Positions 1 through 38,733 of a stretch of 38,733 nt of DNA are shown one piece after another. The DNA is from Chitinophagaceae bacterium (GTDB taxonomy: Bacteria; Bacteroidota; Bacteroidia; Chitinophagales; Chitinophagaceae). Under the pieces are notes generated by a model. The model was not told the DNA's origin. It searched no databases and worked only from the letters and a program-made list of their open reading frames with translations. The first letter of the stretch is position 1; each line of letters opens with the position of its first letter. The DNA lies in contig JAICZH010000021.1 of assembly GCA_025933775.1 (NCBI GenBank), positions 1 through 38,733 on the forward strand, in the 5' to 3' direction. The translations under genes and the position numbers were made by a program.

Positions 1-88
1 AAGAAATCTTATTTTTTTTAATCTCCCGTTTTAATATCTCAATATCGGAATCGCTTAACAGAAGTGTTTCTTGATTAAATGAATACAT
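1..88 (-). CDS. Possible 5' end of an unidentified protein, cut by the window edge
   Basis: An open reading frame starts at an ATG at 88-86 and runs off the left edge. Its visible N-terminus reads MYSFNQETLLLSDSDIEILK, followed by a Lys-rich stretch. It begins about 45 bases after the DsbD stop on the same strand, so it could be the next gene of that run. The frame is open further upstream too, into the DsbD 3' end. The product is not recognised and only about 29 residues are visible, so this may be chance. Confidence 0.3.
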   Translation of the reverse strand, partial: MYSFNQETLLLSDSDIEILKREIKKNKIS

Positions 89-131
89 CAGCCTTTGATT
101 ATATGAAATTTTTTGCTCTTGTTGAATTTCT

Positions 132-1724
132 TTACTGGAATCTTTTTTTATTTTCTGCTTTTACTTCATTCAATATAGAAATAAACCGCTGCACATCGGG
201 ATCGTAGCCTCCGGAATTTTTAATAACCTTTCCGCTTTCATCTGTAAAAACATATTGCGGTTGTGCATTAGAGTTGGCAATCATCGCTTCTTTATCGAGA
301 TTTTTTGCGCCAACTGTTTTGATAGATGATTGATCGAAAGTGGAAATATATTTTTCGCTATCGGGCAATTCTTTTTTTTCATCTACATACAATGAAACCA
401 CTACAAAATCATTATGCAATATTTTACTTACTTCTGGTTTTGATAAAACTTCTGCTTCCATCTTGCGGCAATTGGCGCAGCTATGTCCTGTAAAATCTAT
501 CATCACAGGTTTGTTCATTGCTTTTGCTGCGGCGATGGCTTCATCATAATCAAAAAAAGTTTCAACACCTGCAATTTCTGAACCGAGAATATCAGTATAT
601 TTTTTTGGCTTAATGTATGCAACCGTTTTATTTGTATTTGATGAATCATTAGCAGCATTAAGCTGGCTGTTTCTTATTAATTTCTCTAAATTAAAATCCT
701 GTGTTTTATTTTCTGGAAGCCAGCCGCTGATTGCATTTAACGGAGCGCCCCATAATCCCGGAATCATATAAACAGTAAATGCAAGGGGAATAATTGCAAA
801 TAATAATCTTGTTACCGAAAGATGCGGATGCCCATATTCGTTTAATGGCAAATGATCGTCGTGGCTGAATTTTATTTTACCTAATAAATAAAAACCCAGC
901 AAACCAAAAATAATAATCCATAATGAAAGATATACTTCGCGGTCGAGCAGCCTCCAATGATAAGCCAGGTCAGCATTTGATAAAAATTTTAATGCCATGG
1001 CAATTTCAATAAAGCCAAAACAAACTTTTAATGTATTTAGCCATCCGCCCGACTTTGCAATTTTATTAAGCAATCCCGGGAAGAAAGCAAAGAATGCAAA
1101 CGGCAATGCAATGGCCAGTGAAAATCCAAGAAAGCCTGCAATTGGTCCAAGCCTTTCTTTTTGTTGGGTTACATCAATCAATAAATTTCCAATGAAGGGA
1201 GCTGTGCATGAAAATGAAACCAACACCAATGTAAGCGCCATAAAAAAGATGCCTGAAAAGCTTTGTGTGCCTGCTTTTGAATCAACCTTGTTTGCCCATG
1301 CTGATGGCAATCTTATTTCAAAAGCGCCGAGAAAAGATATGCCGAAAAACATGAATAATACAAAAACAAAAATATTGAAAACCGCGCTGGTTGATATTTG
1401 ATACAAAGTATCTTTTCCAAAAATTAAAGTAAGCACAAATGCAAAAAAAGTAAATATGGCAACGATGGAAACAGAATACAGTACTGCATTTTTTATTCCC
1501 TGCATTCGCGACTGGCTTCGTTTTAAAAAGAAAGTAACCGTAACCGGAAACATGGCATACAGGCATGGCTGTAATACCGAAATAAATCCCCAACGCAAGC
1601 CGTCGAGAAATGTATGTCCTAACGTTTTATTAGTTGTGATGGATTGCGCTGTTGCATTTTCATTTAAAAAGAATAAAGCAATACAACATAAAATAACAGG
1701 AATAAAAAATTTAAAAAATTTCAT
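132..1724 (-). CDS. dsbD: DsbD-type thiol:disulfide reductase, membrane and thioredoxin domains
   Basis: Inner-membrane protein (530 aa) that moves electrons from cytoplasmic thioredoxin to periplasmic thiol proteins. Residues 1-27 look like a signal peptide ending ATAQ. Residues 38-335 are a multi-helix CcdA/DsbD-beta domain with the expected Cys pair (C54 in LQPCLYAMFP, C173 in SFSCTAPF). The C-terminal thioredoxin-like domain has C416-A-N-C419 in GHSCANCRKME. The N-terminal DsbD-alpha domain of the E. coli protein is missing. A separate secreted DsbD-alpha-like protein is encoded 69 bp upstream on the same strand, so the enzyme appears to be split in two. The family assignment is secure and the electron route is inferred from family knowledge. 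Confidence 0.9.
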   Translation of the reverse strand: MKFFKFFIPVILCCIALFFLNENATAQSITTNKTLGHTFLDGLRWGFISVLQPCLYAMFPVTVTFFLKRSQSRMQGIKNAVLYSVSIVAIFTFFAFVLTLIFGKDTLYQISTSAVFNIFVFVLFMFFGISFLGAFEIRLPSAWANKVDSKAGTQSFSGIFFMALTLVLVSFSCTAPFIGNLLIDVTQQKERLGPIAGFLGFSLAIALPFAFFAFFPGLLNKIAKSGGWLNTLKVCFGFIEIAMALKFLSNADLAYHWRLLDREVYLSLWIIIFGLLGFYLLGKIKFSHDDHLPLNEYGHPHLSVTRLLFAIIPLAFTVYMIPGLWGAPLNAISGWLPENKTQDFNLEKLIRNSQLNAANDSSNTNKTVAYIKPKKYTDILGSEIAGVETFFDYDEAIAAAKAMNKPVMIDFTGHSCANCRKMEAEVLSKPEVSKILHNDFVVVSLYVDEKKELPDSEKYISTFDQSSIKTVGAKNLDKEAMIANSNAQPQYVFTDESGKVIKNSGGYDPDVQRFISILNEVKAENKKRFQ

Positions 1725-1793
1725 GTTTTTATTTAAAAAAATAGGACAACAATAAAAGTTATCCTATTAAAATTACTGTATCAATTTTTAATT

Positions 1794-2231
1794 TTAAAGA
1801 GCTATATCAAATGCAATGGTTTTTGGCGGCAAACATATTTTATCATTGCAAACCATATATTCAATAGTGCCTGAAACTTTTTTTGCGCCGGGCGCTACTT
1901 TTACCGTTTGAATAAAATCAACATTTTGTTCAAAATATTTTTGATCTACTTTAAATTCTTTTTCAAAAACAGTTTTTAATTTACCTGCTTCTTTTGTTTT
2001 TCCAATTTCTTTTGCATTGGTGAAAGTGAGCGCTGTAGCCTGTGCGCCGCCGTCAGGGTTGTAGATTGAATAAATATGCCACTCTGGTTCCACTGCAGTT
2101 TTTATATGCACTTCGTATTGATGGTTGCTTTTTTTTACTGCGCTGTAGCTGAACTTTACAGGATTTAATATTTGTGCAAACGAGGTTTGAATTATAAAAG
2201 CTGATAAAAGTGTAAAGATTATTTTTTTCAT
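1794..2231 (-). CDS. Secreted DsbD-alpha-like domain protein
   Basis: A 145-aa protein with an N-terminal signal peptide (MKKIIFTLLSAFIIQTSFAQ). The remainder resembles the immunoglobulin-like N-terminal domain of DsbD: an early W-H-I-Y-S region and a VCNDKICLPPK segment near residues 127-137, which holds the CxxxxC redox pair. It sits directly upstream of the DsbD core, which lacks this domain. The likely role is the periplasmic acceptor arm that passes electrons from DsbD to client proteins. The fold call rests on motif and context. Confidence 0.8.
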   Translation of the reverse strand: MKKIIFTLLSAFIIQTSFAQILNPVKFSYSAVKKSNHQYEVHIKTAVEPEWHIYSIYNPDGGAQATALTFTNAKEIGKTKEAGKLKTVFEKEFKVDQKYFEQNVDFIQTVKVAPGAKKVSGTIEYMVCNDKICLPPKTIAFDIAL

Positions 2232-2308
2232 TTATTTCTGTTTGTGCAATAATATAAAATAATAAACGGTATTGCTGCAATATTAGTTTTATCAGGTGAT
2301 TTTTTAAC

Positions 2309-2980
2309 TTAATTTATAGAAAACAAATCTGAAAATATTTGTTTGCCATCGGTATTGCCGAGTAAAGTACTGCAGGCTCTTTCAGGATGAGGCATCATGC
2401 CAAAAACATTTCTTTGTTTATTACAAATTCCTGCAATATTATTGATGGAACCATTGGGTGAATAATCAACAGCGCAAAGCCCTTCGCTATTGCAATAACG
2501 ATAAAGTATCTGATTATTTTTTTGTAAATCATTTAAAATATTTTCATTGGCAAAATATCTACCTTCACCATGCGCCACAGGAATTTTTAAAACTTTTTTT
2601 TCTTTACTATTTTCATTAGTCAAAAAAATATTTTTACAAACAAATTGCATGTTTCCATTGCGTAAAAGAACTCCAGACAACAAACCGCTTTCGCATAAAA
2701 TCTGAAATCCATTGCAGATACCTAACACTTTTCCGCCATTATTTGCAAACTCAATCACACTTTGCATCATTGGGCTGAAACGGGCTATGGCGCCGCATCG
2801 CAGGTAATCGCCAAAGCTAAAGCCGCCGGGCAATACAATGCAATCTTCTTTAGTGAACATAGAAAGGTCTTTGTCTTTATGCCACAAAGTAATTACCTCC
2901 TGATGCAAATCATTTTTCAAAGCATCAATCATATCTCTGTCGCAATTAGAGCCGGGAAAAATTACCACGCCGAATTTCAT
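2309..2980 (-). CDS. purQ: Phosphoribosylformylglycinamidine synthase, glutaminase subunit PurQ
   Basis: Class I glutamine amidotransferase (223 aa) that supplies ammonia from glutamine for FGAM formation in de novo purine synthesis. Visible features are the N-terminal FPGSNCDRD, the nucleophile elbow GICNGFQILCE with C89, and the H198/E200 part of the triad in MMPHPER. The length matches stand-alone PurQ, which works with separate PurL and PurS. Those partners are not in this window. It starts at the first ATG, divergent from the TMEM175-like gene. Confidence 0.95.
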   Translation of the reverse strand: MKFGVVIFPGSNCDRDMIDALKNDLHQEVITLWHKDKDLSMFTKEDCIVLPGGFSFGDYLRCGAIARFSPMMQSVIEFANNGGKVLGICNGFQILCESGLLSGVLLRNGNMQFVCKNIFLTNENSKEKKVLKIPVAHGEGRYFANENILNDLQKNNQILYRYCNSEGLCAVDYSPNGSINNIAGICNKQRNVFGMMPHPERACSTLLGNTDGKQIFSDLFSIN

Positions 2981-3021
2981 TTTATTAATTGATTTTGCTG
3001 GTGCAAAAATACTAATTGTTG

Positions 3022-3097
3022 ATCACAGATTAGAGAGATTAAATGATTACACAGATTAAAAAAATCCGCGCCATCCATAAATCCTTTAATCTGTGAT
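3022..3097. repeat. Inverted repeat with a third internal copy in the purQ/TMEM175 spacer
   Basis: ATCACAGATTA at 3022-3032 is the exact reverse complement of TAATCTGTGAT at 3087-3097. A third, degenerate direct copy (ACACAGATTAAA) lies at 3049-3060. The spacer separates two divergent genes, so this could be an operator. The repetitive look also fits a decayed dispersed repeat. Confidence 0.55.
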
Positions 3098-3137
3098 TAA
3101 GATTTGTTTTAACTTAGCTGATTAATAATCTCCAACA

Positions 3138-3797
3138 ATGCATATCCAAACTATCTCTAAAGGAACGGGACGGATTGAAGCGTTTAGCGATGGTGTTTTT
3201 GCGATTGCTATCACGCTGCTTGTACTCGATATTCATGTGCCTGTTGTAAAAGATAATGAATCATTATTTCCGGCGCTTTTAAAAAATTGGCATACGTATT
3301 TAGCTTTTCTCATCGGTTTTTTTACATTATTGGTTTGCTGGATCAATCATCATTATATGTTTGAACTTATTTCCAAAAAAAATGATGTATTGTTATTGTT
3401 AAATGGATTTAAATTATTGGTAGTATCGTTTACGCCATTTGCCACAGCTTTACTTGCAGATTATATCGGCACGGCTCATCAGCAAATGGCGATTTCTATT
3501 TACGCAGCAAATTTTTTTCTGATGGGAACTTCAATGACTTGCATATGGGTTTATGCCAATAATAATGAATTAACTGCATCTGAGTCTTCTCAAATTTTAA
3601 AAGCAGCTACAAAATTTTTTGTATTTGCTTTCATTTTATCCGGTTCTATTTTTATTGTTTCTTTTATAAGTATTCCGGTTAGCCTGATTTTATTTGGAAT
3701 TATGTTTTTGATTTTTGTTTTTCCAAAGGACAGGGTGCGTCGTTTATCTGCAAAGGAAAAAGAATATTTAAAAAAGGAACAACCTGTTTTATCTTAA
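3138..3797 (+). CDS. TMEM175/DUF1211 family membrane protein, probable potassium channel
   Basis: A 219-aa integral membrane protein with about six hydrophobic helices. The first helix carries the family hallmark RIEAFSDGVFAIAITLLVLD (residues 12-31), the pore-lining helix of bacterial TMEM175 channels, which lack the usual K+ selectivity filter. A second conserved patch, CWINHHYMFE, lies near residue 75. The C-terminus is basic and Lys-rich. Bacterial TMEM175 proteins conduct K+ as tetramers; that role is inherited from the family. It is a single gene, divergent from purQ and convergent with pntB. Confidence 0.85.
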   Translation: MHIQTISKGTGRIEAFSDGVFAIAITLLVLDIHVPVVKDNESLFPALLKNWHTYLAFLIGFFTLLVCWINHHYMFELISKKNDVLLLLNGFKLLVVSFTPFATALLADYIGTAHQQMAISIYAANFFLMGTSMTCIWVYANNNELTASESSQILKAATKFFVFAFILSGSIFIVSFISIPVSLILFGIMFLIFVFPKDRVRRLSAKEKEYLKKEQPVLS

Positions 3798-3903
3798 ACT
3801 AAAACTAAATTGATGGCAAAGTATAAATTTTGCTAAAAAAATAGTTTAAAAAAAGGAAAAGAAAAAATCTTCGTTTACCCATCACCGTTAGTACCCTCAA
3901 TCA

Positions 3904-5331
3904 TTACACATTCTTCAATTCAGCAATCAGATTCTGCAATACTTTTTTTGCATCGCCAAAAAGCATGGATGTTTTGGGTTGAGAGAACAAATCATTTTCA
4001 ATTCCTGCATAGCCGGGCTTCATGCTCCTTTTATTTACAATAACCGTTTTTGCCAATTCCACTTCCAGCACGGGCATCCCATAAATGGGCGATGAAGGAT
4101 CATTTTTTGCAGCAGGATTTACCACATCATTGGCACCTAAAATTAATACCACATCAGTAGTTTTAAATTCTTCATTGGCGTCATCCATTTCCAATAATTT
4201 ATCATAGTTTACATCTGCTTCGGCCAGTAAAACATTCATGTGGCCCGGCATACGGCCTGCCACCGGATGAATAGCATATTTCACTTCAACCCCTTTTTCT
4301 TCCAATGCTTTTTCCAATTCATGACAACTGTGCTGCGCTTGCGCAACCGCAAGTCCATAGCCAGGAACAATCATTACTTTTTTAGAATAAGCCATTAGCA
4401 TAGCCGCATCGCTCACAGAAATTTCTTTATAACTACCATGCGTACCCGAAGATGTTGCAGTTGCATTTTTTGGTCCGCCAAAGGAACCGATCAAAACATT
4501 TTTTAAACTCCGGTTCATTGCACGGCACATTAATATGGTAAGCAATGTTCCTGCAGCGCCTACTAAAATTCCGCCGGTAAGCATGGCTTTGTTATCATAC
4601 AAAAATCCGCCACATGCAGCAGCAACACCGGTAAAAGAATTTAATAATGAAATTACCACAGGCATATCTGCGCCGCCAATGGGAAGTACGAAAAATACAC
4701 CGTACAAAAGCGCTAATGCAACCGTAATAAAAAACGGAACATTGGCAATTCTCACATTAGTGCAATAAGCAACCACTGCCGATGCTACAACCAAAAGGAG
4801 AATAAGTAAATTAATAAAATGCTGTCCTTTAAATGCAAAATCTTTTATACTTCCATTCAATTTTCCCCATGCAATCATACTTCCTGCAAATGAGACACTG
4901 CCGATAATTGTTCCGGCAATGATGGCAAGATAATGGCCGAAAGAAACAACATTTGAAAACGAATTTGAATCTAATAAACGGTTTGCACGAAAGACATAAT
5001 CAAATTCTACCATTGAAATTAATGCAGCACATGCGCCGCCCATCCCATTGAAAAAGCTTACCAGCTCTGGCATTGCGGTCATCTTCACTTTTTTGGCAAT
5101 AAGCGTTCCGGTAATAATTCCAATAATGATTGCTGAAAATATCCATAAATAGTTTCCTAATTTTTTTCCATCATCTTCATATAAAAAAATAGTGCCGGCA
5201 ATAGCAATGATCATTCCTCCTGCTGCGATTAAATTTCCTTTTCTGGCAGATGCAGGATTCGATAACATTTTTAAACCAATAATAAATGTTACAGAAGCGA
5301 TGAGATAGCAAATGGATAAAATTCCCGACAT
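3904..5331 (-). CDS. pntB: NAD(P) transhydrogenase subunit beta
   Basis: 475-aa membrane subunit of the proton-translocating transhydrogenase (NADH + NADP+ to NAD+ + NADPH). The N-terminal two thirds are about nine transmembrane helices. The C-terminal third is the NADP(H)-binding dIII domain with GYGLAVAQAQH, the HPVAGRMPGHMNVLLAE segment and VLILGANDVVNPAA. It is the last gene of the three-gene set and lies 138 bp after the small alpha-2 subunit. That spacer is filled with a short tandem repeat. Confidence 0.95.
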   Translation of the reverse strand: MSGILSICYLIASVTFIIGLKMLSNPASARKGNLIAAGGMIIAIAGTIFLYEDDGKKLGNYLWIFSAIIIGIITGTLIAKKVKMTAMPELVSFFNGMGGACAALISMVEFDYVFRANRLLDSNSFSNVVSFGHYLAIIAGTIIGSVSFAGSMIAWGKLNGSIKDFAFKGQHFINLLILLLVVASAVVAYCTNVRIANVPFFITVALALLYGVFFVLPIGGADMPVVISLLNSFTGVAAACGGFLYDNKAMLTGGILVGAAGTLLTILMCRAMNRSLKNVLIGSFGGPKNATATSSGTHGSYKEISVSDAAMLMAYSKKVMIVPGYGLAVAQAQHSCHELEKALEEKGVEVKYAIHPVAGRMPGHMNVLLAEADVNYDKLLEMDDANEEFKTTDVVLILGANDVVNPAAKNDPSSPIYGMPVLEVELAKTVIVNKRSMKPGYAGIENDLFSQPKTSMLFGDAKKVLQNLIAELKNV

Positions 5332-5335
5332 TAAT

Positions 5336-5413
5336 TGTTGAATGTTTATTGTTGAATTGTTCTATTATTGAATTGTTGAATTGCTAAATTGTTGAATTGT
5401 TCTATTGTTGAAT
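5336..5413. repeat. Short tandem repeat between pntAB and pntB
   Basis: Imperfect tandem copies built from TTGTTGAATTG and TTCTATT fill the spacer just upstream of the pntB start. A separate doublet, CCTGAAA twice, follows at about 5454-5467. The repeat would be transcribed as part of the pnt leader. No open frame or stable hairpin is obvious. Confidence 0.7.
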
Positions 5414-5469
5414 CATTATTTAATTGTAATCATTTTATTCATGCAGCCCGTAACCTGAAACCTGAAACC

Positions 5470-5787
5470 TTACACCTTAGTTTTTTTCTTCCTGAACATT
5501 TCCAGCATTCTGTCGGTTACTACAAAACCTCCTACTACATTTAATGTTCCCAATACTACTGCAAGAAAACCTAAAATCAACGCCATGTAATTTCCACTCT
5601 CCGCTTTGCCCATTACGATGATGGCGCCGATGATTACAACACCATGAATCGCATTAGCGCCGCTCATCAATGGCGTGTGTAATACACTCGGCACTCTGCC
5701 AATAATTTCAATTCCTAAAAATATCATGAGTATTACAATATAGATCAGCTCTATATTTTGGCGTAAAAAATTAATTACTGTTTGCAT
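5470..5787 (-). CDS. pntAB: NAD(P) transhydrogenase subunit alpha part 2 (membrane domain)
   Basis: A 105-aa protein with three hydrophobic helices (residues about 12-30, 42-60 and 67-90). It matches the membrane part of the alpha subunit, which is a separate polypeptide in organisms such as Rhodospirillum rubrum. The motif HTPLMSGANAIHGVV (residues 37-51) is the conserved signature. The gene lies between the NAD-binding alpha-1 gene and pntB, all on one strand. It completes the membrane channel together with PntB. Confidence 0.92.
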   Translation of the reverse strand: MQTVINFLRQNIELIYIVILMIFLGIEIIGRVPSVLHTPLMSGANAIHGVVIIGAIIVMGKAESGNYMALILGFLAVVLGTLNVVGGFVVTDRMLEMFRKKKTKV

Positions 5788-5800
5788 AAAAAAAGTTTTT

Positions 5801-5840
5801 TAATTAGCTAATTGGCTAATTAGCTAATCAGCTAATTAGC
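5801..5840. repeat. TTAGCTAAT repeat overlapping the pntAA stop
   Basis: Four to five near copies of the self-complementary unit TAGCTAATTAGC lie between pntAA and pntAB. The repeat runs into pntAA: its last codons (L-I-S-stop) are made from it. The same unit, giving the same terminal LIS-stop, recurs at the end of the flavoprotein gene near 19.15 kb. Confidence 0.75.
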
Positions 5841-6928
5841 ATTTTACCATCATGCACCACACAAGTTCCATTTACCAAATCATCATCAAAATTTAAATTG
5901 AGTTTTCCTTCTTTATCTATTATTAATTGTAAAAAGTTAATGATATTTTTTCCATACATTTTACTAGCATCGTAAGGCATTGACGAGGCAAGATTAGAAT
6001 TGCCAACAATGCTCACACCATTGTAATTTATAATTTCGCCATTCTTTGTAACAGCAGTGTTACCGCCGGTTGCAGCCGCAAGGTCAATAATTACCGATCC
6101 GTTTTTCATCGTATCCAACATATCATTTGTAATTAATACCGGCGCTTTCTTCCCGGGAATTTGTGCAGTGGTTATTATAATATCAGCCTTTGCAACGCTT
6201 TCGGCAATTTTATTTTTTTGTTTTTGTAAAAATTCTTCTGATTGTTCTACTGCATAACCGCCGGCTTTGCTCACATCGGCTGCGCCTTCCACTTCAATAA
6301 ATTTTGCGCCAAGGCTCATCACTTCTTCTTTTACTGCAGGCCTTGTATCAAATACTTCTACCACTGCGCCTAATCTTCTTGCAGTGGCAATTGCCTGCAA
6401 ACCCGCTACACCTGCGCCTAATATTAAAACTTTTGCAGGCGGAATACTTCCTGCCGCAGTCATAAACATGGGAAAATATTTCGGGAACATATTAGCGGCA
6501 AGTAGCACAGATTTATAACCTGCAATATTTGCCTGGCTGCTGAGCACATCCATACTTTGCGCTCGCGTGGTACGGGGAAGCATATCAATGCTGAAAACGG
6601 TAACATTATTTTTTGCCAACGTTTCCATTATTGCATGATTGAACAATGGCTGATAATTGCCAAGTATAATTTTAGAATTTAATAATGTTATTTCATTTTG
6701 CTGAAAATTATTTATAGATAAAAGAATATCTGCATTGTGAAAAACCTCTTCTCTTGAAACAATCTTTGCGCCTGCTTCTTCATATTTTTTATTTGTTGCA
6801 AATGCATTTATTCCTGAATTATTTTCCACTAAAATATTTGCATTAATTTTTTTTAAAACGGATATATGTTCCGGCAGGATAGAGACTCTGGTTTCGGGTA
6901 TCGGTTCTTTTAAAACGCCAATCGTCAT
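5828..6928 (-). CDS. pntAA: NAD(P) transhydrogenase subunit alpha part 1 (NAD-binding)
   Basis: 366-aa soluble dI domain of transhydrogenase, which binds NAD(H). It shows the alanine dehydrogenase/PNT N-terminal signature (GVLKEPIPETRVSILPEH at residues 4-21), the Rossmann loop GAGVAGLQAIATARRLGA (about 170-187) and the RxxxQSMDVLSSQA segment. It is the first gene of the pnt operon. A TATATTTG element ends only four bases before the ATG, suggesting its own promoter and a very short leader. The C-terminus has been replaced or trimmed by an intergenic repeat. Confidence 0.94.
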   Translation of the reverse strand: MTIGVLKEPIPETRVSILPEHISVLKKINANILVENNSGINAFATNKKYEEAGAKIVSREEVFHNADILLSINNFQQNEITLLNSKIILGNYQPLFNHAIMETLAKNNVTVFSIDMLPRTTRAQSMDVLSSQANIAGYKSVLLAANMFPKYFPMFMTAAGSIPPAKVLILGAGVAGLQAIATARRLGAVVEVFDTRPAVKEEVMSLGAKFIEVEGAADVSKAGGYAVEQSEEFLQKQKNKIAESVAKADIIITTAQIPGKKAPVLITNDMLDTMKNGSVIIDLAAATGGNTAVTKNGEIINYNGVSIVGNSNLASSMPYDASKMYGKNIINFLQLIIDKEGKLNLNFDDDLVNGTCVVHDGKMLIS

Positions 6929-6932
6929 AACT

Positions 6933-6940
6933 CAAATATA
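6933..6940 (-). promoter_or_regulatory. Candidate -7 element for pntAA (TATATTTG)
   Basis: An exact match to the Bacteroidota TAnnTTTG -7 consensus, four bases upstream of the pntAA ATG. If used, the mRNA would be nearly leaderless. No well-placed -33 TTTG is seen; one TTTG lies 16 bases further upstream, closer than usual. Confidence 0.45.
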
Positions 6941-6961
6941 TGCTTGTAAGATATTACAAAT

Positions 6962-7780
6962 TTAAAATCTTATTGCAAAATGTTGTTTTATTATAAAATC
7001 AGGATTAAAAAAAACAATCCCAATAAAAAAAAGATCAATAGTTAATTTCACTGAGTCGTGCTGCTGTATTAGCTTCCACGCTTCTTCCATTTCTGTGCTC
7101 CAGTGAATGTCATCAAAAACAAAAATGGAATGTGCCGTTGATTTTTTTAGCAAAGAAAAAAAATAATTAAGCGTTGGCTCTTTGCGATGATTGCCATCAA
7201 TAAAAGCAAAATCTATTTTTTTTATTTCATGTAATGCAGGTAAAAATGTGTCATCAAAGTTTCCTTTTATTAAACGAATGTTTAATAGTTTTAATTGATT
7301 AAAATTTTCATTGGCAATGGCCGCAATTTTTTGAGATCCTTCAAAAGTATATACCTCAGCGTTTTTATTGGCGAACGCAATGTAAGAAGTGGTAATTCCA
7401 AATGAAGTTCCCAATTCAATAATGGTTTCGGGATTATAATATTGTACCATTTTGAAAAGAAGCTGTGCAAATTTTTTATTCTTTAAAGAAGTGTTTGCAA
7501 TGGCATTTATTTTTCGTTTTTGTGTACCTGCCTGTCCGGTAGGCTGGTACATTATTGTGGATCCTGCGCCGAAATCTTCCACTTCAATTATCGTATTATT
7601 GCGATGAAGCTGATTGCGCAACAGTTCAATTTTATCATAGCAGTCATAAATTTTTTTATCATTTAAAACATGAATAACAAAATCGAAAACAAATGGAGAA
7701 TGAATGCCATGGCCTTTTCCGTTGTTTGCGGTAAAATAATAATCAAGATATTTTTTGGCTAATTGAAATCTCGAATACAT
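6962..7780 (-). CDS. Class I SAM-dependent methyltransferase
   Basis: A 272-aa protein with a central Rossmann methyltransferase domain: motif I IIELGTSFGITTSYIA, an acidic end of strand beta-2 (VYTFEG), and DFAFIDGNHRKEPTLNYF. This resembles the Methyltransf_24/O-methyltransferase group; the substrate is unknown. Residues near 78-87 (YQPTGQAGTQ) are encoded by a 27-bp DNA palindrome and appear to be an in-frame insertion between GAGS and the KRKINAIA region. It starts 10 bp after folA stops, so thyA, folA and this gene are probably co-transcribed. Confidence 0.8.
   Translation of the reverse strand: MYSRFQLAKKYLDYYFTANNGKGHGIHSPFVFDFVIHVLNDKKIYDCYDKIELLRNQLHRNNTIIEVEDFGAGSTIMYQPTGQAGTQKRKINAIANTSLKNKKFAQLLFKMVQYYNPETIIELGTSFGITTSYIAFANKNAEVYTFEGSQKIAAIANENFNQLKLLNIRLIKGNFDDTFLPALHEIKKIDFAFIDGNHRKEPTLNYFFSLLKKSTAHSIFVFDDIHWSTEMEEAWKLIQQHDSVKLTIDLFFIGIVFFNPDFIIKQHFAIRF
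7524..7550. repeat. GC-rich palindrome inserted in frame in the methyltransferase gene
   Basis: GTACC-T-GCCT, a seven-base loop, then AGGC-T-GGTAC: a 9-bp interrupted stem. On the coding strand it reads as YQPTGQAGT. It is far more GC-rich than the surrounding gene and looks like a mobile palindromic unit kept in frame. Confidence 0.7.
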
Positions 7781-7789
7781 CAGTAAAAT

Positions 7790-8287
7790 TTAAGCAGGCT
7801 CCTTTCTTTTCCAAACTTCAAATGTATATGGATAATTATTTTTATCATCTGCCGGAAAAGATTTTTCGCTTACCAGTTTCCATTTATTTTGATTTATTTC
7901 AGGATAAAAAGTATCGCCGGTTACATCGGCGTGTACCCGTGTGCGGTATATTTTGGAAACTATATCCATCGTTTGTTCAAAAATTTTTCCTCCGCCGATA
8001 ATAAAAATTTCTTTGGCATCGCTTTCTTTTGCTTTTTCAATGGCGTCATTAATATTATTTGCTATAAAAATTCCTTCAGGATGCCAATTGGTTTTTGTGG
8101 TAACAACAATATTTATTCTTCCGGGCAATGATTTTTTTAATGACTCATAAGTGTTTCTTCCCATGATTATCGGCATTCCCCATGTTTTATTTTTAAAATA
8201 AATAAAGTCGTTAGCGAGCTTCCATGGCAATGCATTGTGCGAGCCAATCACATTATTTTCTGAAGCGGCAACGATGTGGGAAAGCAT
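7790..8287 (-). CDS. folA: Dihydrofolate reductase
   Basis: Reduces dihydrofolate to tetrahydrofolate with NADPH, restoring the cofactor used by ThyA next door. The family N-terminus is clear from MLSHIVAASENNVIG, followed by LPWKLANDFIYFKNKT, the NADPH-binding MGRNTYESL and the FIIGGGKIFEQ loop. I place the start at 8287 (165 aa) because DHFR normally begins right before HIVAASENNVIG. The frame is open to an ATG at 8350, which would add 21 residues (including PKPSLRGLEGP) encoded largely by an inserted palindromic element. Whether that extension is translated is unresolved. Confidence 0.93.
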   Translation of the reverse strand: MLSHIVAASENNVIGSHNALPWKLANDFIYFKNKTWGMPIIMGRNTYESLKKSLPGRINIVVTTKTNWHPEGIFIANNINDAIEKAKESDAKEIFIIGGGKIFEQTMDIVSKIYRTRVHADVTGDTFYPEINQNKWKLVSEKSFPADDKNNYPYTFEVWKRKEPA

Positions 8288-8288
8288 A

Positions 8289-8389
8289 GGCCCCTCCAAA
8301 CCCCGAAGGGAAGGCTTAGGAAGTTCTTTTGCATTTGAGATTTCTTTCATAAAAAAAATTCTTTAAGCCCCCTTCGGGGATACAGGGGC
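8289..8389. mobile_element. MITE-like palindromic element between thyA and folA
   Basis: Two GC-rich arms in inverted orientation bound about 101 bp. One arm on the plus strand (8289-8323) begins GGCCCCTCCAAACCCCGAAG. The other, on the minus strand (8389-8361), begins GCCCCTGTATCCCCGAAGG and ends GGCTTAAAG. Both share GCCCCT, CCCCGAAGGG and GGCTTA. The interior is AT-rich. The element contains the upstream alternative folA ATG. A sequence matching one arm lies after the RemB-like gene at 24.8 kb. No transposase is encoded. Confidence 0.6.
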
Positions 8390-8390
8390 A

Positions 8391-9212
8391 TTACACCGCC
8401 ACCGGCGCTTTAATAACAGGATGACTTTGATAATTTATTAATTCAAAATCCTCATAATTAAAACTAAAAATATCTTTTACTGCTGTATTTATTTTCATTG
8501 TTGGAAGTGCAAAAGGTTTTCTTGTAAGTTGTAACTGCGCTTGTTCAAAATGATTTTTATACAAATGAACATCGCCGAATGAATGTATAAATTCTCCCGG
8601 TTCCATATCGCACACTTGTGCAATCATCATCGTAAGCAAAGCATACGATGCGATGTTGAAAGGCACTCCCAAAAAAACATCTGCGCTTCTTTGATACATT
8701 TGGCACGAAAGTTTTCTTTTCTCTCGCCCTTCGGTGGAGCCGGAGGAGACCGTATAAAATTGAAATAAACAATGGCATGGCATTAATTTCATTTCAGGTA
8801 AATCGGCAACGTTCCATGCGCTGATGATCATTCTTCTGCTATCAGGATTTGTTTTTAACTGATGAATTAATTCACTTACCTGGTCAACTACTTTATTATC
8901 TGCACCTTCCCAACTTCTCCATTGCTTACCATAAACAGGTCCAAGATTTCCATTTTCATCAGCCCATTCATCCCATATTCTTACTCCATTTTCTTTCAGG
9001 TATTTAATATTGGTATCGCCTTTTAAAAACCAAAGCAATTCATAAATGATACTTTTAAGATGCAGTTTTTTTGTAGTAACTAAAGGAAATCCTTTTCGCA
9101 AATCGAAACGCATTTGATAACCAAATAAACTTCGTGTGCCCGTACCCGTACGATCGCTTTTATCGGCGCCTTCATTAATAATTTTTTGTAAAAGCTGAAG
9201 ATATTGTTCCAT
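8391..9212 (-). CDS. thyA: Thymidylate synthase with a small in-frame insertion
   Basis: Converts dUMP to dTMP using methylene-tetrahydrofolate, yielding dihydrofolate for FolA. Conserved blocks are [21 protein letters not shown], the active-site [29 protein letters not shown], the HSFGDVHLY segment and the C-terminal KAPVAV. It is 273 aa against 264 in E. coli. The excess of nine matches an insertion ([12 protein letters not shown] region) between FQFY and KLSC, where most enzymes have a four-residue turn. That stretch coincides with a GC-rich hairpin in the DNA. A near-consensus TAACTTGC lies close upstream of the ATG. Confidence 0.95.
8722..8750. repeat. GC-rich hairpin inserted in frame within thyA
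   Basis: CCTTCGG (8728-8734) and CCGGAGG (8740-8746) form a 7-bp stem with one T-G pair around a five-base loop. It corresponds to the extra residues in ThyA between FQFY and KLSC. The composition contrasts with the rest of the gene. Confidence 0.65.
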
Positions 9213-9371
9213 GTGCGCAAGTTAACTATGATTAATGAGATTGATGGGACTGATAGGATTTTGAGGAAAATGAATGAATTGATTTTAAACTTTTGAAAAA
9301 TTTAAAGCTTTCCAAATCATTTAATTAACTATTAAACCAATTAACCAATTAACCAAAACACCAAACTATCT

Positions 9372-9379
9372 TATCTTTG
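9372..9379 (+). promoter_or_regulatory. Candidate -7 element for mnmA (TATCTTTG)
   Basis: An exact TAnnTTTG followed by C, 19 bases upstream of the mnmA ATG. It gives a plausible start site a few bases downstream and a leader of roughly a dozen bases. The spacer before it is low-complexity (repeats of AATTAACC). Confidence 0.55.
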
Positions 9380-9398
9380 CAGGTCATTCGAAAATAAA

Positions 9399-10502
9399 AT
9401 GAGTAAAGGAAAAGTTTTAATGGCGATGAGCGGCGGCATTGATAGTACGGTAGCGGCTCTGATGCTGCATCATGAAGGCTATGATGTGATTGGAATTACT
9501 ATGAAAACGTGGGATTATGCTACCAGCATAGGCAATAGCCATAAAGAAACCGGCTGCTGCAATTTGGACAGTTTTAATGATGCACGGGCAGCTGCGGTGC
9601 AACATGGGTTTCCTCATTTTATTTTAGACATACGCGAAGAGTTTGGGGATTTTGTAATTGATAATTTTGTAGAAGAATACATTGCCGGCCGCACGCCAAA
9701 TCCTTGCGTGCTTTGCAATACGCATATTAAGTGGCGCGCTTTATTGAAAAGAGCCGATGCATTGGATTGCGAATTTATTGCAACGGGGCATTATGCACAA
9801 ATTCATCAACACAGTAACGGGCGATTTTTTATAAGAAAAGGAATTGATGAAACCAAAGACCAAAGCTACGTGCTGTGGGGCTTACAGCAAGATTTGCTTA
9901 GTCGTACACTTTTGCCGTTAGGTACGTATCGTAAAACAGAAATAAGACAAATGGCTTATGATTTCAACTATCCGGAACTGGCAAAAAAAAGTGAGAGCTA
10001 CGAAATTTGTTTTGTGCCCGATAATGATTATCGCGGATTTTTAAAGAGAAAAGTTGAAGGGCTTGAAGAAAAAGTTTCCGGTGGTTTTTTTATTGATAAA
10101 AATGGAAAAATTTTAGGCCCGCATAAAGGCTATCCTTTTTATACAATCGGCCAGCGCAAAGGGCTTGACATTTCAATAGGTAAGCCGGCATATGTTACTG
10201 AAATTATTCCGGAAACTAATACAATTGTTCTTGGAGATGAAGATGATTTAAATAAAAATGAAATGAATGTTGCGGGCATCAACTGGATAAAATATGACAG
10301 CATTACAAACGGAATGGAAGCGATTACAAAAATCAGGTATAAAGATAAAGGTGCACTTTCTAATCTTTTTTTATACGAAAGTGGCGTGCGTGTACGTTTT
10401 TATGAAGATGTAAAAGGTATTGCGCCGGGGCAAAGCGCTGTATTTTATGAAGGCGATGATGTAATTGGCGGAGGAATTATTCAGAGAGATAAGCGGGTTT
10501 AG
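9399..10502 (+). CDS. mnmA: tRNA-specific 2-thiouridylase MnmA
   Basis: Adds sulfur at C2 of wobble uridine 34 in tRNAs for Lys, Glu and Gln. The N-terminal PP-loop SGGIDSTVAA (residues 11-20) binds ATP. The catalytic cysteines are in NPCVLCN (about residues 101-107) and YEICFVPDNDYRGFL. Further conserved blocks are ATGHYA, KDQSYVLW and FYTIGQRKGL. The 367-aa length is normal. It starts at the ATG behind a good -7 element and is transcribed away from thyA. Confidence 0.95.
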   Translation: MSKGKVLMAMSGGIDSTVAALMLHHEGYDVIGITMKTWDYATSIGNSHKETGCCNLDSFNDARAAAVQHGFPHFILDIREEFGDFVIDNFVEEYIAGRTPNPCVLCNTHIKWRALLKRADALDCEFIATGHYAQIHQHSNGRFFIRKGIDETKDQSYVLWGLQQDLLSRTLLPLGTYRKTEIRQMAYDFNYPELAKKSESYEICFVPDNDYRGFLKRKVEGLEEKVSGGFFIDKNGKILGPHKGYPFYTIGQRKGLDISIGKPAYVTEIIPETNTIVLGDEDDLNKNEMNVAGINWIKYDSITNGMEAITKIRYKDKGALSNLFLYESGVRVRFYEDVKGIAPGQSAVFYEGDDVIGGGIIQRDKRV

Positions 10503-10555
10503 AAAGTTTAAATGGTTTAGAAAGTTTAGATGTTCCCAACGTTTTAAAAATTTTT

Positions 10556-11293
10556 ATGGTTAAAAATTTTATTGAATTATTTTGTATTTCTCTTTTTTTT
10601 ATTTCATGTAAAAAAGAAAATGAAAAATTTACCACCGAATCGGTAAGTGATTATTTTCCTTTGCAGGTTGGAAAATATATCACTTATAATTTGGATTCAA
10701 CTGTATTTATAAATTTTGGTCAGAAAGATACAGTTATAAGTTACCAGGTGCAGGACAGGGTTGATGCGCAAATAACCGACAACCTTGGGCGAACTGCTTA
10801 CCGCATTTATCGTTTTATAAGAAAAGATAGTTCTGAAGATTGGGTTCAGAACAATACTTTCACGGCAACACCTACTTCCAATTCGATTGAATATGTTGAA
10901 AATAATTTGCGTTTTTTAAAATTGGAAATGCCGGTAAAACAAGATTTTTCATGGAAAGGAAATTCTTATATTGATACCTATTCGCTTCTTTCAGACATGC
11001 AATATCTTGATGATTGGGATTATATTTATGACAGTGTAGATGCACCGCTTACCATTAATTCATTGAGTTTCGACAGTACCATAAAAGTTTTTGAAAGAGA
11101 TGAATCAGAAGGCGACGACCCTTCTCTTCCTTCCACTTCGTATGCCGAAAGAAGTTATGCATTGGAAAAATATGCGAAAGGAATCGGCTTAATTTATCGT
11201 GAATTTTTACATTGGGAATACCAGGGATGCTCTTGCCCCGAACATGGTTTTAAAGGTTACGGAATAAAGTTGAGTATTGTAGATCATAATTGA
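10556..11293 (+). CDS. Putative lipoprotein of unknown function
   Basis: A 245-aa protein with a short hydrophobic N-terminus ending in a lipobox-like FFISC (Cys18), followed by KKEN, compatible with a lipidated and exported protein. The mature part begins SDYFPLQVGKYITYNLDST, a pattern common in small Bacteroidota secreted proteins. It is rich in beta-prone and aromatic residues and ends with a CSCPEHGFKGYG segment. No enzymatic motif is recognised. It follows mnmA after a spacer containing two copies of TTTAGAAAGTTTA. Confidence 0.7.
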   Translation: MVKNFIELFCISLFFISCKKENEKFTTESVSDYFPLQVGKYITYNLDSTVFINFGQKDTVISYQVQDRVDAQITDNLGRTAYRIYRFIRKDSSEDWVQNNTFTATPTSNSIEYVENNLRFLKLEMPVKQDFSWKGNSYIDTYSLLSDMQYLDDWDYIYDSVDAPLTINSLSFDSTIKVFERDESEGDDPSLPSTSYAERSYALEKYAKGIGLIYREFLHWEYQGCSCPEHGFKGYGIKLSIVDHN

Positions 11294-11370
11294 GATAATT
11301 TATAATGAAAAATTCTTCATCCATAATTCTTCATTCTTTTGCAACCGCATTTATTGTGTGCATACGTTGT

Positions 11371-11414
11371 ATGCCGTAAGGCATCGTAATATTTATAAAC
11401 GCCATAAGGCTTTG
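11371..11414. repeat. Two small hairpins in the spacer upstream of metX
   Basis: ATGCC-GTAA-GGCAT at 11371-11384 and GCC-ATAA-GGC at 11401-11410 share a similar loop. The second is followed by a T-rich run and might end transcription from the lipoprotein gene. The remaining 11294-11580 sequence is AT-rich, without a gene. Confidence 0.4.
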
Positions 11415-11530
11415 TCTTTAATTTTTAAAAAAATGATTTATCAATTTTACAGTGTTTGGTTTTTTTAAAATTGAAAAAAACAAATTTCACAAAGCATTAT
11501 AATCGGCAACATCTTAATCGGATGAATCTA

Positions 11531-11564
11531 TGCAAATGCTTACAGACTATGTTGTACATTTGCA
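11531..11564 (+). promoter_or_regulatory. Inverted repeat spanning the candidate metX promoter
   Basis: TGCAAATG (11531-11538) and CATTTGCA (11557-11564) are perfect inverted copies. An inner TACA/TGTA pair extends the stem. The right arm overlaps TACATTTG (11555-11562), an exact TAnnTTTG -7 element 18 bases before the metX TTG start. The layout suits an operator for a dimeric regulator overlapping the promoter. It does not resemble a SAM riboswitch that I can recognise. Confidence 0.5.
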
Positions 11565-11580
11565 CCCATTTTTCTAAATA

Positions 11581-12654
11581 TTGAATCAACAAATTTTGTC
11601 GTACAAGATTTATAAATCTGATCATTCCATCACGCTCGAATCCGGAAACACATTACCGGCCTATCATTTGGCTTATACCACTTATGGAGCAATGAATGAT
11701 GCAAAAGATAATGTAGTGTGGATATTTCATGCGCTTACCGCCAATAGCAAAGCGGCTGAATGGTGGCCGGGCCTCGTTGGTGAAGGAAAATTATTTGACC
11801 CTGGAAAATATTTTATTATATGTGTAAATATGCCGGGAAGCTGTTATGGAAGCACAGGCCCGCTCGATATAAATCCTGAAACAGGAAAACATTTTTATCA
11901 TGACTTTCCTTTTTTTACACCACGTGATATGATTCATGCTTATCAGCCATTGAAAAATTATTTGGGAATAAAAAAAATAAAAATAGGTATCGGTGGTTCT
12001 ATGGGCGGACAGCAACTTTTGGAATGGGCAATTGAAGAGCCTGATTTGTTTGAATATATTTTTCCTGTTGCAACCAATGCGCTGCATTCCGCATGGGGCA
12101 AGGCTTTCAACGCATCGCAAAGAATGAGCATTGAAGCAGATAAAACCTGGAAAGAAGAAAACCCGCTTGCAGGAATGGAAGGAATGAAAGCGGCAAGAAG
12201 CATTGCGTTAATTTCTTACCGGCATTACGATACGTATCATGCAAGCCAAAGTGAACAACATCACGAAAAAATTGAAAATTATAAAAGTGAATCGTATCAA
12301 AAATACCAGGGCGAAAAATTAGCAAAAAGATTTAATGCATTCAGTTATTATTTTTTAAGCAAAGGAATGGATTCGCATAATGTTGGCAGAGGAAGAAAAA
12401 GTGTTGAAGATGCTTTGCAAAAAATAAAAGCAAAAACACTGGCCATAGGAATTGTTACTGATATTTTATTCCCGATAAGCGAGCAACAATTTCTTGCAGA
12501 AAATATTCCAAACGCAAAATTTATTTCCATTAATTCTTTATACGGGCATGATGGATTTTTATTGGAGTATGAACAAATTCAAAATATCATAACTGGATTT
12601 TTATTAAGCACAACAGCTAAAAATTCTGAAATAAAAATTTTAATAAAAAAATGA
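11581..12654 (+). CDS. metX: Homoserine O-acetyltransferase
   Basis: An alpha/beta-hydrolase (357 aa) that acetylates homoserine in methionine synthesis. It has the family start LESGNTLPAYHLAYTTYGAM, the oxyanion-region HALTAN, the nucleophile elbow GGSMGGQQ with S140, and the C-terminal His in SLYGHDGFLLE. No ATG fits the N-terminus. The best start is TTG at 11581, directly after an in-frame stop, with another TTG at 11593. The last four bases overlap the start of hom (ATGA), so the two are translationally coupled and serve one pathway. Confidence 0.93.
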   Translation: MNQQILSYKIYKSDHSITLESGNTLPAYHLAYTTYGAMNDAKDNVVWIFHALTANSKAAEWWPGLVGEGKLFDPGKYFIICVNMPGSCYGSTGPLDINPETGKHFYHDFPFFTPRDMIHAYQPLKNYLGIKKIKIGIGGSMGGQQLLEWAIEEPDLFEYIFPVATNALHSAWGKAFNASQRMSIEADKTWKEENPLAGMEGMKAARSIALISYRHYDTYHASQSEQHHEKIENYKSESYQKYQGEKLAKRFNAFSYYFLSKGMDSHNVGRGRKSVEDALQKIKAKTLAIGIVTDILFPISEQQFLAENIPNAKFISINSLYGHDGFLLEYEQIQNIITGFLLSTTAKNSEIKILIKK

Positions 12655-13907
12655 CAGCACATCAACGGTTAACAATAGGTTTATTTGGTTTTGGCGTAGT
12701 GGGCGAAGGCTTGTATAAAGTATTACAACAAACATCTTCTTTAAATGCAACTATAAAAAAAGTTTGTATAAAAGATGCCAATAAAAAAAGAAATGCGCCA
12801 GCAGAATTATTTACAACCGATAAAGATGAATTATTAAATGATGAAACGATAAATGTAATTGTAGAAGTGATCAATGAATCGGAACCTGCATTTCAAATTA
12901 TTTCAAAAGCGCTTACCAATAAAAAAGCAGTAGTAAGCGCCAGTAAAAAAATGATTGCCGAACATTTGCCTGAAATATTAAAATTGCAGGAACAAACCGG
13001 AATGCCCTTTCTGTGCGAATCTTCTGCATGTGCATCCATTCCTGTAATTCGTAACCTGGAAGAATATTATGATAATGATTTATTACACTCTTTAAGAGCG
13101 ATCATAAACGGATCAACCAATTATATTCTTACAAAAATGTTTGAAAATAAATTGGATTTTAAAACGGCATTACTTCAGGCGCAGCAGCTTGGGTTTGCCG
13201 AAGCTGATCCTACTTTGGATGTGGATGGATGGGATGCTGTAAATAAATGGGTGATATTGCTGTGCCATGCTTATGGAATTATTACATCATCAAAAGAAAT
13301 TTTATTTACCGGAATACAAAATATAAATGAAAGCGATGCCAATGTGGGAAGAGAAAAAAATTATGAAATAAGATTGGTGGCGCAGGCAAAAAAATTATTA
13401 AATGGAAAAATTGCAGCATTCGTTTTTCCGCAATTTGTAAATCATGAAGATCATCTTGCATTTGTAAAAAATGAATATAATGGCGTAGTGATTGAAAGCT
13501 CATTTGCCGATAAACAATTTTTTTATGGCAAGGGCGCAGGCAGCTTCCCTACTGCATCTGCGGTGCTCAGCGATATTTCGGCCCTGCGTTATGAATACCG
13601 CTATGAATATAAAAAATTATATCATCATACACCCAATCAACTCACCAACGATTTTTATGTGAGAGTATATGTAAGCTTTGATGAATGGAATTTAATTCCA
13701 CGAGAAAAATTTGAATGGATAGAAGAATGGCATGCACAGGAAGGAAGAAAATATTTAATTGCCGTAATACATTTTAATCATCTTGCAGAAGATGATTGGT
13801 GGAAGAAAAATAATACGTCTCTTATTCTTACACCCGACCCAATCATAGAAGATATTGAATTAAGAAAGTTGAAAAAGAAAAGTTTGGAATTAGCGGGCAT
13901 CAGTTAA
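12651..13907 (+). CDS. hom: Homoserine dehydrogenase
   Basis: Reduces aspartate semialdehyde to homoserine, the substrate of MetX encoded just before it. The N-terminal Rossmann motif is GLFGFGVVGEGLYKVL (residues 10-25). The catalytic domain shows SASKKMIAEH, the INGSTNYILTKM segment and AEADPTLDVDGWDAVNKW. About 70 residues at the C-terminus could form an ACT-like regulatory region, though this is not certain. The 418-aa length is usual for the monofunctional enzyme. No aspartate kinase is fused or adjacent. Confidence 0.93.
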   Translation: MTAHQRLTIGLFGFGVVGEGLYKVLQQTSSLNATIKKVCIKDANKKRNAPAELFTTDKDELLNDETINVIVEVINESEPAFQIISKALTNKKAVVSASKKMIAEHLPEILKLQEQTGMPFLCESSACASIPVIRNLEEYYDNDLLHSLRAIINGSTNYILTKMFENKLDFKTALLQAQQLGFAEADPTLDVDGWDAVNKWVILLCHAYGIITSSKEILFTGIQNINESDANVGREKNYEIRLVAQAKKLLNGKIAAFVFPQFVNHEDHLAFVKNEYNGVVIESSFADKQFFYGKGAGSFPTASAVLSDISALRYEYRYEYKKLYHHTPNQLTNDFYVRVYVSFDEWNLIPREKFEWIEEWHAQEGRKYLIAVIHFNHLAEDDWWKKNNTSLILTPDPIIEDIELRKLKKKSLELAGIS

Positions 13908-13913
13908 AAATTA

Positions 13914-13952
13914 TTTTTTTATTTTATTCAATCAAAAAATAAAATAAAAAAA
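13914..13952. repeat. 15-bp perfect AT-only inverted repeat after hom
   Basis: TTTTTTTATTTTATT at 13914-13928 pairs exactly with AATAAAATAAAAAAA at 13938-13952 around a nine-base loop, seven bases after the hom stop. It could stall or stabilise the 3' end of metX-hom mRNA. It lacks the GC stem and terminal U-run of a classical terminator. Confidence 0.5.
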
Positions 13953-14060
13953 ATCGAAATTGTGAAAACAGTTTGTAAATAAAGCCCGGCGATTAGCAAA
14001 GAGTATAAAAAAAATCTTACTTTAGAAGTGCGATTTTGCATAACTATTAAATCGTTTGCT

Positions 14061-14951
14061 ATGAATACAACTTCCAATAATTTCACTTTAAAAGAAAAAA
14101 AACCTTTAAGCAGCCTTGACGAGTGGGAAGACGATGTGTTGCAACGCTATCCCGAGCCTGAAAGTATTGCATCTGCAAAAACAACTGATGAATATCGTAA
14201 TTATGAAGCTCCCGTAAGAGATACGGTAAAAGAATTTTACCGGCTCAATCATACCTATCAAACTTATGACTTCGTTCAGGAAAAACGTAATAACTTTTTA
14301 AAGTTTAATAAAAAAGAAATGCCTGTATGGAATGCTTTTGAATTTTTAAATCAACTGGTTGATGATTCAGATCCTGATACAGACCTTGATCAGTTTCAGC
14401 ATTTGTTACAAACTTCTGAAGCCATTCGCAAAGATGGCCATCCTGATTGGATGGTGCTGGTAGGATTGATGCATGACATGGGCAAAGTGCTTTGCTTATT
14501 TGGCGAGCCCCAATGGGCGGTGGTGGGCGATACTTTCCCCGTAGGTTGTGCTTATTCCGGTAAAATTGTATATCCTGAATTTTTTAAAAATAATCCTGAT
14601 TATTCTAATCCCGAATACCAAACACAATACGGTGTTTACAAAAAAGGTTGTGGTTTGCGCAATGTAAATATGTCGTGGGGGCACGATGAATACATATATC
14701 AAATGCTGAAAGATTATTTACCCGAAAGCGGTTTATATATGTTGCGATATCATTCGTTTTATGCATGGCATCGCGAAGGAGAGTACAGTTACCTTATGGA
14801 TGACCACGACAAAGAAATGCTGAAATGGGTAAAGTTGTTCAATCCTTATGACCTTTATTCAAAAAATCCTGAACAGCCCGACTGGAAAAAATTAAAACCT
14901 TATTACGAAGAGCTTGTACAAAAATATCTTCCGTCAACATTAAAGTTTTAA
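14061..14951 (+). CDS. Inositol oxygenase (MIOX family)
   Basis: A 296-aa di-iron oxygenase expected to cleave myo-inositol to D-glucuronate. It matches the family along its length: VRDTVKEFYRLNHTYQTYDF, the HD-type metal site LVGLMHDMGKVLCLFGEPQW, VVGDTFPVGC, and NMSWGHDEYIYQMLK, followed by YMLRYHSFYAWHREGEY. I start at ATG 14061; an in-frame GTG at 14028 would add 11 residues. It stands alone, with no inositol transport or uronate genes nearby. A bidirectional terminator follows. Confidence 0.9.
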   Translation: MNTTSNNFTLKEKKPLSSLDEWEDDVLQRYPEPESIASAKTTDEYRNYEAPVRDTVKEFYRLNHTYQTYDFVQEKRNNFLKFNKKEMPVWNAFEFLNQLVDDSDPDTDLDQFQHLLQTSEAIRKDGHPDWMVLVGLMHDMGKVLCLFGEPQWAVVGDTFPVGCAYSGKIVYPEFFKNNPDYSNPEYQTQYGVYKKGCGLRNVNMSWGHDEYIYQMLKDYLPESGLYMLRYHSFYAWHREGEYSYLMDDHDKEMLKWVKLFNPYDLYSKNPEQPDWKKLKPYYEELVQKYLPSTLKF

Positions 14952-14953
14952 AA

Positions 14954-14984
14954 AAAAATCATTCAAAAAAAGAGAATGATTTTT
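14954..14984. terminator. Bidirectional intrinsic terminator between the inositol oxygenase gene and tRNA-Pro
   Basis: AAAAATCATTC (14954-14964) and GAATGATTTTT (14974-14984) form a perfect 11-bp stem with an A-rich nine-base loop. T-rich tails follow in both directions. It lies between the inositol oxygenase gene on the plus strand and the tRNA pair on the minus strand, so it can end both transcripts. Confidence 0.75.
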
Positions 14985-14991
14985 ATTTAAG

Positions 14992-15066
14992 TCGGGGCGG
15001 CAAGATTCGAACTTGCGACCTCCACATCCCAAATGTGGCGCGATAACCGGGCTACGCTACGCCCCG
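14992..15066 (-). tRNA. tRNA-Pro (anticodon TGG)
   Basis: A cloverleaf is readable on the minus strand: acceptor CGGGGCG with CGCCCCG, D arm around GCGT...TCGC, anticodon stem CCACA/TGTGG with loop TTTGGGA, and T arm GCAAG-TTCGAAT-CTTGC. The discriminator is A and CCA is not encoded. It lies 22 bp downstream of tRNA-Ser on the same strand and is likely co-transcribed with it. Confidence 0.95.
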
Positions 15067-15088
15067 AAAAATTAATTTACAGAAGTTG

Positions 15089-15179
15089 CGGAGAGGGAGG
15101 GATTCGAACCCTCGGTACAGGTTGAAGCCCGTACAACGGTTTAGCAAACCGGCCCTTTCGGCCACTCAGGCACCTCTCC
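15089..15179 (-). tRNA. tRNA-Ser (anticodon GCT)
   Basis: A 91-nt class II tRNA with acceptor GGAGAGG/CCTCTCC, anticodon loop TTGCTAA (GCT), a long variable arm (TTGTACGGGCTTCAACCTGTAC region) and T arm GAGGG-TTCGAAT-CCCTC. The outer pair of the anticodon stem appears to be a C-T mismatch. The discriminator is G and CCA is not encoded. Confidence 0.95.
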
Positions 15180-15268
15180 TCATTGCTATTGTAAGGGTTG
15201 CAAAAGTAACATTTGCAAGTTAAAATTTAAAATAAATAATTGATGATGGAATAATTATTTGATGCGGG

Positions 15269-16702
15269 TTACATTGCTGCGAGCTGTACTTTTTGCTGAA
15301 GCTCAAGAACACTTTCTTTAAACAAAGTATCAGTATCCATAAGGTCTTTCACGGTTTGACAACTATGTATTACAGTAGTATGATCTCTTCCGCCGAAATG
15401 TTCTCCGATAGTCTTTAAAGAATTTTTGGTAAATGCTTTTGCAAGAAACATAGAAATTTGTCGTGCCTGTACAATTTCACGCTTGCGTGTTTTTTGTAAT
15501 AGTTTTTCATAAGGCACATCAAAGTAATCGCACACCATTTTTTGTATAGTGTCTATAGTTATTTCTTTTGATGATGATTTGATAAAATTTCTCAACACTT
15601 TTTTTGCTAATTCAAGATCAATTTCTCGTTTATTAAGCGAAGATTGTGCCAATAGAGAAATTAAAGCGCCTTCCAGTTCACGAATATTATTTTGAATATT
15701 ATAGGCAATATATTTTACCACTTCTTTGGGCATATCAAGCCCATCGTTCTTCATTTTTCTTTCCAGTATTTCAATCTTTGTTTCATAATCGGGTATTTGC
15801 AGATCTGCGCTAAGTCCCCAACGGAAACGGCTAAGCAATCTTTCCTGAACCCCTTCTAAATCTTTGGGCGGTTTATCTGATGTAAGAATTAATTGCTTGC
15901 CGCTTTGATGCAGGTGATTAAAAATGGCAAAAAAAGCATCCTGCGATTTTTCGGCGCGGTTAAAAAATTGCACATCGTCAATAATCAATACATCTATGAG
16001 TTGATAAAAATGTATAAAATCATTTATGGCATTGTTGCGGCTATGATCTACAAATTGATTAATAAATTTTTCGGAGCTTACATACAAAACAACTTTATTG
16101 TTGTTCAATCTTTTTACTTCATTTCCTATTGCCTGCGCCAAATGAGTTTTGCCCAATCCTACGCCGCCATAAATTACCAATGGATTAAACGAAGTAGAGC
16201 CCGGTTTTTCGGCAACTGTTTTTCCTGCCCTCCGTGCTACACGGTTACAATCGCCTTCTATAAATGAATCGAAAATATATACCGGGTTGAGTTGCGGATC
16301 TATCTGCATCTTTTTTAGCCCCGGAATTACAAAAGGGTTTTTAACCGGATTATTTATGACTAAAGGAAAGTCCATTTCGTTATTTGAATATGATTTATAA
16401 CCCTGGCCCGGAACATTCATCATCAAAGGCAAATTATTATTATTGCCGCTATCAACCATTATACGATATTCAAGCCTTGCCTCTTTTCCTAATTCACGCT
16501 TTAAAGTTTTTGCAAGAAGATTTACATAATGCTCTTCAATATACTCATAAAAAAACTGGCTGGGAACCTGGATGGTAAGAATGTTATTTTTTAATAACAC
16601 GGGTTTAATAGGCTCGAACCATGTTTTGTAATGCTGCCACTCCACTATATCTTTTATAATTTTGAGACAATTGTGCCAAACTGTTTCGCAAGCTTTATCC
16701 AT
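15269..16702 (-). CDS. dnaA: Chromosomal replication initiator DnaA
   Basis: A 477-aa initiator ATPase that opens oriC. Domain I (residues 1-80) includes WFEPIKPVLL and FFYEYIEEHY. Domain III has Walker A GGVGLGKTHLAQAIG, Walker B DVLIIDDVQFF and the LLSRFRWGL box. The C-terminal DNA-binding domain carries the signature GGRDHTTVIHSCQTV. The start ATG faces a 412-bp AT-rich gap, and DUF3127 is on its other side. No dnaN or rpmH is adjacent. Confidence 0.97.
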   Translation of the reverse strand: MDKACETVWHNCLKIIKDIVEWQHYKTWFEPIKPVLLKNNILTIQVPSQFFYEYIEEHYVNLLAKTLKRELGKEARLEYRIMVDSGNNNNLPLMMNVPGQGYKSYSNNEMDFPLVINNPVKNPFVIPGLKKMQIDPQLNPVYIFDSFIEGDCNRVARRAGKTVAEKPGSTSFNPLVIYGGVGLGKTHLAQAIGNEVKRLNNNKVVLYVSSEKFINQFVDHSRNNAINDFIHFYQLIDVLIIDDVQFFNRAEKSQDAFFAIFNHLHQSGKQLILTSDKPPKDLEGVQERLLSRFRWGLSADLQIPDYETKIEILERKMKNDGLDMPKEVVKYIAYNIQNNIRELEGALISLLAQSSLNKREIDLELAKKVLRNFIKSSSKEITIDTIQKMVCDYFDVPYEKLLQKTRKREIVQARQISMFLAKAFTKNSLKTIGEHFGGRDHTTVIHSCQTVKDLMDTDTLFKESVLELQQKVQLAAM

Positions 16703-17114
16703 TTTCCGTAAGCCGTTTATTTGATTTAGATATCCTTGTTTTTTCGGGGATCACTTAGAAAATTTATTCAAAAAAAATTTTTTATAAATATTTCTCAGCA
16801 GAAAGCGAATATCAAAATAATTTGTTGAAAAAAAAATTTTTTATTCTTTGTTTTTGTGAGAATAAAAACAGTATAGAGATAAAAAAAATAAATTTCATTT
16901 ATTCTAAAAAATATTCTTTCTTTTTTATAAGTAAGCCCGCATTGATTTACAGTAAAATATTCATTTTTTTATGCACTCCAATAATTTTTATGCCAATTCT
17001 AAAAAAATATTTTTTTAAAAAAAATAAAAATGTGCAAAAAAAATTCTTTAGGATAAATAACCACATTTATAAGTAAAATGAATTTACCTTTAAAAAAAAT
17101 AATTTTAAAATAAT
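16703..17114. other. AT-rich gene-free region upstream of dnaA
   Basis: 412 bp between the divergent dnaA and DUF3127 genes, with many A/T homopolymer runs. On the minus strand TTTTGCACA (17039-17031) fits the relaxed DnaA-box pattern TTWTNCACA, and TTATGCACT (16969-16977) is one base off. No clear cluster of boxes is seen. TACCTTTA about 30 bp before the DUF3127 ATG is one base from a -7 element. It may hold the dnaA promoter; an origin role is not demonstrated. Confidence 0.4.
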
Positions 17115-17504
17115 ATGAGTTATGAATTAACAGGAAAACTCCTGGAAAAATTTGATCCGATACAACGCACCGAAACATTTAAAGTACGCGAATTTGTAGT
17201 TGAAAAAACAGAAGATATTAATGGAAGAACAATTACCAACTATATTAAATTTCAATGTGTGCAAGACAAAACCAATATTGTTGACCGTGTAAATAATGGC
17301 GATGAAATAAAAGTGCATTTCAATATTAAAGGAACCAAATGGGAGAAAGACGGGCGTACTTCTTATTTCAGCAACCTCGATGCATGGCGGATTGAACAAA
17401 TGCTGCAGCCACGCAAAGAAGCTTTGCCTGATGAGGATCACCTCGAGCCATTGGATACTTTTACTTCTTCTTCACAAGACACAATTGATGATCTTCCGTT
17501 TTAG
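17115..17504 (+). CDS. DUF3127 protein with an SSB-like acidic tail
   Basis: A 129-aa protein. Residues 1-95 form the DUF3127 domain, probably an OB-like fold, beginning MSYELTGKLLEKFDPIQRTE and containing YIKFQCVQDKTNIVD, VHFNIKGTKW and YFSNLDAWRIE. The last residues are DTIDDLPF, closely resembling the DDDIPF tail with which single-stranded DNA-binding proteins recruit replication and repair partners. The gene lies across from dnaA. A DNA-binding or replication accessory role is an inference; no experiment is implied. Confidence 0.85.
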   Translation: MSYELTGKLLEKFDPIQRTETFKVREFVVEKTEDINGRTITNYIKFQCVQDKTNIVDRVNNGDEIKVHFNIKGTKWEKDGRTSYFSNLDAWRIEQMLQPRKEALPDEDHLEPLDTFTSSSQDTIDDLPF

Positions 17505-17558
17505 ATATAACCCGCTACTGTAGCCGGTTTTAAAGTTTCAGGATAAATACCTGGCCTT

Positions 17559-19157
17559 ATGCAAAAAATCATTTCTCTCCAATTGCTTCCGCACGAAGTT
17601 GCCAGTGAAAATGCAATAATAAATTTTATTGCAAAATCTTCGGGCATAAAAAATAATAATATTACCGGCTATAATATTTTAAAAAAATCTATTGATGCAA
17701 GAAGTAAAACCATTTGGATAAACCTGGTGGTGCTGGCTTTTATTAATGAACCTTATGTAAAAAGAGTTGCACCTGAATTTAATTTTAAAGACGTTTCGCA
17801 ATCGCAAAAAAAAGTGGTAATAATCGGCGCCGGCCCTGCAGGATTGTTTGCTGCATTGCAATTAATTGAATTAGGAATTCAACCCATAATTGTTGAAAGA
17901 GGAAAGGAAGTGCGTGAACGAAGAAGAGACCTTGCCTTATTAAATAAAAAGGGAGTCATTAACTCCGAAAGTAATTATTGCTTTGGCGAAGGCGGCGCCG
18001 GTACTTACAGCGATGGCAAATTATATACCCGCAGCGCCAAGCGTGGCAATATTGATCGCATATTACATCTATTCGTTCATTTTGGGGCCGATGAAAATAT
18101 ATTGTATGAAGCCCATCCGCACATTGGCACTAATAAATTACCGCACATTATAACGGTGATGCGTACACGCATTTTAGATTGTGGCGGCAAATTTTATTTC
18201 AATAAAAAAGCGGTTGATTGTATCATTGAAAATAATCTTTTAAAAAAAATTATTACTAGCGATGGAGATACAATTGTAGCAGATGCTTTTATACTCGCAA
18301 CCGGCCACTCTGCACGCGATATTTTTTTATTGCTTCATAAAAAGAAAATTTTAATTGAAGCAAAGCCATTTGCTCTTGGCGTAAGAATAGAACATCCGCA
18401 GCAATTAATAAATGAAATGCAATACGGCGCACCAAATAATTATTTATTGAATGAAACGCTGTTACCGCCTGCATCGTACAGCTTCGTAAATCAGGTAGAT
18501 GGACGTGGTGTATTTTCATTTTGCATGTGCCCGGGTGGCATTATTGCGCCGGCTGCAACTAACCATAATGAAATAGTTGTAAACGGATGGAGTCCTTCAA
18601 AAAGAAATAATCCTTTTGCAAACAGCGGGTTGGTAGTGCAGGTAGAAATTGAGGATGTAATTAAAACAATGGGCAATGGGCAATTTGCAATAAGCAAAGA
18701 TTCACCATTGATGATGATGGAGTTTCAAAAATTAATTGAACAAAAATCTTTTGATGCTGGCGGCGGTAATTTTGTAGCTCCTGCACAAAGAATGATTGAT
18801 TTTATAGAAAATAAATTTTCGGCTACACTTCCCAAATGTTCTTACATTCCGGGTATTCAATCTGCAGCGCTTAAAAATATATTGCCGCCATTTATAAATG
18901 AACGGCTAAAAAAAGCATTACAATCTTTTTCAAAAAAAATGCCAGCATATTTTACAAATGAGGCTGTGATGGTAGCAACAGAAAGCCGAACTTCTTCGCC
19001 GGTGCGCATTCCGCGAGATAAATTTTTTTTATATCATCCGCAGATAAAAAATCTTTTTCCTTGCGGCGAGGGTGCAGGCTATGCCGGCGGAATTGTAAGC
19101 GCTGTAATGGATGGCGAAAAAGTGGCAAAACAATTAGCTGATGTGCTGATTAGCTAA
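17559..19157 (+). CDS. Uncharacterised FAD-dependent dehydrogenase (COG2509 type)
   Basis: A 532-aa flavoprotein. After an N-terminal domain of about 85 residues comes the dinucleotide-binding motif VVIIGAGPAGLFAALQLIEL, then ERGKEVRERRRD and the distinctive NYCFGEGGAGTYSDGKLYTR. The C-terminal part has FPCGEGAGYAGGIVSAVMDG, typical of FAD closure. The substrate is unknown. The coding sequence ends in a repeat giving LIS-stop, as in pntAA. It is probably a single transcription unit. Confidence 0.85.
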   Translation: MQKIISLQLLPHEVASENAIINFIAKSSGIKNNNITGYNILKKSIDARSKTIWINLVVLAFINEPYVKRVAPEFNFKDVSQSQKKVVIIGAGPAGLFAALQLIELGIQPIIVERGKEVRERRRDLALLNKKGVINSESNYCFGEGGAGTYSDGKLYTRSAKRGNIDRILHLFVHFGADENILYEAHPHIGTNKLPHIITVMRTRILDCGGKFYFNKKAVDCIIENNLLKKIITSDGDTIVADAFILATGHSARDIFLLLHKKKILIEAKPFALGVRIEHPQQLINEMQYGAPNNYLLNETLLPPASYSFVNQVDGRGVFSFCMCPGGIIAPAATNHNEIVVNGWSPSKRNNPFANSGLVVQVEIEDVIKTMGNGQFAISKDSPLMMMEFQKLIEQKSFDAGGGNFVAPAQRMIDFIENKFSATLPKCSYIPGIQSAALKNILPPFINERLKKALQSFSKKMPAYFTNEAVMVATESRTSSPVRIPRDKFFLYHPQIKNLFPCGEGAGYAGGIVSAVMDGEKVAKQLADVLIS

Positions 19158-19273
19158 TATGCTAATTTATTCCAACTTGCTTTTTGTTTTTATTAAACTA
19201 TTTTCGTTGACATTTGCAATTCACATTTTCATTAGCTAATTAGCACATTGGCATATTAGCACATTATCACATT
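19146..19273. repeat. TAGCTAAT / ATTAGCACATT repeats flanking the flavoprotein-ABC spacer
   Basis: CTGATTAGCTAATATGCTAAT (19146-19166) overlaps the flavoprotein stop. A second block at 19231-19273 contains ATTAGCTAATTAGC followed by repeated ATTAGCACATT-like units, ending just before the ABC ATPase ATG. The unit matches the repeat at the pntAA stop. Confidence 0.65.
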
Positions 19274-19277
19274 AAAA

Positions 19278-20210
19278 ATGAACATTCTCGAATTACAAAA
19301 TTTAAAAAAATATTATGCTACGCAAAAAGCAGTAGATGATATTAGCTTTTCTATTCCGCAGGGAAGCATCTTTGGATTGCTCGGGCCTAACGGCGCAGGA
19401 AAAACCACTTTACTCAGAATGATCACCGGAATATTTTATCCCGATACCGGAAATATTTTTTTTGAAAATGAAAAATTTGATCCCGTAAAAGATATTCCAA
19501 AAATCGGATACATGCCAGAAGAAAGAGGCTTGTATAAAAAAATGAAAATTGGCGAGCAGGCTTTGTATCTCGCCATGCTTAAGGGTTTGAGCCGGCATGA
19601 TGCCATGAAAAAAATTAAAGAATGGTTTATAAAATTTGAAATGCAAAGCTGGTGGAATAAAAAAGTAGATGACCTGAGTAAAGGAATGAGCCAGAAATTG
19701 CAATTTGTAATTACAGTATTGCATGAGCCACAACTTTTAATTCTGGATGAGCCATTCAGCGGGCTTGACCCGGTAAACAGCAATCTTATAAAGGATGAAA
19801 TTTTTAAGCTGTCGCAAAAAGGAATTACAATAATTTTCAGCACCCATCGCATGGAACAGGTAGAAGAAATTTGTGATAAAATTGTTTTGGTAAATAAAGG
19901 AAAAAAAATTTTAGACGGAAGTGTGAAGCAAATAAAAATGGATTGCAAAGAAAATATTTTTAAAGTAGGCTTTAATGAATTGCCGCCACCTTTTGCAAAT
20001 AATGTATTTGAAATTATTGGTTCAAAAGATAATTTTTTAACTGTAAAAATTAATAATGGGTTTCATCCGGCTGATGTATTGGAACAATTTTTAATTAATA
20101 AAGCAAGCATCATTTCTTTTAATGAAATATTGCCATCACTCAATGATATTTTTATAAAAAAAGTACAGGACACCAAAGATGCAAGACAATTTGAAAATGT
20201 GAAAATGTGA
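19278..20210 (+). CDS. ABC transporter ATP-binding protein, no permease nearby
   Basis: A 310-aa ATPase of the NatA/DrrA-like export group. Motifs are Walker A GPNGAGKTT (residues 36-44), Q-loop GYMPEERGLY, signature DLSKGMSQKLQ, Walker B LLILDEPFSGLDP and H-loop STHRMEQ. Residues after about 225 form the DUF4162-like C-terminal domain. Such genes are normally followed by an ABC-2 permease; here the next gene is on the other strand. The last codons lie in an 8-bp tandem repeat, possibly the scar of a rearrangement. Confidence 0.9.
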   Translation: MNILELQNLKKYYATQKAVDDISFSIPQGSIFGLLGPNGAGKTTLLRMITGIFYPDTGNIFFENEKFDPVKDIPKIGYMPEERGLYKKMKIGEQALYLAMLKGLSRHDAMKKIKEWFIKFEMQSWWNKKVDDLSKGMSQKLQFVITVLHEPQLLILDEPFSGLDPVNSNLIKDEIFKLSQKGITIIFSTHRMEQVEEICDKIVLVNKGKKILDGSVKQIKMDCKENIFKVGFNELPPPFANNVFEIIGSKDNFLTVKINNGFHPADVLEQFLINKASIISFNEILPSLNDIFIKKVQDTKDARQFENVKM

Positions 20211-20224
20211 AAATGTGAAAATGA
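20193..20224. repeat. GAAAATGT repeated four times across the ABC ATPase stop
   Basis: Three perfect copies and one variant of an 8-bp unit (20193-20224). The stop codon at 20208-20210 lies within the array. Since 8 is not a multiple of 3, changes in copy number would alter the C-terminal residues and stop position. Confidence 0.8.
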
Positions 20225-20354
20225 AAGACACATTAACATCAATCAATTATTCAATCAATCGCAAATCATTTTAAGCTAAGAAACCCGGAAGGAACAAAAG
20301 GCACAGGAAATAATTCACAAAAAAAAGCGGAACAAATTAAATTGGTTTGAATAG

Positions 20355-21671
20355 CTACAGCTTCTCCAGCAACTCTATTACTTTTTCTCTTTTTAAAATT
20401 AAATAACCAAGCCTGTCGTTGCTGATTCCATCTTTAAGATTGTAATTAAAATTAAGTTGCTCATCGGCAACATTTGTTTCAAAATATTTAAAATTAATAT
20501 TGGAATAATTTTTTAATGCTTCGCCAATTTCGTACAAATGTGTGGAGAGAATAAATAAAGAACTTTTTATTTTAATCAATCCTTCAATCACTACTGTGCT
20601 GCATTTCATAGCATCCTGCACATTGGTTCCTTTAAATAATTCATCAATCAATATCAGCCATTTTCTGCCGTCATTTATTCTAATTATGGTATTTTTAATT
20701 CTTTGCACTTCATTATAAAAATAGCTTTCACCTTTCGCCACATTATCCACCACATTTATATTGCTTAGCAACCCGTCAAACAAAGAAAGTTCCATTGATT
20801 TTGCAGGAACGCCCATGCCAATGTGTGCCAGGAAAACCGCGCCACCAACGGCTTTTATAAAAGTGCTTTTGCCGGCCATATTAGCGCCGGTTAAAAAAAC
20901 AAAATTATTATAGGCATTCAGTTCGAGGTCGTAAGCAACAGGATCGTTTAATAAAAGATGATACAATTTGTTTACTTTCAGTTCAGGTTTTTTCGATTCA
21001 ATAAATTTTGGAAATACCAAATTATATTCTTTCACCGCCATTGCCATTCCATACCACGCATCCAGCTGAAAATAAATTTCTATCACTTCAATAAAATTTT
21101 GTTTGAAATGATACCGGATGTAATGGGCAAGCCCGAGCAGTTCGGTAATAGAAAGATCATCCGTTTTTTCTTTTGCAGCAACAATATATAATTGATGTTT
21201 TTCAATTAATATTTTTGCTTTTGATAAAATTTTTTTTAAGTTTTCCGGAGCATCTTCTGTAAGAAAAATGGAAATAATTTGATGCATTCCTTTTATAAAA
21301 TCAAAGGCATGTCCCGTTGAATATTTTACCAAAGAAAAATCGGGCGCATGAAATATTTTATAAAAAAAAGCTGACGAAGAATTGGTCCTGGCAGGGATTT
21401 GATCAATACTGCTTTCATAAAATTTCTGTATCATCATTACAGAACCATTGCTGATGGTAAGCGGCCATTCATCTTTTTTTTCAAGAATAAGCTGCAATGT
21501 TTTTTGCACATTTTCGATAGCAACAATATCTTTTAATGATGAATTGAAAATGTGTTTTAATTTTTCACGGCCACCTACCGTTCGTGTAAAATTTAATTTA
21601 TGAAAAATGGAAAACTCTTCATCATGCTGAAAAACTGCCAGATCGTTTAATGTGGTTTTATCTGTTTCCAT
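20355..21671 (-). CDS. MutS-family ATPase lacking the mismatch-recognition domain
   Basis: A 438-aa protein. The C-terminal half is the MutS ATPase domain: Walker A LTGANMAGKSTFIKAVGG, ESYFYNEVQRIKN and Walker B WLILIDELFKGTN, followed by STHLYEIG. The N-terminal half resembles the MutS lever region (FTRTVGGREKLKHIFNSSL). There is no domain I with the Phe-x-Glu mismatch motif and no Smr domain, so it is neither MutS1 nor MutS2. Its role is unknown. It follows the dihydroorotase gene by 38 bp on the same strand. Confidence 0.8.
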   Translation of the reverse strand: METDKTTLNDLAVFQHDEEFSIFHKLNFTRTVGGREKLKHIFNSSLKDIVAIENVQKTLQLILEKKDEWPLTISNGSVMMIQKFYESSIDQIPARTNSSSAFFYKIFHAPDFSLVKYSTGHAFDFIKGMHQIISIFLTEDAPENLKKILSKAKILIEKHQLYIVAAKEKTDDLSITELLGLAHYIRYHFKQNFIEVIEIYFQLDAWYGMAMAVKEYNLVFPKFIESKKPELKVNKLYHLLLNDPVAYDLELNAYNNFVFLTGANMAGKSTFIKAVGGAVFLAHIGMGVPAKSMELSLFDGLLSNINVVDNVAKGESYFYNEVQRIKNTIIRINDGRKWLILIDELFKGTNVQDAMKCSTVVIEGLIKIKSSLFILSTHLYEIGEALKNYSNINFKYFETNVADEQLNFNYNLKDGISNDRLGYLILKREKVIELLEKL

Positions 21672-21678
21672 TTAATAT

Positions 21679-21711
21679 AATTTATTTTCGTGTAGGCGTT
21701 ACCGTTAGTTT
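21679..21711. repeat. 33-bp dispersed repeat, copy A
   Basis: This copy matches the one at 27794-27826 at 31 of 33 positions. The shared cores are AATTTATTTTCGTGT and GCGTTACCGTTAGTTT. It lies between the MutS-like start and the dihydroorotase stop and touches that stop codon. Confidence 0.75.
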
Positions 21712-23065
21712 ACCGGTTAAATAAAAGTCTTTGCCCTTTTATGGATTCATCAAAAAAATGTTTTTCTGAATTTTGATTTTGATACACGCAATTTCCATTT
21801 ACAAAAGTTTGCATAATTGCAGCAGGAAATGTAAAATTTTCAAACGGACTCCATCCGCATTTATATAAAATATTTTCTGTGGTTACTGTTGTTGAAGCAT
21901 TCAAATCAACGATAACTGCATCGGCAAAATAACTTTCGCGTATGTAACCGCGGTTTTCAATTTTAAAACAATCAGCAACAGCATGGCTCATTTTTTCAGC
22001 AATTTTTTCCAAAGAAATAATTCCTTGCTTATAATAATGCATCATCAGTAAAAGTGAGTGCTGAACTAAAGGCAAACCAGAATATGCATGTTCATACGGA
22101 CCTTTTTTCTCATCTAAAGTATGCGGCGCATGATCGGTGGCAATCACATCCAAACGTCCATCCAGCAAGGCTTTCCAGAGGGCCGGTTTATTTTTTGGTT
22201 CTTTAATTGAAGGATTACATTTTATTAAATAACCAAGTCTTTCATAATCATCCGCAGTAAAATGCAAATGATGCACACACACTTCAGCAGTAATTTTTTT
22301 TTCTTTTAAAGGAATATCATTTGTAAAAAGCGCTAATTCTTTTTCAGTTGAAATATGTAAAACATGCAGCCTGCTATTATATTTTTTTGCTAATGAAACT
22401 GCGAAAGAAGAAGAGGCATAACAGGCATTTTCATCGCGAATTAATGGATGATCGGATGGTTCGAGAATTTGTTTTGCATTTTTTATTCGCTGATAATTTT
22501 CTTTAATTATTTTTTCATTTTCGCAATGAGTTGCAATTAATAAATCGCTTCCGGCAAATATTTTATTAAGCGATGCTTCATTATCTACCAGCATATTTCC
22601 TGTGCTGGAACCCATAAAAATTTTTACGCCGCACACTTCTTTTTTTCTTTTATTCATCTTCAAAACTTCATCAGCATTGGTATTGCTGGTTCCCATAAAA
22701 AATGAATAATTGGCCAATGAATTTTTATTTGCTATTGCATATTTTTCTTCAAGCAATTCTTCTGTAAGTGCATTGGGCACTGTGTTTGGCATTTCCATAA
22801 ATGAAGTAACGCCGCCCGTAACTGCCGCTTTGCTTTCGGTATAAATGGTTGCTTTATGCATAAGGCCCGGCTCACGAAAATGCACCTGGTCGTCAATGGC
22901 GCCGGGAAAAAGATGTTTGCCTTCTCCGTCAATTTCATTTACTTTTTCTTTTACGTTAATAGAATTATCTATTCTTTCAATTCGTCCTTTTTTTAAATAA
23001 ATATCTTTTTGTTCAATTTTCCCTTCATTGACAATGGATATATTTTTTAGAAGATAATTTTGCAT
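21710..23065 (-). CDS. pyrC: Dihydroorotase
   Basis: A zinc amidohydrolase (451 aa from the chosen start) that closes carbamoyl aspartate to dihydroorotate in pyrimidine synthesis. It has the metal-binding DDQVHFREPG, the GVKIFMGSSTGNML segment with the probable carboxylated Lys, THCENE, RLHVLHIST and ATDHAPHTLDEK. I use the ATG giving MQNYLLKNISIVNEG. The longer frame to 23164 overlaps the divergent gene and adds unrelated Arg/Cys-rich residues. Allantoinase-like paralogues cannot be fully excluded, but the HFREPG motif favours PyrC. Confidence 0.88.
   Translation of the reverse strand: MQNYLLKNISIVNEGKIEQKDIYLKKGRIERIDNSINVKEKVNEIDGEGKHLFPGAIDDQVHFREPGLMHKATIYTESKAAVTGGVTSFMEMPNTVPNALTEELLEEKYAIANKNSLANYSFFMGTSNTNADEVLKMNKRKKEVCGVKIFMGSSTGNMLVDNEASLNKIFAGSDLLIATHCENEKIIKENYQRIKNAKQILEPSDHPLIRDENACYASSSFAVSLAKKYNSRLHVLHISTEKELALFTNDIPLKEKKITAEVCVHHLHFTADDYERLGYLIKCNPSIKEPKNKPALWKALLDGRLDVIATDHAPHTLDEKKGPYEHAYSGLPLVQHSLLLMMHYYKQGIISLEKIAEKMSHAVADCFKIENRGYIRESYFADAVIVDLNASTTVTTENILYKCGWSPFENFTFPAAIMQTFVNGNCVYQNQNSEKHFFDESIKGQRLLFNR
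23055..23062 (+). promoter_or_regulatory. Candidate -7 element for the RemB-like gene, inside pyrC
   Basis: TAATTTTG is an exact TAnnTTTG. It lies inside the first codons of pyrC on the opposite strand, 36 bases before the RemB-like ATG. The two divergent coding regions are only 33 bp apart, so their promoters must overlap. Confidence 0.4.
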
Positions 23066-23098
23066 ATCTTGAAATTTAATAATAAACAACCAAACCCG

Positions 23099-24805
23099 AT
23101 GCAAATTATAAAAACAGTTTCTTCGCTGGCAATATTTATTTGCCCGTTTATTATCAATGCGCAAACAACTTACCTGCCGGAGGGTTCAAAAGAATATCAA
23201 TTTATTGACCGGCTCGAAATAAAAGAGGGCCGCAATATGAATTTTAATTTTTCTACATTAAAGCCTTACAGCCGGCGATCCATTGTGCAGGAAGCTGAAT
23301 TTTTAGACAGCTCCCGCATGGCCTATGATAGCTCAATTACCAGTGATGAAAATAAATGGGATGGTTTAAACCTTACTAAAGTAGATGAATATAATTTGCA
23401 TAGTATTTTAATGGATAACTCAGAATGGGTAACAGGTTCAAAGGAAAGTTTTTTAAGTAAAAAACCAATATTAAAAACTTTTTATACAACCAAACCAAAC
23501 TTGCTTGAAGTAAATGTGAAAGACTTTTTTCTGGCAGTAAATCCTGTTATATCGTTTCAGGCAGGTGGTGAAACCGCAAACAATGAAACGATTTTTTATA
23601 ACAAACGCGGCATAACTGCGAGAGGAAGAATTGCCAATAAAATTGGTTTTTCAACAACGATTACCGATAACCAGGAACGTGCGCCTTTGTTTGTTCAAAA
23701 CAGGGTGGATAGTTTTCATGCAGTGCCGGGAATTGGTTTTTATAAACCTTTTAAAACAACCGGGTACGATTATTTTGATGCAAGAGGTTATATCACTTTT
23801 AATGTAACAAAATATATTGATGTGCAATTTGGCTACGATAAAAATTTTATTGGCGATGGTTACAGAAGCCTTTTCCTGAGCGACTTTAGCAATAGTTATT
23901 TATTTCTGAAATTGAATACAAAGATCTGGAAACTGGATTATCAAAATCTTTTTATGGAGCTGATGCCGCAGTTTGTAAAGAATGGAGATTATTTGCTGAG
24001 CAGAAAATATGCAGCGATGCATCACCTGAGTATGAACATTGGCAAATGGCTGAATGTAGGCGTTTTTGAAAGTATTGTTTTTGGAAGAAAAGATATTTTT
24101 GATTTAGAATATTTAAACCCGATTATATTTCTGAGGCACATTGAAGGAACAGTGGGAAGCCCTGATAATGCTTTTGCAGGAATAGATTTTAAAGCAAATG
24201 CTGCGCATCATTTTCAATTTTACGGGCAACTTCTTTTAGATGAATTTTTGTTGAAAGAAGCATTTAAAGATGATGGTTATTGGGCTAATAAATTTGGTTA
24301 TCAGCTTGGCGCAAAATATGTGGATGCTTTTACAATTAAAAATCTTGATTTGCAAATTGAAACCAATAGGGTGCGGCCTTTTACATATTCGCATTATGAT
24401 TCTGTTGCAGATTATACACATTATAATGAACCGCTGGCACATCCGCTGGGCGCGGGTTTCCAGGAATTTATCGGCATTGCAAAATATCAACCGGCGCCCA
24501 AATGGTATATTAATGCCAGAATGATTTATTATTACCAGGGGCTTGATTTGGCAGGAGAAAATTTTGGAAGCAATCCATTTGAATTATATACAACCCGCTT
24601 GAATAATTTTGGTTATTTTATTGGCAGCGGAAACAAAATAAAAGTATTTAATGCTTCATTGGCATTATCGTATGAACTTAAAGAGAATCTTTTTTTAGAT
24701 GGCTCTTATTTGTTTCGCAAAGTTTCCGGCGGAGGCATTGGCGATACAAATGTTTTTGAAATAGGAATAAGATGGAATGCGGCGAAGAGAGAATATGATT
24801 ATTAA
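23099..24805 (+). CDS. Outer-membrane beta-barrel protein, RemB/Wzi-like
   Basis: A 568-aa protein from ATG 23099 with signal peptide MQIIKTVSSLAIFICPFIINAQ. The mature N-terminus YLPEGSKEYQFIDRLEIKEG, then LKPYSRR, resembles the RemB gliding-related family and Wzi-like capsule proteins. The rest is rich in alternating aromatic strands (QFGYDKNFIGDGYRSLFLSD) and ends in an aromatic residue, as expected for an outer-membrane barrel. An upstream in-frame TTG at 23060 is not preferred. The function in motility or surface polysaccharide is inferred. Confidence 0.65.
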   Translation: MQIIKTVSSLAIFICPFIINAQTTYLPEGSKEYQFIDRLEIKEGRNMNFNFSTLKPYSRRSIVQEAEFLDSSRMAYDSSITSDENKWDGLNLTKVDEYNLHSILMDNSEWVTGSKESFLSKKPILKTFYTTKPNLLEVNVKDFFLAVNPVISFQAGGETANNETIFYNKRGITARGRIANKIGFSTTITDNQERAPLFVQNRVDSFHAVPGIGFYKPFKTTGYDYFDARGYITFNVTKYIDVQFGYDKNFIGDGYRSLFLSDFSNSYLFLKLNTKIWKLDYQNLFMELMPQFVKNGDYLLSRKYAAMHHLSMNIGKWLNVGVFESIVFGRKDIFDLEYLNPIIFLRHIEGTVGSPDNAFAGIDFKANAAHHFQFYGQLLLDEFLLKEAFKDDGYWANKFGYQLGAKYVDAFTIKNLDLQIETNRVRPFTYSHYDSVADYTHYNEPLAHPLGAGFQEFIGIAKYQPAPKWYINARMIYYYQGLDLAGENFGSNPFELYTTRLNNFGYFIGSGNKIKVFNASLALSYELKENLFLDGSYLFRKVSGGGIGDTNVFEIGIRWNAAKREYDY

Positions 24806-24937
24806 GCCCCTGTCCCCCGAAGCGGGAACTTGGGTCAAATCTTTCTTTAAATCTTCGATGATTTTTTAAAAAGAAAGGTTGATGAGTTTTTATTTTATAA
24901 AAGAAAGTTACTACCCTTCCCTTCGGGAAGGGCTTTA
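24804..24937. mobile_element. Palindromic element after the RemB-like gene
   Basis: The left arm (24804-24828) begins AAGCCCCTGTCCCCCGAAGC and matches the thyA-folA element. The right arm contains a perfect hairpin CCCTTCCC-TTC-GGGAAGGG (24915-24933) followed by CTTT. The arms are inverted relatives (AAGCCC, GAAG and GGGAA shared) around an AT-rich interior with an imperfect TCTTTCTTTAA / TTAAAAAGAAAG pair. The element begins inside the stop codon of the preceding gene. Confidence 0.55.
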
Positions 24938-24981
24938 GTAGAAAACTTTGAATATTAATAAAAGTATGAAAGGATGGGCTT

Positions 24982-25698
24982 TTATTCCACCGTCAAAGAA
25001 AATGTAATCATTTTTGAATTGATTTTATCAATCACATTTGAATAACGCAACGATGGATCGCGGTCATGAAGATTTACTAATCCACTGCTCAATTTTATTT
25101 CGGGAGATAAAACAAAATAAGGAAAATAAATATGGCATCCCAGTCCTACTTCAACACTGAAATCGTAAGGATGTAACTTAATTAAATCTTCTGCTTTGCG
25201 CGCTCCTGCGTTACTTGCGAGGTCGTAATCAAACTTACCTCCTGCAATAGTATATGCCTTAAAATTTTTAATTCTGTCGCTGCTGAATTTTATCTGCACC
25301 GGAAAACTTAATGTAATAGATTGCACTTTTTTTTCAATTGAAGAATCTTCAGCATATTTTTCAGCATATAAAAATGCTTTTTCAGAAAAAGTAAGATCGA
25401 GCGGATAAACCCGTAAATCGAAATGATTGCTCATGCGCAAATTAACGAGCCACGCCAGATTAATGCCGGCGCTATTAATGCTTTCTACATCCATGATAGT
25501 ATCTGAAGCCAGAAACACAGGATGATGAGTAAAATTAAAATGGGATATATTGTACCCCAGATTTATTCCGAAATGATAAGGCTTATCATCATGCCCATCC
25601 TGGTTAAGTACATCGCGCAGCTGTGCCATAGACGCAGATGAACAAAACACGAATGATAGAATCAATACAATTATTTTTCGCCGCAATAAATGGTGCAT
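24982..25698 (-). CDS. porT: PorT-family outer-membrane protein (type IX secretion/gliding)
   Basis: A 238-aa protein with a signal peptide (cleavage near SMAQ) and a small beta-barrel pattern: YHFGINLGYNISHFNF, FDLRVYPLDLTFSE, IQIKFSSDRIKNFKAY and DFSVEVGLGCHIYFPYF. PorT is required for type IX secretion. The order ubiE-porT is typical of Bacteroidota and supports the call. Its start overlaps the end of ubiE by 28 bp, and no later Met would keep the signal peptide. A T9SS substrate is encoded about 2 kb away. Confidence 0.85.
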   Translation of the reverse strand: MHHLLRRKIIVLILSFVFCSSASMAQLRDVLNQDGHDDKPYHFGINLGYNISHFNFTHHPVFLASDTIMDVESINSAGINLAWLVNLRMSNHFDLRVYPLDLTFSEKAFLYAEKYAEDSSIEKKVQSITLSFPVQIKFSSDRIKNFKAYTIAGGKFDYDLASNAGARKAEDLIKLHPYDFSVEVGLGCHIYFPYFVLSPEIKLSSGLVNLHDRDPSLRYSNVIDKINSKMITFSLTVE

Positions 25699-26414
25699 AT
25701 TCCTAAACTCAATGTTTTGTAGAAACTGTGTCTATATTGTAAGCGATTTAAAATTTGAATGAATGTTTTTTTTTCGGGAAATTGTTGCACAGAGTTATTT
25801 AAATATTGATAAGCGTCTTTATTTTTTGAAATTAATTTTCCAATTTTTGGTGTAACAAATTTCATATAAAAATTATAAATGTTTTTTACAACAGGCAATG
25901 AAGGTTTTGAAAATTCAAGCGCTACCAACCTGCCGCCGGGTTTTAAAACCCTGTAAATTTCTGATAATCCTTTTTCAAGATTTTCAAAATTTCTTACGCC
26001 AAATGCCACGGTTACAGCATCAAACGTGTTATCATCAAAAAAAATTGCTTCGCTATCGCCATTTAACAACTGTATCTTATTTTCTAATGCTAAGTTCTTT
26101 ATTTTTTTTCGTCCTATATCAAGCATTCCTTCGCTAATATCAATACCGGTAATTTTTTTTGGCTTTAATATTTTATAACACGTAATTGCAAAATCGCCAG
26201 TGCCGGTAGCCACATCCAAAATATTTTCAGGATGCAATGATTGCAATTGTTTAATTGCTTTTTTTCGCCAGCTTACATCAATGCCTGCGCTTAAAAAACG
26301 GTTTAAAAAATCATATCGAAAAGCAATTGTATCAAACATTTTTTCCACCTGCTTTTTCTTGCTCTCATCAGATTGACCGAATGGAACTACTGTGTCATGG
26401 CTGTACGTATTCAT
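25671..26414 (-). CDS. ubiE: Demethylmenaquinone methyltransferase
   Basis: A SAM-dependent C-methyltransferase (247 aa from the chosen start) for the last step of menaquinone synthesis. Motifs are MFDTIAFRYDFLNRFLSAGID, motif I NILDVATGTGDFAI, GIDISEGMLDIGRKK and VTVAFGVRNFENLEKGL, then RVLKPGGRLVALEFSKP. I start at ATG 26414, because a perfect TATCTTTG lies at 26427-26420, inside the longer frame that would begin at 26456. Its 3' end overlaps porT. A T8 run in the coding sequence is in frame. Confidence 0.94.
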   Translation of the reverse strand: MNTYSHDTVVPFGQSDESKKKQVEKMFDTIAFRYDFLNRFLSAGIDVSWRKKAIKQLQSLHPENILDVATGTGDFAITCYKILKPKKITGIDISEGMLDIGRKKIKNLALENKIQLLNGDSEAIFFDDNTFDAVTVAFGVRNFENLEKGLSEIYRVLKPGGRLVALEFSKPSLPVVKNIYNFYMKFVTPKIGKLISKNKDAYQYLNNSVQQFPEKKTFIQILNRLQYRHSFYKTLSLGICTIYCGEK

Positions 26415-26419
26415 TTTGT

Positions 26420-26427
26420 CAAAGATA
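26420..26427 (-). promoter_or_regulatory. Candidate -7 element for ubiE (TATCTTTG)
   Basis: An exact TAnnTTTG ending five bases before the preferred ubiE ATG. Transcription would start at or next to the start codon, giving a leaderless or nearly leaderless message. It supports the shorter protein start. Confidence 0.5.
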
Positions 26428-26541
26428 GTTTTTTGATGGAATAACTTATCCTGCAAAAAATTCTTTCACTTTTATTTTTGATTTTTTATTAAATGAAACA
26501 ATGAATGTGAATGATACATAGCAACAACATTTTTCTTATTG

Positions 26542-26549
26542 TATCTTGC
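26542..26549 (+). promoter_or_regulatory. Imperfect -7 element for engB (TATCTTGC)
   Basis: TATCTTGC is one T short of TATCTTTGC and sits immediately before the two candidate ATG codons of engB. It argues against the upstream TTG start at 26539. Confidence 0.35.
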
Positions 26550-26550
26550 A

Positions 26551-27198
26551 ATGATGCACATTAAAAAAGCAACATACATTATCAGCAGTCCGTCTTTTGA
26601 AAAATGCCCTGCGCCCGATAAACCGGAGTATGCTTTTATTGGAAGAAGCAATGTGGGCAAGTCTTCGCTAATAAATATGCTTTGCAATAATGATAAGCTT
26701 GCCAAAACTTCTAACACGCCGGGAAAAACACAAATGATCAATCACTTTGAAATCATGAGCGCTTCAAACAGCGATAATGAAAATATCAAGTGGTATCTTG
26801 TTGATTTGCCCGGATACGGTTTTGCAAAAACTTCGCAAAGCAGCAGAAGAAGATGGGAACAAATGATTGAAAATTATTTGCGCAAAAGAGAAAATCTTAC
26901 CAATGTTTTTGTATTGATAGATGCACGGCATTCGCCACAAAAACTGGATATTAATTTTATAAATAAATTAGTATTGTGGCAAATACCTTACACAATTATT
27001 TTTACAAAAACTGATAAAGAAAAACAATCTGTGGTAAGTAAAAATGTAAAACTATTTTTTGAAAGCCTGCGAAAAACATTGCAGTTTTTGCCACAATATT
27101 TTTTATCAAGCGCTGTAAAAAAAACAGGAAGAGAAAAAATTTTGGATTTGATTGAAGAGATGAATTTTGATACTACGGAAGATTTATTTATAAGATAG
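26551..27198 (+). CDS. engB: Ribosome biogenesis GTPase EngB (YihA/YsxC)
   Basis: A TRAFAC-class GTPase (about 216 aa) for large-subunit assembly. G1 is GRSNVGKSSLIN, G2 lies around TSNTPGKTQ, G3 is DLPGYGFAK, G4 is TKTD and G5 is SSAVKKTG. Two adjacent ATGs (26551 and 26554) fit the start; a TTG at 26539 lies within the likely promoter. The gene is divergent from ubiE and convergent with the YkuK-like gene. The spacer after it contains repeats of TTAATTGC. Confidence 0.94.
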   Translation: MMHIKKATYIISSPSFEKCPAPDKPEYAFIGRSNVGKSSLINMLCNNDKLAKTSNTPGKTQMINHFEIMSASNSDNENIKWYLVDLPGYGFAKTSQSSRRRWEQMIENYLRKRENLTNVFVLIDARHSPQKLDINFINKLVLWQIPYTIIFTKTDKEKQSVVSKNVKLFFESLRKTLQFLPQYFLSSAVKKTGREKILDLIEEMNFDTTEDLFIR

Positions 27199-27240
27199 TT
27201 TAATTGCTAATTGTTTAATTGCTTATTGCTTATTGAAAAA

Positions 27241-27714
27241 TCAGTTTACCACTTTATTGGCGCAACTGCTGCTGGCAAAGGCTTCCGGCTTAGCTTTGAA
27301 GGCAAAGCCCATTCCGAGAATATAACCCATTGCTTCGCGCAAGGCTTCATTACTTTTAAAATGAGGATTCGTATTTATGTCGGCATGCACTTCCATATCT
27401 ACATCGTATTTTGTAAAAAGATCGCAAAGCTCATAAGCAATTTCAATACTTTTTGCTACTTCTACCAGCATGCGTTCTTTAATGCTGTACACCGTTTTTG
27501 TTTTATCGTTGTGTATAAACATAAAGCCGCCATGCCCTTCGCGAAGAAAAACAATAACAGTGGCAAACTCTGTGTCAGCGCCTTTTACCTGGCTATCGGT
27601 GCCAATACAAACTTTTAAGCGGTATCCTGCTTTTGTTTCTTTTTGAATAGCTAATTCTACTGCGCCTTTGATAGGAAGATCAATAACATCGCCATTAAAT
27701 TTTCTCCAATACAT
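27241..27714 (-). CDS. YkuK-family RNase H-like protein (DUF458)
   Basis: A 157-aa protein from the chosen ATG (MYWRKFNGDVIDLPIKGAVE). The central VCIGTDSQVKGADTEFATVI carries the acidic residue pattern of an RNase H-like fold. Later segments are KTKTVYSIKERMLVEV and DMEVHADINTNPHFKSNEAL, then AMGYILGMGF, all typical of DUF458. No activity is established. The frame is open to 27762, but the added 16 residues look unrelated. Confidence 0.82.
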   Translation of the reverse strand: MYWRKFNGDVIDLPIKGAVELAIQKETKAGYRLKVCIGTDSQVKGADTEFATVIVFLREGHGGFMFIHNDKTKTVYSIKERMLVEVAKSIEIAYELCDLFTKYDVDMEVHADINTNPHFKSNEALREAMGYILGMGFAFKAKPEAFASSSCANKVVN

Positions 27715-27793
27715 AAAATAAGGTTTTTTAAAATTACCAAATTTAATTATATCAAACAGCAAAAATTTATCTTTTATACAGATTAGGCTGAAT

Positions 27794-27826
27794 AATTTAT
27801 TTTCGTGTGTGCGTTACCGTTAGTTT
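27794..27826. repeat. 33-bp dispersed repeat, copy B
   Basis: Same orientation and 31 of 33 bases shared with copy A at 21679-21711. It is intergenic, between the YkuK-like gene and the metalloprotease terminator. Confidence 0.75.
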
Positions 27827-27860
27827 TTTAAAAATTTTATTTAAACAAATATTGATAAAA

Positions 27861-27890
27861 CAAAAAGGGCCAGCCCCTAACGCTGACCCT
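27861..27890 (-). terminator. Intrinsic terminator after the metalloprotease gene
   Basis: On the minus strand AGGGTCAGC, a seven-base loop and GCTGGCCCT form a stem of eight pairs with one mismatch, followed by TTTTTGTTTT. It lies about 22 bp after the protease stop. Confidence 0.75.
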
Positions 27891-27911
27891 TAACTTACAC
27901 ATGAATCTACC

Positions 27912-29507
27912 TTACAGTTTTACAATTCTTTCTGTCAGTCTTTGATTATTATTTATTATTTGCATAAGATAGACTCCGTTAGGGACGTTACTTATATTAA
28001 TAGTATTTGTTCCGGCTTTTGCACGTCCTGCCTGTAAAATTCTTCCGCTCATATCTGCCAGTTTATAATTGTAATCTTCTTTAGCATTCACGTTTATTTC
28101 ATTATAAACCATTGTAGAAATTGTAAATAATTTTTCTTTGTTGGCATTTGATTTTAATACAATCACATTTGAATACATAGCCTGGTCAGTAGCTGAAACT
28201 GCTTTAATCCTGTAATAAATTGTTTGATTTATTGAAGGAGTGTAACTATAATTTTGTGAACCTTGCGGTAGTTGTACAAGCGTTGTAAAATTGTTTCCAT
28301 CTTCAGAACTTTCAAGAGTTACACTGCTCACCGGTTCGTCTGAAATAATATTCCAGTTTAAAATGTGCTTGTCCTTATCAGCTTTACCAGTAAGCGTTAT
28401 TTGTTTTATAGGTAATGCAAATAAAGGAGCAAACGATCCTGAAATATTATAGGAACCAAGGCTTCCATAGTTGGATGTATTTGCATTTCCTGCGCCTTCA
28501 ACCACTAAAAAATAATTTCCGGAATTTAAGGATGTATCAACAGATGCATCTAAAATATCTATCGGGTCATATACTTGCAGCGTTTGCAAAGATGAATTAA
28601 GTAATTCCAGTTTTACATCAAGATCTGCACCTTCATTATTCGGCCCTACCGAAAATGGTTTGGCGTCAATATGAAGATGGCCAGCTTGCGTGAGATTCAA
28701 TTTAAAAACATCTTTATCCGAAGATGTAGTAATAATTCCGCTGTCTGCAATTAATGTATTATTTATTGAAAGAATTGTTGGATTTACGTTCGGGTCATCG
28801 CTATGGTCATCAGTGCGATAAGTAAATCCATTAGAAGTAGTAATAATTGAAAGCGCATCCTGATCTGCTGCGCATCCGTAAGGAGTAGGCCCGTTGTACC
28901 ATCCTGAAAAATTTTCATAATAACTATTTCCCATTACCGGTGCCCATCCAGTTTGTCCGGAACCCGCGCCGGTATTATATGTTGCCAGCAAATTACAATT
29001 GTTATCATATTTAGCCTGGTGAGATAAACCAACAGTATGGCCGCTTTCATGCGTGCAACATTCGGCAACTGCTTTTATATTATAAGGCCCGAGCCTGTCG
29101 GGGAAAACAAAACCAGGCGTATCATCGCCCCATGTAAATGAACCCGTATAGGATACACCGCCAACACCGGGATACCATGAACTGGTAGGAGTAATAATAA
29201 TTCTCACTCTTCTGTTAAGCGGCGCCGCTAAAAATATTGTAGAGTCGGTAGTAATGTCAATATTAAATGGCCTGAAATCTTCTGATACACGATTAAACAC
29301 TTCAATAATTTGTGCATCGGTTAATCCGGATGGAGCGCAGGCCAAAGGAACACCGCTGTTCCATGAGGTGGATTGCACATATTGACCATCAAAATCAAGA
29401 AATATAGTTGCTTTTGCAGATGGTAAACTGCTCAATAATGGTAGAGCACTCAATTGGCTTGAAAATAAAGTTAGTAAAGGAATCAGTATAACAAAAAGTT
29501 TTCTCAT
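27912..29507 (-). CDS. Secreted zinc metalloprotease with T9SS C-terminal sorting domain
   Basis: A 531-aa protein with signal peptide MRKLFVILIPLLTLFSSQLS. The metzincin site HESGHTVGLSH spans residues 153-163, with Zn ligands H153, H157 and H163 and catalytic E154. Then come a pre-peptidase-like beta domain (GHLHIDAKPFS, NYFLVVEGAG), an FN3-like segment (about 372-450) and a type A sorting domain (YKLADMSGRILQAG, ISNVPNGVYLMQI, RIVKL) at the end. Export is expected through the type IX system, whose PorT is encoded nearby. It is preceded by a small secreted protein in the same orientation. Confidence 0.88.
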   Translation of the reverse strand: MRKLFVILIPLLTLFSSQLSALPLLSSLPSAKATIFLDFDGQYVQSTSWNSGVPLACAPSGLTDAQIIEVFNRVSEDFRPFNIDITTDSTIFLAAPLNRRVRIIITPTSSWYPGVGGVSYTGSFTWGDDTPGFVFPDRLGPYNIKAVAECCTHESGHTVGLSHQAKYDNNCNLLATYNTGAGSGQTGWAPVMGNSYYENFSGWYNGPTPYGCAADQDALSIITTSNGFTYRTDDHSDDPNVNPTILSINNTLIADSGIITTSSDKDVFKLNLTQAGHLHIDAKPFSVGPNNEGADLDVKLELLNSSLQTLQVYDPIDILDASVDTSLNSGNYFLVVEGAGNANTSNYGSLGSYNISGSFAPLFALPIKQITLTGKADKDKHILNWNIISDEPVSSVTLESSEDGNNFTTLVQLPQGSQNYSYTPSINQTIYYRIKAVSATDQAMYSNVIVLKSNANKEKLFTISTMVYNEINVNAKEDYNYKLADMSGRILQAGRAKAGTNTINISNVPNGVYLMQIINNNQRLTERIVKL

Positions 29508-29549
29508 GGTATAGGATTTAGGGTTTCCGCTGAAAAATTGTTAGATAGA

Positions 29550-29999
29550 TTAATAATCTTGTATAAGGTCTTCTGTTTTTATTTTAGTAAAAGAATATTG
29601 TCCGGTATTATCTTTTGTTAATTCATAACCATCGGCATATTTTTCATTAATAATTCGGCCTACATAAGTGATGGTATTATCGTCGTTAATTATTTTAGAA
29701 ATAGAAAGTATTGAATTTTGCATCAAGGGTGATTTAATCACAACGCTTGATAAATTATTATATTTTTTTACGGATGATAAAACAGTTCCTGCAAAAGAAA
29801 ATTTATTGGCAAAATTTAATTGAATAGAAGAACCGGGTGTGGTACTAAAAGCTTTGTTGAGCTCAAGAACAGATGTCGGAATATTTGATGAAAAATTGCT
29901 AAACAATTCGGGTCTTGCAGACCTGCCAACTTGTGCCTGTGCAGAAGAAAAAATCATAAGCATCAGGAGCGGCGCCAGTGATTTGGATATGTTTTTCAT
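29550..29999 (-). CDS. Small secreted protein upstream of the metalloprotease
   Basis: A 149-aa protein from ATG 29999, with signal peptide MKNISKSLAPLLMLMIFSSA ending AQAQ; an ATG at 30020 would add seven residues. The mature part contains ELFSNFSSNIPTSVLELNKA, SIQLNFANKFSFAGTVLSS and TITYVGRIINEKYADGYEL. These resemble propeptide-like N-termini of some secreted Bacteroidota proteases, a weak recollection rather than a proven homology. It stops 42 bp before the protease ATG with a shared terminator, so the two probably form an operon. It could be a chaperone, inhibitor or detached prodomain. Confidence 0.7.
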   Translation of the reverse strand: MKNISKSLAPLLMLMIFSSAQAQVGRSARPELFSNFSSNIPTSVLELNKAFSTTPGSSIQLNFANKFSFAGTVLSSVKKYNNLSSVVIKSPLMQNSILSISKIINDDNTITYVGRIINEKYADGYELTKDNTGQYSFTKIKTEDLIQDY

Positions 30000-30128
30000 G
30001 GTATGGAATTTTGGTTTCAATTGTATCGGATAAGCAATAAACGATACGCTAAAAAAAAAATTATACTAAAACCAAAAAAAAATCAATAGAAATTAAATAA
30101 GAGCAAAAGTACTTGGCCAAAAGAAGTA

Positions 30129-30494
30129 TTAATACTGGCCGGTGCTTAGTAAAACCAACGTGCAAGCCTCTTGTGGAGTAATATTATTTTGAGTGGCAAG
30201 CGCAGCAAGTTCTTTATTTTCGGCGCCGGGATTAAATATAATGCGCTTGGGATGCAGTGAAGTTATATAATCGTAATATTGTTTTTGATTTTCGGGATTC
30301 AGGTAAAGCGTTACCGTATCAAGGTTGTCAATATTTTTTTGTTCGGTTTCAATTAATACATCTGCTACTTTACCGCTTCTTTTTCCAATGGCAATTACTT
30401 CGTGGCCTTTTGCACGGAGTGCATTCACAGCAAGATAGCTGTAACGGTTACGGTTACACGAAGCTCCTAATACCAATGTTTTTTTATTTGACAT
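30129..30494 (-). CDS. CoA-binding domain protein
   Basis: A 121-aa single-domain Rossmann protein of the CoA_binding_2 type. It has TLVLGASCNRNRYSYLAVN (residues 6-24), GHEVIAIGKRSGKVADV and the closing HPKRIIFNPGAENKELAALA and ACTLVLLSTGQY. Related proteins bind CoA or acyl-CoA; the role is unknown. It lies 33 bp after the FAD reductase, as the last gene on the strand of the PKS operon, and may be only a neighbour. Confidence 0.85.
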   Translation of the reverse strand: MSNKKTLVLGASCNRNRYSYLAVNALRAKGHEVIAIGKRSGKVADVLIETEQKNIDNLDTVTLYLNPENQKQYYDYITSLHPKRIIFNPGAENKELAALATQNNITPQEACTLVLLSTGQY

Positions 30495-30527
30495 ATTATA
30501 AGGATTGAATCCACAGATATAAAATTA

Positions 30528-31696
30528 CTAAAACTCTTTGCCATGTGTAGCTTTTATTATTTTATTAATTAAAAATGGAAACGGTTTTATAAAACGTATA
30601 AATATATTAGTTGAAAATTCTTTGCCAAATAATTTCTGAACCATGCGTCCGGTGCGCAATCTTTTCTGAAATTTTTTTTTCCATTGATGCTCATATTCAT
30701 TTTCCATTTGATCTCTTGTAATATTTTTATTTAAAAAAGATATGATGCATTCAAATGCAATTTTAGAAGAATGGAGTGCCATGCTCATTCCATTGCCGCA
30801 CAGCGGCGTTATCATTCCAGCGGCATCACCAATCATTAGCACATGATTTTCTATTAATGATTTTTTATTGAAACTTATTTGTGAAATGGTTACCGGTTCC
30901 TGAAAAATAAATTCAGATTCAGAAAATATTTTTTTTAAAAATGGATTTTTATATAAAATATTTTTTTCCATTTCTTTAATTGAATTGTTATTCTGTTTCA
31001 GATTTTGTGCCGTTGTTAAGTAACAAAGGCAATAGGCATCCCCTTCCACTTTTGAAATACCACAATATCCGTTTTTGAAATTATGCAATGCAATCTTGTC
31101 AAAAGGAAATGAAGTTTTAATGTGATATTTTACACCTATATAATTATTGAGCTTACCCGGCTTTTTTTTGATAAAATTTCTCGACCACTTTACGTCAAGA
31201 TTGCTTCGCTTGCCAAAACAACCGGCAACCACTTTACAATTGATTGCATCGTTTTTATATTGAATGCTAAAATTTTCATCTTTAAAAATTATATCATTCA
31301 CTTTTGTTTCTTCTAAAATATGCACACCATTTTCTTTGGCAATTTTTTTAATTCGTTATCAATACAAAAACGGCTAACGCCAAAGCCACCCAAATCAAGA
31401 TTTGCATTTATATAATTACCATCAGGCGATGAAACAATTAATTTTTTAATAACCGGTAAATCAAATTTTGAAAAATAAAAGCCAAGCGATGCAATAAAAT
31501 TGCGGCTTTCGAGGCTAATGTATTCGCCGCAAACCCTGTGGAACGGATACTTTTCTTTTTCAAATAAAATAACATTATAATTTTTTTTGGCAAGTAAAAT
31601 AGAAAGAGACAAGCCAGCAAGACCACCGCCGGTGATTCCAACATCAAAAAATTTTGAATCAATTTGAGAATTTTTATTTGCTGTTGAAGGAGTCAA
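30528..31696 (-). pseudogene. Geranylgeranyl-reductase-like FAD oxidoreductase, frameshifted at A7
   Basis: Two overlapping frames together make one protein of about 388 aa. The first (31696-31313) has the FAD motif GITGGGLAGLSLSILLAKK and YPFHRVCGEYISLES. It loses frame at an A7 run (coding strand; T7 at 31343-31349) and stops 28 bases later. The second (to 30528) continues with KENGVHILEETKVND and MIGDAAGMITPLCGNGMSMA. One extra A, or a -1 slip at A-AAA-AAA, restores ELKKIAKENGVHIL. No other damage is visible. The family reduces prenyl chains or hydroxylates quinone-like substrates. It could be functional by slippage, phase-off, decayed or a sequence error. Confidence 0.8.
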
Positions 31697-31722
31697 TTAT
31701 AAATTTTATTTTGAAATTTATT

Positions 31723-32442
31723 TTAAAAATTTTTTTTCCCTTCAGGATTAAGGGCCGTTATCAAATACCGGAATGCCCACTGCCATTGAATTGTATAATT
31801 ACTAATTCCTGCTTTTTCAAAAATATTTTTCCATTCATTTTTTTCAAATCCACGCAACACGGAAAGCGGCGCATCATTTTTTACTAAATAAGATTTTGAA
31901 AAAATTTTTGTTGCATATTTTATAAAATTATAAGCAAGCGGATGACGATGCAAATCATTTATAAAAAACCCAATCGCAGAATTATCCTTCATCCATTGCA
32001 ACATTGTTATCAATTCACCATCACTAAAATGATGGCAAAAAAGCGAAGAAAAAATTATATCAGGTTTATTGTTTTTAAAATCTGCATTGCGATAATCGGA
32101 TGTAATAAAATGTATGTTTTCAATTTTGCATTTATTTTTTGCATAGCTGATGCACTCATCATTTATATCTATCCCGATAAAGTGAGCATTAATTTTATTT
32201 TTTTTACAAAAAAAATATAAAGCATTTAAGTTATCTCCGCCGCCGCAACCGATTTCACACACTGAAATTTTTTTATGCTGGCCAGCTAATTTTTTAAATC
32301 CTTTAATAGTGATGGAATGGCCGCCCAGATGGGCATTCACGAACTCAAGCTCTTTCATATTTTGCGCAATATCAGCAAACGGAATATTGCTTCCATCGAG
32401 CAATTCTTTTTTGTATGAACGATGTTTGTAATCAATCATCAC
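31723..32442 (-). CDS. Class I SAM-dependent methyltransferase of the PKS operon
   Basis: A 239-aa methyltransferase. Motif I is VCEIGCGGGDNLNALY (about residues 61-76), the acidic strand end is FIGIDINDE, and PDIIFSSLFCHHFSDGEL follows. Its start overlaps the PKS gene by 11 bp, implying translational coupling. The family member closest in pattern is a Methyltransf_25/11-type enzyme. The probable substrate is the polyketide product or its prenylated form (inference from context). T8 and A8 runs in the coding sequence are in frame. Confidence 0.85.
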   Translation of the reverse strand: MMIDYKHRSYKKELLDGSNIPFADIAQNMKELEFVNAHLGGHSITIKGFKKLAGQHKKISVCEIGCGGGDNLNALYFFCKKNKINAHFIGIDINDECISYAKNKCKIENIHFITSDYRNADFKNNKPDIIFSSLFCHHFSDGELITMLQWMKDNSAIGFFINDLHRHPLAYNFIKYATKIFSKSYLVKNDAPLSVLRGFEKNEWKNIFEKAGISNYTIQWQWAFRYLITALNPEGKKNF

Positions 32443-33529
32443 TTAAAATGAATGTCTCTAAAGTAAGTCCCGGGCCGAAGGCAGCGCCAAAAATATTTGT
32501 CTTCTTATTTTTTGTAACGCCAAGTGAATTCATAATTTCTTTTAATACAAATAAAATAGTTGGCGAAGACATGTTGCCATAATTTTTTAAAACATTGTAA
32601 GAATGTTTAAGGTCTTCAGGAGATATGTCAATACTTTTTTCAATTGCTTTGAGAATTCTTTTTCCGCCGGGATGCATGCACCAGTGAGAGATTTCGCCTT
32701 TATCAATTTGAGCGTGATGAAGTGCATTAGAAACAAGTTTATTAAAATCCTCTTCAATCAAATCGGGAACATAACCGGAAAGCGTCATTAAAAAGCCGGA
32801 AGATGAAAGTTGCCAGCTCATATCTTTTTTTCCTTTAAAAGACACTTCGCTGTAAAAATTATTTATTTTCAAACCATCTTCTTTACAATCATCATGCGCA
32901 ATTAAAACGGCTGCACATCCATCGCCAAAGAGCAGGCTCGATGCAATATTATCCGTAGTATTTTCTTTTTGAAAATGGAGTGTGCAAAGCTCGGTACATA
33001 CCACCAACACTTTTGCATTTTTATCTTTTTTGCAAAAGGCATCGGCTAATTTTAGCCCATGAATAGCGGCATAACATCCCATAAAATTTACTGAGGTTTT
33101 AAAAATATTTGCCGGCAAATTCATTGCTTCCATTATTTGCAAATCGAGGCCTGGAGCGCTTATGCCGGTACAGCTTACAGTAATTAAATGTGTTATTTCT
33201 TCTTTATCAATTTTATTATTGATGCATTTTTCAATGGCATCTACAGAAAGAGCGGGCGCTGTTTTATTAAACCATTTCATACGCAATTCAAGACTGGGAA
33301 AGGGTTCCAGGTTTTCAGTGGCCGGATAAAATTGCCATTCATCTGCATTCAAACTATAATCGGGCAATACGGAATATCGTGTATCAATTGCGCTTTGATG
33401 ATATAAAAATTTTAATTTTCTTTTATCTGTTTCATTCATCGCATATACGTTTTGCATAAATGTAAGAATGCGTTCCTGCTCATGCCTGTAAGCCGGTACT
33501 GAAGTAGCTATAGAAATTATTTTACTCAA
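32432..33529 (-). CDS. Type III polyketide synthase
   Basis: A 365-aa homodimeric chalcone/stilbene-synthase-like ketosynthase that extends an acyl-CoA starter with malonyl-CoA. The catalytic triad is visible: C152 in NFMGCYAAIHG, H286 in WCMHPGGKR and N319 in NYGNMSSPTI. FGDGCAAVLI and AAFGPGLTLE complete the fold. The starter is unknown; bacterial relatives make alkylpyrones, alkylresorcinols or tetrahydroxynaphthalene. It overlaps ubiA by 8 bp upstream and the methyltransferase downstream, so it is the core of a tight operon. It is intact. Confidence 0.93.
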   Translation of the reverse strand: MSKIISIATSVPAYRHEQERILTFMQNVYAMNETDKRKLKFLYHQSAIDTRYSVLPDYSLNADEWQFYPATENLEPFPSLELRMKWFNKTAPALSVDAIEKCINNKIDKEEITHLITVSCTGISAPGLDLQIMEAMNLPANIFKTSVNFMGCYAAIHGLKLADAFCKKDKNAKVLVVCTELCTLHFQKENTTDNIASSLLFGDGCAAVLIAHDDCKEDGLKINNFYSEVSFKGKKDMSWQLSSSGFLMTLSGYVPDLIEEDFNKLVSNALHHAQIDKGEISHWCMHPGGKRILKAIEKSIDISPEDLKHSYNVLKNYGNMSSPTILFVLKEIMNSLGVTKNKKTNIFGAAFGPGLTLETFILSDD

Positions 33530-34392
33530 AAAGATGTATTATTAAAATTGTTATAAAACCAATATTGCTGCAAACTGAGGCAAGCACATTCATTCGCATC
33601 GTGTTTTTAAAATTTGCTTCTTCATTATTTTTTAAAACTTTTTTAAACCAAATAAAAAAATATACGATCACGGGAAGCATAATGGTTTCTAAAATAATAA
33701 AGCTATTCATTTCAACATTTAAAAAAAATTGCAAGCCCAGCATACAAAAAGCTAAAGCATATACAATGCCAGTAAAAATAAATGTGCCCGTATAACCCAA
33801 TTTATAGCTGATAGTTTCTACCCCGTCTTTTAGATCTTCTTCATGCTGATAAATTTGAGTGAGCGGATAAAAGCCGCCAATCAGCAGGCTTGCAGCCGCC
33901 ATAGCAATAACGGGTACCTGCAAAGTATGGTTGCTACCGGCTCCATGATATACCAAAAAAAAAAGTTACCGCTCCCTGAAAAATTATTACCGTTAAATAA
34001 CCAATAATTGGAAATTTTTTTAATCTTATTTTTCTATAACTATACGCTCTGGATGCAAGAATGTAGCAAAAAATTCCAATTGCAAAAATCCAGGAAATAA
34101 AAAAGCTTAATCCGACTGCGATTGTATCCATACTAACGGTAACAACAAATAATTGGCGTGTTGGCTGCAGCAGATTTTTCAAACCGCCGATGGGCGATGC
34201 ATCTCTATCCATATAACTATTGTAACCGTTGCTGGCCGGATACACCAGCAAATGAAGGATTATAAAAATTAAGGCAGCGTCATTCCAACTTATATTATTG
34301 AGTTGGCTCAGAGCAAAAAAATAAACCGGCATTAAAAAAAAAGAGAAATGAAAACGCAACAATTGAAGAGTGGAATGAAATGTTGTATTCAC
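33522..34392 (-). pseudogene. UbiA-family prenyltransferase, frameshifted at T10
   Basis: First gene of the PKS operon, split into frames 34392-33934 and about 33956-33522. The first shows NGYNSYMDRDASPIGG, the first Asp-rich site, and loses frame at T10 on the coding strand (A10 at 33955-33964). The second continues VYHGAGSNHTLQ and carries the second site YQHEEDLKDG. With nine T's the fusion reads GAVTFFLVYHGAG and gives about 289 aa, the usual UbiA length, with about eight helices. The start codon is GTG. A UbiA enzyme attaches a prenyl group to an aromatic acceptor. Slippage, phase variation, decay and sequence error are all possible. Confidence 0.82.
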
Positions 34393-34424
34393 TTTTTAAT
34401 GTAACTGAATTCTTCAGTAATATT

Positions 34425-34432
34425 CAAAGTTA
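34425..34432 (-). promoter_or_regulatory. Candidate -7 element of the PKS operon (TAACTTTG)
   Basis: An exact TAnnTTTG, 32 bases upstream of the ubiA GTG. Between them ACTGAA-TTC-TTCAGT (34404-34418) forms a small leader hairpin. The rest of the 34393-34572 gap contains a CTAAAATTTTAG palindrome at 34460-34471 and no gene. Confidence 0.45.
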
Positions 34433-34572
34433 CAAAACTAAATTGCAGATGCATGTTAGCTAAAATTTTAGAATTTCTATGCCAAAAATTTTTCAATATC
34501 TTAACTTCAACATCTACATAGATGAAAAACAAATCAAAGAAAATGGGACAAAATAATGTATTACATAGGGCT

Positions 34573-36258
34573 TTACACCAACATTGTAACCGGGTTTTCT
34601 AAAAACTTTTTCACCGTTTGCAGGAAAGCAGCGCCCACAGCGCCATCCACGCTTCGATGATCGCAGCTCAGTGTAACTTTCATTACATTGGCCACGCCAA
34701 AGCCATCACCTTTTTTTACAACAATTTCTTTAATGCGGCCCACAGCAAGTATGGCGCTATCCGGCGGATTTATGATTGCAGTAAACTCTTCAATATCCAT
34801 CATACCCAAATTGGAAACCGTAAAAGTATTTCCGGTAAATTCTTCCGGTTGCAGTTTTTTATTTCTTGCTTTATCGTACAATGCTTTTGCATCGGATGCG
34901 ATTTGCGATAATGATTTTTGATCGGCAAATCGTATTACCGGAACAATCAATCCTTCAGGCATGGCAACTGCCGAGCCGATATGTATATGTTTATTTTGCC
35001 TGATGAAATCTCCCATCCAACTGCTGTTCACAGCCGGATGCTGGCGCAGCGCCATCGCACATGCTTTTATTACTAAATCATTAAAAGAAATTTTTACGGG
35101 ACTAACTTCGTTTATGGATGACCGTGAGTTAATGGCGTTATCCATATTAATTTCCATAGTGAGATAAAAATGTGGCGCCTGAAATTTGCTTTCTCCTAAT
35201 CGGCGTGCAATAGTCTTTCGCATTTGCGAGTTAGGAATATCTTCATAACTTTCTTTGCCTGTTTGTTCAAATGGGTGAACAGGTTGTAAAGGTTGCACTT
35301 TTTTACCTTCCTCTTTTGCAGGCGCAGACGGCACATACGAATCAATATCTTTTTTTATAATTCTTCCGCCATCGCCGCTTCCCTGAACTTTAGAAATATC
35401 AATTCCTTTATCGGCTGCTAATTTTTTTGCAAGAGGCGAAGCTTTTATTCTTCCATTTTCTTCGGATGATTCTGCAGGTTGTTGTTCTTCAGCATTTGAA
35501 CTTTCTTTTGTTTGATTATCTTTTGCAGTTTCTGTTTTAGATTCAGGAACATTGCTTTTATTTTTTTCTGCATTTACATAAGCGCTTACATCTGTTCCTT
35601 CTTTTCCTACAATGGCAATTATATTATTCACCTTTGCTGATTGCCCGGCTTCAACGCCAATATATAAAAGGGTTCCTTCTTCATAACCTACCACATCCAT
35701 CGTTGCTTTATCGGTTTCTACTTCTGCAATAGCATCGTCGCTTTTTACTTTATCGCCTACTTTTTTATTCCATTGTATAATTTTTCCTTCCGTCATCGTA
35801 TCGCTTAAAAGGGGCATCCGTATTACTTTTGCGTCTTTGGGCAAAGCTACATCCGCAGGTTTATTATCACTTTGCTTTTCTTGTTTTTCAGCAATTGCTT
35901 TTTCTTCATTTTCATTTTTTTTCGTAGCAGTATCAATATCTTTTAGCGCTTTATCTTCTTTTTTATTTTTTTTATTGTCTTTATTTTTTTCTTCGCCAAG
36001 CAGTGATTTATAATCTTCGCCTTCTTTGCCAACGATTGCAATTATATCATTTACTTTGGCTGCTTCACCGGCTTTAACGCCAATGTATAAAAGCGTTCCG
36101 GCTTCATATCCTACCACTTCCATTGTTGCTTTGTCGGTTTCTACTTCTGCAAGCACATCGTCACTTTTTACTTTATCGCCCACTTTTTTATTCCATTGTA
36201 CAATTTTTCCTTCCGTCATTGTATCGCTCAAAAGCGGCATTCGTATTGCGTTCGCCAT
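34573..36258 (-). CDS. aceF: Dihydrolipoamide acetyltransferase (E2) of pyruvate dehydrogenase
   Basis: A 561-aa core protein of the PDH complex that transfers acetyl groups to CoA. Two lipoyl domains lie at residues 1-80 and 144-222, with lipoyl lysines K43 and K184 in ETDKATM. Charged linkers rich in Lys and Glu follow each. The peripheral subunit-binding domain (about 270-310) reads ASPLAKKLAADKGIDISKV. The catalytic domain ends with the active-site DHRSVDGAVGAAF (H534). The two lipoyl domains are nearly identical, suggesting a recent duplication. E1 genes are not adjacent. A branched-chain or 2-oxoglutarate E2 is less likely given the two lipoyl domains. Confidence 0.92.
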   Translation of the reverse strand: MANAIRMPLLSDTMTEGKIVQWNKKVGDKVKSDDVLAEVETDKATMEVVGYEAGTLLYIGVKAGEAAKVNDIIAIVGKEGEDYKSLLGEEKNKDNKKNKKEDKALKDIDTATKKNENEEKAIAEKQEKQSDNKPADVALPKDAKVIRMPLLSDTMTEGKIIQWNKKVGDKVKSDDAIAEVETDKATMDVVGYEEGTLLYIGVEAGQSAKVNNIIAIVGKEGTDVSAYVNAEKNKSNVPESKTETAKDNQTKESSNAEEQQPAESSEENGRIKASPLAKKLAADKGIDISKVQGSGDGGRIIKKDIDSYVPSAPAKEEGKKVQPLQPVHPFEQTGKESYEDIPNSQMRKTIARRLGESKFQAPHFYLTMEINMDNAINSRSSINEVSPVKISFNDLVIKACAMALRQHPAVNSSWMGDFIRQNKHIHIGSAVAMPEGLIVPVIRFADQKSLSQIASDAKALYDKARNKKLQPEEFTGNTFTVSNLGMMDIEEFTAIINPPDSAILAVGRIKEIVVKKGDGFGVANVMKVTLSCDHRSVDGAVGAAFLQTVKKFLENPVTMLV

Positions 36259-36372
36259 AAAATATTTTTCATTTTTTTATTTAAAAATCGGTGGTGAAAT
36301 TAATGCAAATTCAGCAAAAGATTTTTTATGTGTTTTGCAATGATGTAAATCATAATTTTTTTTTTAAACTTT

Positions 36373-36392
36373 TAAAATCAAATTTGATTTTA
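36373..36392. repeat. Perfect 20-bp palindrome between birA and the E2 gene
   Basis: TAAAATCAAA followed by its exact reverse complement TTTGATTTTA, directly after the birA stop and about 115 bp upstream of the E2 ATG. It has no loop and no T-run in the birA direction, so a protein-binding site is as likely as a terminator. Confidence 0.6.
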
Positions 36393-37136
36393 TCAAACAC
36401 ATATCCATTCTATTTCATCAAATTGAAATCTTCTTTCGATGTTATCATTTGTAATTAATTCGCCTGCTTTTGAAACGCCTTTTATTTTAGTTTCAAAAAT
36501 TACATTTTCTTTTTTAAGCTGTACATTTTTATTAAGGCAAAATAAATTTTTATTGTACTCATAAAAAAAATCATCAGCACTTCCGGATTTTAATTTTTCA
36601 ATTCTTTCTAACACACAAAAATGTAATTCTTTTGCAAGTTCAATCACATTATAATTTTTACCAGTAATTTTTTTTAAAGAAATGGCTTTAAAATTTTCTT
36701 CATCAAAATTTTGCTGATTAATATTAAGACCAATACCGATAACAGCCCACTGCCATAAATTACCTTTCAAAACATTTTCAATAAGAATACCTCCTGCCTT
36801 CCTGTCATTAATAAAAATATCATTAGGCCATTTTATTTTTATATTTTTTGAAACATATTTTGAAAAAAAATCCCAACAGCCGAGTGCCGCAGCCATGCTT
36901 ACCTCAAATTGCTTATGTATCGGCTGCCACTGCATTTCATGCATTATGCTACAAATAATATTTTCCCCGGAGTTGCTTTTCCAGCTTTTATTTCTTCTTC
37001 CTTTTCCTGCCGTTTGCTGTATTGCAAATACTGCGTCTCCGCTATTTACTTCATCATTTTGAACCATTGTCATGGCATAGTTGTTGGTACTATCAACTGT
37101 TTCAAGAATTATTAATTTTTGATTGGCAAACGACAT
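36393..37136 (-). CDS. birA: Biotin--[acetyl-CoA-carboxylase] ligase
   Basis: A 247-aa class I biotin protein ligase that makes biotinyl-AMP and loads it onto the carboxylase carrier protein. Motifs are STNNYAMTMV, the ATP/biotin loop QQTAGKGRRNKSWKSNSGEN (residues 40-59) and IKWPNDIFINDRKAGGILIE, then AVIGIGLNIN. There is no N-terminal helix-turn-helix, so it should not act as the biotin repressor. It is divergent from rsfS across a 102-bp gap. Confidence 0.93.
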   Translation of the reverse strand: MSFANQKLIILETVDSTNNYAMTMVQNDEVNSGDAVFAIQQTAGKGRRNKSWKSNSGENIICSIMHEMQWQPIHKQFEVSMAAALGCWDFFSKYVSKNIKIKWPNDIFINDRKAGGILIENVLKGNLWQWAVIGIGLNINQQNFDEENFKAISLKKITGKNYNVIELAKELHFCVLERIEKLKSGSADDFFYEYNKNLFCLNKNVQLKKENVIFETKIKGVSKAGELITNDNIERRFQFDEIEWICV

Positions 37137-37238
37137 TAAAAAGTATTAATAAAGAATTAGTATTTTTGATAAAAGTTGAATAAAAGTTTTTAAAAAACCG
37201 CAAGCTACCATAATAAAATTATTTTATATACATATCAA

Positions 37239-37667
37239 TTGTATAGAATTGGACTAAAAAAAACGCATTTGAATAATTTAACCGTATTAGATTCCAGGAA
37301 AAAGCCCTCCCTTTCAAGATTAACCAGGAACAGCAAAATTTTCAAGACTATTATAAATGCCATTCAGGAAAAAAAAGGAGAAAGAATCATCAGCCTCGAT
37401 TTAAGAAAAATACCCGAAGCGGTATGCGATTTTTTTATCATTTGCGAAGCTTCAAATAATATTCAGCTTAAAGCAATTGCCGATTTTGCAGAAATGGAAG
37501 TGAAAAAAAAATGCGGCGAATTGCCTTATAAGCATGAAGGCTGGCAGGGTGAACAATGGATATTGATTGATTACGTAAATGTGGTGGTTCACATAATGCT
37601 ACCCGAACCAAGAAAATTTTACAGACTTGAAGAAATGTGGAGCGATGCACCGGTAGCAGAATATTAA
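37239..37667 (+). CDS. rsfS: Ribosomal silencing factor RsfS
   Basis: Binds L14 and blocks subunit joining when nutrients are short. The family core runs [20 protein letters not shown] (about residues 39-58), then [37 protein letters not shown] and [22 protein letters not shown]. No ATG lies in frame upstream of the core. The candidate starts are TTG at 37239 (142 aa) and TTG at 37269 (132 aa), and the choice is open. The birA/rsfS/ftsH grouping is common in Bacteroidota. Confidence 0.9.
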
Positions 37668-37756
37668 AAACTTTATATAACTTTTTTAAATCAAAACCCA
37701 AAAAAATCCGTTATAATTACGGAATAAAAAAAATAAATATTGCAAGGCAAGCATAT

Positions 37757-38733
37757 ATGGCAACTGAAGAACAGAAAAAGAAAATAATACCTCCAAAACT
37801 CAATCCTATTAATAACAATAACAAAGGGATTGACAATGATCCAAAAAAACGTCCGCGCATTAGTATTTATTGGGTGTATGCAATAATTTTTGCGGCAATT
37901 ATTGGATACAATTTATACAGGCCCTCGAACAATGGAGTAGAAATAGAAAACACTCAGTTCTTCGCCATGCTCAAGCAAGGCGATGTTGACCAAATAAAAA
38001 CCGTTGGTAATAAAAAATTGGTTCGCGTTTTTATTAATCCGCAAGCATTAGAAACCAATGCTGCGTTTTATAAAAATATTTTTGGCAATGATTATGATGC
38101 GGTAAAAAAAATGCCTGCGCCACAGGCTTACTTTGGTATTATAAAAGATGAAACTTTTGCAGCAGAAATGCTTCAATTTTATAAAGACAACCCCGAAGTA
38201 AAACGGGTCCCCGATAAGCCGGGCGATGAAGGCGAATTATTCAGCCAGATAGTAACCACACTTTTACCCATTTTATTAATAGGTTTATTATTTATAATGA
38301 TGATGCGCAAAGTGGGCGCTGGCGGCGGCGCAGGTGGCCCCGGCGGAATTTTTAATATCGGAAAATCCAAAGCCACTCTTTTTGATAAAGGCGCTAAAGT
38401 AAATATAAATTTCAGCGATGTAGCCGGCCTTGATGAAGCAAAAGTAGAAGTAATGGAGATTGTAGATTTTTTAAAAACGCCAAAAAAATATACCGCACTT
38501 GGCGGAAAAATTCCGAAAGGAGCTTTATTGATAGGTCCTCCCGGAACCGGTAAAACTTTGTTGGCAAAAGCGATGGCTGGCGAAGCACAAGTTCCTTTCT
38601 TTAGCCTCAGTGGAAGTGATTTTGTAGAAATGTTTGTAGGTGTGGGCGCCAGCCGGGTAAGAGATTTGTTTAAGCAGGCAAGAGAAAAAGCGCCGTGCAT
38701 TATTTTTATTGATGAAATAGACGCCATAGGCCG
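37757..38733 (+). CDS. ftsH: ATP-dependent zinc metalloprotease FtsH, N-terminal part
   Basis: An open frame of 325 codons runs off the right edge. A charged N-terminus precedes a first membrane helix ([18 protein letters not shown]), then a periplasmic domain ([16 protein letters not shown]), a second helix ([19 protein letters not shown]) and the Gly-rich linker. The AAA domain has [11 protein letters not shown], Walker [18 protein letters not shown], the pore loop [15 protein letters not shown] and Walker [13 protein letters not shown]. The Zn-protease domain lies outside the window. FtsH degrades membrane and short-lived cytoplasmic proteins. Confidence 0.96.

Follow-up and report, generated by a model that had tools for sequence, protein, structure and literature searches.

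The window, that is, the whole stretch of Chitinophagaceae DNA analysed (38,733 nucleotides), carries on its minus strand three consecutive open reading frames. These are thyA, encoding a thymidylate synthase of 273 aa (8391–9212; Pfam PF00303), folA, encoding a dihydrofolate reductase of 186 aa (7790–8350; PF00186 at residues 22–182), and a gene encoding a Methyltransf_24-type methyltransferase of 272 aa (6962–7780; PF13578). In a preliminary description of this DNA one GC-rich palindrome was assigned to each of the three genes. The region of 2.25 kb between the thyA start and the end of the methyltransferase gene was aligned with the syntenic stretch of G045, a genome of the same genus. Identity across aligned bases was 77.2%. 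Relative to G045, the window contains four insertions, of 9 bp (8735–8743), 31 bp (8361–8391), 34 bp (8281–8314) and 21 bp (7525–7545), and two small deletions of 4 and 2 bp. Outside ThyA, the 2.25 kb is free of insertions relative to G045 beyond those in the methyltransferase gene, in folA and in the thyA–folA gap. All four insertion sites are GC-rich in a window with a GC content of 34%; three of them lie inside listed GC-rich segments, and the methyltransferase site is a GC-rich hairpin in a hairpin scan.

The scan revealed 29 GC-rich hairpins in the window, compared to 9–23 in 12 dinucleotide shuffles. Three hairpins start between positions 7400 and 8800 (at 7523, 7915 and 8728), compared to 0–1 in the 12 shuffles. 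Since one of the three, the hairpin at 7915, belongs outside the finding, hairpin density alone is modest evidence. The case for inserted elements rests on the pattern of insertions and on genome-wide copies, not on the density of hairpins. The 7915 hairpin was not among the elements of the preliminary description.

The 21-bp insertion in the methyltransferase gene (7525–7545, minus strand) forms, together with its flanks, the interrupted palindrome TGTACCTGCCTGTCCGGTAGGCTGGTACA (7523–7551). This palindrome folds far better than shuffled sequences (z −4.65, with 0 of 200 shuffles as good) and, alone among the elements in the window, is a strong hairpin on its own. The predicted product of the element is (Y)QPTGQAG, or QPTGQAGT with the next residue; the window protein has FGAGSTIMYQPTGQAGTQKRKINAIA where the G045 protein has FGAGSAVIPFKKRKINAIA. 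No target-site duplication was visible at the methyltransferase site in the alignment with G045. When the 3.25 Mb genome was searched with the core CCTGCCTGTCCGGTAGGCAGG, allowing up to three mismatches, 17 copies were found; the reversed control gave 0. With a 21-bp presence/absence difference from G045, a strong fold and multiple genomic copies, the palindrome claimed for the methyltransferase gene was confirmed, and the dispersed sequences are hereafter referred to as family A.

All 17 family A copies in this genome are located in long stop-free frames of 201–1006 residues, in 16 genes (a raw count, not scaled to coding density). Pfam or NCBIfam recognised 15 of the 16 host proteins, L013 having no match. 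The hosts are a TrmN6-like methyltransferase, a phosphomannomutase-family protein, GpsA, LepA, a tricorn-like protein, Maf, TopA, PheS, the methyltransferase of the window, two alpha-2-macroglobulin or MG2 proteins, an RsmB-like protein, AnmK, kynureninase and a beta-propeller protein that carries two copies. Identical or near-identical 21-mers are found in unrelated genes. Twelve of the 17 copies are read in the LPTGQAG frame or a close variant of it (binomial probability 9e-6 against 1/5, with copies treated as independent). The remaining readings are TCLPDRQ-like (three copies), LPVRQAG (one) and PASPTGR (one). The core is stop-free in five of six frames, its sole stop being in the LPVR*A frame, and a common G/C variant of the core is stop-free in all six; the single copy that uses the LPVR*A frame carries the G/C variant. 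Since the core is a multiple of three in length and its frames are nearly or completely stop-free, an insertion can be read as about seven residues. Many of the copies also share AAACTAA upstream and about CGGTAACGCCTATACGAA downstream of the core. The stretch common to these copies is about 46 bp, whereas the net gain at LepA and at the methyltransferase is 21 bp.

The 34-bp insertion (8281–8314, minus strand) lies near the N-terminus of FolA, where G045 has MKNNSEKVFLAHIVAASE and the window has MKEISNAKELPKPSLRGLEGPMLSHIVAASE. Its predicted product is about KPSLRGLEGP, and the DHFR domain begins downstream of the element, at residue 22. The 31-bp insertion (8361–8391, minus strand; edges alignment-dependent) is located in the gap that separates the thyA stop from the folA start. 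Both insertions were matched by a model of a second family, B, that was built from 42 copies, none of them from the window. The matches are at 8291–8310 in folA (E 0.0018) and at 8368–8391 in the intergenic element (E 7.4e-4), which is also present in the list of core matches. A further B copy in the window, at 24803–24827 (E 0.056, core within one mismatch, assigned from sequence and open reading frame), is positioned at the stop codon of the gene at 23060–24805 and just beyond. The folA stretch folds no better than shuffles (z +0.57), and the word palindrome therefore suits family B better than the folA copy itself. The intergenic copy has a weak fold (z −1.41). Thus, a palindrome that had been described as covering the folA start proved to be a 34-bp insertion near the N-terminus and a member of a dispersed family, but not exceptional as a palindrome. 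The intergenic element is absent from the preliminary description.

Family B elements are about 26–34 bp long, AAGCCCCCTAACCCCCGAAGGGGG-like and mostly located close to gene ends, N-termini included. Genome-wide, CCCCCTTCGGGG with up to one mismatch gave 60 matches, compared to 2 in the control; because of the latter, a small number of the 60 probably represent ordinary coding sequence. With the model, at least 72 matches at E <= 1 were obtained in the whole genome (150 of 442 candidates scored). An exact longer B pattern was found 25 times in this genome. Of 15 congeners, three contain it (16, 3 and 2 copies), G086 has two copies and the control none; the pattern was absent from 42 of the 47 genomes examined. 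Stop-free frames of at least 100 residues contain 35 of the 60 core matches, and the other 25 are outside long frames. Among 23 in-frame copies oriented CCCTTCGGGG, 15 are no more than 37 residues away from where the stop-free frame begins, and 11 of these 15 have an in-frame ATG ahead of the element. For many B copies the codon score indicates coding on one flank only. Ten B hosts were searched with Pfam and every one matched a family; B hosts include NuoB, an NDH-2-like protein, a CDP-alcohol phosphatidyltransferase, an IMS polymerase and a nucleotidyl transferase. The elements had been presented as three unlike one-offs, and a genome search with each palindrome had been proposed. The search placed the methyltransferase and folA copies in at least two dispersed families with different habits (A, 17 copies, all in frames; B, 60 matches, 25 outside), and the ThyA palindrome was found in a single copy.

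Other proteins with family A copies were compared with relatives and with solved structures. The LepA loop of this genome, HAIQINYTTNLPTGQAGGNAYTLNLID, exceeds that of 11 of 12 congeners by 7 aa; the predicted stretch that spans the element is NLPTGQAGGNAY. In six other family genomes listed (L188 left out), the loop is 7 residues shorter in five and 5 shorter in the sixth. In the twelfth congener, G301, it is 5 residues longer than in the other congeners. The G301 insert contains CCTGATAGCTATCGGG, a different palindrome, in the very loop that holds the A copy here. Counted on both strands, CCTGATAGCTATCGGG has 8 matches in G301, including the one in lepA, 52 in congener G300, 3 in the genome of the window and 0 in the control. 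Alignment of LepA with the solved structure 2ywe leaves a 6-residue gap at the element, and alignment of Maf with 4heb leaves a 14-residue gap. PheS is 6–8 residues longer than its full-length congener matches, with a linker that varies too much for placing the insert (7 of 16 loci read). In PheT, an A copy is found at a matching position in two genera (L137 and L256). Presence/absence of the elements was established for the methyltransferase, FolA and LepA, and is supported for Maf. We conclude that some protein loops are tolerant sites shared by different palindrome families. The alignment with relatives that had been proposed for the three window genes gave presence/absence for the methyltransferase and folA, but not for ThyA, whose loop varies.

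Taken together, these data make it highly probable that the genome contains short GC-rich palindromic repeats, dispersed and of at least two families, that have recently multiplied and inserted in and between genes as RPE-like coding repeats (RPE, Rickettsia palindromic element). The copy numbers, the presence/absence relative to congeners and the frame bias are direct observations. The elements would be non-autonomous and copied in trans, and a first guess for the mobiliser is a HuH/Y1-type nuclease that acts on single strands and recognises hairpins. Read-through of an A insertion would yield about seven residues, usually the predicted peptide LPTGQAG. A B insertion near gene ends, N-termini included, would be read as an extension, predicted to be FPPSGVRG or, in FolA, KPSLRGLEG. 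Harmless in-frame insertions would survive, and harmful ones would be purged. There are three Y1_Tnp matches in the genome, two above the Pfam cut-off and a third at 22.1 bits versus 23; the third we take, from its motifs, to be RAYT-like. No A copies were found in the stretches around the three Y1_Tnp genes. One B copy (C30:20896) was located upstream of the RAYT-like frame, at a distance of about 0.5 kb, and the RAYT-like gene has its own, different hairpin, seen at one place only among the loci compared.

Beyond this genome, a search of 294 family genomes with the A core (up to two mismatches) gave matches in 56, the genome of the window included, and one control match was noticed. At this threshold there are 16 copies in the genome of the window and 0, 0, 1, 0 and 0 in five congeners sampled; the highest counts in other family genomes are 42, 26, 25, 18 and 16. 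In relatives, 31 copies at 29 loci were read: 12 are outside long frames, and of the 19 inside, 14 read LPTGQAG. A further 60 copies were hand-picked from listed places in ten genomes and do not comprise every copy; 29 of these are outside long frames, and LPTGQAG is the reading of 19 of the 31 inside. In both sets LPTGQAG is again the leading reading of copies in long frames. Thus, outside the genome of the window family A is in no long frame about as often as in one, which weighs against the RPE-like reading. Hosts in relatives include PheT, MnmA, HisS and glycine C-acetyltransferase. An exact 25-mer was matched in six MAG-labelled records, which are attributed by record label to Chitinophagaceae, Saprospiraceae, Cellulophaga, Ignavibacteriaceae, Kuenenbacteria and uncultured Bacteroidetes; four of these six copies, one of them in RecN, read NLPTGQAG or NLPAGQAG in a long frame. 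In 25 viral-contig stretches, 21 of 29 copies of the A core are in long frames. LPTGQAG is not favoured there (5 of the 21 long-frame copies, all five in one contig), an observation that likewise weighs against the RPE-like reading.

Identical cores in viral contigs and in MAG records of several phyla by label are what would be expected if the repeats were spread by recombination, template switching or phage transfer and not by a transposase, a possibility that we regard as rather unlikely but worth considering. The flanks of A are common within one genome and different between genomes, and such genome-specific flanks around one core also resemble the copying of longer composite units. On the other hand, the LepA and methyltransferase empty sites in congeners have no long homology to the element flanks. 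The extended A unit of this genome had no plasmid match, and in 11 phage records it had only partial matches (E 0.2–0.8), so that both searches speak against this alternative and the case for phage or plasmid carriage of the extended unit is weak.

The flanks of A were analysed further in relatives. When the two flanks were joined, 16 of 89 folded at or below the 5th percentile of random 36-mers, with four or five expected, and 2 of 89 at or below the 1st percentile, which suggests that A may be nested in other hairpins. At L124, a copy in a relative, a 14-bp direct repeat is present on both sides of A. Together with the genome-specific flanks, this repeat suggests that composite units may be copied. 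GTAG and CGTC were absent from 76 of the 89 copies in relatives; CGTC was present at 11, and since five of these are in G249, a CGTC-tagged composite may exist in that genome. A broader proposal, which we put forward tentatively and judge somewhat less than evenly likely, is that the 21-bp palindrome, with at most one stop in six frames, represents a minimal mobile unit with coding capacity, able to pass between genera and perhaps between phyla. In each lineage it would be re-amplified inside differing composite repeats, and it would repeatedly fix a flexible LPTGQAG in loops of essential proteins, loops that other palindrome families of sister species would strike independently.

We then considered whether A and B could be palindromes of the REP type, retained for a role at the RNA or DNA level (at mRNA 3′ ends, in termination or in nucleoid binding), the genic copies being incidental. 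The B core matches outside long frames (25 of 60), the many B copies with a coding codon score on one flank only, and the A copies of relatives in no long frame (29 of 60) agree with such a function. So does the minus-strand folA element, which belongs to the three terminator-like sites between 7000 and 9500. However, three sites are no excess over shuffles (2.1 ± 1.5), all 17 A copies of this genome are in long frames with one frame strongly preferred, and GT[AG]G or CGTC feet are missing from 33 of the 34 flanks of A and from 119 of the 120 flanks of B. Retention for a nucleic acid function is therefore improbable as the main explanation, and recent RPE-like coding repeats remain the preferred one. 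Of two candidate annotations of the sites, an excess of intrinsic terminators was not supported by the counts just given, and a known structured RNA was rejected, since an Rfam search at E <= 1 gave just two far sub-threshold matches to eukaryotic families.

Coding palindromes are best known from the intracellular bacteria Rickettsia and Wolbachia. RPEs are described, in the relevant sections of PMC2229807 and PMC10969869, as palindromic repeats of several families, found in frame inside conserved genes and between genes and 105–146 or about 150 bp in length; their Wolbachia equivalents appear as a title in the reference list of PMC2229807. Like RPEs, A and B are dispersed palindromic families found in frame in unrelated conserved genes and absent from relatives. 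Unlike RPEs, whose length is 105–150 bp in the sections of these two reviews, A is 21 bp and two B copies are 31 and 34 bp. The part of PMC3733652 that deals with short repeats states that R. conorii RPEs end in CGTC, and counts RPE-4 and RPE-6 among short CGTC repeats; compared with this description, A and B in the genome of the window are without CGTC. The same part describes GTAG/CGTC REPs as short hairpins that are dispersed and in part intragenic or N-terminal, with CGTC-type REPs reported in Bacteroidetes. Families A and B are likewise short, dispersed, partly intragenic and N-terminal, but without the terminal GTAG/CGTC tag here, and their assignment as canonical GTAG/CGTC REPs was rejected on the missing feet. 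Because they are far shorter than RPEs and lack this tag, we refer to them as RPE-like and not as RPEs.

Two further known systems were compared. For the Bacteroidetes TnpAREP/RAYT subclasses 2.4 and 2.6, the corresponding passage of PMC6006769 reports that subclass 2.4 REPs insert into the tnpAREP gene with the frame unbroken. The genome of the window resembles RAYT-REP systems, as outlined there, in having palindromes and a RAYT-like gene, and differs from them in that no A copy was found in the stretches around the Y1 genes, with one B copy near the RAYT-like frame, and the hairpin of the RAYT-like gene is a different one. MITEs, according to the portion of PMC10969869 devoted to them, are small non-autonomous repeats able to fuse in frame with host genes. 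Families A and B are similar in size class and in-frame fusion to MITEs as portrayed in that portion, but A has no clear target-site duplication (none at the methyltransferase, a 14-bp repeat at L124). No report of family A or B in Bacteroidota was found in open-licence papers. The Rickettsia-like logic of small palindromes in genes that had been proposed for all three window genes is supported for the methyltransferase and folA, by presence/absence and membership of dispersed families, and is not supported for ThyA.

The recently spread coding palindromes of several families in lepA, topA, pheS and folA of a Bacteroidota lineage suggest that inserted short repeats are a wider route to protein loops. 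Empty sites within the same genus make the rate of insertion, the choice of targets and the effects on proteins directly testable. The finding also cautions that a short insertion in a protein predicted from a genome may be a repeat and not an adaptation.

The ThyA hairpin (8728–8746) is a candidate only. It was found in the hairpin scan, in a loop of variable length where the window is 9 bp longer than G045, and it folds no better than shuffles (z +0.45). No second genomic copy was found within three mismatches, and the family B model did not match the ThyA stretch at E <= 5. ThyA was matched in 56 of 60 genomes, and 30 family loci, that of the window included, were read; among these the loop varies in length, with whole proteins of about 264–273 aa. 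The nine-residue insert that had been matched to a length of 273 versus 264 aa was not borne out, as the loop of the same-genus protein is 3 residues shorter than that of the window, not 9. Thus, ThyA was rejected as a proven element. That the insertions in general are ordinary indels in variable loops and the palindromes chance GC-rich codon runs is very improbable. This explanation fits ThyA, and the PheS linker also varies, but for A and B it is refuted by 17 and 60 matches against controls of 0 and 2, by (near-)identical 21-mers across unrelated genes and by LepA and FolA relatives without the elements. The ThyA loop at one of the 30 loci, that of G030, contains a palindrome-like CCCCTCCCAAGGGGAGG, and the loop may therefore be another tolerant site.

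The LepA loop, which in the genome under study holds a copy of family A (the dispersed palindromic repeat with a 21-bp core), is filled in the congener G301 by a palindrome of a third family, CCCGATAGCTATCGGG (locus L175, G301:C58:17110-17125). Several congeners carry this third family in repeated copies, which in some of these genomes are spaced about 110-130 bp apart.

Family A itself was found in PheT at an identical N-terminal site in two genera (L137 and L256), with two copies in tandem at L137. Other repeat-like stretches are present in the PheS linker of the congeners G298 (L195) and G300 (L196), and this linker may therefore be another insertion hotspot. In HisS of G278 (L124), an identical 14-base sequence, CTCCCGACTAACGA, lies on either side of the family A core. 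Since similar runs occur near other family A copies of G278, these flanks may be either a duplication or an older repeat.

At four loci from viral contigs (L151, L154, L161 and L167) larger GC-rich palindromes, judged by eye, enclose the family A core and are family B-like in appearance. Family B, the dispersed GC-rich repeat, has a copy in the window (24803-24827) at the stop codon of gene 23060-24805, and a perfect hairpin, CCCTTCCCTTCGGGAAGGG, is located ~100 bp beyond it (24914-24932). A single 687-residue frame holds a pair of family B copies that are inverted relative to each other, with ~130 bp between them (L041, G000:C69:16590-16756).

The frame of a Y1 transposase, RAYT-like by its motifs (L082, 1402-1950), is immediately preceded by its own hairpin, CCGTCTGGTCTCCGACCAACGG.
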